Source: Leptotrichia sp. oral taxon 879 str. F0557
GTDB taxonomy: Bacteria > Fusobacteriota > Fusobacteriia > Fusobacteriales > Leptotrichiaceae
Assembly (NCBI RefSeq): GCF_000469385.1
Contig: NZ_KI271343.1
Span: 1-64,000 of the forward strand
Direction: 5' to 3'
Length of the DNA: 64,000 bases
Position 1 is the stretch's first letter, and each line of letters starts with the position of its first letter. This document shows, in pieces, positions 1-64,000 of this stretch. A program made the translations under genes and the position numbers. Below the pieces are notes generated by a model, which saw nothing but the letters and a program-made list of their open reading frames with translations, searched no databases and was not told where the DNA came from.

Positions 1-89
1 TTTCATTCTTAAGTTTTATCCATCCGTACAATGTTCTGGAACTTATGTTGGACTGAAATAAAGTATATTACATAAATTTCAATTAGAAT

Positions 90-923
90 TTAACTGCGTT
101 TATTTTTTGATAATATAAAATGTATTAAAATAATTAAAAAGGAGAGAGTCTGTGCAATAGATATTCTCATAACTAATAACTTATCTATACTGCCATCTTT
201 TGATACAACATGTAATATATTTATAATGGTATTATTAACAAAATGATCTCCCATAGACATATACAGGCTTCCTGTAAGTTTTGTCATCATTGAAAATTTG
301 AATCCTACCAATGTAGAAGTTACAACTAATATTACTATATTAATAAACATTTCTTCAAAACCTATTGTTCCATCGTAATAGCTTCTAAGAAGAGCTGCTA
401 CATGCCAAAATCCAAATAATAAAGAACTTAATATGGCTGAAAGTAAAAAATTATATTTTTGTTCAAATAATTTTTGAAACAATCCTCTAAAAATTCCCTC
501 TTCCATAAGGACATTTATTATGTTTCCTAGAATACAAATTACAAAGAAAATAATTGCAGTTTGTTTACCTATATTACCTTCAACAGAGTATGTACTTACA
601 TAAAATTCCAATGACTTAAATTGACCATGTGATATATTTATTAGAATTTCTATTCCATAACTAATTATGTATATAAAAATTCCAAAAAGTAGACCTTGTC
701 TTAGATAAAATATAGCTTTTCTCCTTGTAAAACCTATATTTTCACAATTAAATGACATAGATTTAGCAACTATATATAAAACTATAATTCCTAGTATTTT
801 ATGGATAAAAGCTTCTCCAAAAAATGTTTTATCAGTTCTTAAAATAAAATACTCTAATATTCTAAATATATAGCATATTGTATAGATTACTAATATAATA
901 AATAACCCTTTTTTTTTGCTCAT
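90..923 (-). CDS. CPBP-family intramembrane metalloprotease (CAAX/Abi-like)
   Basis: A multi-pass membrane protein of 277 residues with the three CPBP (Abi) motifs in order: EEGIFRG (EExxxR), FGFWH (FxxxH) and DHFVNN (HxxxN), set in about eight hydrophobic segments. The family comprises glutamate-type intramembrane proteases, used for prenyl-protein processing or bacteriocin self-protection; the substrate here is unknown. I place the start at the ATG reading MSKKKGLF because AAGGAG lies 12 bases upstream. The open frame continues 26 codons further to 1001, but that part reads as a remnant of an aldo/keto reductase (next entry) and has no ribosome site. No partner gene such as a bacteriocin is visible. 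Family certain, role unknown. Confidence 0.8.
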   Translation of the reverse strand: MSKKKGLFIILVIYTICYIFRILEYFILRTDKTFFGEAFIHKILGIIVLYIVAKSMSFNCENIGFTRRKAIFYLRQGLLFGIFIYIISYGIEILINISHGQFKSLEFYVSTYSVEGNIGKQTAIIFFVICILGNIINVLMEEGIFRGLFQKLFEQKYNFLLSAILSSLLFGFWHVAALLRSYYDGTIGFEEMFINIVILVVTSTLVGFKFSMMTKLTGSLYMSMGDHFVNNTIINILHVVSKDGSIDKLLVMRISIAQTLSFLIILIHFILSKNKRS

Positions 924-1019
924 TTGCTTATCTTGCTCCTTTATATCTTTTAATTGCTTTCCTACTAATTTCTCACTGTTTCTGTTTCCGTTTCCATACA
1001 TTTCTGCCGTGTCTAAATA
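924..1019 (-). pseudogene. Aldo/keto reductase fragment, in frame with the CPBP protease
   Basis: Read on the minus strand this stretch gives LDTAEMYGNGNRNSEKLVGK, the N-terminal catalytic Asp/Tyr segment (DTAEMYGNG..SEKLVGK) of aldo/keto reductases. It starts just after an in-frame TAA (1020-1022), lacks the first ~45 residues and all of the barrel after this helix, and runs without a stop into the CPBP protease. It is therefore a gene fragment caught by a rearrangement. Whether it is translated as a short N-terminal extension of the protease is open. Confidence 0.6.
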
Positions 1020-1143
1020 TTATTTCTTTTTTTATAATTTAGCCTTCCATCCCTTTTCCTAACTTTATTAAACATATACAGAAACACCGACAAAGTTGTA
1101 ACAAGCATTCCAAAGCTGAAAAGCATCACTTGCACTTTTTCTG
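1013..1143 (-). pseudogene. Orphan C-terminal tail of a membrane protein
   Basis: A frame ending at 1013 encodes one convincing hydrophobic segment (VQVMLFSFGMLVTTLSVFLY) followed by a basic tail ending KKRNNI. It is joined on its upstream side to the transposase fragment at about 1144 and overlaps the reductase fragment in another frame. It looks like the 3' end of some membrane-protein gene cut by the insertion. I cannot name the family. Confidence 0.3.
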
Positions 1144-1399
1144 AAAGCGCTTTTTGCAACGCCGTATTCAAAGGCAATATTTTCCATAGTTCTATAGTCA
1201 CGGTAATATGAAAGCATAATTACAAGCCTGTTAAGGACAGACAGTTTTGGCGGATGTCCGCCTCTTAAGTGTTCAATTCTGTATGCCTCGTTCAAAAGTT
1301 TCAATATTTTATCAAAAGTATTTTTTTTAATACCAAAAATTTTCTGATAGTCTTCTTCTTTAAATTTTTTATTCTTTCAACATTGTTTATCATTTTCAT
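1144..1399 (-). pseudogene. Transposase N-terminal remnant (IS5-like, HTH_Tnp_4 type), frameshifted
   Basis: The reading HPPKLSVLNRLVIMLSYYRD, followed by RTMENIAFEYGVAKSA, is the helix-turn-helix block found at the start of IS5-group DDE transposases. The preceding residues (KEEDYQKIFGIKKNTFDKIL) are in the same frame, but the likely start (ATG at 1399 or 1393) lies in another frame, so there is a frameshift close to the start. The catalytic DDE domain is missing: after KSA the sequence passes into unrelated DNA. Only about 85 codons survive, so it is a dead IS remnant. A TATAAT lies upstream near 1410-1415. Confidence 0.65.
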
Positions 1400-1460
1400 C
1401 ACCAGTATTATTATACCTCAATATTGTCCTTTAAACAAGGTTATCGAACAGGTCTAATAA

Positions 1461-2444
1461 TTAATATTTTGTAATTAGATACTCAAATGCTCCAAGTGCC
1501 GCTTTTGCACCTTCTCCCATTGCAATAATAATTTGTTTTTGTCTGATGTTTGTAACATCTCCCGCAGCAAAGATTCCAGCTACAGAAGTTGAATTATTTT
1601 CAGGATTAATTACAATTTCTCCAATTTTATTTGTTTCAACCAAGTCTTTTACAACTTCGCTTCTTGGTGACAACCCAATTTCCACAAACATACCTTCTAC
1701 ATTCAATGTTTTTTCTTCATCAGTTTCTCTACTTTTATAAACAATGCTTTCAACAAATTCATTTCCATTCACTTTAACTGTTGCAGAATTTAAAATAGTT
1801 TTTACATTTGGCTGCTCAGCTAATTTTTCCTGTAGAACTTTATCTGCCTTTAATTCTGGCATAAATTCGATTAATGTAACTGATTTTGCAATTCCAGATA
1901 AATCAAGCGCTGCTTCTACACCTGAATTTCCTCCACCAATTACAGCCACATCTAGCCCTTTATAAAAAGGTCCGTCACAAGTTGAGCAGTAATGCACTCC
2001 TTTACCAACATATTCAGCCTCTCCAGGGATATTTAAACTTCTAGGTTTTGCTCCAGTTGCTACGATAACTGTTTTTGTTTTATAACTTTTTCCATCATCA
2101 GTTACCAAAATCTTATCTTTTCCATCTTCCTTGATCTCTTTTACCAAATGCCCTTCTTTAAACGCAATTTCATGTTCTTTTAAATGTTTTTCCAATGTTT
2201 CAGCAAATTTAGCTCCAGTTGTAGAAACAGTCCCAATAATATTCTCAATTTCATTTGTATCAAGAACCTGTCCCCCAATCTTCACTCCAATCATTGCCAC
2301 ATTAAGTCCTTTTCTAGCCGCATAAATTGCTGCAGAGACAGCCGCAGGCCCAGAACCAACTACAGTTACATCATAAAGTTTATTTTCATCAATTTTTACT
2401 AATTTCCCTTCATCTAAAGCACCAAGATTCAAGCTAAAATCCAT
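1461..2444 (-). CDS. AhpF/thioredoxin-reductase-like NAD(P)H flavin oxidoreductase
   Basis: A 327-residue FAD-dependent pyridine-nucleotide disulfide reductase. FAD-binding VVGSGPAAVSAAIYAARKG lies near residue 30, the redox-active CSTCDG pair near 155, NAD(P)-binding VIGGGNSGVEAA near 170, and the C-terminal FAD site GIFAAGDVTN near 290. Motifs such as IGGQVLDTNEIENIIG resemble the C-terminal part of AhpF more than TrxB, but the N-terminal AhpF thioredoxin-like domains are absent. It probably reduces a peroxiredoxin or thioredoxin-like partner. The start is supported by GGAGG 9 bases before the ATG. It stands alone, with a PerR-like palindrome upstream, which fits a peroxide-defence role. 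Confidence 0.85.
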   Translation of the reverse strand: MDFSLNLGALDEGKLVKIDENKLYDVTVVGSGPAAVSAAIYAARKGLNVAMIGVKIGGQVLDTNEIENIIGTVSTTGAKFAETLEKHLKEHEIAFKEGHLVKEIKEDGKDKILVTDDGKSYKTKTVIVATGAKPRSLNIPGEAEYVGKGVHYCSTCDGPFYKGLDVAVIGGGNSGVEAALDLSGIAKSVTLIEFMPELKADKVLQEKLAEQPNVKTILNSATVKVNGNEFVESIVYKSRETDEEKTLNVEGMFVEIGLSPRSEVVKDLVETNKIGEIVINPENNSTSVAGIFAAGDVTNIRQKQIIIAMGEGAKAALGAFEYLITKY

Positions 2445-2497
2445 TTTCTATACCTCCAAATTTGATTTTTATTTATTTTATAATAATTTATTTAATT

Positions 2498-2512
2498 TTG
2501 TAATCATTACAA
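2498..2512. promoter_or_regulatory. PerR/Fur-like palindromic operator upstream of the flavin reductase
   Basis: TTGTAATCATTACAA is a perfect 15-base palindrome 53 bases upstream of the reductase start. It differs from the PerR-box consensus (TTATAATnATTATAA) at one symmetrical pair of positions. A minus-strand -10 candidate (TATAAA, 2482..2477) lies just downstream, so the palindrome would cover the -35 region, as expected for a repressor site. The link to PerR is inference. Confidence 0.5.
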
Positions 2513-2632
2513 TTTATTTTAATATAATTTTCCAAAATTGTCAACAATAAAATTTTAACTTTAATAAATGTTATATTTAATTTATCAACAATTTCCAATA
2601 TTTTCTTACCTATTAAAAAATTAAAAATAAAA

Positions 2633-2658
2633 CCCACTAGTTATAAATAACCAGTAGG
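2633..2658 (-). terminator. Terminator of the candidate toxin mRNA
   Basis: Eleven-base-pair stem (2633-2643 with 2648-2658, including two G-U pairs) around a four-base loop. On the minus strand it is followed by TTTTATTTTT. It lies 30 bases after the small toxin ORF and would end a transcript of roughly 200 nt. Confidence 0.65.
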
Positions 2659-2688
2659 CAAAGGTAGGAGAAAATCAATTCAAGCTGA

Positions 2689-2760
2689 CTATCTTTGATG
2701 GCTAAAAATTAAGAAAAGAATGATTATAGCCAATAAAACAGTCCAGTCTTGATTAATCAT
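2689..2760 (-). CDS. Candidate type I toxin: 23-residue single-helix membrane peptide
   Basis: A short ORF reads MINQDWTV, then an unbroken hydrophobic run LLAIIILFLIF, then the polar tail SHQR and TAG. A strong ribosome site GGGGGTGG ends 5-6 bases before the ATG. The size and architecture (polar end, one transmembrane helix, charged tail) match type I toxins such as Ibs, TisB or Fst, though I see no clear sequence match to any named family. It has its own promoter, 5' hairpin and terminator, and the sequence directly before the ribosome site is exactly complementary to a small RNA encoded just upstream. Toxicity is inference from this arrangement. Confidence 0.65.
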   Translation of the reverse strand: MINQDWTVLLAIIILFLIFSHQR

Positions 2761-2772
2761 CTTGACCACCCC

Positions 2773-2819
2773 CAATCTATATGCTTTGTTGTCGTTTAAG
2801 TTTGCGGAGCTTAATCGAC
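2773..2819 (-). promoter_or_regulatory. Toxin mRNA 5' leader: terminal hairpin and antisense target
   Basis: The expected transcript begins at about 2819 with a hairpin: GTCGATTAAG (2819..2810) pairs with CTTAAACGAC (2800..2791) apart from one mismatch, leaving a loop that contains TCCGCA (2808..2803). Then comes AAGCATATAGATTG (2786..2773), immediately before the GGGGGTGG ribosome site. The 14-mer is the exact complement of a segment of the upstream small RNA, and the loop TCCGCA is complementary to TGCGGA (2876..2871) in the same RNA. This is the layout expected for translation control by antisense pairing next to the ribosome site. Confidence 0.6.
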
Positions 2820-2824
2820 AGAAT

Positions 2825-2853
2825 ATTATATCATAAAAAATACCCCCATTCAA
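2825..2853 (-). promoter_or_regulatory. Promoter of the candidate toxin mRNA
   Basis: TTGAAT (2853..2848), 17-base spacer, TATAAT (2830..2825) on the minus strand. The -35 lies inside the terminator hairpin of the upstream small RNA, so the two units are packed without spare sequence. The expected start is about 2819, exactly at the foot of the 5' hairpin. Confidence 0.65.
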
Positions 2854-2910
2854 TTAAGAACGAGGGATTTTCCGCATTTTTTCTATAAGCATATAGATTG
2901 TTTTTTATTC
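2834..2910 (-). ncRNA. Candidate antitoxin small RNA, encoded in tandem upstream of the toxin
   Basis: A predicted RNA of about 77 nt on the same strand as the toxin. It starts about 7 bases after its own TATAAT and ends at an imperfect hairpin (CCCTCGTTC with GAATGGGGG) followed by TATTTTTT. It contains CAATCTATATGCTT (2900..2887), exactly complementary to the toxin mRNA next to its ribosome site (2786..2773), and TGCGGA (2876..2871), complementary to the loop of the toxin 5' hairpin. A tandem antitoxin acting by a separate antisense segment recalls IstR/tisB and OrzO/zorO, except that those pairs are divergent. Ends are estimated. Confidence 0.6.
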
Positions 2911-2916
2911 AAAAGT

Positions 2917-2945
2917 ATTATATCATTTTTCAAAAAAAAAATCAA
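2917..2945 (-). promoter_or_regulatory. Promoter of the candidate antitoxin RNA
   Basis: TTGATT (2945..2940), 17-base spacer, TATAAT (2922..2917) on the minus strand. It closely mirrors the toxin promoter about 90 bases downstream. Confidence 0.6.
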
Positions 2946-2947
2946 TA

Positions 2948-3112
2948 TTAAAATTTTATATTTTTTATACAGGAACATTTCATCAATTTCTCAAATGTTT
3001 TTTTATACTTCTTCAAAACTTTAGAAGTAATTATTTCTAATTCCTTATCTTCTGCAATTTTTACTTATTTATTCTCAACTTTCTTTGTTAAATTTCTTAA
3101 TTTTATCTCCAT
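2948..3112 (-). pseudogene. Small degenerate ORF with an in-frame stop
   Basis: From an ATG at 3112 the frame reads MEIKLRNLTKKVENK, then TAA (3067..3065), then continues in the same frame as VKIAEDKELEIITSKVLKKY to a stop at 2948. The composition (charged, helical, no stops except one) looks like a short coding sequence of about 50 residues interrupted by a nonsense mutation, possibly an old antitoxin-like protein. I do not recognise the family. It lies directly upstream of the candidate type I toxin-antitoxin locus. Confidence 0.3.
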
Positions 3113-3178
3113 ATTACTTACATCTTATAAAAATAATATCATAAATATGTCATCAAATTCAATCTATTTTCCAAAATA

Positions 3179-5407
3179 TTATTTCACTTTAAAAAATTTC
3201 AATCTTAAAGCATTACCCAAAACAGATACTGAACTAAATGACATTGCAAAAGCCGCTATCATCGGATCCAATTTTGGTCCATTGAAAAATGCATAAAATA
3301 TTCCAGCGGCAAATGGTATTCCAAGTACGTTATAAAAGAATGCCCAAAATAGATTTTCCTTTATATTTGTGATTGTTGCTTTACTTAATGCTATTGCACC
3401 CGCAACATCTCTCAAATCGTTTCTAATTAAGACAATATCAGCTGATTCTATCGCAACATCTGTTCCGTTTCCTATCGCAATTCCAACGTTTGCCTGAGCC
3501 AGTGCTGGTGAATCGTTAATTCCGTCTCCAACCATTGCAACAAATTCATCTTTTTCCTGAAGTTCCTTTACTTTTTGAGATTTCTGATTAGGCAGCACTT
3601 CTGAAATTACATCATCTATTCCCACTTGTTTTGCGATAAATTTGGCAGTTTTTTCGTTATCTCCAGTTAGCATTATTGTCTTGATTCCCATTTTTTTCAG
3701 TTTTTCTATAGCTTCCTTGCTTGTTTCCTTGATAACATCTGCAACTGCAACAAGTCCTGCCAGTTCGTTATCAATCGAAATGTACATTGGCGTTTTTCCT
3801 TCATTCGACAAAATATCATAATCTTTTTGAGAAATTTCCACATTGATTTTTCGATTTTCCATCAATTTTCTATTTCCAATTTGAACTTCCTTGCCTTCAA
3901 ATGTTGCACGAATACCGTAACCTGGCATTGCCCTAAATTTTTCATACGGCTTAATTTCAATATTTTTCTCTTTTGCTTCGTTTACGATTGCTTCTGCCAA
4001 TGGGTGTTCTGAATCATTTTCCACACTTGCAGCAATTTTTAACAATTCATTTTCATTATATTTCCCATAAGCAATCAAATTAGTAAGTATAGGCTTTCCT
4101 TTCGTAATCGTACCAGTCTTGTCAAACACAACAGTTTTAATTTTATGTGCTGTTTCAAGGGCTTCCCCACTTTTTATAAGAATACCGTTCTCAGCCCCTT
4201 TTCCAGTTCCAACCATTATCGATGTAGGTGTTGCAAGTCCCAATGCACACGGACACGCAATTACAAGTACAGCAATGAAGAACGACAATGCAGTAACCAA
4301 TCCACTTCCACTCAAAAACCAAGCAATTCCTGTAATTATCGCAATCCCAATAACAATCGGCACAAAATATGCCGCCACAATGTCTGCCATTCGAGAAATT
4401 TGAGCCTTTGACCCCTGTGCCTCCTCAACCAGCTTTATAATTTGTGACAAAACTGTATTTTTACCAATTTCAGTCGCCTCAAATCTGATACTTCCATTTT
4501 TATTTATACTTCCTCCAACAACCTTATCTCCAACTTTTTTGCTTACTGGCAAACTTTCTCCTGTCAACATTGACTCATCAACAGAAGTCGCCCCTTCCAC
4601 AATTCTTCCATCCACCGCAATTTTTTCTCCCGGCTTCACAATAACAATATCTCCAACTTTCAAGTTTTCAATCAGAACTTCCTTTTCCGCTCCATTTTCA
4701 ATAATTTTAGCCTTTTTAGGTTGAAGTCCGATAAGTTTTTTTATTGCCGATGAAGTTTGACCTTTTGTTTTTGCCTCCAGCAGTTTTCCAAACAAGATTA
4801 ACGTAATAATTGTACCAGCCGACTCATAATATAAATCCATATGTGCTTCAGGGTCTACAGTTACAATTCTAAAAGTTGCGTAAATTCCATAGAGTACCGC
4901 CGCTGTTGCCCCAATAGCAATTAATGAATCCATTGTTGGAGATTTTCTTACTAAATTTTTAAATCCATGTGAAAAAAAATCTCTCCCAGCATAAATAATA
5001 GGCAAAGTCAACACAAACTGTGCCAATGCAAAATTAAGCGGATTTACCTTAGGATTCAAAAATTCAGGAAGTGCTGCCCCAAGCATATGCCCCATCGAAA
5101 TATACAAAAGTGGAACAACAAAAATAATTGCCAAAATTAATCGATTTTTCAAGCTTTTTATTTTCTCTTGATAAAGTTCCAGCTTTTTATCTTCCGTCAT
5201 ATCCTCAACCAGTCCATACCCAGCCGACTCCACTATTTCCCTAATTTTATCAAAATTGTACTTCTTCTCATCATATTCAATATTCAATTTTTCAGTTGCA
5301 AAATTAACTGAAGCGTTAATATCATTATTTTTATTAAGTGCCTTTTCCACAGCATTGGCACAAGATGCACAGCTCATTCCAGTTACTGTATAGTTTTTTT
5401 CTGCCAT
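3179..5407 (-). CDS. copA: Copper-exporting P1B-type ATPase CopA
   Basis: A 742-residue heavy-metal P-type ATPase that exports Cu(I) across the inner membrane. It has one N-terminal metal-binding domain (GMSCASC at residues 10-16), the intramembrane metal site ACPCALG, the phosphorylation motif DKTGT, the P1B-specific SEHPLA, and the hinge [13 protein letters not shown] near the C-terminus. Eight membrane segments are visible. The frame opens 18 bases earlier at 5425, but AAGGAGG lies just before the ATG reading MAEKNYTV, so that start is preferred. It follows the copY-type repressor by about 30 bases and surely forms an operon with it. Single HMA domain and no separate chaperone gene nearby. 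Confidence 0.95.
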
Positions 5408-5441
5408 AATCTTTTCCTCCTTCATTTAGTACAATATATCT

Positions 5442-5909
5442 TTAAATATGCTTATGTCCATTATGCTCACAATTACACTGCCCTTCAACACAATCACACA
5501 AAACTTCTTCCACAGCCGTTTTCCTCCTGTCCTCTACAGCCTTTAAAATCAAATCCAAGTCGTCAAAACTCAGTTCACTGTTCTCAATAACTTTCCCTAT
5601 CATTTCTCCAACTTTCGTTTTACAAATTTTATCAAAAGTTCCTAATATATAACTGTTAGCAACTTTCTTTTCTGTAAAATCTGTCGAATAAATATACTTG
5701 TTCCCAATTTCCCTCTTTTTCAAAATATTCTTTTCCAGCAGCCGATTCAACAGCGCCTTTATTGTAGCCTGTTTCCAGTTCATTTTCTCACAAAGCACCT
5801 CTGCCACAAACTTGCTCGTAACTTCGCTATTTGCCCACACAACTCGCATTATTTCCCATTCTGCATCGGTTATATGCTGTTTTTTATCGATTCTGCAATT
5901 TTCTTTCAC
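5442..5909 (-). CDS. copY: CopY-type copper-responsive repressor (BlaI/MecI family)
   Basis: A 155-residue winged-helix repressor of the BlaI/MecI/CopY family (ITDAEWEIMRVVWANSEVTS start, then a basic recognition helix near residues 45-60). The C-terminus carries CDCVEGQCNC, the paired CxC Cu(I)-binding motif that separates CopY from the beta-lactamase repressors, followed by a His-containing tail. It should repress the copY-copA operon and release DNA on copper binding. The start codon is GTG, with AAGGAGG seven bases upstream. Two identical-pattern operator sites lie in its promoter. Confidence 0.9.
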   Translation of the reverse strand: MKENCRIDKKQHITDAEWEIMRVVWANSEVTSKFVAEVLCEKMNWKQATIKALLNRLLEKNILKKREIGNKYIYSTDFTEKKVANSYILGTFDKICKTKVGEMIGKVIENSELSFDDLDLILKAVEDRRKTAVEEVLCDCVEGQCNCEHNGHKHI

Positions 5910-5927
5910 ATTCTTACCTCCTTTAAT

Positions 5928-5986
5928 GTTTACGTTTGTAATCTTTTTACATTATATAGTTTACAACAGTAATCGTTTTTTGTCAA
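5928..5986 (-). promoter_or_regulatory. copY-copA promoter with two operator sites
   Basis: Two 16-base sites share the pattern GATTAC-N4-GTAAAC read on the minus strand: 5974..5959 (N4 TGTT) and 5943..5928 (N4 AAAC). Both are inverted repeats around GTTTAC/GTAATC arms. A promoter TTGACA (5986..5981), 17-base spacer, TAAACT (5963..5958) has the upstream site over its spacer and -10. A further TATAAT (5956..5951) lies between the two sites. The pattern is related to, but not identical with, the lactococcal cop box (TACAnnTGTA). Confidence 0.6.
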
Positions 5987-6041
5987 GTATTTTTTGTTAT
6001 AATAATTTTACAGGGTTTGTCACTCTAAAAATAAATTAAAA

Positions 6042-6065
6042 TGTGAGAGCTTTTACACTCTCACA
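6042..6065 (-). terminator. Terminator after lacG
   Basis: Stem TGTGAGAG (6042-6049) with CTCTCACA (6058-6065). On the minus strand it is followed by TTTTAATTTATTTTT. It closes the lac operon 27 bases after the lacG stop. Confidence 0.75.
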
Positions 6066-6091
6066 CGAAAAAATTCAAATATATAAATTTT

Positions 6092-7528
<1,437 letters not shown>

Positions 7529-9217
7529 TTAATCTTCAAATTGTGCTTGTACAAAATCTAATGCACCTTTACCGTCACGAGTCAAACTAATATATTGAGC
7601 CCCTTCGGTTTTTGCTAATTTAATTCCTAACTTATCAGTTTCTGCCTTCATATCTTCAAAATTTGATGCAACTTGCGGTGCAAGAATAACTAAATCAAAT
7701 TCAGGAAGTATTTCACGGTGTGCACCATATCCACCTGCTGCAGCTTTAACTGGAACATTATGTTCTTTTGCCGCCTTATTTAAAGCATTTGCTAAAAGTC
7801 CGCTTGTTCCTCCACCAGCGCATAATACAAGTACATTTGTTTCTTTCGTTATATTATTTTGAACAACACCGGCTTTTTCAAGAATGTTATCTGCTTTTTT
7901 AGTGTTGAAATTTGCAGCAACTTTTTCTTTTAATTCATCGTTTGTTTTTCCTAAACGTTCTTCCTCAAGAATCTGCTTATCATATACTTTTACAAATGGA
8001 TAATAGATAATAAAATCTACAACAATTAAAAGTGCTGCTAAAACAAATGATAGTACTTGAAGATTTGTCCCTAATATTATACCCAATGGTCCTGGAGTTG
8101 TCCATGGAAGATTAGCAGTAAAACTGTTCATTCCAAGTACATCTATAAATATTTTAAAAATCCACACATTTACTATTGGTGCAAAAATAAACGGTATAAA
8201 GAATACAGGATTTAATACAATCGGAGCACCAAATAAAATTGGCTCGTTTACACCAAAGAATGTAGGTACAGCAGAAGCACGTCCAATAGCCTTATTTCTC
8301 TTAGATTTACAAAGCCACATAAACATAAATGGCACAATTAAAGTAGCTCCAGTTCCTCCCATTGTAACTATAAACATTTGTGTTCCCGAAGTCAAAATTT
8401 TATCTGCATGATGTCCAGCTCTCATAAGGTTTAGATTTGCATCTATATTAGCATAAGTAACAACTGCAATAGCTGGCTCTACAATTGAAGGCCCATGAAT
8501 TCCGACAAACCAGAAGAAAGCATAAGCTCCAAATATAAGAGTAATTCCTACATATCCATCTGCTGCTGAAAATAACGGTCCAAAAAGTTTACCTACTGCT
8601 TCTGCAACTCCTGTTCCGATAAAGTGACGTACAAAAATCTCAAGAACATAAAGTAATACTATTGATAAAGTAAATGGTATTACATCTTTAAAAACTTGTG
8701 AAATATTAGGCGGAACTTCTGACGGCATTTTTATAGTTACTTCGTTTTTTACACAGAATTTATAAATTGTTACAATTATAAATGCTGCTAAAAATGCAGT
8801 TAAAAGTCCTTTTGTACCCAAGAATCCAGTTGAAATTCCACCTTCAATCGGATCTGCCGCTAATAATAGCAGTCCAACCATTGATGCTAAAAGTGTAGAA
8901 AGATAATTAATTTGATTAGTTGCCGGCATAGAACGATTTACAGAATCTGTTAATGATTTAGCTGTTGTTCCTGCTACTAAAAATGCTAAGATTCCCATAG
9001 AATAACCGTATGGTTTCATTAATAAAGCCTCTATATTTTTTGACCAAAAAAATCCAAAAGCATTTGGTACATAAGCAATTAAGATAAAAATACTAGAAAA
9101 TAGTATAACTGGCATACCAGCTATAAAACCATCACGAATTGCTCTTAAATATATATTCCGAGATAATTTTTCAAAAAAAGGCTTTCCTTTTTCTATAAAT
9201 TCAATCAGTTTTTTCAT
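7529..9217 (-). CDS. lacE: Lactose-specific PTS EIICB component LacE
   Basis: A 562-residue PTS permease: an EIIC membrane domain (residues 1 to about 420, with the substrate-site stretch [20 protein letters not shown]) followed by an EIIB domain whose phosphocysteine is in [10 protein letters not shown] near residue 467. It takes up and phosphorylates lactose at the 6 position. The ATG follows the lacF stop directly (TAAATG), with a GAGGAG-type ribosome site inside the lacF end, so the two are translationally coupled. The linker between the domains is charged and flexible. Length fits LacE (about 570). Confidence 0.93.
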
Positions 9218-9535
9218 TTACTTTGCTCCTCTTTTATATAATTCTATCAAATGTTTCATTAATTCTTTCAATAATATTGTTGTCATTAAATGATCCTGTC
9301 CATGAACCATAATAAAACTCATTTCCAAATTTTCTCCAGCTGCTTCTTTACCTAAAATATCTGTTTGTGAATTATGAGCACCAACCAAACATTCCTCAGC
9401 TTCTTTTACTAAATTTTCTGCTTCCTCGAACTCTCCATTTTGTGCTTTATTTAATGCTGTCATCAATTTAGATCTTGCATCTCCTGCATAAGCCACTATT
9501 TCAAATCCAACCATTGTAACATCTTCTTTAGTCAT
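9218..9535 (-). CDS. lacF: Lactose-specific PTS EIIA component LacF
   Basis: A 105-residue cytoplasmic EIIA of the lactose/cellobiose family. The phosphorylated histidine lies in VHGQDHLM near residue 80, and the helical region [15 protein letters not shown] is typical. It passes phosphate from HPr to the EIIB domain of LacE. GGGAG lies upstream of the ATG. Being directly coupled to lacE supports lactose specificity. Confidence 0.93.
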
Positions 9536-9614
9536 AATTTTCTCCCTTTTGAAATAATATTTTTAATTTTTCTAATCATACTTTATTTAATTATTGCTTT
9601 TTTTATTTCTTAAT

Positions 9615-10592
9615 CTATTTTTCTTTCCAAGATGTTGCTGTTCTTTCAACCACTTCATTTAGTTCTTCGATGTTTTTTCTTCCAATTGTATTCAACCATT
9701 CTACAGTTGCTTTTTCACCTTCCTTAGCAAACACTTCTACTCCATTTGCCCAAGTAGCTCTTCCACATAGTACCCCATTAAATTTAGCACCTGAATCATG
9801 AGCAAATTTTAATGTATCTTGGAAAAGTTTTGCACTTACTCCAGCACTTAGGTAAATATATGGCAATGATGTTGATTCTTCCTGAAGTTTAAAATAATTT
9901 GCAGCTTCCTCTTTTGTGTAAACAGTTTCTCCATCGCTAAATCCTTCTACAAATTTCATATTTACAGGAACTTCCACTTTTAAAACATCAACATTATATC
10001 TTGGATCTGAAAATACTTTCATTGCTTCAATAACTTTTCTAGGTTTTACTTTTGCATATTCTGCTGTGCTGTTGTCGTCAATTTTACAGTCGTAACTTAA
10101 AATTTCCAAAAAGAAAGGTATATCTTCTGCGACACATTCAGCTCCTACTCTTTCCATATATGCTTTTTTCTGAATATTAATTTCTTCACTTTCATCAACA
10201 TCATAATATAATAAAAATTTTACTGCATCTGCCCCTTCTTCTTTTAGCCTTTTAGCCGACCATTCAACAAGGCAGTCTGGCAATCTTCCAACTGCATTTG
10301 CATCATATCCTGTCTTTTCATAAGCTAATAATAATCCAGCATCTTTATCTCTAGCTTTTGCTGCATCCAGTCCGTATTCAGGATCTAATAAAATTGAAGA
10401 AGAATATTTTGTTAAATGTTTTGAAACTAATACTTTAAACTCCTTTATTTGTTCAGCTGTTGCTTCAGATTCTTGATGTTTATTTAACATCTTTTTCAAA
10501 GCTCCTCTTTGGTCAATTGCTAGTGCTGATATAAATCCATTTTTATCACTTAAATTTTCTAAATATTTTCTTTTTTGTTCAGTTAATTTCAT
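9615..10592 (-). CDS. lacD: Tagatose-1,6-bisphosphate aldolase LacD
   Basis: A 325-residue class I-type aldolase that cleaves tagatose-1,6-bisphosphate to dihydroxyacetone phosphate and glyceraldehyde-3-phosphate. Recognised by [15 protein letters not shown] near residue 22, [11 protein letters not shown] near 62, and the lysine-bearing [13 protein letters not shown] near 120. Length equals that of Firmicutes LacD (about 326). GGAGG lies upstream of the ATG. It follows lacC by 26 bases. Confidence 0.93.
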
Positions 10593-10618
10593 TATTTATT
10601 CCTCCTTATAAATTTCGT

Positions 10619-11551
10619 TTAATATTCAACTATCTCAATTTTGCTAAATACTTTTTCATAATTTTCCAAATTTACAAATCCTGTCAATTTTTCCATCGCA
10701 TTTAACATTCCCAGCGTATTAGCCTTCTTCAATAAATTTTCATCACTTGCATTTTCATAAATTGCCGATGTAATTCCTGCTACAGTAGAATCGCCAGAAC
10801 CTACAGGATTTACAACTTCTATTCTTGGAATATTAACTTTATAAAATTTGTCATTATGTTTTGCAAAAGCACCATCTGCTCCAAGCGAAACTATAATCCA
10901 TTCAATTCCGTCAAATAATTCATTTTTCAAAGTTTCCTTTAATTCTCCAATGTCTTTCGATACTTCTTTCCCAATCAACTGCGATAATTCTTCTGTATTA
11001 GGCTTTATAACTTTTGGCTTATATTCATGCTTTAAAACTTCCAGCAACGCTTTTCCTGAGCAGTCAAGAACAACGGTTTTTTCACATTTATTACAAATTT
11101 CAATCATCTTTGAATAATAGCCATCTTCCAGTCCATTAGGTAGACTTCCTGAAATTGAGATGATTTCAACTTCTTGTACTAATTTTTCAAAATATTCTAA
11201 AAATTTTTTACTTTCAAGTTGACTTATTGTAGGCCCATTTTCCAAAATTTCCGTCTGATTTCCTTCGTGTAGAATTGCAATACAGTTTCTAGTTTCCCCT
11301 GAAATTTCAAAAAAATGGTTTTCTATTCCCATTTCTGTTAATTTTTCCTGAATATCCATTCCTAAAGCCCCGCCTATAAGCCCTGTTGCTATAACTTTAT
11401 CATCTAGCTGTTTTAGCACTCTTGTTACATTCAGACCTTTTCCTCCAGGTGTCTTGCTTACTTTAGAAATTCTGTTTACTGTATCTAAATTAAATTTTTC
11501 CAAAGGATATGAAATATCAACAGATGGATTCATTGTTACTGTTAAAATCAT
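10619..11551 (-). CDS. lacC: Tagatose-6-phosphate kinase LacC
   Basis: A 310-residue PfkB-family kinase that phosphorylates tagatose-6-phosphate at position 1. The N-terminus is [16 protein letters not shown], the first PfkB signature is [15 protein letters not shown] near residue 36, and the second is [12 protein letters not shown] near 250, with the catalytic aspartate in GSGD. An earlier ATG at 11560 overlaps the AAAGGGG ribosome site, so the ATG nine bases further in, which gives the usual 310-residue LacC, is preferred. PfkB enzymes of this branch can overlap with 1-phosphofructokinase; operon context decides for LacC. Confidence 0.9.
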
Positions 11552-11565
11552 TTTATCCATCCCCT

Positions 11566-12081
11566 TTAATCTTTATATTCTCCTCTGTCCCATTTTTCCA
11601 AAAATTCTGTGAAAAAATTATCGTTTTTTTGTTCAGGATTTATAGTTTCCACTTCTTTTATTTTTGCAATCAGTTTTTCACTTTCATCATTTTTTTTATA
11701 CTCAGCCTTTATAAATGCTTCCACAATATCAAATAATAGTAGTTCTCCTATTATCTTCCCACCAAATCCAATAACGTTTGCATTTAAATATTCTTTTGCG
11801 TGAATTGCAGTCGTCATATCACGTACCAATGCTGAACGGACTCCAGGAACTTTATTTACACTGTTATTAATTCCAACACCTGTCCCACATATACATACTC
11901 CTAAATCAGCTTTTCCGCTGACAACAGCTTCTCCAACTCTTTTTCCATAAATTGGATAATGAGTACGTGTGAAATCATAAGTTCCACAATCTAATACTTC
12001 ATAACCTTTAGATTTCAAAAAATCTGACAATGCAATTTTCACATCTGTTACAATATGATCACATCCAATAGCTATTTTCAT
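11566..12081 (-). CDS. lacB: Galactose-6-phosphate isomerase subunit LacB
   Basis: A 171-residue RpiB/LacAB-fold subunit. It starts [13 protein letters not shown] and contains the active-site stretch [20 protein letters not shown] near residue 65. With LacA it converts galactose-6-phosphate to tagatose-6-phosphate. The frame opens 21 bases earlier (12102), but AAGGATGG lies before the internal ATG and the resulting length is exactly that of known LacB. Its stop is 14 bases from lacC. Confidence 0.93.
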
Positions 12082-12151
12082 ATCTTTACCATCCTTTTTC
12101 ATTCATAATTTAAATTTATCTATACATATTTACTCAATTCTTTTGTCCTAA

Positions 12152-12574
12152 TTAACACATTTTATTTAACATATCCACTCTTATTTGATGTCTACCGCCA
12201 TCATATCCTGCTCTTAAAAATTCCTTTACAATATTTTTGGCAAGTTCTGTTCCGACAATTTTAGAACCCATAGTTATTATTCTTGAATTATTATGCCCTC
12301 TTGTCATATATGCTGAACGTTCATCTGAAACTTCTGCAGCAATCATTCCCTTTATCTTTGTAGCCACCATAAAACTTCCATCGCCATACGCATCAAATAC
12401 AACCCCAAGACTATCCTTGTCTGCAAGAACCTCCTTGGCTACTGCAACTGTTGTATCAACAAAATCTCTATCTGCTGATTTGTCAACAACATCAAATCCA
12501 TTTTGAATCAAATAATCCTTGACAATATCTTTTAATTCTTTACCATCTACGTCAGCACCTAATACAACTTTCAT
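12152..12574 (-). CDS. lacA: Galactose-6-phosphate isomerase subunit LacA
   Basis: A 140-residue RpiB-fold protein, starting [20 protein letters not shown] and containing [16 protein letters not shown] near residue 97. It lacks the cysteine stretch seen in LacB, as usual for the LacA partner, and acts with LacB. GGAGG precedes the ATG. It is the first gene of the lacABCDFEG operon, the same order as in Staphylococcus and Lactococcus. Confidence 0.93.
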
Positions 12575-12653
12575 TATTTTTCCTCCATTTTCTAATTTTT
12601 TCTCTACGTAGTTTTACTTTTTCCAAATAATATATTATTTATCCCACAATTGA

Positions 12654-12681
12654 AATATACCCCAAAAAATCGAAATTACAA
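12654..12681 (-). promoter_or_regulatory. Candidate lac operon promoter
   Basis: TTGTAA (12681..12676), 16-base spacer, TATATT (12659..12654) on the minus strand, about 80 bases before lacA. Another -35-like TTGACG (12689..12684) has no -10 at proper spacing. The call is tentative in such AT-rich DNA. The 507-base gap (12575-13081) otherwise holds the operator, a small ACCC/GGGT hairpin at 12692-12708, and the lacI terminator; I see no gene in it. Confidence 0.35.
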
Positions 12682-12708
12682 CACGTCAACACCCCTAAAA
12701 ATAAGGGT

Positions 12709-12721
12709 TGTTTAGTAAACA
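12709..12721. promoter_or_regulatory. LacI-family operator upstream of the lac operon
   Basis: TGTTTAGTAAACA is a perfect 13-base palindrome apart from its central base. The 11-base core GTTTA(G/C)TAAAC occurs again at 14198-14208 upstream of the regulator gene. Sharing one core between the operon and the regulator promoter is what an autoregulating LacI-type repressor would produce. Confidence 0.6.
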
Positions 12722-13061
12722 AAATTTTTTTGTTTATAATTTTATGTTTATTTTAAAAATTGATTTTGGTAAACAGATAAGTTTTTTCTTGATTTGAAAT
12801 TTAATTTTTTTTGTAAATTTTTTAATTTGAAAAGCAGTAACATCATTTTAATACTAAGCTCCTTTTAAAAATAGAAACAAATTTTTATAACAGAGTTATT
12901 TGACAACTAATTCATAATTATCCAACTTTTTTATTTTTTATTCTTTATCAAAAAGATTTATAATAAATTCATTATTTAAACGAAATTTAGTATAAAAACT
13001 GAAAAGTAAAGATATAATTATTCTTCTAAAATTTAAAAAAAATGAAACAAAAATAAAAAAT

Positions 13062-13080
13062 GAGGACATTTATTGTCCCC
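13062..13080 (-). terminator. Terminator after the LacI-family regulator
   Basis: Stem GGGGACA (13080..13074) with TGTCCTC (13068..13062), with one G-U pair and loop ATAAA. On the minus strand it is followed by ATTTTTTATTTTTG. It begins two bases after the regulator stop and separates it from the lac operon. Confidence 0.7.
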
Positions 13081-13081
13081 A

Positions 13082-14083
13082 TCAAATACTTCCACAGCTC
13101 TCCCTTTCAATCAGTTCCACAGGCAAATAAACCTTTTTCCTGTAACTTCTATTGTGTTCTATAAGTTCCACTAGTACATTTATTGTTTCTTCGGCAATAA
13201 TTTTTGTATCAATTCTAAGTGTTGTTAGTGGTGGATTCATATATTGGGAGATTTTTAAGTCATTAAATCCAATAATCGAAATATCATCAAAAATTTTCAG
13301 TTTCCTCTCCCTTACAGCTTTATAAGCTCCCATGGCAATAGAGTCATTTGCACAAAAGACTGCAGTTGGCCGTTCTTTTAACTTAAGCATTTCTCTCATC
13401 ATTTTATATCCTGATTCTGCAGAAAATTCGTCCACTTTTACAAATTTTTCATCATACAGTTCATATTCCTTCATAATTTCAATAAAATACTCCTCCCTAA
13501 AGTCCACAAGATTTCTAACAATCTGATTTCTTCCCACTAACAGTCCAATTTTTTTATGACCCAACTTCAGCAGGTAATCAATTACAATTTTTACTGAATG
13601 TTTCATATCGAATTCTATATAATCAATGGAATTATCAAAATTATAGGCATCCACACAAATAATATTATCATTCAGCGACTTTAAAAAATCCAGCTGGCTC
13701 CTTTTTATCTCCCCAATTACAACAATGGCGCTGGAAATAATGAAATTCATCAAGATTTCCTCATTTTTTTCAAATGTCTGCAACTCAAAAACTTTACTTT
13801 TTATCCCTTTTTTCTTCAACGCATATTCCAAATCCAGCCGTAATGATACAAAATATGGATCCTCACTTTCTATCCTTTCATCAAATGACTTTATAATTGA
13901 AATATTTAACTGCGTACTTTTTCTTTTTGTATTTTTTTTCTTATAATTTAGCTCCTTAACGGCTTCCAGTACCCTTCGCTTAGTTTCTGCTGTAACCCCA
14001 AAATACTCATCATTATTCAAAATCCTTGAAACAGTAGCAATTGAAACTCCTGCGCGCCTTGCAACATCTCTAATCGTAGACAT
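13082..14083 (-). CDS. LacI/GalR-family transcriptional regulator of the lac operon
   Basis: A 333-residue repressor with an N-terminal LacI helix-turn-helix and hinge (STIRDVARRAGVSIATVSRI, then NYKKKNT near residue 52) and a periplasmic-binding-like sugar sensor (AVFCANDSIAMGAYKA and ISIIGFNDLKISQYMNPPLT in the second half). The frame opens at a TTG 18 bases earlier; the ATG preceded by GAGAGGT is preferred. It lies directly upstream of lacABCDFEG on the same strand but has its own terminator. Staphylococcal and lactococcal lac operons use a DeoR-type LacR instead, so the regulator has been exchanged here. The inducer is not predictable from sequence. Confidence 0.85.
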   Translation of the reverse strand: MSTIRDVARRAGVSIATVSRILNNDEYFGVTAETKRRVLEAVKELNYKKKNTKRKSTQLNISIIKSFDERIESEDPYFVSLRLDLEYALKKKGIKSKVFELQTFEKNEEILMNFIISSAIVVIGEIKRSQLDFLKSLNDNIICVDAYNFDNSIDYIEFDMKHSVKIVIDYLLKLGHKKIGLLVGRNQIVRNLVDFREEYFIEIMKEYELYDEKFVKVDEFSAESGYKMMREMLKLKERPTAVFCANDSIAMGAYKAVRERKLKIFDDISIIGFNDLKISQYMNPPLTTLRIDTKIIAEETINVLVELIEHNRSYRKKVYLPVELIERESCGSI

Positions 14084-14197
14084 CTTTTTACCTCTCAGCA
14101 ATCTTAAATTTTATTATCATTATATAGTATGCTTTACTTAATTTTCTATTTGTTTTTTAATATATTTTTTCAATCTTTTTAGTAAAAATACCAGTTA

Positions 14198-14208
14198 GTT
14201 TACTAAAC
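14198..14208. promoter_or_regulatory. Second LacI-family operator, between the regulator and a divergent lipoprotein gene
   Basis: GTTTACTAAAC matches the core of the site at 12710-12720 and is palindromic around its central base. It lies 115 bases upstream of the regulator start and about 25 bases upstream of the -35 of the divergent PLD-like lipoprotein promoter. It most likely serves autoregulation. An effect on the divergent gene is possible. Confidence 0.5.
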
Positions 14209-14230
14209 GAAATTTTATAGGATCAAGTTA

Positions 14231-14259
14231 TGGAAAAAATTATGAAAAACTGGTATAAT
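14231..14259 (+). promoter_or_regulatory. Extended -10 promoter of the PLD-like lipoprotein gene
   Basis: TGGAAA (14231-14236), 17-base spacer ending in TGG, then TATAAT (14254-14259): an extended -10 element (TGnTATAAT). The gene starts about 55 bases downstream. Confidence 0.55.
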
Positions 14260-14318
14260 TAAATTGCTTAAATTAAAAAATTATTTAAGTTTAACAGTTT
14301 ACAAAAAGGAGAATTATT

Positions 14319-15740
14319 GTGAATAAAACAAATATTTTAATATTTATATTTTTACTATTGGGAACGGTTTCGTGTACGCCACTTTCAGAAGGGCTCACAA
14401 TGAAAAGTGAGGTTTATAATGCGGATAATGTTGAATTTTACTACGATTTAACGTATAAAAAAGATGGAGAAACTCATTATGAAAGGCAGATTTGGGAGCA
14501 GGCTTATGATATTTTGGATAAGGCGGAAGACTTTTTCCTAATGGATATTTTTGTATTTAATGACTTTCTTGGAAAAGGTGTTAAGGAGAAATTGCAGCCA
14601 TTACCGATTGCAGAAGAGTTTGCACAGAAGATACTTGAAAAAAGAAAAAGAGATCCGAATGTTGAAATATATTTGATACTTGATGAAAGTAACACTTTTT
14701 ATGGAGCGTTTGACAACAAAACTCATAAGAAGCTGGAGGAGGCTGGTGTAAAAATTGGATATGTGGATTTGACAAAATTGAGAGATCCGATGCTTGTTTA
14801 TTCGGCTCCATGGCGTCTTTTTGTCCAGCCTTTTGGAAATCCGAAAAATCGTGGAAAAACTAAAAATCCAATTTACGAAGGTACTGACAAAGTTACAATC
14901 CGTAGCATTTTACGAGCGTTAAACGCAAAAGCTAATCACAGAAAACTAATTATGAATGAAATTACGGCAATGCTGACATCGGCAAATCCACATGCAGAAG
15001 GTTCAAAGCACTCAAATGTGGCATTTAAGTTTTCATCGCCAATTATTAAGGAAATTTACGAAGGAGAAAAGCCGGCTGCAAAAATTACTAAAAAAGATGG
15101 GAGTTTAAAGCAAAAATTACCAGATAAGGATTTTAGTAAAATTCCATTTTCTAAAAATGACAAGCTAAAATTACAATATTTTACAAATGGAGCAACAGCT
15201 AAGGATATTTCAGAAGAATTAAAACACACACAGTTTGGAGATAAAGTCATTATTGCCCAGTTTTTCCTTGCAGACAGAGGGATAATTAACGATATAAGAA
15301 AAGCTGCACGGCGTGGAGTAAAATTTGAGATAATTTTGAATAATTCAAATGCAGGACTCCCAAACAAAGCTGCTGCTGGAGAACTAATGAAATATGCAAG
15401 AAAACATAATTATGACATAAATGTCAAGTTTTACAATAAAGGAGAGGAAATGTACCACGTAAAAATGCTTTCCATCTTGAAAAAAGACTATTTGATAACT
15501 TATGGAGGTTCAACAAACTTCACAAGACGTAATATGCGTAATTTCAATTTGGAAAATGAACTAAAAATTATGTCAGCTTATGATCAGAAAATTTCCAAAG
15601 ATATTTTGGATTATTACGACAGATTATGGACAAATAGAGATGGAGAATTTACATTACCTTATGACACAGAAAAAAATGAGAAATTAATGAATGATTTGTT
15701 ATTCAGGTTTATGGAAATGAATGGATTTGGGGCATTTTAA
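14319..15740 (+). CDS. Phospholipase D-like lipoprotein with degenerate HKD motifs
   Basis: A 473-residue protein with a lipoprotein signal peptide (hydrophobic residues 5-17, lipobox GTVSC), so it is probably anchored to a membrane outside the cytoplasm. Two PLD-type repeats are visible: NHRKLIMNE with SANPHAEGSKHSN near residue 210, and YHVKMLSILKKDYLITYGGS then TNFTRRNMRN near 385. In both, the HxK pair is present but the aspartate of HxKx4D is replaced (Glu in the first, Leu in the second), so catalysis may be altered. The relation is to cardiolipin synthase/PLD family proteins. The start is GTG, with AAAGGAG upstream. No operon partner. Confidence 0.7.
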   Translation: MNKTNILIFIFLLLGTVSCTPLSEGLTMKSEVYNADNVEFYYDLTYKKDGETHYERQIWEQAYDILDKAEDFFLMDIFVFNDFLGKGVKEKLQPLPIAEEFAQKILEKRKRDPNVEIYLILDESNTFYGAFDNKTHKKLEEAGVKIGYVDLTKLRDPMLVYSAPWRLFVQPFGNPKNRGKTKNPIYEGTDKVTIRSILRALNAKANHRKLIMNEITAMLTSANPHAEGSKHSNVAFKFSSPIIKEIYEGEKPAAKITKKDGSLKQKLPDKDFSKIPFSKNDKLKLQYFTNGATAKDISEELKHTQFGDKVIIAQFFLADRGIINDIRKAARRGVKFEIILNNSNAGLPNKAAAGELMKYARKHNYDINVKFYNKGEEMYHVKMLSILKKDYLITYGGSTNFTRRNMRNFNLENELKIMSAYDQKISKDILDYYDRLWTNRDGEFTLPYDTEKNEKLMNDLLFRFMEMNGFGAF

Positions 15741-15819
15741 AAGATATATGCAGAATTGTTTATTGCCTTAAATCCTTATCTTGTGGGAAAGGTTTATTCC
15801 AATATTTAAAACAATTTAT

Positions 15820-15847
15820 TTGAAAAAATTAAAGAATAAGTTATAAA
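15820..15847 (+). promoter_or_regulatory. Promoter of the phosphatase gene
   Basis: TTGAAA (15820-15825), 16-base spacer, TATAAA (15842-15847), about 30 bases before the start of the phosphatase gene. Confidence 0.4.
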
Positions 15848-15875
15848 CTGTATTAAAAGAAAAAGAGTGATTTTT

Positions 15876-16844
15876 ATGGAAAGTGAAATTAAGACGAATA
15901 AAATTAAAATACAAAAAATAAATGAGAATGATTATAATCGAATTTTTATAATGTCAGATATTCATGGACAGTATGATTTGTTTTTGAAAATGCTGGATAG
16001 AATTGACTTAAAAAGAGAAGATTTACTTGTAATTATAGGGGATATTTGTGACAGAGGGAAAAAGTCTTACGAAATTTATATGAAATGTATCAAAATGATA
16101 AAACTTGGGTATAACCTAAAGTTTATTTTGGGAAATCATGAAGATATGTTTCTTGAGGACTTGGAAAATGATTATCCATTAAGATATGAAACAGAATATT
16201 CAATTTATAGACATTCTAAATATTTTGAAAATAAAACGATGGCAGAATGGCACCAAGAAAATTTTTTTGATGAAATTAGATGGCTTGTAAAATGGCTCAA
16301 AAACTGCCCTTTGATAATTTCTGGGAATGAAAATATATTTGTACATGCAGGGCTTGATTTGAAGAAGGTTTTGGAAAAACAGGAAAAGGAAACAGTGCTT
16401 TGGACCAGAGAAGAGTTTTGGCTTATGGAAAATGCAGAACTTGAAGAATACAAAGGTAAAAACATATATTTTGGTCATACGCCTAATATAAATGGAAGAA
16501 TTTCTGAAAAAACTGATAGAATAAAGGGAATAGACTGTGGTGCATTTTTTACGCATTTTTTAGGATGTATAGAAGTAAAGAGTCAAGAGGAAATTTATGT
16601 TTATGAAGATGAATTTATCCAGTTTAGCGAGGTTTCAGGAAAGGTATTTTTGGAACTTTGGAATGAGGAAGTGGCGGGGTTTATAGATTCTGAAAAGTAT
16701 AAGATTAAAAGTGGGAAAGGGGAAGTAATAATTTTAGAAAAATTAGATAAAAATGAAAAAAAAATTTTAGCAGATTTTTGGAAAAAATATGAAAAATTGC
16801 TTGGAAAGAATATTGCAAATTATATTAAAAAGAAGAAATTATAA
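15876..16844 (+). CDS. PPP-family metallophosphoesterase (serine/threonine phosphatase-like)
   Basis: A 322-residue cytoplasmic protein with the full PPP signature set: MSDIHGQYD (DxH) near residue 30, GDICDRG near 58, GNHED near 90, FVHAG near 155 and YFGHTPNING near 200. These bind two metal ions. Related bacterial enzymes are PrpA/PrpB-type protein phosphatases or diadenosine-polyphosphate hydrolases; the exact substrate cannot be told. The frame also opens at a GTG nine bases earlier, but GAGTGAT fits as ribosome site for the ATG. The C-terminal ~100 residues are less conserved and charged. Confidence 0.8.
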   Translation: MESEIKTNKIKIQKINENDYNRIFIMSDIHGQYDLFLKMLDRIDLKREDLLVIIGDICDRGKKSYEIYMKCIKMIKLGYNLKFILGNHEDMFLEDLENDYPLRYETEYSIYRHSKYFENKTMAEWHQENFFDEIRWLVKWLKNCPLIISGNENIFVHAGLDLKKVLEKQEKETVLWTREEFWLMENAELEEYKGKNIYFGHTPNINGRISEKTDRIKGIDCGAFFTHFLGCIEVKSQEEIYVYEDEFIQFSEVSGKVFLELWNEEVAGFIDSEKYKIKSGKGEVIILEKLDKNEKKILADFWKKYEKLLGKNIANYIKKKKL

Positions 16845-16864
16845 GTTAAAAAAATTTAGGGGGA

Positions 16865-16892
16865 TTGACATTTTTATAAAATATGCTATAAT
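16865..16892 (+). promoter_or_regulatory. Strong promoter of a candidate small RNA
   Basis: TTGACA (16865-16870), 16-base spacer, TATAAT (16887-16892): both hexamers match the sigma70 consensus perfectly. No ORF with a ribosome site follows before a terminator about 60-80 bases later. Confidence 0.65.
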
Positions 16893-16898
16893 AAATGT

Positions 16899-16980
16899 GT
16901 AAAAATCCCTAAGGGAGACTTTGTATAATATTTAAAAAAAATGTGCTATAAATTAGACTGGATTTTTCCAGTCTTTTTTG
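16899..16980 (+). ncRNA. Candidate small RNA or attenuated leader upstream of typA
   Basis: A predicted transcript of about 80 nt from a consensus promoter to an intrinsic terminator (AGACTGGA 16955-16962 pairing with TCCAGTCT 16967-16974, then TTTTTT). Near the 5' end it has a small CCCT/AGGG hairpin (16907-16916), and its centre is unpaired and A-rich. It has no convincing ORF and I recognise no Rfam family. The typA start is 280 bases beyond the terminator, with no other clear promoter, so it could be either a stand-alone RNA or a terminated leader. Confidence 0.5.
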
Positions 16981-17260
16981 TTATAATATTTAGGTGAATT
17001 TAACTATAATTCATATATTAAAATTATTTAATAAATATATTTTATAAATTTATTTTAACGAAAGATCAAATAAAATCTTGCTTATTATTTTTTGTTTAAT
17101 ATAGCATTGTGAAACTAAAAATATAAAAAATTATAGAAAAAATAAATATTGATTTAAATATTAGTTAGGATATATTTGTAAAATAAAAATATTGAATAAT
17201 CTATTGAAATTTTAAAAATTTAAGGAGGAAATATTAACAAGAAATTTGTTAAAATAAAGG

Positions 17261-19072
17261 ATGAACAAAATTAAAAACATTGCAATTATTGCACACGTAG
17301 ATCACGGAAAAACAACTCTTGTCGATGCTTTATTGAAACAGGCAGGAACATTTGGGGAACATGAAAAAGTAGATGAAAGAATTATGGATAGTAATGATTT
17401 GGAGAGAGAAAGAGGGATTACGATTTTTTCTAAAAATGCTTCATTTCATTATGATGGTTATAAGATAAATATTGTGGATACTCCTGGCCATGCGGATTTT
17501 GGTGGGGAAGTACAGAGGATATTGAAAATGGTAGATTCTGTTTTACTTCTGGTAGATGCATTTGAAGGTGTTATGCCACAGACTAAATATGTATTGAAAC
17601 AGGCGTTAGAGCATGGACTTCGTCCAATTGTGGTAGTTAATAAGATTGACAGGCCAAATTCAGATCCTGATGCAGTTGTGGATTCTGTTTTTGATTTATT
17701 TGTGGATTTAGGGGCAAATGATATTCAGCTTGATTTTCCAGTAGTTTATGCATCTGCAAAAAATGGATTTGCTAAACTGGAACTAGAAGATGAAGATAAG
17801 GATATGAAACCGCTTTATGATAAAATTATGGAGCATGTGGAAGATCCTGAAGGAGATGTGAATGAGCCACTTCAAATGCTTGTTACAAATACTGAATATG
17901 ACGAATATGTAGGAAAATTGGGAACTGGAAGAATTTATAACGGAAAAATTGAAAAAAATCAGGAAATTACATTAATTAAGAGAAATGGTGACTTGGTAAA
18001 TGGTAAAGTTACTAGAATTTATGGATATGACGGACTTAAAAAAGTTGAAATGGAAGCAGCGTTTGCTGGAGATATTGTAACAATTGCAGGAATTGAACAA
18101 ATTGACATAGGAGAAACTGTGGCAAGTAGAGAAAATCCTAAGCCATTACCATTAATTGACATTGATGAGCCAACACTTGCAATGACTTTTATGGTAAATG
18201 ATTCGCCATTTGCAGGGCAAGATGGAAAATTTGTAACTTCGAGAAATATTTTGGAAAGATTACAAAAGGAAGTAAATCATAACGTGAGTATGAGGCTTGA
18301 AATGACAGATTCGCCAGATGCATTTATTGTAAAGGGAAGAGGAGAGCTTCAATTATCTATTTTGCTTGAAAATATGAGAAGAGAAGGTTACGAAGTAGCA
18401 GTTTCAAAACCTGAAGTTATTTTTAAAGAAGAAAATGGACAGAAACTAGAGCCAATTGAACTTGCAATTATCGATGTTGCTGATGAGTTTGTAGGAGTTG
18501 TAATTGAAAAATTAGGACTTAGAAAAGGTGAGATGGTAAACATGAATCAAGGAAGTGACGGATATACAAGACTTGAGTTCAAAGTACCATCACGTGGATT
18601 AATCGGATTTAGAAATGAATTCTTGACGGAAACAAGAGGAACAGGAATTATAAACCACTCATTCTTTGAATACGGATCTTTCAAGGGAGAAGTTACAGGA
18701 CGAAGAAGAGGAGTTTTAATCGCAATGGAGCCTGGAACAAGCCTAGGTTACTCATTAAATAATTTACAGCCACGTGGAATCTTATTTATAGGACCAGGAG
18801 TAGAGGTTTACGAGGGAATGATAGTTGGAGAGCATTCAAGAGAAAACGACTTAGTTGTAAATGTATGTAAAGGTAAAAAACTTACAAATATGAGGGCCGC
18901 TGGAAGTGATGATGCTGTGAAATTGGCGCCTCCAAAGGAATTTACGCTGGAACTTGCACTTGAATATATTGAAAATGATGAATTAGTGGAAATTACACCT
19001 AACTCTATCAGACTTAGAAAAAAATATTTGAATGCTAATGATAGAAAGAAATTTGAAAATTCTAAAAATTAA
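17261..19072 (+). CDS. typA: Ribosome-associated GTPase TypA/BipA
   Basis: A 603-residue translational GTPase: G1 AHVDHGKTT at residue 10, ERGITIFSKNAS, G3 DTPGHADFGGEV, G4 NKIDRP; then EF-G-like domains II, III and V and the TypA-specific C-terminal domain (GIINHSFFEYGSFKGEVTGR is characteristic). It acts on the ribosome in stress or low-temperature ribosome assembly. Length equals the family norm. The ATG reading MNKIKNIAIIAHVDHG is the family start, yet the only strong ribosome site (TAAGGAGG, 17221-17228) is 32 bases upstream with an in-frame stop in between; AAAGG touches the ATG. An unknown gene follows after about 30 bases. Confidence 0.95.
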   Translation: MNKIKNIAIIAHVDHGKTTLVDALLKQAGTFGEHEKVDERIMDSNDLERERGITIFSKNASFHYDGYKINIVDTPGHADFGGEVQRILKMVDSVLLLVDAFEGVMPQTKYVLKQALEHGLRPIVVVNKIDRPNSDPDAVVDSVFDLFVDLGANDIQLDFPVVYASAKNGFAKLELEDEDKDMKPLYDKIMEHVEDPEGDVNEPLQMLVTNTEYDEYVGKLGTGRIYNGKIEKNQEITLIKRNGDLVNGKVTRIYGYDGLKKVEMEAAFAGDIVTIAGIEQIDIGETVASRENPKPLPLIDIDEPTLAMTFMVNDSPFAGQDGKFVTSRNILERLQKEVNHNVSMRLEMTDSPDAFIVKGRGELQLSILLENMRREGYEVAVSKPEVIFKEENGQKLEPIELAIIDVADEFVGVVIEKLGLRKGEMVNMNQGSDGYTRLEFKVPSRGLIGFRNEFLTETRGTGIINHSFFEYGSFKGEVTGRRRGVLIAMEPGTSLGYSLNNLQPRGILFIGPGVEVYEGMIVGEHSRENDLVVNVCKGKKLTNMRAAGSDDAVKLAPPKEFTLELALEYIENDELVEITPNSIRLRKKYLNANDRKKFENSKN

Positions 19073-19105
19073 ATATTAATATAAATTAGTAGCGATGTGA
19101 TTTTT

Positions 19106-19528
19106 ATGGATAATATAAAACTGCAAGAAAAATTAAAAGCCGAGTTGTCAGATGAAAAAATAAAATTTATTGAAAAATATAGTTTGGAAATAAATTCCAG
19201 AAGGCAATGGGTAACTAGAAGAAATAATACACCAGAACGTTTGTATTTTTCACATAAGTTTATTTCACAAAATAATATTTTAGAAATAGTTTTTAGAAAA
19301 TATCAGCTTTGTTTTGCAAAATTGAAATATTTTAGAGCAAATATTGAAAAGTATGATTTTTATAAATATACTCCCAAAGAAGGTTTTGTAAAAACGCAAT
19401 TGTGGGATGTAGAATTTTTTTATCATAGAAAATCAGAAAAAATAATAGATTTAAGATATTTGCAGCAAATAAGAAAAGTGGAAGATTTTTTGGAACTTAT
19501 CGAATGGCTTGATAGTTTTGAAAAATAA
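19106..19528 (+). CDS. Uncharacterised protein (about 140 residues)
   Basis: I do not recognise this family. The protein is soluble, highly charged and aromatic-rich (LYFSHKFIS, FRKYQLCFAKLKYFRANIEK, LWDVEFFYHRKSEK), with a short helical C-terminus (VEDFLELIEWLDSFEK). It has no signal peptide or membrane segment. It follows typA closely and precedes a terminator, so it is probably co-transcribed with typA. The frame also opens at a GTG nine bases earlier; the ATG has a GATGTGAT-type ribosome site, the same arrangement as in the phosphatase gene at 15876. Confidence 0.6.
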   Translation: MDNIKLQEKLKAELSDEKIKFIEKYSLEINSRRQWVTRRNNTPERLYFSHKFISQNNILEIVFRKYQLCFAKLKYFRANIEKYDFYKYTPKEGFVKTQLWDVEFFYHRKSEKIIDLRYLQQIRKVEDFLELIEWLDSFEK

Positions 19529-19533
19529 CAAAT

Positions 19534-19572
19534 AAAAACTGGAGCTAAAAAAATTTAATAGTTCCAGTTTTT
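19534..19572. terminator. Bidirectional terminator
   Basis: AAAAACTGGA (19534-19543) pairs with TCCAGTTTTT (19563-19572). It is followed by T-runs in both directions, so it can end the typA transcript (plus) and the substrate-binding-protein transcript (minus). Confidence 0.7.
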
Positions 19573-19695
19573 TTTAATTGTTTTAAATTTATAAAATTTA
19601 TTAGACTTGTTCGGAAATTTAATATTCCTTATCTTTTTACATGTAATATTTATTTTGTTATATTTCTAAATTTATACAGTTATTAAGCAAAGCTG

Positions 19696-20697
19696 TTAAT
19701 TTTTTTTAGTTTCTATCATTTTAGCCTGTTTTAAAATGCTGTCTGGTATTTTCATTCCCAATAATTGCATGTTTTGCTTATTAATTTCAATTTGTAAATT
19801 TTTAACTGTTTCTATTGGAATTTCGCTTGGCTTCTTGCCTTTTAGTAAAATTTCGGCTGCTATTTCTCCAGAACGGTAACCGATATTGTAGTCGGTAGTT
19901 CCTTGTGAAATTAGCCCTCCTGCATTCGAGTAAACGTCATTTGTAGCTAGAATTGGGACTTTTGCACTATTAAAAACATCAAGTATTGCTTTAAAATATG
20001 ATGCTACTGTGTTGTCCTGAATGGCATAGTAGATATCAATGTTCTTTGAAATAAGATTTGCCGCAGCAACCATTTCTGTACCATTTGTAACAGCTTTTTC
20101 TACTACTGTGAATCCATACTCTCCTGCCAGTTTTTTTAAATTATTTACTTCAGAAACTGAATTTTGTTCAGACGAATTATAAATGATTCCTATTTTTTTC
20201 GCTTCTGGTAATAATTCTCTCATTAATTTTAAATTTTCTGTAATTGGGGCTGCGCCACTTGTTCCTGTAACATTAGGAATTCCTACTAGTCCTGCACTTT
20301 TTGGATCTGTAACTGAACCAAATATAACTGGTGTTTCTTTTCCAATCTGATTTTTAGCCGCTTGTGCAGTTGGTGTTGTAATTGCAAATACCAGATCTTT
20401 TTTGTCTGCTGCAAATTGCTGCATAATCAGAGTCTGATTACTCATGTCATTATTTGCAATCTTATCATCATAATCAGCCTTTACTCCGGCTTTTGCTAAT
20501 GCATCTTTAAAACCTTGCTTTGCTGCATTTAATGCTGGATGATCTACAATCTGTGACAATCCAATCTTATAAACCTTTTCACTAACTTTGGAATCCTTTT
20601 TTTGCTCTTGAGAATCATTACTTTTTTTATTTCCGCAAGACAAAAGCATTCCTCCTAACATACCAAATAATAGTACACCTCTCATAATTTTTTTCAT
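19696..20697 (-). CDS. ABC-type substrate-binding lipoprotein (TrpX/PF04392 type)
   Basis: A 333-residue lipoprotein (signal peptide with lipobox GMLLSCG near residue 21). The mature part has the fold signature of the ABC_sub_bind family: KIGLSQIVDHPALNAAKQGF, IFGSVTDPKSAGLV, NVTGTSGAAP, KIGIIYNSSEQNSVSE, LATNDVYSNAGGLISQGTTD and GYRSGEIAAEILLKGKKPSE. Members bind aromatic amino acids (TrpX, as in streptococci) or other small ligands. AGGAGG precedes the ATG. The usual permease and ATPase genes are not adjacent, so it is either an orphan or works with a transporter encoded elsewhere. Confidence 0.8.
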   Translation of the reverse strand: MKKIMRGVLLFGMLGGMLLSCGNKKSNDSQEQKKDSKVSEKVYKIGLSQIVDHPALNAAKQGFKDALAKAGVKADYDDKIANNDMSNQTLIMQQFAADKKDLVFAITTPTAQAAKNQIGKETPVIFGSVTDPKSAGLVGIPNVTGTSGAAPITENLKLMRELLPEAKKIGIIYNSSEQNSVSEVNNLKKLAGEYGFTVVEKAVTNGTEMVAAANLISKNIDIYYAIQDNTVASYFKAILDVFNSAKVPILATNDVYSNAGGLISQGTTDYNIGYRSGEIAAEILLKGKKPSEIPIETVKNLQIEINKQNMQLLGMKIPDSILKQAKMIETKKN

Positions 20698-20804
20698 CTG
20701 TTTTCCTCCTAAAATAAATAATTTTTAAATCGTATTATTATTTTACCATATTTTTTAAAAATTTCCAGCATATTTTCATATTACTTTTCTTATAAACAAA
20801 AAAA

Positions 20805-20828
20805 GAGACTACTATTTCTAGTAGTCTC
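20805..20828 (-). terminator. Terminator after the giant autotransporter gene
   Basis: Perfect ten-base-pair stem GAGACTACTA (20805-20814) with TAGTAGTCTC (20819-20828) and a four-base loop. On the minus strand it is followed by TTTTTTTGTTT. It lies about 70 bases after the autotransporter stop. Confidence 0.85.
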
Positions 20829-20896
20829 CTATAATTAAGCTATTTTTTTGTAGCCATTAAGATATTTTTCGCTATTAAAGCATATTTAGTTTCTGA

Positions 20897-23800
20897 TTAG
20901 TACATTAATTTCAATCCTAATCCTGCTTTAAAGTTATGTCCTTGTGTATCATATCCTGTATTAACAGTTAATCCCACTCTTCCATTATCCAATCCAAATT
21001 TCAAGTCAGATTTGAAGTTTCCTCTTCTATCTTCTTTATCACCTTTGATTGTGTAATAGTCTGTCCAAGCTCCTCTAATTCTTGCTTCGTTTTCTACATT
21101 GTTGATTCTTCCAAGTTCGTTTTCGTAGCTGAATCCAAGGTTTGCAGTAAAGTTAGTGTTCTTGAATACAGGTTGACTGTAACTGAAATCAATTCCAGCT
21201 TTAGGTTTGATTGAGTAGTAGTCATCACTCTTAATATCAAGTGCCATGTCTCCATCTTCATGGATTCCTGAGAATCTTCCATATTCAAAGTTTAATCCTA
21301 TACTTGGAGTTATACTGAATCCTTTATTAAGTCTGAATACTTTTTGAAGATTTGCATTAACTCCTGCACCATAAGTATAATAATCAGATTTAGCTCTGAA
21401 TTCTTTGTCGACTACCCAGTATCTACGTTTAGTGTTAGTTCTTCCGAAGAATCCATCTCCACCTATAGTTAACGTAAATGTTCCATACTCATCAAGTGGT
21501 GTTTGTTTATACAATCCTGATTTAAGCATTGCTTGATTTTCATATGATCTTGCAAGATCTTTAAATGTGAAGTAATTATTTACTGCACCTACATAGAATC
21601 CTGAACCTTCACCTAATCTAACTGTTTCATCTCCATGTAAATATACGAATCCTCCTGCATTACTTTCCCAATCAGGTTGTCCTGCTGTATCTGTCTTATA
21701 CTCATTCTTTTGTCCGAATGCTTTGAATTTATTTGAATCTTTAGTAGCGTTTCTTTCACTTCTTAATTGAGCTACTTCACCACTAAGGATATCTGATGTT
21801 GCTTTAGTTCTTTGTTGGATTCCACCATAAATGTGTCCTCTCATTTGATCAAACGCTTGAGCAAGGATATGTCCTTCACCATTACCTAAGCTATTAAGTT
21901 TATTGAAGATCATTTTTTCTTCACTTCCAGGTCTTGCAATCTCATAAAGATTATCAAGGTTGTTAGTAAAGTTAATTAATGACTTATCATCGTCGAATGC
22001 AAATGAGTGATATGGAACTTTACTCATATACAATTCTCTAATTTGGTTATTGTCATCAATATTTGCAGAAACTTGCCATGTTAAGCTTGCTGATAATGGA
22101 TTTACAGTAGCTCCTCCAGGCAATCTTCTCAATGCATCATTAAATGGTTTCAAGAATGAACTTCTTTCGATTGTTCCATCAGGATGTGTAATATCTCCAA
22201 ATCTTAATGCTTTTGCATTTGTATACATTGTAGCTTCTGTACCGAAGTATAAATCAACTTTTCCTAAGTGTGTTAAGTTTTCAATACCATTTATAGGATT
22301 TGTATATCTAACACCTGATGTATCTACATACATTCCAATATTTGTTACTTCAGAAAGTTGATTTGTACGGTAGCTTGGCCATGCAGGGTTTCCAAATTCA
22401 TCTCTAGTAGAAAGATCAATAATTCTAGTTCCACCTGTTTGAATACTATTTGTAAGAGTTATGTTACGTGCCCATTCTCCTATATTCTTAGCATCTGTAT
22501 CAATATTTGTTATAGGTACTTGCACACCATCAATTGTAACTGTTGTAAGAGGTACAATATCAGGTCTTGTTATTGTAGTTCCTACACCTGTAGTCTTAGG
22601 ATTTCCATTGCTTCCTTCTACAATTGAACTTTCAGATCCACCATACAGATCAGTTGCACCTTTACCGTCATTTCTTCCGTTATCTGCATCAGTCTTACCA
22701 TTTAATTCTCCTGCAGTCTTAGCAGTTGCGTATCTTGAATCTTCAGATGTAACGTGAATAACATTTCCAGAACCATCTACAACGAATTTAGATTTATCTG
22801 TAACAATACCAGTTGAACCTGTTCCTGTTACGTTGATTACCCCATAGTTCTTAATGAATCCACCGTTTATCGCGATAACACCTTTAAGATTTTGAGCATT
22901 ACCTGTGATTACTCCTGTAGATTCATTTACTCCCATAGCTCCTCTGTCGATATACATTCCAATCGCACTATCTCCAATCAGGTTAATAGTACCATAGTTT
23001 CTAGCTATTGAACCTTTACCTGTTGCTAACATACCGATTCCTGCTTTTTCTTGTACGTTGATTACTCCATGGTTTTCAATGTTTCCTTGTCCACTAGTTC
23101 TATCATATACAGTTTCACCTTTATTGTTTGTTCTGTAATGGTTACGTCCTGCTCCCATACCTACTGAATACATTAAGTTTACAGTATCTGAAAGACCTGT
23201 TGTTATTGTTCCATAGTTTTTAGAAGCAACTGCGGTATTTTCAGATATAATACCCACATTACCATATCCTACAGCTTCATGAGTAGGATCTAGGCTACGT
23301 TTAGCAAGGTCATATTGCGATCTTAAATCAATAGTTCCTTTGTTTACTACGCTACCTTTTGTATAGTATGCAGTATTGTAATCTCCATCCATTGTAACAT
23401 TTGCGTATGATGTTGCATCTGATGCGTCATCTGCTGAGTAATAGTACACAGAGTTACCTTGTTCATATATTTCTAAAGGTCTTCTAGCTGGATTTTCTGT
23501 TGGTTTTGTAGATTTTACATGACCGCCTTGGTTGTTATCAGTAGAGTATGCAAGTTTAATTACAGGTGCATTTCCAGCTTCTCCAATTGTTACATTAGTA
23601 TAGTTTCCTATGCTTCTTCCACCTGTTCTTTCAGCAAGAACAATTCCGTGTGAGAATCTATCAATTTCCATATTTGCACTTACATTTACGTTTCTTGAAG
23701 TATTTGAGAAATCTCTATTAGAATCAATATATACACCAATTGCAGAATCACGTTCTCTTCCAAGTTGAGATAACAAATCATTAGGCTGTGCATATCCATT

Positions 23801-26800
23801 AGGTACCCCTGCACTTTGCTGTCTAGTTAATGTATATGGATTTCCATCTACATCAAGTCCTGTTGGTTGTATATGTCCAAGTACAGTATCATTACCTACT
23901 TTAATATCTGATTTTTTGATTTCTACATTTCCATCACCAGAGTAAATACCGTAACTGTTTCTATTTACTACAAACAATGAGTTAGTACCGTCAGCTTTTG
24001 CACCTGTAGTGATGTTATGTCCATAGATAGACCAGCTTCCGATATTTCTTGCACTTGTAGTATTTGATTTACCACTTGTAGTATCTCCTATCTTAATATC
24101 TCCATGATGTTCGATTGATCCAGAGTATCTGTCCATGTTATTTGAACGTATTCCAACATTGACTTTCTTCATATCTTCACGTGTCACATCAGAAGCTTTT
24201 GCTGGCATTAATGATTCATTAAGCTTGATATCTCCCCAGTTTATAAAGTTACCTCTATTTACTACAGCTCCATATGCTCTAAGGTTTGTAACTGAACTTG
24301 AATCCTCTTCAATATTTCCTTTATTTATAACTGTATCATTTACTAGAGGAGTAGCAGTATTTAGACCAGTATTAACTAATATTCCTGCAATACCTTTAGA
24401 TGTTCCAGCATGAGAATTAGTTCTTTCATTTACTAAATTAACTTTATTTGTGGCAGATGCTGCAGCTTTATTTGAGAATAAAATATCAAGATCATTTCGT
24501 GCAGTTGTAACAAGTGAGTTATTTCTAGATCCAAATGCCATTGCGAATGCATTTTTATCGTTAGCACCGTTATAATTGTATTGGAATTTCTTCAGATGGC
24601 TTGAGTTTGTACCTACTGCTACATTTGTTGCATCCATTCCCCATAATCCTACTCCGTTATCTTTAGTTTCAACAGTGAAAGTATTAGAGTTTAGTGTGAT
24701 ATTAGTAGCTTCAGCAAAAATACCTACTCCATTTTTACCAGTAAGAATATTATTATTATTAGCACCAAATTGTCCTATATTAGTATTACTACGACTGTTT
24801 AATGTAAGGTTTCCACCAGCATTTGTAGCATTTGTAGCAGCATTATAGTTTCTATTGCTATTTACAACTGCGATACCTACACCACGTGCGTCATTATTTG
24901 TAACATTAGCATTTTTTACATCTATACCAGCTACAGAGAGTCCGGCATCATTATATGTTACGTTGATATCAGATCTTAATGCATTCCCTCTATTTTCTGC
25001 ATAAATACCTACAGCAAGATCTCCTTCGGCATTAATCTTACCATCAATGTTCAAAATATTTATTTTGTTGTATGAAATAGACTCATCAGCATTCTTATCA
25101 TAAGTTGCACGAGCATCTGAGATACCTACGATACCATAGTTTTCACCGCTTGGTGTTGATTCAGCACTTGCTGAGAATCCTCTGTTTGCTCTTAGTGTAG
25201 ACAATGAACTGTTAGCATTATATTTACCTGTTATTGTAATTTCACCGCTATTTGAGATGTTACTTGAATCTGTTGCAAATATTCCATATCCATGATCTAC
25301 AGTAATTTCTGCACCAGTTTTATTTTGTGCTGTTCCGAATATCACATTAATACCAGCAATATCAACTTTAGTACCGTTATGTCTAGTTCCTCCCCAAACA
25401 TTAATCTTTCCAGAGTTTATAATTCCTGATTGATCAGCACTTGTTTTTTCCCAAACAGATTTCCCATTTACATCACCATCAAGATTTCTCCAACGACGAA
25501 GTGAATTTGCCATGCTAAGTCCTTGACCAGCTCTATATCCAGTAGCTATATCTCCAAATACTTCCTTAGTAGCATTAATTTCGATTATTGTACTTTCCAT
25601 AGAGATATCATTAAATGGATCATTTAATTTACTGCTATCATTATTTGAAGTTAATTTAACATCTTCAAGGTTTGTCTTATCAGCTGAAATTACTAAATGA
25701 CCATTAAGTATTGTACTCTTAAATCTATTACCAACATCTGTATTGGTATCAGTAGCCGTATTAGGTGCAGTTGCAAATTTTTTGTTTTGAATTTGCATTC
25801 CTTCTGCATAAAATTTACCTATACTATCTAGATAACTAGCCGTACCTGTTGGTGATGTTCCTGCTGCATTTGTATTACCTAGATTATTCCATACTAACTT
25901 ACCTGATGGTTGATTTATAATACCTAATTGAACTGCATAGTCATCATTCATAATAGCTGCTTTTACATTTTCCATTCCACGGTATTTAGCTCTATTATAT
26001 TTTCCACCTGAATCTGCAGTATCTTTTGCATAATAATCTCTGATCAGTTCATAGCTTTGTCCTACTGTATAAGCTCCAGCTCCATTTCCACCATGAACGT
26101 TACCTGATAGAAGAATACCATCATACATATCTATGTTTGTATATCCTGCAATAGCTTGATCGTTAAATGTAATTCCCGCATTATCAATATCTGATCGTCC
26201 TTCATAGGCTCCACGGTTTACATAGAATGGCGTAGTATTAGTGTGATCATTTGCAACACCTACACCATTTCCTCTACCATATCTTGCTACAGGAGAAGTT
26301 AGATCGACACCAGTTACAGCTTGAGTAACAGAACCAACTTTAGATTTCGTAGAAACTGTATTTCCTACATTATTTTGATTTATGATGTCTCCTGCAAAGT
26401 AAATTTGTCCATTCTTTTCAGCAAATAATGCACCATGTTCACCTGAAATTACTGTAATATTTCCTTTCTTAGTAGCACTCTCTTTTGAGAATCTTACTGA
26501 TGAAGATATTTTATTTGTTGGATTGTTTGCATCAACTGTACCTCTCGCATAAGCTCCCATTCCATATATTAATGAAGAATTTGCTCCTGCTGGTGATGTA
26601 GTTGTTCCTTCTTTAGAACTTGCTGATCTTCCAGCATTCTCAATAACAACAGATCCACCATCAATTGCAACAGCACCTATATTTTGATAAGTGTTTGCTA
26701 ATTTAGAATCAGTAGCTACTAGTAATCCGTTTAGATTTCCAGCTCCATCATTAACAGTAGTATTTAATAAGTTATTATCTGCGGCTATCATTTGACCTTT

Positions 26801-29800
26801 TATTAAAATTGACGACGCATTGGCGTTAATAGCATCTTGCCCATCAGCATAACCAATTATTGAACGATATCCTCCTGCTCTTACATTTGCGGATGTTACT
26901 TTCCCACCTTTAGTAGCAAGAAGTGCTGTTCCTTCACGTGATACTAAGTCAACTCCTACTGCTGTAGTGTCAATTTCTGATCTGAATGCTGCAGATGGAA
27001 GGTTATAATATCCTGATAGTCTTCCATTAAATGTTCCAGTTGCATAAGCATACACTGAATTTTTTGAAGTTACTTTATCTGGAACATTATATCCAAAGTC
27101 TGAAGTTCCATTTTTAACATTAACTCCATCTGAAACTAAATTAGCTCCACCATTAGTAGTATAATGGTTTCCAGCAACTACAACCTTAGTTCCATTCTCA
27201 GACCAAATTACAGTACTATCATTAGCTTTTTCATTAAGACCTATGTTTAATCCACCAAATTTAAGATCTGATAATTGGTCTGCACCGATAAATCCAACTA
27301 TACCTTTTGTTAGATCTGATCTTTGTCCAGTATTTGCATATACCCCAACACTTCCATTAGAATCTAATCCAGAACCTGTATCTGCTCCAATTACACCTTG
27401 TACAGATATTTTATTTGTACCTGTCAAATTAAAGACACCTGAGTCTACATTGGTTCTATTAATTTGATTAAAAGTATTATTGTCTCTATTATTTTGGTAA
27501 GTTCTATTATTAAAGGCTAAGATCGCACTATTAGTACCATTCATGCTTACGTAGTCTAATCTTAATTTTCCGTCATTTACATAACCTAAATTTTCATATC
27601 CAATACCTCTGTTACCAGATATTCTAATTACCCCTGTATCATTAGAAGCTACAGGTACATAATTTAATTCATTGCTTAATGTAAAAGTATCCGCAAATGC
27701 ATTGTTTAAGATACCAACATTATTAGCTCCTCCAGTAAGGGATATATTCCATCCTTTGTTAGCAGTTCCTTGTGTTATTGTTAAAGTCTTACCTAAGGTA
27801 GCTACATTATGTCCACTTTGGATATTAATACCAATATTATTAGCTCCATATCCAGTTATTCCTGTAGCTTGACCAGATCCACTCTCACCTTCCATAGTTA
27901 ATGTATTGTTATAATCTCTGTTTCTTATTGTGATAAATACATCATTACCTGCGTCTCCTGAAGCTGTTTGGATTTGAGTTGCCTTACCAATGTTAACATC
28001 TCCATTATACATAAAGATTCCAGTACCAGTACCATCTGATGTTCCATTAGTTGAATCTATATTTATTGTTGTATTTTCAATTTTTTCAATTTTTGCTTGA
28101 GCAGTATAACTATCTCCTACTAAGATACCAATATTACCGTTCTTTCCGTTAGCATTTCCATTAACATTGATAGTAGTATTTGTGATTGAAGCGATGGTTC
28201 TGTCGTTACCAACATAGATACCAGTATTATTTGCATCTCTTGTTAAAGCTGGTGATGTATTTACATCAAAAGTCATATTTGAAATCGTTACTTTATCACC
28301 AGTAGCACCACCAGCACCACCATAAGAACTACCTACAACATAGACACCATTACTGCTTGTTGCACCTGAAGCAAGAGGAGCTACAGATCCGATTCTAACT
28401 GTACCATTTTTCAGATCTAATTTACCACCTAGTGCATAAATTCCATTTGAATTTGTTCCACCATCTAGATAGAAGTTTGTACCATTAACTGTTGCGACTT
28501 GTCCAGCTATACTTAAATAGATACCGTTATTGCTATTTCCAGTATTTGTGAAACTACCCCCTGAAACACCTAATGAAGCACCATCTAATATTCTTAAGCC
28601 ATTACTTTCACCACTTTCTACATTAAAGTGCGTATTGCTTATTACATGGGCCCCTGTAGCACCTGTATCAATAAAGATACCATTGTTTCTCGATCCTGTG
28701 CCTTTTACAGTGAATGATGCATTAGATACGTCCAGGATACCTTTTTTAGTATAAATACCATTACTGTAACTAGGATTACCTCCTGAATTTCCTACAATAA
28801 ATGTTGGAGTAGTACCAGTTCCGAAATTATAACCTATTGTTAATTTAGCTGCATCTTGGATGTTAATACCGTTTGAATAATTGTTATTTACATGAAAATG
28901 AGTTCCTGTAGATTTAATATTCTTACCAGTCGAATTTATGTATATACCATTAGATCTAGCTGAATTTATAGTAAACGTACCATCTTCTGTTTCTACAACA
29001 CCTGTACTTGTTATACCATTTGCCCCTTCAGTTAGCGGTGCTGTTGTAGATGTTGCATTTGTAGTAAGCACAAAATCTGTTTTCTTAGTTTTTACTGTAC
29101 CGTCATTACTTCTAATACCATTCGAATTTGTTGCATTTACAGTAATTGTACCTAATTCTGTAGTAATAGTTCCTTTTCCGTGATTATTAATACCATTTGA
29201 ATTTCGTCTATTAATATCAATATCAACTTTATAAGTATCTATTGTTCCTGTATCTAAATTCATAATACCATTTGAGTCTTTTTGACTTACAACTATAGAA
29301 CCTTTTCTCAATGAAATTGGCTTAGCTTTTACATTTACTATACCATTTGAACCAGTTGGTACAGGAGAAGTTCCCTCTGTAATGTTTATTTCAAAGTTTA
29401 CTGCATCAAGTGTAGTTGCATTCTGGTCATTATAGATACCAGTATTACCTGAACGTTTCAAATTAATTATATTTTTATCAGTACCATTACTCAATAGGTA
29501 TAAACTTCCATCATTTCTTATAGCATTTGAATCATTTTGATCAATAGTAAAAATATTATCTTGAATCTTTGTTGTACTAGCTTTCGAATTATTAATCGCA
29601 TTTGAATTTTTTGAGTTAATTTCAAATTCACGTCCAGCTACACTTAAAGTAGCGGCTTTTGTTCCATCTCCATTATAAATAGCACTAGATCCAGTAGCAT
29701 TTAAGTTAAGAGTGAATTTTTCACGATTACCTGTAGTATTAGTAATTAATGCATTACCAGTACCAGTATTAACTATAAGGTTTGATCCATTTGATCTAAG

Positions 29801-31771
29801 TTCAAACGTTCCTCCTCTAACTGTTAATTCCTTATTACTATAAATGGCATTTGAACCTGTAGCATCAACTATAAAATTACCATCTTTAGTAGTTGCCGTA
29901 GCCAAGTTTGTTATAATATTAGAACCCGCTCCAGAAACATAAAATTGTCCTCCGTTAGTAGTCAATTTTCCATCAGTACTAGCTCCAGCTTTATTTAAGA
30001 TACCATTTGAACCTGTACTTGCTATGTTAAAAGTAGGAGTTGTAAGATTTACATATCCACCTTCATTATATATTCCATTACTTCCACTTGCACCTGATTC
30101 AAGTATATAGCTACTTGATGTATCATTATAAGTTCCTACAGTATTACTTGTTCTAAATACAGCTACAGCATTATGTCCTGAATTACTTTCAATCTCAAAT
30201 CTATTTCCATTAGCTGTTACAGTATTAGAATTAGTACCTCCACCTACAGCAAGACCTATACGTGCAGTAGAACCTCCTATATGGAATGTATTAGTATCAA
30301 AATTACTCATAGTACTAGTTGCATGAACTGCTGCATTAACACCTGTGTGGTTAGCATCGTAATATGTATACTGCATACTAGTATCAAAATTACCACCTGG
30401 TATAGTAACACCTGCATATGTAAAACCGCTCCAATTCATACGGTGTGTTGGTCCTGATCCCCAAGTACTATGATACGCACCGGAGTATGTTGTCGCTGCA
30501 GTTAAAGCTTCTGACCAAGTTAGACCTGGATTACCAGCTATTAATCTTGTTGCTAACCATTTATTCACATCAGTTACAGCACTTGAACTAGCAGTTATTG
30601 TAACAGTACTTCCTGTTCCTCCACTATCATCATCTTCTCCCCAACTATCTGAAGAAACATTTGTAGAGACATTATCATATCTGATTTTAGCTTTTCCTCC
30701 AGCACCACCATAGAACCATCCAGATACTGTTTTACCTTCAGAATCAGCATTTCCTAAATAAAATGTACCACCTGTTAATTGAGTTATAGTTGAAAATTTC
30801 ATTGGATTTGTATATCTTGCCCATCTACGTAAATTATAAACTTCTGATTGTGGTATAGCTGCAGAATTTGCTGTTAAGAAAGTCGCTTTTGTTGGCATTG
30901 TAGCGGAAACACTAGGATTTACACCTGCAGCAGTACTTGCAGAACCACCATTAGCTGTACCTACACTACTATTAGAAGCTAACCCTGCATTTTCTACTGT
31001 ATTAGAAGTATTTGACAAATACGTCCAGCTTTTATGACCTGTACCATTTCCAGTATTATTATTATCTAAAGAAAACGTTGCTCTATCAACTGTTGTAGTA
31101 AGAGTTCTACGTGTATGTGTAAAGTTATTACTTGGTGTTAAGCTCACATTTGTCCCTACTGGTGATTCTACTGCATATGTATATTCAGGCGCAGTAGGCA
31201 ATGATAGTGAATCAAGTCTATCTATTTCATAAGGTCTATATGGCTCATGTATATTTGCAGGATTGATTGCCAACGAATTTGGCTCCTGATTTCTTGGTAA
31301 GTTTAATCTAGTTGCTCCATAAGCATTTTTCTTTGCATCAAACACATATTTAGTCAAGTCATTGTTTCTTCTAAAGTATTCTAAATATTTTCCTCCACGA
31401 CCTCTGTAAGAAGTTCTCCAGTCGTTATTAGTAAATCCTGTTGCATACTGGAAGGAAGCCCAAGGACTTTTTATAACATGTTCTCCTTGTTCCATAAGCA
31501 TTACAAGTTCTCTTTCAGCCCCTTTAAGAGATTTTTCATTTTCCTGTCTTGCACGCAGGAAGGACTGTCTGAGATCCATTATGGATTCATACGCTTGTGA
31601 TGACACTTCCTGTTGTTCCTGAACAACATCTGCTCTAAGAGTCTTAGGTGCTATTGTTAACATTCCTGTTACAAGGAATGTAATCAGTAAACTATCAGAA
31701 TAATGTACATCCTTACATCTTTTTACAAACGATCGCAGATCTTTAGCAATCTGTCGTAAATTATTACTCAT
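20897..31771 (-). CDS. Giant type V autotransporter adhesin-like protein (3624 residues)
   Basis: A single intact 10.9 kb gene for a secreted surface protein. The N-terminus is an extended signal region (SNNLRQIAKDLRSFVKRCKD, then hydrophobic LLITFLVTGMLTIA, possible cleavage after TLRA near residue 47), matching the autotransporter-associated N-terminal block of Fusobacteriota. A helical segment (residues 48-110) and an aromatic patch precede a very long, Asn/Gly/Thr/Ser-rich passenger predicted to form beta-helix. The last ~255 residues form an outer-membrane beta-barrel with alternating aromatic strands and terminal LGLKLMY. It probably mediates adhesion. The frame opens at 31801, but AAAGGAGG precedes the ATG at 31771. 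There is no RGD or protease triad that I could see. Confidence 0.9.
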   Translation of the reverse strand: MSNNLRQIAKDLRSFVKRCKDVHYSDSLLITFLVTGMLTIAPKTLRADVVQEQQEVSSQAYESIMDLRQSFLRARQENEKSLKGAERELVMLMEQGEHVIKSPWASFQYATGFTNNDWRTSYRGRGGKYLEYFRRNNDLTKYVFDAKKNAYGATRLNLPRNQEPNSLAINPANIHEPYRPYEIDRLDSLSLPTAPEYTYAVESPVGTNVSLTPSNNFTHTRRTLTTTVDRATFSLDNNNTGNGTGHKSWTYLSNTSNTVENAGLASNSSVGTANGGSASTAAGVNPSVSATMPTKATFLTANSAAIPQSEVYNLRRWARYTNPMKFSTITQLTGGTFYLGNADSEGKTVSGWFYGGAGGKAKIRYDNVSTNVSSDSWGEDDDSGGTGSTVTITASSSAVTDVNKWLATRLIAGNPGLTWSEALTAATTYSGAYHSTWGSGPTHRMNWSGFTYAGVTIPGGNFDTSMQYTYYDANHTGVNAAVHATSTMSNFDTNTFHIGGSTARIGLAVGGGTNSNTVTANGNRFEIESNSGHNAVAVFRTSNTVGTYNDTSSSYILESGASGSNGIYNEGGYVNLTTPTFNIASTGSNGILNKAGASTDGKLTTNGGQFYVSGAGSNIITNLATATTKDGNFIVDATGSNAIYSNKELTVRGGTFELRSNGSNLIVNTGTGNALITNTTGNREKFTLNLNATGSSAIYNGDGTKAATLSVAGREFEINSKNSNAINNSKASTTKIQDNIFTIDQNDSNAIRNDGSLYLLSNGTDKNIINLKRSGNTGIYNDQNATTLDAVNFEINITEGTSPVPTGSNGIVNVKAKPISLRKGSIVVSQKDSNGIMNLDTGTIDTYKVDIDINRRNSNGINNHGKGTITTELGTITVNATNSNGIRSNDGTVKTKKTDFVLTTNATSTTAPLTEGANGITSTGVVETEDGTFTINSARSNGIYINSTGKNIKSTGTHFHVNNNYSNGINIQDAAKLTIGYNFGTGTTPTFIVGNSGGNPSYSNGIYTKKGILDVSNASFTVKGTGSRNNGIFIDTGATGAHVISNTHFNVESGESNGLRILDGASLGVSGGSFTNTGNSNNGIYLSIAGQVATVNGTNFYLDGGTNSNGIYALGGKLDLKNGTVRIGSVAPLASGATSSNGVYVVGSSYGGAGGATGDKVTISNMTFDVNTSPALTRDANNTGIYVGNDRTIASITNTTINVNGNANGKNGNIGILVGDSYTAQAKIEKIENTTINIDSTNGTSDGTGTGIFMYNGDVNIGKATQIQTASGDAGNDVFITIRNRDYNNTLTMEGESGSGQATGITGYGANNIGINIQSGHNVATLGKTLTITQGTANKGWNISLTGGANNVGILNNAFADTFTLSNELNYVPVASNDTGVIRISGNRGIGYENLGYVNDGKLRLDYVSMNGTNSAILAFNNRTYQNNRDNNTFNQINRTNVDSGVFNLTGTNKISVQGVIGADTGSGLDSNGSVGVYANTGQRSDLTKGIVGFIGADQLSDLKFGGLNIGLNEKANDSTVIWSENGTKVVVAGNHYTTNGGANLVSDGVNVKNGTSDFGYNVPDKVTSKNSVYAYATGTFNGRLSGYYNLPSAAFRSEIDTTAVGVDLVSREGTALLATKGGKVTSANVRAGGYRSIIGYADGQDAINANASSILIKGQMIAADNNLLNTTVNDGAGNLNGLLVATDSKLANTYQNIGAVAIDGGSVVIENAGRSASSKEGTTTSPAGANSSLIYGMGAYARGTVDANNPTNKISSSVRFSKESATKKGNITVISGEHGALFAEKNGQIYFAGDIINQNNVGNTVSTKSKVGSVTQAVTGVDLTSPVARYGRGNGVGVANDHTNTTPFYVNRGAYEGRSDIDNAGITFNDQAIAGYTNIDMYDGILLSGNVHGGNGAGAYTVGQSYELIRDYYAKDTADSGGKYNRAKYRGMENVKAAIMNDDYAVQLGIINQPSGKLVWNNLGNTNAAGTSPTGTASYLDSIGKFYAEGMQIQNKKFATAPNTATDTNTDVGNRFKSTILNGHLVISADKTNLEDVKLTSNNDSSKLNDPFNDISMESTIIEINATKEVFGDIATGYRAGQGLSMANSLRRWRNLDGDVNGKSVWEKTSADQSGIINSGKINVWGGTRHNGTKVDIAGINVIFGTAQNKTGAEITVDHGYGIFATDSSNISNSGEITITGKYNANSSLSTLRANRGFSASAESTPSGENYGIVGISDARATYDKNADESISYNKINILNIDGKINAEGDLAVGIYAENRGNALRSDINVTYNDAGLSVAGIDVKNANVTNNDARGVGIAVVNSNRNYNAATNATNAGGNLTLNSRSNTNIGQFGANNNNILTGKNGVGIFAEATNITLNSNTFTVETKDNGVGLWGMDATNVAVGTNSSHLKKFQYNYNGANDKNAFAMAFGSRNNSLVTTARNDLDILFSNKAAASATNKVNLVNERTNSHAGTSKGIAGILVNTGLNTATPLVNDTVINKGNIEEDSSSVTNLRAYGAVVNRGNFINWGDIKLNESLMPAKASDVTREDMKKVNVGIRSNNMDRYSGSIEHHGDIKIGDTTSGKSNTTSARNIGSWSIYGHNITTGAKADGTNSLFVVNRNSYGIYSGDGNVEIKKSDIKVGNDTVLGHIQPTGLDVDGNPYTLTRQQSAGVPNGYAQPNDLLSQLGRERDSAIGVYIDSNRDFSNTSRNVNVSANMEIDRFSHGIVLAERTGGRSIGNYTNVTIGEAGNAPVIKLAYSTDNNQGGHVKSTKPTENPARRPLEIYEQGNSVYYYSADDASDATSYANVTMDGDYNTAYYTKGSVVNKGTIDLRSQYDLAKRSLDPTHEAVGYGNVGIISENTAVASKNYGTITTGLSDTVNLMYSVGMGAGRNHYRTNNKGETVYDRTSGQGNIENHGVINVQEKAGIGMLATGKGSIARNYGTINLIGDSAIGMYIDRGAMGVNESTGVITGNAQNLKGVIAINGGFIKNYGVINVTGTGSTGIVTDKSKFVVDGSGNVIHVTSEDSRYATAKTAGELNGKTDADNGRNDGKGATDLYGGSESSIVEGSNGNPKTTGVGTTITRPDIVPLTTVTIDGVQVPITNIDTDAKNIGEWARNITLTNSIQTGGTRIIDLSTRDEFGNPAWPSYRTNQLSEVTNIGMYVDTSGVRYTNPINGIENLTHLGKVDLYFGTEATMYTNAKALRFGDITHPDGTIERSSFLKPFNDALRRLPGGATVNPLSASLTWQVSANIDDNNQIRELYMSKVPYHSFAFDDDKSLINFTNNLDNLYEIARPGSEEKMIFNKLNSLGNGEGHILAQAFDQMRGHIYGGIQQRTKATSDILSGEVAQLRSERNATKDSNKFKAFGQKNEYKTDTAGQPDWESNAGGFVYLHGDETVRLGEGSGFYVGAVNNYFTFKDLARSYENQAMLKSGLYKQTPLDEYGTFTLTIGGDGFFGRTNTKRRYWVVDKEFRAKSDYYTYGAGVNANLQKVFRLNKGFSITPSIGLNFEYGRFSGIHEDGDMALDIKSDDYYSIKPKAGIDFSYSQPVFKNTNFTANLGFSYENELGRINNVENEARIRGAWTDYYTIKGDKEDRRGNFKSDLKFGLDNGRVGLTVNTGYDTQGHNFKAGLGLKLMY
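28200..30110 (-). repeat. Degenerate SNGI repeats in the autotransporter passenger
   Basis: Between about residues 555 and 1190 the passenger repeats a turn of roughly 25-40 residues marked by (S/N)-N-(G/A)-I-x-N: for example SNGIYNEGG, SNGILNKAG, SNAINNSKA, SNGIMNLDT, SNGINNHGK, SNGIYTKKG, NNGIFIDTG, SNGIYALGG. I counted more than twenty copies, each followed by a strand of alternating hydrophobic residues. The repeats are diverged in DNA, so this is old internal duplication forming beta-helix coils, not a recent tandem array. Confidence 0.75.
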
Positions 31772-32072
31772 ATTTTCCTCCTTTAAAGTTGAAATAGTCA
31801 TAAGGACTATTAATCAATGTTTAAGTTTCATACACTCCTAAAGTTACAGGAGATATTAGTCTTGTTAATCAGAAAATTATAACGAAAAATTCTAAAAACT
31901 GAACAATTATGAAATCAGACAATACAAAAGCATTTTTCTAAGGAATATATTTGATAAAAGTATTAGGAGGTTCTTACCAGATATTACAAGTGATTTTTTG
32001 ATGTAACAGTTAATTTATTGTTAAAATTTCTTAAATAAGTGATTGATAGTGATTTCAACAAGTGATAAATCC

Positions 32073-32144
32073 ATGGCAATGCCATAAGTTTCCTGGGAAC
32101 TATGTAATACATATTTAACCAGGCTCTTCGGATAGATTCTACCC
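32073..32144 (-). promoter_or_regulatory. Structured segment in the long leader of the autotransporter gene
   Basis: Three hairpins follow one another on the minus strand: GGGTA/TATCC (32144..32130, loop GAATC), then CCTGG/CCAGG (32123..32092) enclosing TATGT/ACATA, then ATGGC/GCCAT (32085..32073). The segment is richer in G and C than its surroundings. It lies 300 bases before the start of the giant gene on its coding strand. I match it to no known riboswitch; it may be a 5' UTR element or a separate small RNA. Confidence 0.45.
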
Positions 32145-32347
32145 TGCTCATTTAACACCAAAAATATACCATTTTTGAACATAAAATATTTTATAGAAAT
32201 AGATTAATTGAATTTTTATAAAAAAGCAATATCCATATCTATTTTAATACTCTAATAAGTCCTCAAAATAATTTAAAACTAACTTGACAACATTTCAACT
32301 TATCAACTTAAAATTTTCTAAAAATAAATCCCTTGGAGAATAACTTA

Positions 32348-32431
32348 AAAAATCAGATTTTCGGTTTAATGAAAAATAACATAATACAAAAAACTTATTG
32401 AATATTATGTTATATATTAGACCTGATTTTT
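32348..32431. repeat. Nested inverted repeats in the gene-free region
   Basis: Outer arms AAAAATCAG (32348-32356) and CTGATTTTT (32423-32431) enclose inner arms ATAACATAAT (32376-32385) and ATTATGTTAT (32404-32413). A third hairpin sharing the ATAACAT motif lies at 32720-32742. The rest of the 1165-base gap (31772-32936) is AT-rich with no convincing gene; short frames such as 32479-32670 have no ribosome site or family resemblance. Confidence 0.45.
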
Positions 32432-32936
32432 CATGATTCTTATAATGAAATTATTTAAATTCAATTTTTAGAGACGAGATGAATTCTATGTCACTTTTTT
32501 ATTCCTTTGTAGAATATTTTCATATTTTTCTGAAAATTCCATTCCATTGTCCAATTTTCTTAAAACTTAACGGATACAATAGCTCAATTAAAAAAAACTT
32601 ATTATTCCTCAAGATTTTCCTTTTCATATTTAATAAAATTTTTATCCGCTTCATTTTAAAAGACTATTGAAACTATCTTAGTATACCTTATTAATAAAAA
32701 TATGTCAAGTTTTTTCGATAAATAACATTTTCTATGTTATTTTATTTAATCAAAAATTAACTTATCTAACAATATTATTTCTTTGAGAACCAAAATTTTC
32801 CTAGAAAAAATAACTGCGTTTTTTAAAAATCTTAAATAAATAAAAAAACTATAAATTTTTTATTTATAATATTTTAATTTGTATAGATTTAGGTAAAAAA
32901 TTTTTTCTAAATATAGTTATTTTACTTTCTAAATAT

Positions 32937-33656
32937 CTATAATACTTTCAAAAAATTTTGAGTTCTTTCATGTTGTGGATTTAAAAATACGTCTTTTGGA
33001 CTTCCTTGCTCTACGATTTCTCCATCAGCCATAAAAATTACTCTGTCGCACACTTCCCTTGCAAATCCCATTTCATGTGTTACGACTATCATTGTCATTC
33101 CATCTTTTGCGAGTGATTTCATTACCTGTAGCACTTCTCCCACCATTTCAGGATCTAGAGCAGAAGTTGGCTCGTCAAACAATATTGCTTCTGGATTCAT
33201 TGCTAAAGCTCTTGCTATTGCAACTCTTTGTTTTTGTCCTCCAGATAGGCTTGAAGGATAAAAATCTGCCTTTTCTTCCAAACCTACTTTTCTTAGCAGT
33301 TCTTTTGCCTTAATTTTTGCTTCTTCCTTGTTAATTTTTTTTAGTGTGACTGGAGCTAAAATAATATTTTCCAATACTGTTAAATGTGGAAACAAATTAA
33401 ATGACTGAAACACCATTCCTATTTTTTCCCTTAATTTGTCAATATTCAAATTTTTATCAGCCATATCCTCATTATCCACAAAGATATGCCCTCCATCAAA
33501 TTCCTCAAGTCCATTTATACATCTTAAAAATGTACTTTTTCCTGACCCAGAAGGCCCAATTACACTTACAACTTCTCCTTTTTCTATATTTACACTTATA
33601 TCTTTCAAGACAACATTATTTCCAAATTGTTTTTTTAAGTTTTTTATTTTTATCAT
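32937..33656 (-). CDS. Polar amino-acid ABC transporter ATP-binding protein (GlnQ type)
   Basis: A 239-residue ABC ATPase: Walker [10 protein letters not shown] near residue 34, Q-loop [16 protein letters not shown], signature [15 protein letters not shown], Walker [15 protein letters not shown] and switch His VTHEMGF. The whole fits the GlnQ/HisP/ArtP group closely, which powers uptake of polar amino acids. Its start overlaps the permease stop by four bases (ATGA-type coupling). It is the last gene of a four-gene operon. Confidence 0.9.
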
Positions 33657-34366
33657 ACTTTTAGCTTCCCTTCTATTTTCTTAAATAAAGTTGACAAAAT
33701 CTTGATTACAAGATAATAAATCAATGCAATAATTAGCATTGTTTCAAATGTCTTATAATTTGTTTTAAATGCAATCTGGCCTTTTCCCATCAAATCAGCA
33801 ACTCCTATAACCATTAGTAATGAGGTATCTTTTAGCGATGTAATGAACTGATTCAGAATCGCAGGTATCATATTTTTTATTGCCTGCGGCAAAATAACTT
33901 TTCTCATTGCTTTTCCAAAGGATAGTCCCAAACTTCTGGCAGCCTCCATCTGTCCTGTATCAATTGCCTGTATTCCTCCTCTGAAGATTTCAGCCAAAAA
34001 TGCACCAGCATTCAAACTTATTATGATAATTCCAGCAATTTCAGGAGACATTTGCTGTCCACCCAGAATCCCTTTATTTATAATTGGTACAACTCCGAAA
34101 TAAAAGAATATCGCTTGTACTAGAAGCGGCGTCCCCCTTATCAAGTCAATATATTCCTTTCCAATCCATTGTAAAGTCTTAATCAAATAAAAAGTAAAAT
34201 TCTTCTTTTTCGTAGGTACAAAATTTATATATCCCACACTAATACCAATTAATACAGCAAAAAACAACGATATTACTGCAATTAGAAGTGTTGTCCCCAG
34301 CCCAATTAGAAATTCAATTTTGTATTCCATTAATATTTCAATATACGTCTTTAAATAGTCAAACAT
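33653..34366 (-). CDS. Polar amino-acid ABC transporter permease (GlnP/HisM type)
   Basis: A 237-residue inner-membrane permease with five or so membrane segments. The EAA-loop stretch [20 protein letters not shown] and the early IRGTPLLVQ motif mark the HisM/GlnP family. It works with the ATPase coded next to it and the two binding lipoproteins upstream. Only one permease gene is present, so it probably forms a homodimer. Confidence 0.9.
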
Positions 34367-34469
34367 ATTTTTTCCTTTCTAAAATCCAAGTTTCTAATTT
34401 AAAAAAGCAAATTAGCTCCAAAACTTTATATTTAACATTGTAAAAGAGCTTCATTGCTTTTTTCCTTTA

Positions 34470-35225
34470 TTATTTTGTATATTTATCCACTATTTTTTGA
34501 TATTCTCCATTTTCCTTTAATGTTTTCAATCCTTTATTAAATTTTTCTAATAGTTCCTTATTTTCACCTTTTTTAACCATAAATCCATATTCATTGCTCG
34601 TCAATTTTTCTGTTCCTATTTTGACATTTAAATTTGGATTTACTTTTATTGTATAGGCAATTACTGGATAATCCTCAAATGCAGCATCTGCCTGATTATT
34701 TTCAACTGCCTTTAATGTCGAAGCTGAATCTTCAAATACTCTTATATTTGCTTTTCCTTTTAAATTATCTTCAGCATATTTTGCTCCAGCTGTACCATTT
34801 TTTACAGCTAATTTTTTCCCTTCTAGATCCTTTACAGTTTTAATCCCACTATTACTTTTATTAACTAATGCAACAAGTCCTGATTCATAATATGGATCAG
34901 AAAAATCTACACTTTTCTTTCTTTCTTCAGTAATGCTTGCTCCTGCAATTACTCCGTCAAGCTGTCCTGACTGCAACGCTGGAATTAAACCTCCAAAATC
35001 CATTGGCTTAAATTCCACTTCAAATCCTTCTAATTTTCCAATTGCTTCTACTAATTCTATATCAATTCCAGTATATTTGCCATCTTTTTTATATTCAAAT
35101 GGCGGAAAGCTTGTATCTATTCCTATTGTATATTTTTTCTTGCCATTTGCTGATTTATTTCCACAGGCAATCACTAACATTAATACCGTCATTAACATAA
35201 TTATTTTTAATATTTTAGATTTCAT
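34470..35225 (-). CDS. Amino-acid-binding lipoprotein, copy 2
   Basis: A 251-residue family 3 solute-binding protein with a lipoprotein signal (lipobox LVIACGN near residue 21). The motifs TIGIDTSFPPFEYKKDGKYT, GIDIELVEAIGKLEGFEVE, MDFGGLIPALQSGQLDGVIA and VKNGTAGAKYAEDN place it with glutamine/lysine/arginine-type binding proteins. It is closely similar along its whole length to the protein encoded just upstream (35252-36019), so the pair arose by tandem duplication. GGAGG precedes the ATG. Confidence 0.9.
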   Translation of the reverse strand: MKSKILKIIMLMTVLMLVIACGNKSANGKKKYTIGIDTSFPPFEYKKDGKYTGIDIELVEAIGKLEGFEVEFKPMDFGGLIPALQSGQLDGVIAGASITEERKKSVDFSDPYYESGLVALVNKSNSGIKTVKDLEGKKLAVKNGTAGAKYAEDNLKGKANIRVFEDSASTLKAVENNQADAAFEDYPVIAYTIKVNPNLNVKIGTEKLTSNEYGFMVKKGENKELLEKFNKGLKTLKENGEYQKIVDKYTK

Positions 35226-35251
35226 AACAATCTTCCTCCAAATTTTAAATT

Positions 35252-36019
35252 TTATTTTGTGTATTTATTAATTATTTTCTGATACTCTCCATTTTCTTTT
35301 AACGCCTTCAATCCTTTGTTGAACTTTCCTAGTAATTCTTTGTTTGTCCCTTTCTTAACCATAAAACCATTTTTATCATTTGTTAATTTTTCTGTTCCTA
35401 TTTTTAATTTTGCATCTGGAGTGATTTTTAAGGTATAGGCAATTACTGGATAATCTTCAAATGCAGCGTCTGCTTGATTGTTTTCTACTGCCTTTAGCAT
35501 TGATGTTGTATCTTCATATACTCTTACTTGAGCTTTTCCCTTTAAATTTTCTTCAGCGTATCTTGCCCCAGCTGTACCATTTTTTACAACAAGTCTCTTT
35601 CCTTCCAGATCTTTCGCTGTCTTAATAGCTTTATTATTTTTATTTACAACTGCAACCAATCCAGCATCATAATATGGCTCTGAAAAATCTACCACCTTTT
35701 TTCTATCTTCTGTAATGTTAGCACCTGCAATCGCTCCATCAAGCTGTCCTGACTGTATAGCTGGAATAATTCCACCAAAATCCATTGGCTTGATTTCTAC
35801 TTCAAATCCTTCTTCTTTTGCAATCGCTTTTATCAGTTCTACATCAATTCCCATATTCTGATTATTTTCCTTATAGGAAAATGGTGGATAAATCAGGTCT
35901 ACTGCAATAATGTACTTTTTCTTTCCATCTGAAGTTCTGCCTTCATTCTTTCCACAAGCAACAGCTAGAATTAATAAAAATATCGTCAATGATATTTTAA
36001 AAATTTTTTCCATCTTCAT
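35252..36019 (-). CDS. Amino-acid-binding lipoprotein, copy 1
   Basis: A 255-residue family 3 solute-binding lipoprotein (lipobox LAVACGK near residue 22). Its key ligand-site stretches parallel those of the downstream copy (MDFGGIIPAIQSGQLDGAIA, VKNGTAGARYAEEN), with a shift from IDTSFPPFEY to VDLIYPPFSY at the ligand pocket that may give a different preference. GGAGG lies eight bases before the ATG and a strong promoter lies 50 bases upstream, making this the first gene of the operon. Confidence 0.9.
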   Translation of the reverse strand: MKMEKIFKISLTIFLLILAVACGKNEGRTSDGKKKYIIAVDLIYPPFSYKENNQNMGIDVELIKAIAKEEGFEVEIKPMDFGGIIPAIQSGQLDGAIAGANITEDRKKVVDFSEPYYDAGLVAVVNKNNKAIKTAKDLEGKRLVVKNGTAGARYAEENLKGKAQVRVYEDTTSMLKAVENNQADAAFEDYPVIAYTLKITPDAKLKIGTEKLTNDKNGFMVKKGTNKELLGKFNKGLKALKENGEYQKIINKYTK

Positions 36020-36064
36020 ACTCGTTTCCTCCTTCGTTTATAACGATTTTCTTAATATGATAAA

Positions 36065-36093
36065 ATTCTAGCACAAAAAAAAATTATTGTCAA
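36065..36093 (-). promoter_or_regulatory. Promoter of the amino-acid ABC operon
   Basis: TTGACA (36093..36088), exactly 17 bases, TAGAAT (36070..36065) on the minus strand, about 45 bases before the first binding-protein gene. No attenuator or riboswitch structure is visible between it and the start. Confidence 0.65.
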
Positions 36094-36232
36094 AATTTTG
36101 AAATTTTTGGTATTTTTTCTTATTTTTTCAAATTTTCTGATAAATTTTTCACATATTTATCCAAAAATTTTATTTTTTTATGTAAATAAAGTTTCAAATC
36201 GCGATTTAGGATTCTATAACTATTTTTATTAG

Positions 36233-36814
36233 CTATTTCAGCACTTTTTTCTCACTTACAACACAATCTAAAATTATATCATGTTCCTCCACAGGCACTT
36301 CATCAATTATCTGAAAATCATAACAAACTCCAATAAATAGAGCTTTATTATTTTTCTTTCTGACTTTTTCCAAAAAAGTGTCATAATATCCTCCACCAAA
36401 CCCAATCCGATTTTTCTTAGAATCAAAGGCAAGAGCAGGAACGATGACAACATCCAATATTTCTTCATCATAAAAATCGTTGGAAGAAGATTCATAATAT
36501 CCAAATTTGTGTAAAATAAGTTCATTTTTATTATATTTATTAATTTTCATTTCTCTATTTTTGCTATTTGTAATTTTAGAAATAAAAAAATTTTTTTTGG
36601 GATGAAGTTCTAGTAGCTTTGTGATTTTGACTTCAGTTTTCATATCCATAAAAATCATTATATTTTGAACATTCTCAATATATGAAGTCAAATTTTTTAT
36701 AATTAAATCACTTTTTTTATTGATGTCTTTATCAGAAAGAATATTCCTTTTTGCCAGAATTTCTTTTCTAATTTTATCTTTTTTTATTTGTAAATCTGTT
36801 TTTGTTTTTTTCAT
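36233..36814 (-). CDS. 5-formyltetrahydrofolate cyclo-ligase
   Basis: A 193-residue enzyme that converts 5-formyl-THF to 5,10-methenyl-THF using ATP. Recognised by the N-terminal KKDKIRKEILAKRNILS and by RIGFGGGYYDTFLEK near residue 138, the family ATP/folate-binding signature, together with DVVIVPALAFD before it. Length is typical (about 190). GGAG precedes the ATG. It follows cobU by about 40 bases and may be co-transcribed. A folate role fits metF elsewhere in the window, though not in the same operon. Confidence 0.9.
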   Translation of the reverse strand: MKKTKTDLQIKKDKIRKEILAKRNILSDKDINKKSDLIIKNLTSYIENVQNIMIFMDMKTEVKITKLLELHPKKNFFISKITNSKNREMKINKYNKNELILHKFGYYESSSNDFYDEEILDVVIVPALAFDSKKNRIGFGGGYYDTFLEKVRKKNNKALFIGVCYDFQIIDEVPVEEHDIILDCVVSEKKVLK

Positions 36815-36853
36815 ATGGAAATTCTCCTTTATAAAATCCCGCCTATTATTAAA

Positions 36854-37441
36854 TTATTTTATTTTCATTGGAATTCCAGAAACTACAAAATATACCTCAT
36901 CTGCCTTTTCTGCAACAATCTGATTCATTTTTCCAGCAATTTCACGAAAATACCTTCCAAGAGGATAACTTGGAACAAGCCCCATTCCCAGTTCATTTGA
37001 TACAATTATTACATTTTCAAAATTTTGACTGACTTTAAGAAGTTCATTTACCGAATTTTCCACATTTTTATTTAATTTTTCCACAATTTGAACATATAAA
37101 TTTTTATCAAAATTATCCCAGTCAATATCTCTTTCTTCAAAAATTATATTAGTAATCATATTTGTAAGGCAGTCTACAAGCATGTTGTGCTGTGTTTCAT
37201 TATTATTTTTAAAAAAATGATTTAATGAAATTTCAAAATTTTTGTAAGTTTCGACGGTAATCCAATTGTTTTCACGTCTTTCTTTGTGTAGTCTCACCTT
37301 TTCCTTCATTTCCTCATCAAAGACAATTGAAGTTGCTAAATATATATTTTCCTGTTTTCCATTATTTAATTTTAGCAGCGTTTCTTCTGCGAACTTGCTT
37401 TTCCCGCTTTTTGCTCCGCCAGTAACAAAAATTAATCCCAT
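36854..37441 (-). CDS. cobU: Adenosylcobinamide kinase/guanylyltransferase CobU
   Basis: A 195-residue P-loop enzyme: FVTGGAKSGKSKFAEE at the N-terminus (Walker A), DCLTNMITNIIF near residue 95 and VSNELGMGLVPSYPLGRYFR near 145, all typical of CobU, which phosphorylates adenosylcobinamide and adds GMP in nucleotide-loop assembly of cobalamin. The histidine that accepts GMP in the Salmonella enzyme is not obvious; LHKERRENNWITVE near residue 50 carries the region. No other cobalamin gene or cobalamin riboswitch lies nearby, which suggests cobinamide salvage with the partners encoded elsewhere. Confidence 0.85.
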   Translation of the reverse strand: MGLIFVTGGAKSGKSKFAEETLLKLNNGKQENIYLATSIVFDEEMKEKVRLHKERRENNWITVETYKNFEISLNHFFKNNNETQHNMLVDCLTNMITNIIFEERDIDWDNFDKNLYVQIVEKLNKNVENSVNELLKVSQNFENVIIVSNELGMGLVPSYPLGRYFREIAGKMNQIVAEKADEVYFVVSGIPMKIK

Positions 37442-37483
37442 TTTTTCTCCTTTTCGTATTGATAATTTAGTAGTTTGATATTC

Positions 37484-37525
37484 AAAAAAAGAGAAAAATA
37501 CATTGTTAAATTTCTCTCTTTTTCT
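37484..37525 (-). terminator. Terminator after the EF-G-like gene
   Basis: An imperfect A/G-rich stem (37511-37525 with 37484-37498). On the minus strand it ends in TTTTTCTCTTTTTTT, between the EF-G-like gene and cobU. The long A/T content makes the stem weak, but its position and T-run fit. Confidence 0.5.
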
Positions 37526-37538
37526 GAAAAAATTTTAG

Positions 37539-39536
37539 TTAATTTCTATTTTTTCTGCTTTCAATTACTTTTTGTGCCAAATCTCCCATTAATTCTTCGT
37601 ATCTTACAAGTTTCATTTCAAAATATCCGCGTCCTTGTGTGATAGCTTTTAATTCATTAGCGTATTTGAATGTTTCTGACATTGGAGCTTCAGCAGTAAT
37701 TTTTTGTTTTGTTCCTTTGTGAGCCTCCATTCCCATTACTTTTCCACGTTTTTTGTTAATATCTCCTATTATATCTCCAATGTATTCTTCTGGAACAATG
37801 ATTGTAAGCTCCATAATTGGTTCGAGCAATATAGGTTTTGCCTCAAGCATTCCTTTCTTGAAGGCCAAGTTTGCTGCAATTTTAAAGGCCAGTTCAGAAG
37901 AATCAACATCGTGATATGATCCGTCGTATAAAACTGCTTTTATGTTAGTTACAGGATAACCTGCCAGCACCCCTTCCTTAAGAGATTCCCTTAATCCTTT
38001 TTCTACCGCTGGAATATATGATTTTGGAACGCTTCCTCCTGTAATTGTTTCTTCAAAGACAAAATCTTCATCGTCGACATATGAAAATTTAATTAATACA
38101 TCTCCATATTGTCCATGTCCCCCAGACTGTTTCTTATGTTTTCCCTGAACATCAGAAGTACCTTTAATTGTTTCCCTGTACGGAACTTTTAATTCTACAG
38201 TTTTTATTGTTATTCCGAATTTTGCTTTTAATTTTTCAATAACTGTAGCAGAATGAAGTTCTCCTTGTACTCCTAACACTGTCTGCCCTGTTTCAAGGTT
38301 TCTATGCCAAGTGAAAGATGGATCTTCTTCCATTAGACGATTAAGTCCAGAAGACATTTTTTCATCATCATTTTTGTTTAAAGGCTCTATTGCCACGAAT
38401 AATTGTGGTTTTGGAAAAGTTATTTCCTTTATGGCAGTTTCTTTTTCATTAGTTGACAATGTATCAGAAGTTTTTGTACTGTTAAATTTTGAAAATACAA
38501 CAATATCTCCAGCGATTCCCTTTTGAACTTCTTCCATTTTATTCATAACGAATGTGTAAATTTTTCCAATTCTTTCTTTTGATTTTCTATTTATATTAAA
38601 AACTTCGCTATCTTGCTTAACTTCACCAGAATAAACTTTTGCGTATGAAACTTTTCCTAAGAAAGAATCAATTGTAGTTTTAAAAATTTGGCATGTAAAT
38701 GTATTTTTTTGAGGCTCAATTTTTTTATTGTCATTAGGTGATGGCAAGAAATCCTTTACCATGTCAAAAGTTGTGTGAAGTCCAATATTTTTTAGAGTCG
38801 CACCGCAAATAACAGGAATTACAGAACAGTCAAGCACTCCCTGTCTAAGTCCACGATGAATTTCAGCTGTTGTAAATTCAATCCCATTAAAATATTTATC
38901 CATTAATTCTTCATCTGTTTCGGCTACCGCTTCCAAAAGCATTTCACGAATTGAATTTATTTCATCATCCATATCAGCGGGCATTTTCACAGTTGCACAT
39001 TCATTTTTGTTTTTATCAAATTCCCTTGCAAACATATCAATTACATTAATATGCCCACGAAATTCGTCTCCTCGTCCCCAAGGTACATGAAATGGAGCGA
39101 TTCTTTTACCGTATTTTTCTCTCAACTGTGAAAGAATCTTTTCATAATCAGCTTTTTCATTGTCAATTTTATTTACAAAAATAAATCGTGGAATATTTCT
39201 ACTGTCTGTAAGCTCAAGAGCCGTTTCTGTCCCAACTGTTAAATCAGTAGTCCCGTCAACAATAATAATAGCTCCGTCAACTGCCGCAAGTCCAGATTCA
39301 ACTTCTCCAAAAAAATCACTATAGCCTGGAATATCTACAAAATTATATTTTGTCCCCTGATATTCTATGGCATGAAGGCTGAGAGAACTTGTAATTTTAG
39401 TATCATTTTCATTACCTGTAATACGGCTGGCAAGTCCTGCTGTAAATTCAAGACCTTCCACCATATTACTTTTTCCAGAACCACTATGTCCTAAAATACC
39501 AATGTTTCTAATGTTATTGCTGTCATATATTCTCAT
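37539..39536 (-). CDS. EF-G-like translational GTPase of the FusA2 type
   Basis: A 665-residue EF-G homologue, shorter than canonical EF-G (about 690). G1 is GHSGSGKSN rather than the usual AHxDxGKTT; the RGIT motif of G2 is missing (ITSSLSLHAIEYQ); G3 is DIPGYSDFFGEV, with tyrosine in place of the catalytic histidine of DTPGH; G4 NKID is intact. Domains II-V follow (HKKQSGGHGQYGDVLIKF, PKSYIPAVEKGLRESLKEG, EPIMELTIIVPEEYIGDI). Such paralogues are known as FusA2 or EF-G-like and their function is unsettled. The genuine fusA must lie elsewhere. GGAGG precedes the ATG. Confidence 0.85.
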   Translation of the reverse strand: MRIYDSNNIRNIGILGHSGSGKSNMVEGLEFTAGLASRITGNENDTKITSSLSLHAIEYQGTKYNFVDIPGYSDFFGEVESGLAAVDGAIIIVDGTTDLTVGTETALELTDSRNIPRFIFVNKIDNEKADYEKILSQLREKYGKRIAPFHVPWGRGDEFRGHINVIDMFAREFDKNKNECATVKMPADMDDEINSIREMLLEAVAETDEELMDKYFNGIEFTTAEIHRGLRQGVLDCSVIPVICGATLKNIGLHTTFDMVKDFLPSPNDNKKIEPQKNTFTCQIFKTTIDSFLGKVSYAKVYSGEVKQDSEVFNINRKSKERIGKIYTFVMNKMEEVQKGIAGDIVVFSKFNSTKTSDTLSTNEKETAIKEITFPKPQLFVAIEPLNKNDDEKMSSGLNRLMEEDPSFTWHRNLETGQTVLGVQGELHSATVIEKLKAKFGITIKTVELKVPYRETIKGTSDVQGKHKKQSGGHGQYGDVLIKFSYVDDEDFVFEETITGGSVPKSYIPAVEKGLRESLKEGVLAGYPVTNIKAVLYDGSYHDVDSSELAFKIAANLAFKKGMLEAKPILLEPIMELTIIVPEEYIGDIIGDINKKRGKVMGMEAHKGTKQKITAEAPMSETFKYANELKAITQGRGYFEMKLVRYEELMGDLAQKVIESRKNRN

Positions 39537-39588
39537 AACATTTCCTCCCTATACATTTCTATTTTTAACGAATTCTATCCTATATTAA

Positions 39589-39621
39589 ATTTTAACTTGA
39601 AATTAGAAAAAATCAAGTTAA
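39589..39621 (-). promoter_or_regulatory. Promoter of the EF-G-like gene overlapped by an inverted repeat
   Basis: TTGATT (39616..39611), 16-base spacer, TAAAAT (39594..39589) on the minus strand. A nine-base inverted repeat, TTAACTTGA (39592-39600) and TCAAGTTAA (39613-39621), covers the -35 and most of the spacer and could be a repressor site. The regulator is unknown. Confidence 0.4.
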
Positions 39622-39776
39622 TTTTATGATTTAATTATTTAAATTACACTTGTTATATTTCTAGAAAAAATTTTCCTTGTAATTATAAAAAAAAAATGCT
39701 AATATATATGGTAATATTCTTTAAAATTAATAACTAAATTTCCCAAATTTCTATTGGTTAAAAGGAGAATTTTATA

Positions 39777-39809
39777 ATGAAAGGAGATAGTAATGAAGGA
39801 AAATTTTGA
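39777..39809 (+). CDS. Possible 10-residue leader peptide overlapping the next gene start
   Basis: ATG at 39777 (ribosome site AAAGGAG upstream) opens MKGDSNEGKF and stops at TGA 39807-39809. The start of the spherulin-like gene (39793) and its ribosome site (AAAGGAG, 39780-39786) lie inside this frame, shifted by one. Translation of the leader would run over the second ribosome site, so it may couple or limit translation of the main gene. It could also be chance. Confidence 0.3.
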   Translation: MKGDSNEGKF

Positions 39810-41013
39810 GAATAATACCGATTCTCTTTGGGAAAATACAGATGAAATTTATGATATTATAAAAAATAATTTAAAAAATGAAAACGAATTTAAAGTGGAT
39901 TTTGGCTATACAGATGGTTTTCATAAAAGCAACAAGGATGATGATAAAAAAAATAATCACATTATAGATAATGACTTTGCAGAAAATGAAGCAACAATTC
40001 CTTATGTCATTATCAATCCTGCAAATGGTCCTTCTGACAAGGCTGATTATGACTATGTTGTTCAAATTAAAAAAAACAAGGAGCTTGGAATTAAAAATCT
40101 TGGATATGTAACTACAAATGAATATACTAAAAGTATCAAAAAAGTATGTTTTGAAATTGACAAATATATACATTTTTATGGCTCTGATAATATTTCTGGA
40201 ATTTTCCTTGATGAAGTTTCATCAGGTACAAATCCATTAGAAATTGATTATATGGCACAAATATATAATTATATAAAAAATAAGTATCCCGACTCAATCA
40301 TAGTCGCAAATCCTGGAGGAACAATAACGGATGAAATGTCCAAATATTCTGATTTATGGCTAACGAGTGAAGTATCTGCAAATAACTACATCAATCATTG
40401 GACTCCAAGAACTTACAATTTTGAAAATAATCCTGAAAATGCAAGCCGTATTGTCCATGTGGTTCACTCTGCAAAACCAGAACAATATGAAACATTACTA
40501 AAATTGTCAAAAGAACGAAATGCAGGATTTTTGATGATTACAACCGATGTTCCAAACGTTCCTTATGAAAATTTGCCACAAAATTTTGAAAACTTAATAT
40601 TATCAATAAACAATCCTGAACTTGAAAATCTTTCAAATACAAGAAATGATTTAACTGAAACATCAATATTAGATAATTCATATATAAAATCCGAATCTAT
40701 TGATTCAAAAAATTCTACATCCGAACAAATTGTGAAAAATATCCAGACGGAAAACTTCAATCATAATTCAGACCAGTTTATAGCTTCTGGAAAATACAGT
40801 ATCACTGGAAATCTTGAAATATCAAGTCTTGATTTTTGGAAACTTTTGGATTTTCATTATAAAGACAGTGTAAAAAATTTCTCTAAAAATATATTCAATC
40901 CCCATTTTGACTTTGGATACAATATTTTAGAAGAATTTATCATAAATGCTTCAAATAAAATAAGTGAATCTGGAGACTTTGAAATTGATTTTAACAAGAA
41001 CTGGAATATTTAA
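39793..41013 (+). CDS. Spherulin-4-like protein (PF12138 type)
   Basis: A 406-residue protein. Residues 70-280 match the spherulation-specific family 4: IPYVIINPANGPSDKADYDY, GIKNLGYVTTNEYTKSI, GIFLDEVSSGTN, IVANPGGTITDEM and a TIM-barrel-like ending FLMITTDVPNVPYENLP. In other organisms these are cell-wall or exopolysaccharide-associated proteins resembling glycoside hydrolases; Asp/Glu in FLDEV could be catalytic. Unlike most relatives it has no signal peptide: the N-terminal 65 residues are acidic and Asn-rich, and the C-terminal 120 residues are unlike anything I know. Ribosome site AAAGGAG. Single gene, with a terminator after it. Confidence 0.65.
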   Translation: MKENFENNTDSLWENTDEIYDIIKNNLKNENEFKVDFGYTDGFHKSNKDDDKKNNHIIDNDFAENEATIPYVIINPANGPSDKADYDYVVQIKKNKELGIKNLGYVTTNEYTKSIKKVCFEIDKYIHFYGSDNISGIFLDEVSSGTNPLEIDYMAQIYNYIKNKYPDSIIVANPGGTITDEMSKYSDLWLTSEVSANNYINHWTPRTYNFENNPENASRIVHVVHSAKPEQYETLLKLSKERNAGFLMITTDVPNVPYENLPQNFENLILSINNPELENLSNTRNDLTETSILDNSYIKSESIDSKNSTSEQIVKNIQTENFNHNSDQFIASGKYSITGNLEISSLDFWKLLDFHYKDSVKNFSKNIFNPHFDFGYNILEEFIINASNKISESGDFEIDFNKNWNI

Positions 41014-41023
41014 CAAAAAAATT

Positions 41024-41052
41024 AGCTGTTTCATAAATATCATGATACAGCT
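41024..41052. terminator. Bidirectional terminator between the spherulin-like gene and the suf operon
   Basis: AGCTGTTTCAT (41024-41034) pairs with ATGATACAGCT (41042-41052) with one mismatch. It is flanked by A-runs on one side and T-runs on the other in either direction, so it can serve both converging transcripts. Confidence 0.75.
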
Positions 41053-41068
41053 TTTTTATATTATTATA

Positions 41069-41509
41069 CTACTTTTCACTCTTATCCACAATTACTTTTA
41101 ATGAATGCCAGCTAAGTGTCGCACATTTTACTCTTGCAGGCATTTGAGCCACATATTCCATAAGAACAGCATCTCCTAATTTTTTACTTTCTTCTCTTGT
41201 TAATTTTTCTTCCTGCTTCATCATTTTGAAAAACAAATTTACTTTTTCCTTTGCTTCTTCCATTGTCTTCCCTTTTACCAAGTCAATCAGCATAGCCATA
41301 GAAGCCGTTGAAATGGCACATCCGCTTCCAATAAAAGCGGCATCTGTTATTACTCCGTTTTCATCAGTTTTTATTTCAAGCGTCAAGTCATCTCCACAGT
41401 TTGGATTATGCCCACGTTCTGCAAATGTCGGATTTTCAATTTCACGGTTTAGTTCCTTACGTCTGCTGTATTCCAGTATTGTCTGCTGGTATATTTTTTC
41501 TAAATTCAT
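41069..41509 (-). CDS. sufU: Iron-sulfur cluster assembly protein SufU
   Basis: A 146-residue IscU/NifU-fold protein with the three conserved cysteines (NPNCGDD near 38, GSGCAIS near 65, VKCATLSW near 127) and the 18-20-residue insertion typical of Firmicutes-type SufU. It accepts persulfide sulfur from SufS as a zinc-bound transfer protein. The frame opens at 41527, but AAAAGGAGG lies before the ATG reading MNLEKIYQQ, which is preferred. It is the last gene of sufCBDSU. Confidence 0.92.
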   Translation of the reverse strand: MNLEKIYQQTILEYSRRKELNREIENPTFAERGHNPNCGDDLTLEIKTDENGVITDAAFIGSGCAISTASMAMLIDLVKGKTMEEAKEKVNLFFKMMKQEEKLTREESKKLGDAVLMEYVAQMPARVKCATLSWHSLKVIVDKSEK

Positions 41510-41552
41510 AATAAACCTCCTTTTCAAATTTTTCTCTTTTTATTTATTTTTC

Positions 41553-42758
41553 CTATAATTCAAAAACTTCCTTCACTTTTAAAAGCCCTTCTATCAGTTT
41601 ATCAATATCCTCTTCATTGTTGTAAATACTAAAACTTGCACGGCAGCACGAAGGAACTCCTAAATACTTCATTAAAGGCTGTGCACAATGATGTCCTGAA
41701 CGGACTGCCACATTATACGAGTCAAGTATAAATGCCACATCATGAGAATGCACATTTTTTACATTAAAAGCAATAATTCCAGCACGTTGAACATCTTTTG
41801 TAAAATATGTTTCTACAAAATCTAGCTTTTTCAATTTTTCTAAAGCAATTTCCGTAAGAGAATTTTCAATTTCATTAATTTTCTCATAACTTATTTCTTC
41901 GATAAAATTAATTGCTTCTTCCAGAGTTACTGCTCCTTCCACATTCTGAGTCCCGCCTTCAAATTTATTTGGAAGTGGTGCAAACGTTGATTCCTGTTCT
42001 GTTACAAATTCAATCATATCTCCGCCGTATAAGAAAGGTGGCATTTTATCAAGAATATCCTTTTTTCCGTACATAACTCCAATTCCCATTGGTGTAAATA
42101 ATTTATGTCCTGAAAATACAAGAAAATCTGCATCCAATTTTTGAACATCGTGTTTAAAATGCAGCATAGATTGTGCAGCATCCACAAGAATGCGTATATT
42201 TTTATTTTTATTTCGTGCAATTTCAATAATTTCCTTTATTGGCTGAATAACTCCTGTAACATTTACCACAGCGGAAATAGCTACAAGTTTTGTTTTATCT
42301 GACAATTTGTTTTTAAAATCTTCAATATCAAATTGCCCATTTTCGGTAAGATAAACAAATTTTATCTTAGCATTTTTCTTTTTAGCAACAAACTGCCAAG
42401 GGACAATGTTTGCGTGATGATTTGAAATTCCTAGAATTATTTCATCATTTTCGTTTATAAATTCCATTCCGTAAGAATAGGCGATTAAATTAATTGATTC
42501 TGTCGTACTTTTTGTAAAAATAACTTCTTCAGGGTATTTTGCATTAATAAACTTCTGTACAGTTTTACGTGCATTTGCCATCAAGTTTGAGGCTTCCATG
42601 GATAAAGTATGCGAACCACGCCCTGGATTACCATTATATTTCTCATAGTATTCCATAATTTTATCCAGCACTCTTTTAGGCTTTTGTGAAGTTGCCGCTG
42701 TATCAAGATAGTGATTATTTCTGTTCTTAAATATTGGAAATTCTTTTCTGTAGTCCAT
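41553..42758 (-). CDS. sufS: Cysteine desulfurase SufS
   Basis: A 401-residue PLP enzyme that takes sulfur from cysteine. It starts MDYRKEFPIF, with YLDTAATSQKP near residue 20, the histidine stretch SNHHANIVPWQ near 110, the PLP lysine in FSGHKLFTPMGIGVMYG near 215 and the persulfide cysteine in VRSGHHCAQPLM near 350 (group II desulfurase). The frame opens 39 bases upstream without a good ribosome site; GGGAGG precedes the chosen ATG. It lies between sufD and sufU. Confidence 0.94.
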   Translation of the reverse strand: MDYRKEFPIFKNRNNHYLDTAATSQKPKRVLDKIMEYYEKYNGNPGRGSHTLSMEASNLMANARKTVQKFINAKYPEEVIFTKSTTESINLIAYSYGMEFINENDEIILGISNHHANIVPWQFVAKKKNAKIKFVYLTENGQFDIEDFKNKLSDKTKLVAISAVVNVTGVIQPIKEIIEIARNKNKNIRILVDAAQSMLHFKHDVQKLDADFLVFSGHKLFTPMGIGVMYGKKDILDKMPPFLYGGDMIEFVTEQESTFAPLPNKFEGGTQNVEGAVTLEEAINFIEEISYEKINEIENSLTEIALEKLKKLDFVETYFTKDVQRAGIIAFNVKNVHSHDVAFILDSYNVAVRSGHHCAQPLMKYLGVPSCCRASFSIYNNEEDIDKLIEGLLKVKEVFEL

Positions 42759-42845
42759 TTTTACCTCCCTATACAATTTTACCCACAAGCAATACAAAAA
42801 TTATATCACTTAGTGGGTATTTTTTCAAATTCATATTCTATTCTT

Positions 42846-43973
42846 TTAGATTCTTCTTTCCAGCTCTTCAAATAATTTTTCTCTTAATTTTTCATCATCA
42901 ATGTTATCCATTATTGGACGGAATGAAGATTCTACTATTAATTTTTTTGCTCTTCCTTCAGAAAGTCCACGGCTCATTAGGTAAAATAATTTTGATTCAT
43001 CAACTTTTCCGACAGAAGCAGCGTGTTCTCCGATAACATCATCTTCACTACAAAATAGCGTTGGAATAGAGTCAGCCTTTATTTTATCATTTAATAAGAT
43101 AGCAAATTCTCCTTCACGCCCTTCAGACTTGCTCGAACCTTGCTTAAAGTAAAGGTTTCCACGAAATACTTTTTTAGCTTCATCTTTTACAGCCCCTCTT
43201 CCTTGAAGTTCCCCAATCGTTCTACGTCCACGGAAAACTACAGAATATTCCAAGTCCAGCTTTCTATCCTCATCAGCAAGGTATGCAGGCCATACATAAA
43301 CTTCTGATGAATCTTCCTCAAGATAAGATTTATGGCTTATCGCATTAATCTTTCCACCTAGTTCAACGCTGTAATATTGAGTTTTTCCTTGACCCAAAGT
43401 TTCAATTTTTGATGACTCAAAATTAGAACTTTTTGTATTTAAAGTTTGTATTTTTATAATTTTTACTTCTGCATTTCTCCCAGTGAACACTTTTATAATT
43501 CCATTGTGATAAACTGGTGTGTCGTCTTCTGAATCATAAGTAATAATTACCGTAACTTTTGCAAAATCTTCCACTTCAATAACATTGTAGTCAACTAGAA
43601 AATTATTTTCTTTATTTGCACGATAATTTAAGTAAATTGGCTTTTCAATTTTTTTTCTTTCAGCAATTTTTAGATACTTCCCTTCATTACAAAAAGCAAG
43701 ATTCTGTGTCTTAAAAAAGTCTCCTAGTCCATATTCATTATCATTTTTTAATCTTTCCAGCTCATCTACTGAATCGCTAATATTTTTTATAGCAACTCCT
43801 TCTTGATTTCCATGCTTTATTTCTAGATTATTAAATTTCTTAAATGTTTCAGGCTCTTCGTATTGATAGCCTACTCTTGTCCAATTAACTTTTTCAAGCT
43901 TTTTATATTGTTCAAACTTTTTCAGTCTGTATTCACTATTTTCAAGATTTTGTATGCTTGATTTTTCTAACAT
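42846..43973 (-). CDS. sufD: Fe-S scaffold complex protein SufD
   Basis: A 375-residue SufBD-family protein: variable N-terminus, then beta-helix core, and the C-terminal signature IPTLFCSEDDVIGEHAASVG then KVDESKLFYLMSRGLSE, with the conserved HAAS histidine. It forms the SufBC2D scaffold. The ATG with GGAAGGAG upstream is preferred over the one 15 bases earlier, which overlaps that site. Neighbours are sufB and sufS. Confidence 0.92.
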   Translation of the reverse strand: MLEKSSIQNLENSEYRLKKFEQYKKLEKVNWTRVGYQYEEPETFKKFNNLEIKHGNQEGVAIKNISDSVDELERLKNDNEYGLGDFFKTQNLAFCNEGKYLKIAERKKIEKPIYLNYRANKENNFLVDYNVIEVEDFAKVTVIITYDSEDDTPVYHNGIIKVFTGRNAEVKIIKIQTLNTKSSNFESSKIETLGQGKTQYYSVELGGKINAISHKSYLEEDSSEVYVWPAYLADEDRKLDLEYSVVFRGRRTIGELQGRGAVKDEAKKVFRGNLYFKQGSSKSEGREGEFAILLNDKIKADSIPTLFCSEDDVIGEHAASVGKVDESKLFYLMSRGLSEGRAKKLIVESSFRPIMDNIDDEKLREKLFEELERRI

Positions 43974-44014
43974 TTTTGCTCCTTCCATTTTTCAGCAATT
44001 TGAATTTTGCCTGT

Positions 44015-45427
44015 TTATCCGATTGTTCCTTCCAGCTCCAGCTCTATCAATTTATTAAGCTCTACAGCATATTCAAGCGGAAGCTCCTTAGAAATTGGCT
44101 CAACAAATCCTCTTACAATCATCGCCTTTGCTTCATCTTCGCTTATACCTCTTGACATAAGATAAAATATTGCTTCGTCGCTTATTCTTCCGATTTTTGC
44201 TTCATGTCCAATATCAACGCTATCATTATTTATATCAATTATTGGTATAGTGTCTGAAGTTGATTCATTATCCAGCATTAATGATTCACATTCTACAGTT
44301 GATCTTGCTCCAGTTGCTTCTGGCAATACTTTTAAAAGCCCTCTATAAAATGCTGTTCCTCCATTTTTAGAAATTGATTTTGAATGAACTGTCGAACTTG
44401 TCTGTTTTCCTTGATGAATAATTTTACATCCTGTATCCAAATATTGTCCAGCTGCTGCAAATGTAACTCCTGTAAATTCACATCTTGAACGATCACCTTT
44501 TAGAATACTCATTGGGTAAAGCATCGAAACTCTTGATCCAAATGATCCAGAAATCCACTCAACTACTCCATCATCTTCCACTATTGCTCTTTTTGTATTA
44601 AGATTGTACATATTTCTTGACCAGTTTTCAATTGTTGAATATCTTAATCTTGCCCCTTTTCTTACAAATAATTCAACCGCTCCTGCATGCAATGCATTTT
44701 TTTGATATTTTGGAGCAGAACATCCCTCGATATAGTGCAAATCAGCTCCTTCATCTACAATAATAAGCGTATGCTCAAATTGCCCTGCTTCAGGTGCATT
44801 CAATCTAAAGTATGATTGTAAAGGCATATTTACCTTTACTCCTTTTGGAACGTAGATAAATGATCCTCCAGACCATACTGCTCCATGTAATGCCGCAAAT
44901 TTATGATCATTAACTGTAATTAATGTCATAAAATATTCCTTTAGCATATCTTCATATTCTACCATAGCAGTTTCAATATCTGTATAAATTACACCTTGTT
45001 CTTTCAATTCTTTATGAATGCTGTGATAAACTACTTCCGAATCATATTGTGCTCCTACTCCTGCAAGTGACTGCTTTTCAGCCTCAGGAATTCCAAGTCT
45101 GTCAAATGTATCTCTTATATAGCTTGGTACATCATCCCAGTTTTCATTCATAGGTGCCGAATCAGGTTCTAAATAATGCACAATATCATTTACATCAAGA
45201 TCTGATAAATCTGGACCCCAGTCAGTCATAGGTTTTGAATTGTAAACTTCTAATGCCTTTAATCTAAATTCTCTCATCCATTCAGGCTCATTTTTTCTTT
45301 CTGAAATTTTTTTGATAATTTCAGGAGTAAGTCCCTTTTCAGCCTTATATTTATAATGTCCTTCGTCTTTTATATCATAGACACCACGTTCAATATCTGC
45401 AACATATGTTTTTTTTCTATTTTCCAT
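44015..45427 (-). CDS. sufB: Fe-S cluster scaffold protein SufB
   Basis: A 470-residue SufB: EPEWMREFRLKALEVYNSKP near residue 45, VPKGVKVNMPLQSYFRLN near 190, the core DEGADLHYIEGCSAP near 220 with a conserved cysteine, and the ending SVDIGHEAKIGRISDEAIFY near 420 typical of the family. It assembles nascent Fe-S clusters with SufC and SufD. The ORF also opens at a GTG nine bases earlier; the ATG fits the GTGGGA ribosome site. It follows sufC by about 30 bases. Confidence 0.94.
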   Translation of the reverse strand: MENRKKTYVADIERGVYDIKDEGHYKYKAEKGLTPEIIKKISERKNEPEWMREFRLKALEVYNSKPMTDWGPDLSDLDVNDIVHYLEPDSAPMNENWDDVPSYIRDTFDRLGIPEAEKQSLAGVGAQYDSEVVYHSIHKELKEQGVIYTDIETAMVEYEDMLKEYFMTLITVNDHKFAALHGAVWSGGSFIYVPKGVKVNMPLQSYFRLNAPEAGQFEHTLIIVDEGADLHYIEGCSAPKYQKNALHAGAVELFVRKGARLRYSTIENWSRNMYNLNTKRAIVEDDGVVEWISGSFGSRVSMLYPMSILKGDRSRCEFTGVTFAAAGQYLDTGCKIIHQGKQTSSTVHSKSISKNGGTAFYRGLLKVLPEATGARSTVECESLMLDNESTSDTIPIIDINNDSVDIGHEAKIGRISDEAIFYLMSRGISEDEAKAMIVRGFVEPISKELPLEYAVELNKLIELELEGTIG

Positions 45428-45455
45428 TATTCCCACACTTTCTATTCTGTATTAA

Positions 45456-46202
45456 TTATAATCCTAATTCTTCCTTCATTTTAGCATAACCATCTTTTTC
45501 AATGCTTTCAACTAATTCTTGCCCACCTGTCTTAACAATTTTTCCATTCATCAAAATATGAACAAAATCAGGCTTTAAATAATCAAGCACTTTATCATAG
45601 TGTGTAATTATAAGTAAAGCTGTATCTTTAGTCTTTAATTTTTGAACACCTTCAAATACAACTTTTGTAGCGTCAATATCAAGTCCAGAATCAGTTTCAT
45701 CTAGAATAGCCAATTTTGGCTCTAAAACTGCCATCTGTAAAATTTCATTCTTTTTCTTTTCTCCACCAGAAAATCCAACATTCAAATGTCTATCTGCATA
45801 TTCAGGATTAATGTGAAGTTTTTCCATTTTTTCCACTAATTCATTATGAAATTGCATTAAATACTGCTTTTCCCCAGTAACAGCCTCTTTTGCCGTTCTC
45901 AAAAAGTCCTCCACAGTAAGCCCTGGTATTTCTTCAGGATATTGAAATGATAGGAAAATTCCTTTTTTAGCTCTTTCATCAACAGCATCTTCATTAATAT
46001 TCTCTCCATCCAAAATAATTTCTCCATCAACTAATTCGTGTTTTGGATGTCCCACAAGAATACTTGCAAGCGTAGATTTTCCAGCTCCATTAGGCCCCAT
46101 AATTACATGAACTTCTCCTTTATTTATAGTCAAGTTCAGTCCTTTTAAGATTTCCTTTCCCTCTACTTCAGATTTTACGTTTTTCAATTCTAACAAACTC
46201 AT
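45456..46202 (-). CDS. sufC: Fe-S assembly ATPase SufC
   Basis: A 248-residue ABC-type ATPase without a membrane partner. Walker A is GPNGAGKST near residue 36, the variant signature FSGGEKKKNEILQM near 145 and Walker B LAILDETDSGLD near 167 are those of SufC. It drives SufBD conformational change. GGAGG precedes the ATG. First gene of the operon; the 240-base region upstream is AT-rich and I see no IscR/SufR-like operator in it. Confidence 0.94.
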   Translation of the reverse strand: MSLLELKNVKSEVEGKEILKGLNLTINKGEVHVIMGPNGAGKSTLASILVGHPKHELVDGEIILDGENINEDAVDERAKKGIFLSFQYPEEIPGLTVEDFLRTAKEAVTGEKQYLMQFHNELVEKMEKLHINPEYADRHLNVGFSGGEKKKNEILQMAVLEPKLAILDETDSGLDIDATKVVFEGVQKLKTKDTALLIITHYDKVLDYLKPDFVHILMNGKIVKTGGQELVESIEKDGYAKMKEELGL

Positions 46203-46444
46203 GTTAATTTTACCTCCAAAATTTTTCTAAATATATCTAATATTTCACCAAACTTAATCGAATCAAGAATTTAAGTGAAACATATCAATTTTTAATTATT
46301 TCATAAACTGATTTTATCATAAATTTATTTGTTTATCAAATCAAATTATACTTGTATATTTTATCAAAAAATTGTAATAAAATCAATTGTGAAAATAATT
46401 TATTTATATTTTTCTATATGATAATTTGTATTTTAATATTTAAA

Positions 46445-47335
46445 TTAAGTAACCGGCACAATTATTGAGTAATTTTCTGTCCATTCTTTCCATTTTTCAG
46501 GTGTCAATGTTACCAAATCTATTTTTTTCATAAAATCGTATGGTTCTTCATAACTTTGTAGTGAGGTATTATCAATTAAATTTTTAGGAGCCGTTTTATC
46601 GTTAATTCCTAAGTCAAATCCATGTAATAATGCTATTTTAGAATACATTAATACATAAATATTCAAATAAAAACTATAATTAATATCCGTATCAAAAAGA
46701 ATTTTTTTAGCTATTTTAGGTTCTAATAATTTATATATTGCTCGTTTCATTTTTTCTGAATTTTTATTTACTAATGCCTCAAAAAACATAAAATCATATT
46801 TTGTATATGCATAATAACTTTTAGTTAATGGTTCTTCCAAATATTTTTTGCTTCTTTTTTCTACTTCTTCAAAATCTCCTAATAGTGCTAAAATAGTTGT
46901 TTTTGATAAAAAAGAATTTCGATGTAAATCTTTTGATTTTATATAGGTGTTCTCTTTTGAATTAAAATCATTTGAAGTTATATAGTTTAAATTATTTTTT
47001 AAAAAACTTATCCATTCTTTATTATTTGACATAATTAATCCAAATAAACTATAGCTAGCCTTATAAAGTTTTGATTCTTTAGAAGTTCCTAAAATTTTTA
47101 ATTTTTCTGAAATATGACAGTTTAACCTAAAAGAATTTAAATTATTTTCTATCAATAATTTTTTTGAAGCAAGTACTTTATACTCTGATGATAATGTTCT
47201 CATACAGGATAACTGATTTCCCTTTTTATTTTTAATGTAATCTATACATCTTTTTTCCATTTCAAAATCAAATTTATAATCAGATAAAATTTCATAATTT
47301 TCTTTGAACTTTTGTTCATCAATTAAAACATTCAC
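46445..47335 (-). CDS. Imm49-like immunity protein
   Basis: A 296-residue, mostly helical soluble protein. The C-terminal part (YVLMYSKIALLHGFDLGIND, then SYEEPYDFM) resembles the Imm49 family of polymorphic-toxin immunity proteins, in which a long helical array ends in a conserved segment with a K/R-G motif and a YEDPYDF-like motif. Members neutralise toxins delivered by neighbouring bacteria. The start is GTG with GAGGA upstream. No toxin gene adjoins it, only a second immunity-like gene. Assignment is from motif memory and should be viewed as probable. Confidence 0.6.
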   Translation of the reverse strand: MNVLIDEQKFKENYEILSDYKFDFEMEKRCIDYIKNKKGNQLSCMRTLSSEYKVLASKKLLIENNLNSFRLNCHISEKLKILGTSKESKLYKASYSLFGLIMSNNKEWISFLKNNLNYITSNDFNSKENTYIKSKDLHRNSFLSKTTILALLGDFEEVEKRSKKYLEEPLTKSYYAYTKYDFMFFEALVNKNSEKMKRAIYKLLEPKIAKKILFDTDINYSFYLNIYVLMYSKIALLHGFDLGINDKTAPKNLIDNTSLQSYEEPYDFMKKIDLVTLTPEKWKEWTENYSIIVPVT

Positions 47336-47373
47336 ATATATTCCTCATTTCCACTCTAATTTTTATTATTTGC

Positions 47374-47844
47374 TTAATCTGAAAAATTATATCTTTCCAA
47401 CTGCTCCATTGCATGTTTCCTTATCATTTCTTCATCACTCTGCAACAGTGATTCCAGCTTTTCTTTCACCTTAGGAGTATTAATATCTCCCAAAGCAAAA
47501 CAGCATTTTCTCACTAATGCAAAATTATCATCCCAACTATATTTTTCAAAATTTGAAACTGCCAGTTCGTATATACAGTCTATTGTAGAAGGTAATTCTA
47601 GTTGCTGGAGATAAAACACTATATCTTCGTGTTTTCCATGCCATTCTTCTTTTGTTAATTTGCATAAAATATATACGCTGTCTCCATTTTTTTCATTATA
47701 TGCTTTTTCCAACTCTGTTTTTATATACTCTATTCTTTCATCATCATTTTTTAAAAATTCCTTTTGTAATTGTTGAAAACTTATTTGTTTTTTATATTTT
47801 TTCCACATCAAATTTTCCAATTCTTCAAGACTAATTTTTTCCAT
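47374..47844 (-). CDS. HEAT-repeat small protein, probable immunity protein
   Basis: A 156-residue acidic helical protein. The second half reads as HEAT-like helical pairs (ALVRKCCFALGDINTPKVKE, then KLESLLQSDEEMIRKHAMEQ). Small HEAT-repeat proteins of this type commonly act as immunity proteins in polymorphic-toxin loci. The gene lies 38 bases upstream of the Imm49-like gene on the same strand, so they are probably co-transcribed. AGGAG precedes the ATG. The exact family is not recognised. Confidence 0.5.
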   Translation of the reverse strand: MEKISLEELENLMWKKYKKQISFQQLQKEFLKNDDERIEYIKTELEKAYNEKNGDSVYILCKLTKEEWHGKHEDIVFYLQQLELPSTIDCIYELAVSNFEKYSWDDNFALVRKCCFALGDINTPKVKEKLESLLQSDEEMIRKHAMEQLERYNFSD

Positions 47845-47930
47845 TATTTATATTCTCCTATTTGATTTTCAGATAAAAAAATGTTGCATTTAATATTGCA
47901 ATTTATGATAAGTTAAAATTTTACAAAAAA

Positions 47931-47966
47931 AGTATCCTCTTAAACACCTACTCCAAAGAGAATACT
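47931..47966 (-). terminator. Terminator after pdxK
   Basis: AGTATTCTCTT-type stem (47966..47956 with 47941..47931, one mismatch). On the minus strand it is followed by TTTTTTTG. It ends the long housekeeping run at the pdxK side. Confidence 0.7.
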
Positions 47967-47993
47967 TTTTAAAAAATATATTTTTATTACTTA

Positions 47994-48806
47994 TTATTTT
48001 AAAGCAAATGCCTTATGATTCAAAGGTCCTGTATAATCATTCAATTTAAAGGATTGTTTCAGTCCTTCTGTAATTAATTTTTTTGTAGTCGCAACTGCTT
48101 CGCTTACTGTCGAACCTTTTGCTAGTTCTGCTGTGATTGAGGCAGAAAAAGTACATCCTGCACCATGATTCCATTCTGTATCAATTTTTTCAGATTCAAA
48201 AAATTCAAAATCTTTTCCATCGTATAAGAAATCAATTGATTTTTCTCCAGCGAAAAATTTTCTTCCTTTTATAACAACATTTTTTGCACCTAAGTCACAT
48301 ATTTTTTTAGCTGCTTCCTTCGCTTCCTCAAGCATATCAATTTTTTCCATTCCAGCTAACTGTGCGGCTTCAAATAAGTTTGGAGTAACAACAGTTGCAT
48401 AAGGCAATAAATGATTTTTCATGGCAATTACATTTTCTGGGAAAAGATTTTCAGTAGAGCCGCTGCTGACTTTACATACCATGACAGGATCTATCACAAT
48501 AGGATTTTTCAGATTCTTCAAAATAGAGCCTACATACTCTATGATTTCTACTGTCGGAAGCATCCCTGTCTTTAATGCATCTACTCCAATTCCGTTTACA
48601 ACAGTATCAACTTGCTCTTTTATAACATCCAATTCAATTGGAAAAACTTTGTGAGCCCAGCTATTTCTAGGATCCATTGTAACAATAACCGTAAGAGCAT
48701 TCATTCCATAAACGCCTCTTTCCTGAAATGTCTTCAAATCTGCTTGTATTCCAGCTCCTCCACTCGTATCCGAACCTGCGATTGTTAAAACTTTTTTAAT
48801 AGACAT
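47994..48806 (-). CDS. pdxK: Pyridoxine kinase PdxK (ThiD-related ribokinase family)
   Basis: A 270-residue kinase that makes B6-vitamer phosphates. It starts KKVLTIAGSDTSGGAGIQAD, contains TALTVIV-like NALTVIVTMDPRNSWAHKVFP and the active-site stretch WNHGAGCTFSASITAELAKG near 225. The whole follows the Bacillus PdxK branch of the ThiD family rather than ThiD proper, though hydroxymethylpyrimidine kinase activity is possible in this group. AGGAGG precedes the ATG. It follows metF closely. Confidence 0.85.
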   Translation of the reverse strand: MSIKKVLTIAGSDTSGGAGIQADLKTFQERGVYGMNALTVIVTMDPRNSWAHKVFPIELDVIKEQVDTVVNGIGVDALKTGMLPTVEIIEYVGSILKNLKNPIVIDPVMVCKVSSGSTENLFPENVIAMKNHLLPYATVVTPNLFEAAQLAGMEKIDMLEEAKEAAKKICDLGAKNVVIKGRKFFAGEKSIDFLYDGKDFEFFESEKIDTEWNHGAGCTFSASITAELAKGSTVSEAVATTKKLITEGLKQSFKLNDYTGPLNHKAFALK

Positions 48807-48838
48807 ATTGCTACCTCCTATTTTATATATTTTAAAAT

Positions 48839-49714
48839 TTATCTTGCAAATTCAATATTTTTCATAATTTCTCTTGCAATTTCAGGCTTGTTCATTGTAT
48901 AAATATGAATTCCTTTAATTCCGTAAGCTAGCAATTCTATAATCTGTTCGCTCGCATACATTATTCCAGCTTTTTTCATTGACTCTAGATTATCTCCATA
49001 TTTTTCTAATAGTTTATCCAATTTTTTAGGAACAGAACATTTTGACAACTCTATAATCCTTTTTATCTGTTTTGCATTTGTAACTGGCATAATCCCAGCA
49101 ACTAAAGGAACTTTTATATCCAGCTTTTCAGCTTGTTCCTTAAATTTTATAAAAATATTGTTATCAAAGAACATTTGGGAAGTCAAAAAATCTGTTCCAG
49201 CCTCAACTTTATTTTTTAAATGGAACAAGTCCACTAAATCATTATTTTCATAATGTGTTTCAGGATAAAATGCTCCCCCAATTGAAAAATCATGAAATTC
49301 TCTATTTTTTCTCAAATCCCTAATTAATTCAGAAGCATACTTATAATCTCCTTTGTTATAAATCTCTTCTGTTTCCCCAACTGGTACATCTCCACGTAAA
49401 GCTAATATATTTTTTACATTATGATTTTTTGCTTCCTGGAGGTAATCATTAATTTCACTTTTTTTACTTCCTACGCAAGTTAAATGAGCCAGAACCTCAG
49501 TTTTTAGATTATTTTTTATATATGATGCCATTTCAATAGTTCCACCTTTAGTTTTCCCACCAGCACCATACGTAACGCTTATAAAATCTGGTTTATATTC
49601 TACAAGTTCAGCTGTAACATTTTTTAATTTTTCTTCAGAAAAATTTTTGTTTGGTGGAAAAATTTCAAAGGAAATTAGATGCTCTTTCTGTTCAAACATA
49701 TCCTTTATTTTCAT
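48839..49714 (-). CDS. metF: Methylenetetrahydrofolate reductase MetF
   Basis: A 291-residue FAD-dependent TIM-barrel enzyme that reduces 5,10-methylene-THF to 5-methyl-THF. Motifs: SFEIFPPNK near residue 15 with the catalytic glutamate, FISVTYGAGGKT near 45, LAHLTCVG near 75, LALRGDVP near 100 and GIMPVTNAKQIKR near 195. The frame opens at 49762, but TTAGGAGG lies just before the ATG reading MKIKDMFEQ. Length is family-typical. It lies between accA and pdxK. Confidence 0.92.
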   Translation of the reverse strand: MKIKDMFEQKEHLISFEIFPPNKNFSEEKLKNVTAELVEYKPDFISVTYGAGGKTKGGTIEMASYIKNNLKTEVLAHLTCVGSKKSEINDYLQEAKNHNVKNILALRGDVPVGETEEIYNKGDYKYASELIRDLRKNREFHDFSIGGAFYPETHYENNDLVDLFHLKNKVEAGTDFLTSQMFFDNNIFIKFKEQAEKLDIKVPLVAGIMPVTNAKQIKRIIELSKCSVPKKLDKLLEKYGDNLESMKKAGIMYASEQIIELLAYGIKGIHIYTMNKPEIAREIMKNIEFAR

Positions 49715-49774
49715 TAGACCTCCTAAGTTAGATATCAAATTATTCTTAATCAATTTATGCATTTTAAGCAGTTT

Positions 49775-50722
49775 TTATTCCTCAAAAAATTCCCCAATTT
49801 TTCTATATTTATCATATCTTCTTTTAAGCAACTCTCTTAGTGAAAATTTATCAATCCGTTTAAATTCCTTCACAACCATTTCTTTTAAATTTTGCGCTGT
49901 TTCTCTAAAATTTCTATGAGCTCCTCCTAAAGGTTCTTTTATAATTTCATCTATTATCCCGAGACTTTTTAGACTAATCGCATCCATTTTTAAACTTTTT
50001 GCAGCTTCTGCAGCTTTCGTTGAATCATTAAAAAGAATTGAGGCGCATCCCTCCGGAGAAATAACAGAATATACACTATTTTCAAACATTAAAATTGAGT
50101 CTGCCACACCAATTCCTAATGCTCCTCCACTTCCTCCTTCTCCAATAACAACAGACACAATTGGTACACGGAATCCAAACATTTCTGCTAAATTTTTAGC
50201 AATAGCCTCTCCTTGACCTTTTTCTTCGGCTTCTATTCCAGGATACGCTCCAGCTGTATCAATTAATGTCAGAATTGGTAATTTAAAACGTTCTGCCATT
50301 CTCATTAATCTAAGAGCCTTTCTATACCCTTCAGGACTCGCCATACCAAAATTTCTAAAAATATTTGATTCAATGTCTCTTCCTTTTTGCTGCCCTATTA
50401 TCATTATTTTATAACCATCAATTGTTGCAAGCCCTCCTACAATGGCATTATCATCCTTTGAAAGCCTATCACCGTGAAGTTCTATAAAATCCTGCGTCAA
50501 TTCCTTTATATAATCCAAAGTATATGGTCTCTGAGGATTTCTTGAAATTTGAATTCTATTCCAGGCATCCATTTCATTTTCCTCAAAATCTCTATATTTA
50601 TCTTCGAGTTTTTTTTCAAGTTCTGTTATTTGAGCAGAAAAATCAATGTTTCTTTCAGCTGAAAATCTTTTTAATTCGGCTATATTATCTTCCAATTCTT
50701 TAATTTCATCTTTTATACTCAT
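49775..50722 (-). CDS. accA: Acetyl-CoA carboxylase carboxyltransferase subunit alpha AccA
   Basis: A 315-residue carboxyltransferase subunit that moves the carboxyl group from biotin to acetyl-CoA in fatty-acid synthesis. Recognised by RPYTLDYIKELTQDFIELHG, DRLSKDDNAIVGGLA, FGMASPEGYRKALRLM, DTAGAYPGIEAEEKGQGEAI and VIGEGGSGGALGI. AAAGGA precedes the ATG. It follows accD by 33 bases, forming the usual accDA pair. The biotin carrier and carboxylase genes are not in the window. Confidence 0.95.
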   Translation of the reverse strand: MSIKDEIKELEDNIAELKRFSAERNIDFSAQITELEKKLEDKYRDFEENEMDAWNRIQISRNPQRPYTLDYIKELTQDFIELHGDRLSKDDNAIVGGLATIDGYKIMIIGQQKGRDIESNIFRNFGMASPEGYRKALRLMRMAERFKLPILTLIDTAGAYPGIEAEEKGQGEAIAKNLAEMFGFRVPIVSVVIGEGGSGGALGIGVADSILMFENSVYSVISPEGCASILFNDSTKAAEAAKSLKMDAISLKSLGIIDEIIKEPLGGAHRNFRETAQNLKEMVVKEFKRIDKFSLRELLKRRYDKYRKIGEFFEE

Positions 50723-50755
50723 ATTTTTATCCTTTCGTTTGAAAAATTTTAAAGT

Positions 50756-51607
50756 TTACACTAATTTTTCCAATACTCTATAAATCGTTGTTTTTAAGTC
50801 TTTTCTTTCTGAAATTATATCAATCATTCCGTGTTCTAGCAAAAATTCTGCCCTTTGAAACCCTTTTGGCAATTTCTGATTTACAGTCTGCTCAATAACT
50901 CTAGGTCCTGCGAAAGCGATAAAAGCATTTGGCTCTGTTATGATAACATCTCCAAGCATCGCAAAAGAAGCTGTCACTCCACCTGTAGTCGGATCAACAG
51001 GCACAGAAATAAATGGAATTCCTGCTTCATTCAATCTTTTTACTGCCCCTGAAGTCTTTGCCATTTGCATAAGTGACAAGATTCCTTCCTGCATTCTTGC
51101 ACCACCAGAGCTTGAAACTACTACAACTGGTATTTTTCTTTTAAGCCCTCGTTCCAATGCCCTTGTAATCTTTTCTCCAACAACTGAACCCATGCTTCCA
51201 CCCATAAAACTGAATTCCATTGCGGCAATACTAACTTCTATCCCATTTATTTTTCCGACTCCACTAATTACACCATCTAACATACGACTTTTCTCACGTG
51301 AAGTTTCTAATTTTTCCTCATATCCAGGAAAGTTCAGTACATCTTTTGAATTAAGTGTCATATCTCTTTCCATAAAAGTCTCCTCGTCAATTAGAAGCTC
51401 AATTCTTTCAAAAGCTGTAAGCCTAAAATAATTTCCACATTTTGGACATACATTTAAATTATTTTTCAGATCCTCGTTATAAATAATCTCATTACATTGA
51501 TTACATTTTTTCCACTTATTGTCATCTACAATATCAACTGTCAATTTTGATTTGGATGTAAGTGTTACATATTTATTTTTTGATTTTCTACTTGAAAATA
51601 AACCCAT
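50756..51607 (-). CDS. accD: Acetyl-CoA carboxylase carboxyltransferase subunit beta AccD
   Basis: A 283-residue partner of AccA with an N-terminal zinc ribbon (CNQC near residue 35 and CPKC near 54) and the crotonase-type core GVGKINGIEVSIAAMEFSFM, VVSSSGGARMQEGILSLMQM and PTTGGVTASFAMLGDV. The ORF also opens at a GTG nine bases earlier; AGAGGTGA fits the ATG reading MGLFSSRK. It starts the accDA pair. Confidence 0.95.
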   Translation of the reverse strand: MGLFSSRKSKNKYVTLTSKSKLTVDIVDDNKWKKCNQCNEIIYNEDLKNNLNVCPKCGNYFRLTAFERIELLIDEETFMERDMTLNSKDVLNFPGYEEKLETSREKSRMLDGVISGVGKINGIEVSIAAMEFSFMGGSMGSVVGEKITRALERGLKRKIPVVVVSSSGGARMQEGILSLMQMAKTSGAVKRLNEAGIPFISVPVDPTTGGVTASFAMLGDVIITEPNAFIAFAGPRVIEQTVNQKLPKGFQRAEFLLEHGMIDIISERKDLKTTIYRVLEKLV

Positions 51608-51714
51608 TTTCTTCACCTCTCAAGAATTTTATATTTTTAAATTAAAATAACAGGTGTTACAATACCCTATATGATACTATATTTATATTAGATTTTTCTT
51701 TGATAAAAATACTT

Positions 51715-52701
51715 TTAAAAAAATACTTTGTCTATAATCGAAAAATTATAGTTGTCAAAAGAAAGTGAATAACAGCAAAGAAAAAATCTGCTACTTCCAT
51801 CTTTTATACCATACTTCTTATCACCCACTATAAAAAGACCTTCGTGAGCAAGTTGAGCTCTTATCTGATGTTTTCTTCCAGTAATCAGTTCAATATCTAA
51901 AAGTAAAATATTTTTATTATTTTTTTCTAGTAATTTTAATATCTTTTTTGAATTTTCTAATTTATCAAGATTTATCTGCTTAAAATAAGTGATACTTTTT
52001 TTAGACTCTCCTAAAATATGCTTTTCAGAGACAATAACTTTATTTTCCATTGTTGTCAAATAATTTTCAATTTTAAAATCTTTCAAATTAAGATTTTTTT
52101 CTTTAAACTTAGGATGTTCAGTTACGTTTCTATTATGAACAATTGCAAAATATTTTTTATGAACTTCATTATCTCTAATTTTTTGAGAAATATATCTAAG
52201 AAACTTTAAAGTTTTACAACCAATAACAAGACCCGATGTTTCAAAATCCAGTCTATTCGCAAAATTAATATTTTCACTTTTATAAATTTCCTTAAAAACT
52301 TCAGCAAGTCCATATTTGTGCCCTGTTCCTTTATGCATCGGAATATTTTCCTTTTTATTCACAATAAAAAAATCGTCATTTTCAAAAATAACCATTTTTT
52401 TATATTTTTCTAGATCACTTTCTAAAATTTTTAAATTTTTCTCCTTGGCTATATTCACACTGTTTCCTGTTTTTCCAATATTTCCTGAAGATAAATTTCT
52501 AATTATAATTTTATCATTTAGCAAAAGACGATAATTCTCTTTTGATTTTTTTCCATTAATTTTAATATCTCCAGACCTTATCGCTCCAAAAATCCTACTA
52601 AGCGACTCTTCCTTAAAATTTTTTCTTAAATATCTGTCAAGCCGCATTCCTTCCATCTCAGAATTTACAATAACTTCCTTTTTCTCCAAGAATTTCCTCA
52701 T
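51715..52701 (-). CDS. RluA-family ribosomal large-subunit pseudouridine synthase
   Basis: A 328-residue RNA-modifying enzyme with an N-terminal S4 domain (MRLDRYLRKNFKEESLSRIF, then GDIKINGKK) and the RluA catalytic motif NRLDFETSGLVIGCKT near residue 142, whose aspartate is catalytic; ELITGRKHQIRAQLAHEG near 285 is the second family motif. The RluC/RluD group is likely; the target uridine cannot be fixed. It starts three bases after the rodA stop, so it is translationally linked. Confidence 0.88.
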   Translation of the reverse strand: MRKFLEKKEVIVNSEMEGMRLDRYLRKNFKEESLSRIFGAIRSGDIKINGKKSKENYRLLLNDKIIIRNLSSGNIGKTGNSVNIAKEKNLKILESDLEKYKKMVIFENDDFFIVNKKENIPMHKGTGHKYGLAEVFKEIYKSENINFANRLDFETSGLVIGCKTLKFLRYISQKIRDNEVHKKYFAIVHNRNVTEHPKFKEKNLNLKDFKIENYLTTMENKVIVSEKHILGESKKSITYFKQINLDKLENSKKILKLLEKNNKNILLLDIELITGRKHQIRAQLAHEGLFIVGDKKYGIKDGSSRFFLCCYSLSFDNYNFSIIDKVFF

Positions 52702-52704
52702 TTC

Positions 52705-53805
52705 TTAATTATTATGAATTTTTATACTTTCAACTATCCCTATCATTATAAATGAAGCTAGAAACGAGCTTCCACCATAACTCATAAATAACAATGGTTT
52801 CCCTGTAACCGGAACAAGTCCAATTGTCATTCCTACGTTTACAATTACGTGCATAAAGATAACGCCCGCTATACCGTATAATATGAGGCGACCAAAATCA
52901 TCCTGTACGATTCGTGATATCCTCATTATTTCAAAAATTAATGCAAAATATAGAAGCAAAACTAATGAGGAACCTACAAATCCCAGTTCTTCAGACAATA
53001 CTGAGAAAATAAAATCGGTCTGTGCCTCAGGCAGAAATTCCAGCCTACTTTGGCTTCCTTGCAGAACTCCTTTTCCTAAAAATCCTCCAGCTCCAACTGA
53101 TATTTTAGACTGTATTACATGCCATCCGCTTCCTTTTCTATCTGTTTCAGGATGTAAAAATGTCTCCACACGTGTTCTCTGATAATCACTTAGTACAAAC
53201 TTGTAAATTGGATAAACTGATAACATTAGGACTATCCCTATTATCCAAATTGGCTTCATGTTTGCGCCATATAGAAAAATCATAAACAGAAATGCTGAAA
53301 CTGTTATCAAAGTTGTTCCCAAATCAGGCTGGATAAGGATTAGCAAAATAAGTGGAGTTACTGGCAAAACTGCCCCAATAATGTCATTTAAATTATTAAT
53401 TCCACTTTTGTACTTGTTTACAATCCAATAAGCAATAATTATAACAATCGCTATCTTTACAAACTCCGACGGCTGCAGTTGAAACGGCCCTAGTGCAATC
53501 CAACGCTGTGCTCCAAGAGTCTTTTTCCCTGCAAATCGTACAAGTAAAAGCAAAATAACACATATACCGTAAATATGTCGAATGAAATATTTTACATTTT
53601 TATAATCAACTGCTGCTATTAAAAATACTAACACTGTTCCTATCCCAATCCACAGCATATTTTTTACAACCATCCCGCCCTGTCTTGTCGCACTATATAC
53701 AAATATTGTACTTATCATTACAAGAGCATACACAATCAGTAATATCATTTTATCTATCCGACGGATATTATTTCTCATATCATTCAATCTTTGGTTTTGA
53801 AACAT
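52705..53805 (-). CDS. rodA: SEDS-family peptidoglycan polymerase RodA/FtsW
   Basis: A 366-residue polytopic glycosyltransferase with about ten membrane segments. Conserved stretches: LGPFQLQPSEFVKIAIVIII near residue 105, LILIQPDLGTTLI near 155, GSGWHVIQSKISVGAGGFLG then KGVLQGSQSRLEFLPEAQTD near 225, FIFSVLSEELGF near 255, and PVTGKPLLFMSYGGSS near 335. These match RodA rather than FtsW (WHVIQS, LPEAQTDFIF). It polymerises wall glycan with a class B PBP encoded elsewhere. AGGAG precedes the ATG. Confidence 0.88.
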   Translation of the reverse strand: MFQNQRLNDMRNNIRRIDKMILLIVYALVMISTIFVYSATRQGGMVVKNMLWIGIGTVLVFLIAAVDYKNVKYFIRHIYGICVILLLLVRFAGKKTLGAQRWIALGPFQLQPSEFVKIAIVIIIAYWIVNKYKSGINNLNDIIGAVLPVTPLILLILIQPDLGTTLITVSAFLFMIFLYGANMKPIWIIGIVLMLSVYPIYKFVLSDYQRTRVETFLHPETDRKGSGWHVIQSKISVGAGGFLGKGVLQGSQSRLEFLPEAQTDFIFSVLSEELGFVGSSLVLLLYFALIFEIMRISRIVQDDFGRLILYGIAGVIFMHVIVNVGMTIGLVPVTGKPLLFMSYGGSSFLASFIMIGIVESIKIHNN

Positions 53806-53858
53806 TTTATACTCCTAAATTCCTATTTTTATTTTTTAAATTATAAAATTTTTTTACT

Positions 53859-55079
53859 TTATTTATTAATATTTCCCAAAACTGTTATATTTTCTGCTAA
53901 ATATTTCGTTTTTGCAAAAGTATTTACATCCTCAATTTTTACGTCATTAACTTCATTTTTCATTTTTTCAGTATCTAAAATTTCATTTTTTCTAATATAA
54001 TAATTTCCCAAAATTCCCATTCTCGAACGTGGATTTTCCATTGCAAAAGCAATTCTGCTCATATATTTATTTTTTGCCTTCTGAAGTTCATCCTCTGTTA
54101 CTCCATTTTCACGTAACTTTTTAAACTCTGAAAGCGTTATTTCTATTGCCTTTTCATAATTTTCCAGATTCGTTCCAATATATGTTGATGTCAAGCCTCC
54201 TGATAAATAATATTGATTATATGTGTAAACAGAATAGGCAAGTCCATTTTTCTCACGGATTTCCTGAAAAAGTCTGGAACTCATTGAACCACCAATTATA
54301 TTTGCTAAAATATCTGTATATATTTTATTTTTGCTGTTGTAGTCTTCATTTTGATGAGAAATACAAATATTAACCTGGTTTATGTCCTTTGTGACTATTT
54401 TCTTTCCAGCATTAAATGAAAAATCTATTTTGTCACGTCTATTAGTCTTTTTATCGCCTAATTTTGAAAAATATTGATTAATCTTCTGGATAATCTTATT
54501 TTTATCAAAATTTCCAGAAACAACAATTAAAATATTATCTTTTGTGTATCTTTCCTTGTAGTATTTTCTGATTTCATCAGCAGTAAAGCCTTTTACACTG
54601 GCTTCTGTCCCAATAATAGGCTTTCCATATTGCCCATTTATACTGTCAGCATAATTCATTTCAAATACCAGATCATCTGGCGAATCCTTATACATCTTAA
54701 TTTCTTCCACAATTACATCTTTTTCTTTTTCCAGTTCCTTTTCATTAATCGTAGAATTTGTAACAATGTCAAACAAAATATCCACAGATTTTCCCAGAAA
54801 CTGTGTTAAGGCATTTATATAAAAAACTGTTTCTTCTTTAGTCGTATGTGCATTCACATTTGCCCCAAGATAGTCAATTTCTTCAGAAATTTCAAAATAA
54901 TTTCTAGTTGGAGTCCCTTTAAATATCATATGTTCTAGTACATGAGAGATTCCTTCCTCCGTATCACTTTCATCTCGTGAACCAGTTTTTACAAATACTC
55001 CAACTGAGCAGGTAGAAATACTTTCAAGCCTATCAAAAATAACTTCTATTCCACTATTTGTCCTTATCTTTTCTATCAT
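53859..55079 (-). CDS. M16-family zinc peptidase (processing-protease-like)
   Basis: A 406-residue insulinase-fold peptidase. The inverted zinc site HVLEHMIFKGT near residue 47 (HxxEH) with the distal glutamate region ELEKEKDVIVEEIKMYKDSP near 115 is complete; GGSMSSRLFQEIREKNGLAY near 250 is the C-terminal substrate-site motif. In related bacteria it lies near pnp or other housekeeping genes; its substrate is unknown. GAAGGGA precedes the ATG. Probably part of the long operon with lptG upstream and rodA downstream. Confidence 0.88.
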   Translation of the reverse strand: MIEKIRTNSGIEVIFDRLESISTCSVGVFVKTGSRDESDTEEGISHVLEHMIFKGTPTRNYFEISEEIDYLGANVNAHTTKEETVFYINALTQFLGKSVDILFDIVTNSTINEKELEKEKDVIVEEIKMYKDSPDDLVFEMNYADSINGQYGKPIIGTEASVKGFTADEIRKYYKERYTKDNILIVVSGNFDKNKIIQKINQYFSKLGDKKTNRRDKIDFSFNAGKKIVTKDINQVNICISHQNEDYNSKNKIYTDILANIIGGSMSSRLFQEIREKNGLAYSVYTYNQYYLSGGLTSTYIGTNLENYEKAIEITLSEFKKLRENGVTEDELQKAKNKYMSRIAFAMENPRSRMGILGNYYIRKNEILDTEKMKNEVNDVKIEDVNTFAKTKYLAENITVLGNINK

Positions 55080-55122
55080 ACCATTCCCTTCTTTTTCATT
55101 TTATAAAAATCAAAAATATTTA

Positions 55123-56199
55123 TTAATATTCAGAATCCCTAAATAATTTTATTCCAACTATTAAAAATATAATTAACGGAATAAAACAAGCTGCATAAAT
55201 TGGAACTGCTCCAGATACTGCCATTGAACGTAAAATCGTGCTGACACCATAATAGGCATAACCAATTATTACAGATAATCCTATATTTAGAGCTGCTCCC
55301 CCTCTTACATACCTACTTCCTAGTGAAAGTCCAATTAGACACATAACGAATGAAGATAATGCAAAAGATATTCTATAATAAAATTCTATTCTTAAATTTA
55401 AGGAATCTGCTCCAACTCTTGTAAAATAAACTACCTTTTCACGTAATTCAGGCATTGTCAAATTTTTTGCCTTGACTGGACTTGCCAGTACATCCTCCAT
55501 TTTTGCAATAAATTTGAATTTTTTTGTATCAGCAGGTTTCATTAAATTAGTTTTATCATCGTACTCCTTTAAGTCTTTAAAAGTCCATTCATTTGTTTTT
55601 GGGTTAATTTTTCCAAAAGGAGAAGTGTATATTTTGCTTATTTCCTTAAAGCCTTTTTCAAATTTCAGTATTTCAATATGCTCCATGGTCCCAGTATTTT
55701 TATTTACGTGTTCACTAAAAAGTACTGTTTTTTTATCAATTTTTACAAAAATAAATTTTTTCTCCACCTTGACAGGTTCCTTATTATCAATTTTTAAAGA
55801 TTTTAAATTTTCTTTTTTAGTATTTGATTTTCCTAAAGCGTCGTAATTTAACCAAAATACGCCCATACTTACAAGAAATGAAAAAATCATTGGAAATAAA
55901 GCTATTCTTGCGAAACTGATTCCACTTGTTTTCATTGCTGCGATTTCCAGCTGTTTTGCCATTTTGCTTATACACAGAAGACTTCCAAGCAGAACTCCAA
56001 GAGGAGCTGTATTTGTTATTATTTCAGGTGTTCCGTATCTCAGATATCTTATGGCATCATGTCCTTTAAGCTTTCCGTCCATAATCCATCCTGTAAGACT
56101 AATACTTTCAGCTAGTAAAAATATTAAGAAAAACATCATCATTCCTAAAATAAAACTTTTTACATAGTTTAGAATTATATATTTATCTAATTTATTCAT
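55123..56199 (-). CDS. lptG: LPS export permease LptG (YjgP/YjgQ family)
   Basis: A 358-residue inner-membrane protein with three N-terminal and three C-terminal membrane segments around a periplasmic domain of roughly 165 residues (about 105-270). It opens MNKLDKYIILNYVKSFILGM, and NIGLSVIIGYAYYGVSTI lies near residue 310. With LptF and LptB it extracts LPS from the inner membrane. Its presence shows a diderm envelope with LPS-like lipid. AAAGGAGG precedes the ATG. It lies just after lptF; which of the pair is F or G is set by gene order and is moderately certain. Confidence 0.82.
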   Translation of the reverse strand: MNKLDKYIILNYVKSFILGMMMFFLIFLLAESISLTGWIMDGKLKGHDAIRYLRYGTPEIITNTAPLGVLLGSLLCISKMAKQLEIAAMKTSGISFARIALFPMIFSFLVSMGVFWLNYDALGKSNTKKENLKSLKIDNKEPVKVEKKFIFVKIDKKTVLFSEHVNKNTGTMEHIEILKFEKGFKEISKIYTSPFGKINPKTNEWTFKDLKEYDDKTNLMKPADTKKFKFIAKMEDVLASPVKAKNLTMPELREKVVYFTRVGADSLNLRIEFYYRISFALSSFVMCLIGLSLGSRYVRGGAALNIGLSVIIGYAYYGVSTILRSMAVSGAVPIYAACFIPLIIFLIVGIKLFRDSEY

Positions 56200-56212
56200 A
56201 CTCCTCCTTTCG

Positions 56213-57310
56213 CTAATTTCCCTTATATTTCTTTATTGAAAAATATATGCACATTATAAATAAAACAAAATTAGGAACCCACATTGCAATGTTTGCAGGT
56301 ACATTATTTTTTAGCACCATAATCTTTGCATAACTTGCCATTCCTATATAACCAAATATAACAATCAAACTTATTCCAAAACTTATTCCTCTTCCACTTC
56401 GTCTATGCCCTACCGAAAGCAGTACTCCCAGCCAGCATAAAAATGTACTTGCAAATGGTCCTATAAGTCTTTGGTAAATTTCTACCTGTGCTTTTAATGC
56501 AGTTTCCTTTTCTTCAGGATTTTTTATATTCTGTTTATAAAATTCATTCAATTCTTTTATATCCATCTCTTTACGGCTTTTTTTTACTTCTTTCTTATTT
56601 TCCCTAAAAAAAGTAGTGATTGGTATTTCCTGCTCCTGATATAAAGCAGAAACTTGACTATTACCGTCTTTATCAAAAGCGTATCCTTTTACTTTCTTCA
56701 ATCTTATAATTCCTGGATCAAATTTTGCATTTTCTGCAAGAAATACTATTGGATAAGGATTATTACCTCGTTTATTTATAATCAGAAAGTTTTTAGCTGT
56801 AGCTTTTTCATTATTTACTTCATCAATGTAAAATCCAAAGCCTTTTTCCTCATTTGTCAAAAAAACTTTTTCTTCTGACAATGAACTTGGTTTTGAAGCT
56901 AGAATTTGTTTTGTCTGTGCATTTATATTTTTTAAGGCACGGGGATTTACATATATTTCAAGTCCTAAACCAATCAATGTCAATATTATTCCAAAAATAA
57001 ATGCTGGTCGAATTATTCTAAAAAGTCCTATTCCAGAACCTTCCATTGCAACAATTTCATTCGTTTCTGAAAGTCCTCCATAAACAAGCATTACCCCAAG
57101 AAATGCTCCCATAGGTATTGTTTGTACAAGAACTCCTGGTATAGCATAAAATAGATAGTCTATTATAGATATAAATGGCAAATCACTTGCAAACAGACGT
57201 TCCATAACTTCCATTATCACATTTAACATCATAATAAATGTAAATATGCTAATTCCAAATATTGACGGCAAAAAAAGTGAATTGTAAATATATCTGTCAA
57301 TTATTTTCAT
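56213..57310 (-). CDS. lptF: LPS export permease LptF (YjgP/YjgQ family)
   Basis: A 365-residue YjgP/YjgQ-family membrane protein with the same six-segment plan as its neighbour (MKIIDRYIYNSLFLPSIFGI start, IPMGAFLGVMLVYGGLSETN near 65, IGPFASTFLCWLGVLLSVGH then RRSGRGISFG near 290). It forms the LPS-transport complex with LptG. The frame opens at a TTG nine bases earlier; AAGGA upstream lies nearer the TTG, but homologues start at the ATG, so the choice is uncertain. Confidence 0.82.
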   Translation of the reverse strand: MKIIDRYIYNSLFLPSIFGISIFTFIMMLNVIMEVMERLFASDLPFISIIDYLFYAIPGVLVQTIPMGAFLGVMLVYGGLSETNEIVAMEGSGIGLFRIIRPAFIFGIILTLIGLGLEIYVNPRALKNINAQTKQILASKPSSLSEEKVFLTNEEKGFGFYIDEVNNEKATAKNFLIINKRGNNPYPIVFLAENAKFDPGIIRLKKVKGYAFDKDGNSQVSALYQEQEIPITTFFRENKKEVKKSRKEMDIKELNEFYKQNIKNPEEKETALKAQVEIYQRLIGPFASTFLCWLGVLLSVGHRRSGRGISFGISLIVIFGYIGMASYAKIMVLKNNVPANIAMWVPNFVLFIMCIYFSIKKYKGN

Positions 57311-57380
57311 TTTTATCAATTTTCCTTTTTTATTTTTCTTTTTATCTTATAATCATTTTTTTATTTCTGTACCAAGGTGT

Positions 57381-57962
57381 TTATTCAATATCTTTTGTTT
57401 TTTCAAATTTATCTGGTTTTGGATTTTTATAATTATTTAAAACGTCATCTATTACTTCTTTCTCTCTCTGGCTAACAACATATCTTTCCACATCATCTTT
57501 TATGAATTTTGGAAAAGAATCTGCAAATTTTAATGCATGTCTTGTCATAAACTGAACAGAAAGGCTTTTGTCCCTTATTTCACGTATTCTTTTGCTTCCT
57601 ATAGATCCTGTAATTACTGTAATATAAACAATAACTGCAACAAAGAATAACTCCATTATTCCAAATATCATTCCAGAAAATTTATCAAATCTTTTTATTT
57701 TTATACTTTTTAAAAATTTTCTATTGGCTATAAGAACGACAGAATAGACAATACATTGGACTAAAACTATAATAACAAAAATTTTTAACTGATTTTGAGG
57801 TTTAATTTTCTCTGAATTAAAAAAAAGTTTACAAATATAATTTGTTATAAAAATAATAAAAATATATTTAAACATATTGAAAAATTCCAAAGAGAATCCT
57901 CTTCTATATCCAAGAAAAATAAATATTATCAGTAAAACTATAAAGCCAATATCCAGCATCAT
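57381..57962 (-). CDS. CvpA family membrane protein
   Basis: A 193-residue protein with four membrane segments starting MLDIGFIVLLIIFIFLGYRR, which is the CvpA/colicin V production family signature (DI..L..F...GYRRG). The C-terminal 60 residues are charged and cytoplasmic or periplasmic. Family members are linked to envelope stability and, in some bacteria, bile or antibiotic tolerance; exact role unknown. It lies 12 bases from alr, probably co-transcribed. Confidence 0.75.
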   Translation of the reverse strand: MMLDIGFIVLLIIFIFLGYRRGFSLEFFNMFKYIFIIFITNYICKLFFNSEKIKPQNQLKIFVIIVLVQCIVYSVVLIANRKFLKSIKIKRFDKFSGMIFGIMELFFVAVIVYITVITGSIGSKRIREIRDKSLSVQFMTRHALKFADSFPKFIKDDVERYVVSQREKEVIDDVLNNYKNPKPDKFEKTKDIE

Positions 57963-57973
57963 TTTCCCTACCT

Positions 57974-59071
57974 CTATTTTTCCACATAAATTCTAGGTAC
58001 TCTCTGACTTATTCCACATAAAATCTCATACGAAATAGTATTACATAAATCAGCAACCTCTACAACACTTATATTTTCACCAAAAAATTCTACAACATCG
58101 CCTTTTTTAGCTTCATTTTTCAATTCTTCAGGAAGTAAAATTATAAGCTGATCCATACAGACACGCCCTACAATCTCACATTTATATCCTTTATAAAAAA
58201 CATACCCTTTATTTGACAAGTCACGCCTTACTCCGTCAGCATATCCAATAGAAACTGTAGCATAGGTCTTTCCAGCTTTTCCTTTATAAGTATTTCCATA
58301 ACTTATAAAACTATCTTCCTTTAATGTCTTTATATAGCTGATTTTTGCAAAGAGAGACATTACTGGCTTAAATTTATACGGAGCTGTTTCTTCGTCTGTA
58401 ACCCCTCCATAAAGTATAATTCCCACTCTCACAAAATCTTCTATGCTATCTTGAAACTTCAAAGTTCCAAAACTGTTGTGCAGATGTCTGTATTTTATTG
58501 ATGATATTCCACTTGATATTTTTTCACACATTGCTTTAAATTTACTTTCCTGCAATTTTGTATAGTCTTTGTCACTATCCGATGATGAAAAATGCGAGAA
58601 AATTCCTATCGGATTAATATGACTGGCATTTTTAAGAATTTCATTCAGTTTTTCAGTCTCACTTTCCTGAAAGCCTACACGCCCCATTCCTGTATCTATC
58701 TTTATAAACACATCTGTAGTTTTCCCATTTTCTTTCCCTGTTTTTTCCAAATATTCTATTTCCTCAAAATCTGTCACCATAAAATAAATATTTTTATCTG
58801 CAATTAAATCCATGTACTCATTTTCCACGGGCCCCAGTATCAGCACCATAATATCATCATGAAGTTCTTTTATTTTAAGTGCCTCATCACTTGTTGCAAC
58901 TGCAAAGTTCTTAATTCCCTTTTTTATCAGGGCATCACATATTTCAAGCATCCCATGTCCATAGGCATCCGCCTTTATAACTGCTATTATCTTATCCTTT
59001 GCTACAATTTTTTCAATTTCATCAACATTGCTATATAGATTTTTTATATTTATTTCTGCCCAGCATCGCAT
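57974..59071 (-). CDS. alr: Alanine racemase
   Basis: A 365-residue PLP enzyme making D-alanine for peptidoglycan. The PLP lysine is in AVIKADAYGHG near residue 32, the catalytic tyrosine region is FISYGNTYKGKAG near 260, and GRVCMDQLIILLP near 305 is the other family motif. It starts MRCWAEINIKNLYSN. AAGGTG precedes the ATG. Length is family-typical. Confidence 0.94.
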   Translation of the reverse strand: MRCWAEINIKNLYSNVDEIEKIVAKDKIIAVIKADAYGHGMLEICDALIKKGIKNFAVATSDEALKIKELHDDIMVLILGPVENEYMDLIADKNIYFMVTDFEEIEYLEKTGKENGKTTDVFIKIDTGMGRVGFQESETEKLNEILKNASHINPIGIFSHFSSSDSDKDYTKLQESKFKAMCEKISSGISSIKYRHLHNSFGTLKFQDSIEDFVRVGIILYGGVTDEETAPYKFKPVMSLFAKISYIKTLKEDSFISYGNTYKGKAGKTYATVSIGYADGVRRDLSNKGYVFYKGYKCEIVGRVCMDQLIILLPEELKNEAKKGDVVEFFGENISVVEVADLCNTISYEILCGISQRVPRIYVEK

Positions 59072-59110
59072 TTTTCAATTCACCTTCTAAATTTATCATT
59101 TTATTTTTAA

Positions 59111-60082
59111 TTATACCAGTACTTTATCTTTTTCATCATATCCATTTACTGTTTTACCAGAACTTTTTATAACATCTTTAGTTTTTGGCTCATTTTTACC
59201 TTTTTTCATTATATAAACCAAAGGACTTGCTACAAATACTGATGAATAAGTTCCAACAAGCATTCCTACAAATAGAGTCATACTAAATGTTTTTAATGTA
59301 TCTCCACCTAAAATCAGAAGTACAATTACTGAAAATAGAGTTGTCAATGAAGTATAAATTGATCTTGTGAACACTTGATTTATTGATTTTTCAATAACTA
59401 GATCAAATGGTTCCACAGTTTTATTTTTACCTTTTCTATTTTTCTGAATATTTTCACGAATTCTATCAAATACAACAATCGTATCGTTAATAGAGTATCC
59501 TAAAATTGTAAGAATTGCAGCTATAAATGGAGTATCGATTTCATATTTAAGTAGCGCTATAACTCCAAAGGCAATAATAACATCGTGAATAAGCGCTATA
59601 ACTCCTGCCAGAGCATAAACAAACTCAAATCTTATAGTAACATAAATAATAATCAGGATACTTCCTATTATTAAAGACTGAATTGCATTTGCAGTTAATT
59701 CCTTACCAATTACTGCTCCCACAGTTTCATTTTTTACAACTTCATATTTACCAGTTTTTTTACTTAATTCTGACATTATTTTTGTTTTTTGCGTATTATC
59801 AAGCTGCTCTGTTCTTATGATAACAGTATTGTCTGTATCTGAAAACTGAACTCTTTTGGCCTTTAATTTAGGAATTTCGCCAATTAAACTGTTTAATGTC
59901 TCATTTACTGCATTTTGGTCAATTTTCTTATCATATTTTAACTGAATTAATTCTCCACCTTTAAAATCCACCCCAAGATTTAGCTTTATTACAAACAGCG
60001 AAATCAATGAAACTACAACCATTATCGTTGAAATACCTAAATAAAGCTTTCTACGTTGTATAACTTTTAAATTAATCTTCAT
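59111..60082 (-). CDS. secF: Sec translocase accessory protein SecF
   Basis: A 323-residue inner-membrane protein of the SecDF complex, which uses the proton gradient to pull proteins across. It has six membrane segments, DFKGGELIQLKY near residue 38 and GYSINDTIVVFDRIRENIQK near 195, the family hallmark. Its start overlaps the end of secD by 11 bases, so the two are translationally coupled. Confidence 0.93.
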   Translation of the reverse strand: MKINLKVIQRRKLYLGISTIMVVVSLISLFVIKLNLGVDFKGGELIQLKYDKKIDQNAVNETLNSLIGEIPKLKAKRVQFSDTDNTVIIRTEQLDNTQKTKIMSELSKKTGKYEVVKNETVGAVIGKELTANAIQSLIIGSILIIIYVTIRFEFVYALAGVIALIHDVIIAFGVIALLKYEIDTPFIAAILTILGYSINDTIVVFDRIRENIQKNRKGKNKTVEPFDLVIEKSINQVFTRSIYTSLTTLFSVIVLLILGGDTLKTFSMTLFVGMLVGTYSSVFVASPLVYIMKKGKNEPKTKDVIKSSGKTVNGYDEKDKVLV

Positions 60083-61283
60083 TTAAAGCTCCTTTCCAGA
60101 ACAGCTGTTCCCTTTTTATGTTAAATGTCTTTATAAACAGTTTTAAGAATACTTTTGAAACAAATACTCCTGTAATTACAGTAGCAACCACACCAAGTGC
60201 CAATGTTACTGCAAATCCTTTAATCGGTCCAGTTCCTAGGAAAAATAGCACAGCAGCTACAAGCATTGTAGTCAGATTTCCGTCAATTATGGCAGGAAAG
60301 GCATTTTCATAACCTCTTTCAACCGCATCATGAAGCGATTCTCCAAGCCGTAATTCTTCCTTTATTCTCTCATAAGTAATTACATTTGAATCAACTGCCA
60401 TACCAAGTGTAAGGATAAATCCTGCAATTCCAGGAAGCGTCAAAGCTGCTCCGATACCGCTAAGCAGTCCTAAAACTAGAACTCCATTTATTAAAAGTGC
60501 AATATCTGCAACAATTCCAGGTATTCTATAAATAGCAATCATAAATACTGAAATTACACCTAAGGCAATCAGCCCAGCTATTCCAGTCTGTCTTATCGAA
60601 TCTACTCCAAGCGTCGCTCCAACCGTTCTATTTTCAACAATTTTAATTTCCACAGGCAGTGCCCCTGATTTTAACAGATTTGCAAGATTGTTTGCTTCTT
60701 CCATTGAGAATCTTCCAGTTATAATTCCACTTCCACCGTTAATTTCACTGTTAATTGTAGGTGCTGACTGTTCCTTGTTATCAAGCATTATTGCCAGCTG
60801 TTTTCCTATATTTTCCCTTGTAATCTTAGCAAAAGTGTTTGCTCCTTGTGAATTTAATTCAAAACTTACAGAAGGCATCCCAACCTGATCTCTAGAAACC
60901 CCTGCTGTCTTTAATGCCGAACCTTCTAATAAAACAGGCCCGTAACCATCCTTATTTTTTATTCTAAACTCAAGTTTCGCTGTTGTACCAATCAATTCAA
61001 TAGCCTTTTGAGGATCTTTTATCCCCGCAAGCTCCACTATCAATTTGTCATTTCCACTAAGCTGAATAACAGGCTCAGCAACTCCAATACTATTTACCCT
61101 TCTTTCAATAATATTTTTAACCTTGCTCATTGTATCAGGCTCAATTTTTCCCTGTGCCTGTAATACAACTGATGTTCCACCACGTAAATCAAGTCCCAGT
61201 TTTACTTTATTAAAGTACAAAATAAGAGCTGGAACAAAAATTACCAAAAGTAACCAAACATAATGTGATTTTTTATTCTGCAT
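60072..61283 (-). CDS. secD: Sec translocase accessory protein SecD
   Basis: A 403-residue partner of SecF. LGLDLRGGTSVVLQAQGKIE lies near residue 30, the periplasmic P1 region covers 50-220, and GMAVDSNVITYERIKEELRL lies near 310. The P1 head is short compared with E. coli SecD (615 residues), as in other non-proteobacterial forms. The start is preceded by AAAGGA. Upstream is a 328-base gap holding a strong hairpin. Confidence 0.93.
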   Translation of the reverse strand: MQNKKSHYVWLLLVIFVPALILYFNKVKLGLDLRGGTSVVLQAQGKIEPDTMSKVKNIIERRVNSIGVAEPVIQLSGNDKLIVELAGIKDPQKAIELIGTTAKLEFRIKNKDGYGPVLLEGSALKTAGVSRDQVGMPSVSFELNSQGANTFAKITRENIGKQLAIMLDNKEQSAPTINSEINGGSGIITGRFSMEEANNLANLLKSGALPVEIKIVENRTVGATLGVDSIRQTGIAGLIALGVISVFMIAIYRIPGIVADIALLINGVLVLGLLSGIGAALTLPGIAGFILTLGMAVDSNVITYERIKEELRLGESLHDAVERGYENAFPAIIDGNLTTMLVAAVLFFLGTGPIKGFAVTLALGVVATVITGVFVSKVFLKLFIKTFNIKREQLFWKGALNED

Positions 61284-61384
61284 TTTTTTATCCTTTCTTT
61301 TTTTATTTAAATATCTATTCTTATAAATATGTTTAATATATTTTTATTACTTTTTAAGTTTTATTTATTTTTAAGTTTATTTAA

Positions 61385-61412
61385 GCAAGGACATCAAACG
61401 CCATGTCCTTGC
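61385..61412. other. GC-rich hairpin in the secD-ruvX gap
   Basis: Perfect ten-base-pair stem GCAAGGACAT (61385-61394) with ATGTCCTTGC (61403-61412) and an eight-base loop. On the minus strand it is preceded by the GC-rich AAAGCCGGGAT. No T-run follows, so it is not a simple terminator. It may be a 5' structure of the secDF mRNA or a relic of a mobile element. The rest of the 61284-61611 gap is plain AT-rich DNA. Confidence 0.5.
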
Positions 61413-61611
61413 ATCCCGGCTTTACGCAAAACTTTCTTATAAAAGAAAAATAGAACTCGCTTTTCAATTTCAATTATTTTTAATATAAATAATTAAATAT
61501 ATTTCAAAATTTATTCCAAAAGCTCAAACAGCTATTTTTCTTTTAACGAAATTTTGCTTATTAAAAAATACATCAACTCTTATAGTATTAAAAATTTTAT
61601 ATTTAGACTTT

Positions 61612-62028
61612 TTAAGACAATGTGTCGAGATATTTCTGCAAAATTATTGACGCTGCAACCATATCTACTACTTTTCTACGTTCTTTTCCATTCTTTTTGG
61701 AATAGTTTTTTAGATAATGCTCAGCCTCTGTTGTTGTGTAACGCTCATCCACAAAGATAACCTGAATATTTGGAATACTCTTTTTCAATTCTTCCACAAA
61801 TTCCTCTACTTTTTCCACCTGACGTTTTTTTGTGCCATCAAGGCTCTTTGGCATTCCCACAACAACTTTTTTTGTGCCTTCATCATCTAGTATTTCCTTT
61901 ATTCTTTCAACAGGATTTGTCTTTGTTCTGTCAATTACTTCGAGAGCAGTTGCAAGAATTCCCAAAGGATCGCATTTTGCAACTCCAATTCTAACATCTC
62001 CCACATCTAATCCAATAAATTTCTTCAT
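61612..62028 (-). CDS. ruvX: Holliday-junction resolvase-like protein RuvX/YqgF
   Basis: A 138-residue RNase H-fold nuclease. GLDVGDVRIGVAKCDPLGIL near residue 5 carries the first catalytic aspartate, VIFVDERYTTTEAEHYL near 95 the glutamate region, and VVDMVAASIILQ near 125 the last aspartate. The family matures 16S rRNA and may act on junction DNA. Length is typical (about 140). It follows alaS, a common bacterial pairing. Confidence 0.92.
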   Translation of the reverse strand: MKKFIGLDVGDVRIGVAKCDPLGILATALEVIDRTKTNPVERIKEILDDEGTKKVVVGMPKSLDGTKKRQVEKVEEFVEELKKSIPNIQVIFVDERYTTTEAEHYLKNYSKKNGKERRKVVDMVAASIILQKYLDTLS

Positions 62029-62125
62029 TTTTTATTTCTCATTTCTTAAACAATTTACCATTTTATAGACTTAATAATATCTACTTTAGTAAAAATCTAA
62101 ATCTGTATATCTAAAAGTAAATTTA

Positions 62126-64000
62126 TTATAATTTTTCAGTTACAAATTCAAATGCTTTTTCAACAGCTTCTTTTACAGCATTTCCATCTTTTCCACCAGC
62201 CTGTGCAAAGTCAGGACGTCCTCCACCGTTTCCGCCAGCGACTTGTGCTGCAACTTTTACTATTTCTCCAGCCTTCACTTTTGAAATCAGGTCTTTTGTA
62301 ACTCCAACTACAAAAATTGCCTTTCCATCATTATTTGTTCCTAAAATGATGATTCCAGACTGCATTTTTTCTTTTCCTCTGTCTACAATCTCTTTCAGTT
62401 CATCAACATTTTTATCTTCAAATGAAGATTTTAGCACTTTCACACCATTTACTGCTTCAACATTTTCAAGCATTTCATTAATTTCGTATTTTACAAGTTT
62501 TGTTTGCATTTCTTCATGCACTTTTACTGCCGCTTTCATATCTCCAATATATTTTTCGATAATATCGACAACATTTTTTTCATCTGTTCTAAAAATATCA
62601 GATATTTCCTTTATTTTATCTTCAAGCCTATTTACATAACTTAAACTTTTATATCCAGTTGTAGCTGTAATTCTACGTGTTCCTGAAGCAATTCCATTTT
62701 CAGACTCGATATTGAACAATCCGATTTCTCCAGTTGATTTAACGTGTGTTCCTCCACAAAGCTCGATAGAATATCCGTCAATTTCAACGACACGAACTAT
62801 ATCTCCATATTTGTCTGAAAATAATGCCATCGCCCCTCTTGCTTTTGCATCTTCAATATTTTCATAATTTATTTTTACTTGTAAATTTGATAAAATAATG
62901 TCATTTACACCTTTTTCAATTTTTTCAATCATTTCTGGACTGATTGCTTCGTAATGTGAAAAGTCAAATCTTAATTTTTCATCATCCACAAGCGATCCAG
63001 ACTGCTCTACATGTGTTCCTAAATTTTCTCTTAAAACTTTGTGTAAAATATGTGTAGCTGTATGATTTCTCTGAATATCTTTTCTACGGTTTACATCAAT
63101 TTGCATTTTCACTTCTACGCCTACCGCTGGAGCAATTCCCCTTGTGATTTCAACCTGATGAATAAAGACATCGTGTTTTTTAACCACGTTTACAACTCTT
63201 CCTTCAAATTCTCCAGAAGTGATAATTCCTGTATCAGCAACTTGCCCTCCAGATTCAGCATAAAATGGTGTTTTGTCAAAAATCATCTCATATCCTGAAA
63301 TTCCTTCACTTTTGGCAATATGTAAAAGCTTGCTTTTTTCCTCAAAATTTTGTAAATATCCAGTAAATTCTGTTTTCCCATGTTTTTCAAAAAATTCATC
63401 TATAAATTCATCTTTTATCATATCAGAAATTGTTGTTCTGCTGTCTTTTGAACGTTGCACCTGTTCTGCCAGCTTTTTCTCAAATTCTTCTTCTGATGCT
63501 TCAAATCCTTGATTTTCCAAGATTAATTTTGTAAGTTCAAATGGGAATCCAAAAGTGTCATACAGTTTGAAAGTCAATTCAGCTGGCAATTCTTTCTGAT
63601 TTTCCGCTTTTAATTTCTGAATTTCTTCTTCTAGCATTTCAGTTCCATTTTTCAAAGTTGTTGCAAATCTTTCTTCTTCCAGTCTTATAACTTTTTCAAT
63701 ATATTCCTGCTTTTCAGCTAACTCTGGATATGCTTCATTCATTGTTTCAAGAACGTAAGGCACTAATTTATAAAGAAATATATCTTCTTTTTCAAAAACT
63801 TTCTGTTTTGCAGAACTTCCAGCTCCAAAAGCACGTCTTATAATTTTTCTTAAAATATATCCACGCCCTTCATTTGACGGCAATACTCCATCTCCAATCA
63901 AAAATACTGAGGCTCTAACGTGATCAGCAATAATTTTTACTGCTTCCTCACTTTCATTTCCTTGAATTTCAAGTACAGATTTTATCCCTTTTGTAATATT
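62126..64000 (-). CDS. alaS: Alanyl-tRNA synthetase AlaS (5' end beyond the window)
   Basis: The last 624 residues of AlaS. The frame is open to the window edge: IIADHVRASVFLIGDGVLPS lies at the start of the visible part, so the gene is cut by the window, not truncated. The zinc and editing motifs HTATHILHK near visible residue 310 and CGGTHVKSTGEIG near 415 are present, followed by the C-terminal C-Ala domain with GGNGGGRPDFAQAGGKDGNA at the end. AlaS charges tRNA-Ala and edits mischarged Ser/Gly. It heads the ruvX-secDF run. Confidence 0.95.
   Translation of the reverse strand, partial: NITKGIKSVLEIQGNESEEAVKIIADHVRASVFLIGDGVLPSNEGRGYILRKIIRRAFGAGSSAKQKVFEKEDIFLYKLVPYVLETMNEAYPELAEKQEYIEKVIRLEEERFATTLKNGTEMLEEEIQKLKAENQKELPAELTFKLYDTFGFPFELTKLILENQGFEASEEEFEKKLAEQVQRSKDSRTTISDMIKDEFIDEFFEKHGKTEFTGYLQNFEEKSKLLHIAKSEGISGYEMIFDKTPFYAESGGQVADTGIITSGEFEGRVVNVVKKHDVFIHQVEITRGIAPAVGVEVKMQIDVNRRKDIQRNHTATHILHKVLRENLGTHVEQSGSLVDDEKLRFDFSHYEAISPEMIEKIEKGVNDIILSNLQVKINYENIEDAKARGAMALFSDKYGDIVRVVEIDGYSIELCGGTHVKSTGEIGLFNIESENGIASGTRRITATTGYKSLSYVNRLEDKIKEISDIFRTDEKNVVDIIEKYIGDMKAAVKVHEEMQTKLVKYEINEMLENVEAVNGVKVLKSSFEDKNVDELKEIVDRGKEKMQSGIIILGTNNDGKAIFVVGVTKDLISKVKAGEIVKVAAQVAGGNGGGRPDFAQAGGKDGNAVKEAVEKAFEFVTEKL

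What the first reader, a model, noticed from the sequence alone, without database searches (positions are those of the whole stretch)
2622..2945. A compact type I toxin-antitoxin locus with a tandem antisense RNA
Between the flavin reductase and copA, one strand carries in order: a promoter (TTGATT-17-TATAAT), a ~77-nt RNA ending in a hairpin, a second promoter (TTGAAT-17-TATAAT) whose -35 lies in that hairpin, a 5' terminal hairpin, a 14-base target exactly complementary to the RNA and directly before a strong ribosome site, a 23-codon membrane-peptide ORF, and a terminator. A second six-base complementarity (TGCGGA in the RNA, TCCGCA in the mRNA hairpin loop) offers a kissing contact. The elements fit one mechanism with no spare sequence. 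I cannot match the peptide to a named toxin family, and known tandem or trans-pairing systems (tisB/istR, zor/orz) are arranged divergently.
Basis: partly seen in the sequence, partly recalled or inferred. Interest (0 to 1): 0.87.

Follow-up and report, generated by a model that had tools for sequence, protein, structure and literature searches.

The report
Tandem same-strand antisense RNA–toxin module
In the mouth bacterium Leptotrichia, a short RNA made just upstream on the same DNA strand is complementary to, and almost certainly silences, the message for a 23-amino-acid membrane peptide (a probable toxin); it is one of dozens of copies, each with its own matched RNA pair, forming an apparently undescribed layout of toxin-antitoxin system.

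Summary
Window 2945-2612 (minus strand) carries P1, a ~77-nt RNA, its terminator, P2 (whose -35 lies in that terminator), a 5' hairpin, a 14-nt target next to the ribosome site, a 23-codon hydrophobic ORF and a terminator. About 50 homologous copies exist in Leptotrichia chromosomes and small plasmids. RNA and target change together: 21 dissimilar copies have cognate pairing of mean -29 versus -13 kcal/mol for non-cognate, and 0 of 20,000 permutations match. Nine co-resident copies in one genome are mutually orthogonal.

The full-length mRNA folds so that a 3'-UTR anti-Shine-Dalgarno element hides the ribosome site. And a second family (B), with the same layout but different peptides, occurs across Leptotrichiaceae, with a toxin-less remnant in this window (16865-17006). 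In three genomes a family-B toxin mRNA has lost its match to its own RNA but matches a neighbour's, which implies action in trans. Toxin ORFs decay while the RNA stays.

[quoted passage not shown] Transcription and toxicity are untested.

The parts
2917..2945 (-). Promoter P1 of the antitoxin RNA: TTGATT (2945-2940), 17 bp, TATAAT (2922-2917)
   Evidence: sequence; TTGA / TA(T,C)AAT at the same place in nearly all copies
2834..2910 (-). Antitoxin small RNA, about 77 nt; ends are inferred
   Evidence: between P1 and its terminator; folds as an open 5' part plus a strong terminator hairpin
2887..2900 (-). 14-nt antisense segment CAATCTATATGCTT
   Evidence: exact complement of 2773-2786; co-varies with the target in relatives
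2871..2876 (-). Second contact TGCGGA, complementary to the mRNA leader loop
   Evidence: co-varies with the loop in relatives
2836..2866 (-). Intrinsic terminator of the RNA (hairpin 2866-2843 plus T run); contains the -35 box of P2
   Evidence: sequence; the TTGA box in this hairpin is conserved
2825..2853 (-). Promoter P2 of the toxin mRNA: TTGAAT (2853-2848), 17 bp, TATAAT (2830-2825), with extended -10 TGATATAAT
   Evidence: sequence; conserved across copies
2791..2819 (-). 5' hairpin of the toxin mRNA with loop TCCGCA (2808-2803)
   Evidence: folding; stem sequences differ between copies but stay paired
2773..2786 (-). Target of the antitoxin RNA, AAGCATATAGATTG
   Evidence: unpaired (0.91) in the predicted full-length mRNA
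2766..2772 (-). Shine-Dalgarno GGGGTGG
   Evidence: sequence; GRGGTGG in nearly all copies
2689..2760 (-). Probable toxin ORF, 23 aa: MINQDWTVLLAIIILFLIFSHQR
   Evidence: conserved as 21-24 aa hydrophobic peptides across Leptotrichia; no Pfam, NCBIfam, PHROG or PADLOC family
2659..2670 (-). Anti-Shine-Dalgarno element CTCCTACCTTTG in the 3' UTR
   Evidence: pairs with the SD in the minimum-energy fold of the mRNA (z -6.45); most copies behave alike; permutation test 0 of 20,000
2612..2658 (-). Terminator of the toxin mRNA (hairpin 2658-2633 plus T-rich tail)
   Evidence: sequence; folding
16865..17006 (+). Second-family (B) remnant: P1 TTGACA/TATAAT, RNA, terminator and P2 -10 remain; target and toxin ORF are gone
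   Evidence: model R2 match E 2.2e-8 to model positions 31-89 of 136; intact copies L316 and L313 precede the same GTPase-type gene in relatives

Best explanation
[quoted passage not shown] P1 makes a short, abundant antitoxin RNA that ends at its own terminator. P2, whose -35 box is built into that terminator, makes the mRNA of a 23-aa single-helix membrane peptide. The RNA first touches the loop of the mRNA 5' hairpin (6 nt) and then zips onto the 14 nt directly before the Shine-Dalgarno, blocking ribosome entry; the duplex is probably destroyed by RNase III. A second lock lies within the mRNA: once the 3' end is made, an anti-Shine-Dalgarno element in the 3' UTR pairs with the ribosome site, so full-length mRNA is inactive and is awakened by loss of its 3' end or in nascent form. 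P1 read-through RNA is also predicted to be silent, because the target pairs with the antisense in cis. If the RNA runs out (plasmid loss, transcription stop), the surviving mRNA yields peptide that damages the membrane. Shown by sequence: layout, covarying pairing, specificity, the predicted 3' lock, decay pattern, plasmid carriage. Inferred: transcription, translation block, RNase III, toxicity, plasmid addiction.
For: Both contacts co-vary in 21 dissimilar copies (cognate -29.1 vs -13.0 kcal/mol; 0 of 20,000 permutations). Nine copies in one genome form an orthogonal matrix. Family B repeats the layout with unrelated peptides (20 representatives, -20.0 vs -10.2, 0 of 20,000), and three genomes carry toxin mRNAs whose matching RNA is encoded by a neighbouring module. 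Toxin ORFs are broken while the RNA, P1 and P2 remain in at least 8 family-A copies and in the window's own family-B remnant. Copies sit on plasmids of 5.4, 7.9, 8.2, 15 and 38 kb. The long-range mRNA lock is supported. Hfq is absent from 13 of 13 Leptotrichia genomes, fitting long perfect pairing.
Against: No expression or toxicity data were available. In one relative (L039, G010) the toxin ORF is intact although the RNA gene has been replaced; its P2 -35 box is lost but the extended -10 remains. Divergent copies L277 and L282/L283 have an intact ORF with no convincing pairing, though their P2 also departs from consensus (-10 or spacing). The 3'-lock test is partly confounded by related 3' UTRs and by coding constraint. 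A non-toxic regulatory peptide is not excluded.
Confidence: 0.85

Rival explanations
1. Cis-acting leader: P1 transcribes through a leaky terminator, and the 5' antisense segment folds back on the ribosome site of the same molecule, so this is an attenuator or riboswitch-like leader of a small membrane protein rather than an antitoxin in trans.
For: In predicted read-through RNA the target is almost fully paired with the antisense segment (0.00-0.30 unpaired). RNA and ORF lie on one strand.
Against: A strong terminator and a second near-consensus promoter are conserved between the two parts. In three genomes the matching RNA is in a neighbouring module, 0.2-2 kb away, while the adjacent RNA does not match. 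Nothing resembles a ligand domain and Rfam finds none.
Confidence: 0.07
2. Small membrane protein under sRNA control that is not toxic (for example a stress or membrane-tuning peptide); the RNA is a dedicated regulator, not an antitoxin.
For: Peptides of 19-24 aa with one hydrophobic stretch also occur as harmless regulators; toxicity was not tested.
Against: Asymmetric decay (toxin ORF lost, RNA kept), several orthogonal copies per genome, carriage on small plasmids and tight double repression are hallmarks of addiction modules.
Confidence: 0.12
3. Chance or low-complexity artefact in AT-rich intergenic DNA, or a decaying repeat element.
For: The region is AT-rich, and weak short matches elsewhere in the genome are AT-rich background.
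Against: Covariance-model hits down to 1e-23 in relatives, co-variation of two contacts, and a fold z-score of -6.45.
Confidence: 0.01

Closest known systems
tisB/IstR-1, shoB/OhsC, zorO/OrzO, dinQ/AgrB (non-overlapping type I systems of E. coli)
   Same: Small hydrophobic peptide; a separate small RNA gene beside the toxin gene; limited complementarity (21 nt for IstR-1) in the toxin mRNA leader.
   Different: Those genes are divergent and the RNA binds far upstream of the ribosome site (PMC4147584). Here both are in tandem on one strand, complementarity comes from an inverted repeat, the target abuts the Shine-Dalgarno, and P2's -35 lies in the RNA's terminator. No sequence relation.
par of pAD1 (Fst, RNA I / RNA II) and the Fst/Ldr family
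   Same: Plasmid and chromosomal copies, translational block by short dispersed complementarity, intramolecular control of the ribosome site (the last from my own knowledge).
   Different: Convergent transcripts sharing a terminator (PMC4147584); no match of the peptide to any Pfam family.
hok/Sok and AapA/IsoA
   Same: 5'-3' long-range folding that hides the ribosome site in full-length mRNA and implies activation by 3' processing (for hok, PMC4147584; for AapA from my own knowledge).
   Different: Their antitoxins are true antisense transcripts of the opposite strand, and Sok acts through the mok leader ORF; here the RNA is on the same strand and binds at the ribosome site, predicted open even in full-length mRNA.
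Type III systems (ToxIN)
   Same: Same-strand order RNA, terminator, toxin gene (my own knowledge).
   Different: Type III has one promoter, a repeat RNA that binds a protein endoribonuclease; here there are two promoters, base-pairing, and a 23-aa peptide.
msoT1/msoA1 of Microcystis
   Same: Type I-like system outside the three classical phyla.
   Different: The antitoxin overlaps the toxin gene on the opposite strand (PMC12390103).

Membership tests
Type I toxin-antitoxin system | Toxin is a small hydrophobic peptide, usually one transmembrane segment | tested here: met
   21-24 aa, hydrophobic core, conserved in about 50 copies; by sequence only
Type I toxin-antitoxin system | Antitoxin is a separate small RNA with its own promoter and terminator | tested here: inconclusive
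   P1 and the terminator are present and conserved; transcription not testable here
Type I toxin-antitoxin system | Antitoxin RNA is complementary to its toxin mRNA | tested here: met
   14 + 6 nt here; cognate specificity in 21 representatives, 0 of 20,000 permutations
Type I toxin-antitoxin system | Antitoxin encoded on the opposite strand, overlapping or nearby (definition in PMC12390103) | tested here: not met
   RNA and toxin gene are on the same strand in tandem
Type I toxin-antitoxin system | Peptide is toxic and the RNA relieves toxicity | not testable with these tools
   needs expression; indirect support from decay asymmetry
Fst/Ldr family | Toxin sequence homology | tested here: not met
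   No Pfam or NCBIfam match near cut-off
Fst/Ldr family | Convergent or antisense-overlapping gene pair | tested here: not met
   Tandem on one strand
tisB/istR-like divergent type I systems | Divergent toxin and RNA genes | tested here: not met
   Tandem on one strand in all copies examined
Type III (ToxIN) | Repeat RNA followed by an endoribonuclease gene of about 170 codons | tested here: not met
   23-codon ORF, no repeat array
Known RNA family (Rfam 15) | Match at gathering score | tested here: not met
   No match in the window

The most novel reading that the evidence does not exclude
This is a new architectural class of RNA addiction module: a same-strand chassis (P1, RNA, terminator carrying P2's -35, leader hairpin, target, ribosome site, ORF, anti-SD) that has carried at least two unrelated peptide families across Leptotrichiaceae. 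It keeps generating new, mutually orthogonal RNA-target specificities and can swap partners by recombination, because the RNA acts in trans. Placing the toxin's -35 box in the antitoxin's terminator would make loss of the antitoxin also weaken the toxin promoter, a built-in fail-safe; selection against cross-neutralisation between chromosomal and plasmid copies would drive the specificities apart.
Probability: 0.4. Interest if true: 0.88.

Novelty: new variant of a known kind. Interest (0 to 1): 0.8.

Why it matters
Type I systems are described as having the antitoxin on the opposite strand and, until a 2025 report in a cyanobacterium, as known only from Proteobacteria, Firmicutes and Tenericutes (PMC12390103). 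Published searches look for opposite-strand, overlapping RNAs and would miss this layout. Here are two families with roughly 115 model or sequence matches in a clade that lacks Hfq (tested in Leptotrichia), complete with natural specificity switches and partner swaps. That gives an unusually rich data set on how an antisense RNA and its target co-evolve and stay orthogonal, and a ready set of orthogonal RNA repressors to test. It also suggests that tandem modules should be looked for elsewhere.

Tried and rejected
1) A loose promoter/ribosome-site pattern over the genome and viral collections gave mostly chance AT-rich matches; only the L. hongkongensis hit was real. 2) The peptide profile found no relative in viral contigs, and there was no phage record match; tblastn of the 23-aa peptide in plasmids failed where DNA search succeeded. 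3) Peptide-profile hits outside the genus (E 0.002-0.05) are mostly chance fragments of larger ORFs; the exception followed up was G014 (L237), which is real. 4) Weak covariance-model hits in G009, G024, G087 and others were inspected and dropped. 5) Local SD-3'UTR duplex energies alone are not better than shuffled UTRs (mean z -0.5); only the whole-mRNA fold and the UTR-swap test support the lock. 6) Alignment-based covariation of the 3' UTR was abandoned because UTRs of different subfamilies do not align.

Full report
WHAT IS THERE. On the minus strand between a TrxB-like reductase gene and copA the window reads, 5' to 3': P1 (TTGATT-17-TATAAT, 2945-2917); an RNA of about 77 nt with CAATCTATATGCTT (2900-2887) and TGCGGA (2876-2871), ending in a hairpin and T run (2866-2836); P2 (TTGAAT-17-TATAAT, 2853-2825), its -35 inside that hairpin; an mRNA with a 5' hairpin (2819-2791, loop TCCGCA); the 14-nt target AAGCATATAGATTG (2786-2773); GGGGTGG; the ORF MINQDWTVLLAIIILFLIFSHQR (2760-2692); and a terminator (2658-2612).

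IT IS A FAMILY. The sequence matches 12 of 13 genomes of the genus and the peptide gives 37 hits, almost all in the genus. One relative's contig has the length of L. hongkongensis JMUB5056 NZ_AP019846.1, and a small contig is L. hofstadii plasmid pJCM16775-3, so the genus is Leptotrichia. The covariance model of terminator, P2, leader and start finds copies down to 1e-23 in Leptotrichia and 7e-17 in oral taxon 221 (G014), and nothing convincing elsewhere in 98 genomes of the phylum except a family-B copy. Most genomes hold several copies; G008 has 11 model matches. The window copy sits between copA and the reductase gene in G000, G002, G003 and G008, and is truncated in G010.

RNA AND TARGET CO-VARY. 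In 21 copies less than 95% alike, the cognate RNA-mRNA duplex averages -29.1 kcal/mol against -13.0 for non-cognate pairs. The cognate is the best partner in 20 of 21, and no permutation of 20,000 reaches the observed sum (minimum -389 against -610). Shuffled RNAs give about -8 to -16 for the same mRNAs. Examples: CAATCTGTGTG/CACACAGATTG (L020) and CAATCACGAGG/CCTCGTGATTG (L021), two copies whose ORFs and ribosome sites are nearly identical. The loop contact changes in step. Over 51 copies there are about two dozen cross-pairing groups, and nine copies in one genome form a diagonal matrix (-24 to -31 on the diagonal, -4 to -19 off it). These are the strongest facts in the case.

SECOND LOCK. 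The predicted full-length mRNA hides the ribosome site: CTACC/CACC/CCTCC-type elements just before the terminator pair with GRGGTGG in most copies. The window mRNA folds 6.45 standard deviations better than shuffles; two diverged copies give -5.6 and -5.4. Swapping 3' UTRs between copies worsens the fold (0 of 20,000 permutations reach the native sum). Local SD-UTR duplexes alone are not remarkable, so the lock is a property of the whole fold. The RNA's target stays mostly open in it (0.91 unpaired here, 0.15-0.76 in the others). Type I toxin mRNAs such as hok are known for this kind of inactivity before 3' processing (PMC4147584).

A SECOND FAMILY WITH THE SAME LAYOUT. A weak model hit in another genus (L255, G022) led to family B: the same order of parts, peptides such as MVDFIAIFILFVIIYYSLNR, MEDVIVLLVIMYITYRLTR or MRTFLFVLVVFLLIQGILY, a different terminator and target, an extended -10 at P2, and a conserved CCCTAAGGG element. 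Its model matches 20 of 98 genomes, all Leptotrichiaceae. Twenty dissimilar copies again show cognate pairing (-20.0 vs -10.2; 0 of 20,000).

NATURAL EXPERIMENTS. Three genomes have family-B toxin mRNAs that do not match the RNA upstream of them but match another module nearby. In G011 two modules about 2 kb apart have exchanged RNAs (own -10.6 and about -10; exchanged -24.0 and -27.4). In G008 a toxin (-5.5 with its own RNA) matches the RNA of the adjacent module, whose own toxin is gone (-21.8). In G015 the match is an RNA-only remnant upstream (-23.6 against -9.9). These argue that the RNA acts in trans and that a matching RNA is required somewhere in the cell.

DECAY IS ONE-SIDED. In L010 (start codon, ribosome site and frame), L070 (frameshift), L235 (start lost), L272 (frame lost after codon 9), L276 (ORF replaced), and L278, L279, L284 (deletion of target, ribosome site and start) the toxin is broken while the RNA and its terminator remain. 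The window itself has a family-B remnant with P1, RNA, terminator and P2 but no toxin (16865-17006). The reverse is rare: L039 lost the RNA together with P2's -35, and L277 and L282/L283 have altered P2 elements.

CONTEXT. Copies lie unannotated on plasmids pJCM16775-3 (5.4 kb, L. hofstadii), pJMUB3934p3 and pJMUB3936p3 (L. wadei, 7.9 and 8.2 kb), pJMUB3870-2 (15 kb, L. trevisanii) and a 38-kb plasmid of oral taxon 221. Hfq is absent from all 13 Leptotrichia genomes while the same search finds it in control genomes.

COMPARISON. By mechanism this is type I; by the published definition (antitoxin on the opposite strand, PMC12390103) it is not a standard member, and the known non-overlapping systems are divergent (PMC4147584). 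No peptide, RNA or defence library matches. Full-text searches found no paper that joins Leptotrichia and type I systems and no description of a same-strand tandem type I module, within an open-licence library that lacks many papers.

LIMITS. No transcript, translation or toxicity data. Pairing energies come from duplex folding of selected segments. RNA ends are inferred. 'Toxin' is an inference from peptide type, tight control, decay pattern and plasmid carriage.

Noticed in passing
window 16865-17006 (+): RNA-only remnant of a second family (B) of tandem modules, upstream of a TypA/BipA-like GTPase gene; target and toxin ORF are gone here, while G002 (L316) and G008 (L313) have intact modules before the same gene.
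   Followed up: yes
L312 and L322 (G011:C1 581-583 kb): Two family-B modules have exchanged antitoxin RNAs, apparently with an insertion element between them.
   Followed up: yes
L330 (G008:C1:1943400-1944800) and L333 (G010:C78): Head-to-tail arrays of family-B modules.
   Followed up: partly
family-B loci, e.g. L309 1440-1760: The RNA begins with CCCTAAGGG and the mRNA 3' UTR ends with CCCTTAGGG, mutually complementary: either a further RNA-mRNA contact or terminal repeats of a unit.
   Followed up: no
L282 and L283 (G014, G012): Peptide MINRDFLVFIILVVILTFWFNRTK with the leader hairpin but no matching antisense RNA, conserved in two genera.
   Followed up: partly
L171 near 3335 and 3675; L129 near 6671 (Selenomonadaceae MAG): Repeated small ORFs such as MDKFFVMIITIIIILMFLSGKAA with a conserved leader (CAGGCGGTT...CCTCAGAAATGAGGTGA); looks like another small membrane-peptide family.
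   Followed up: no
13 Leptotrichia genomes: No Hfq found (Pfam PF17209), with positive controls.
   Followed up: yes
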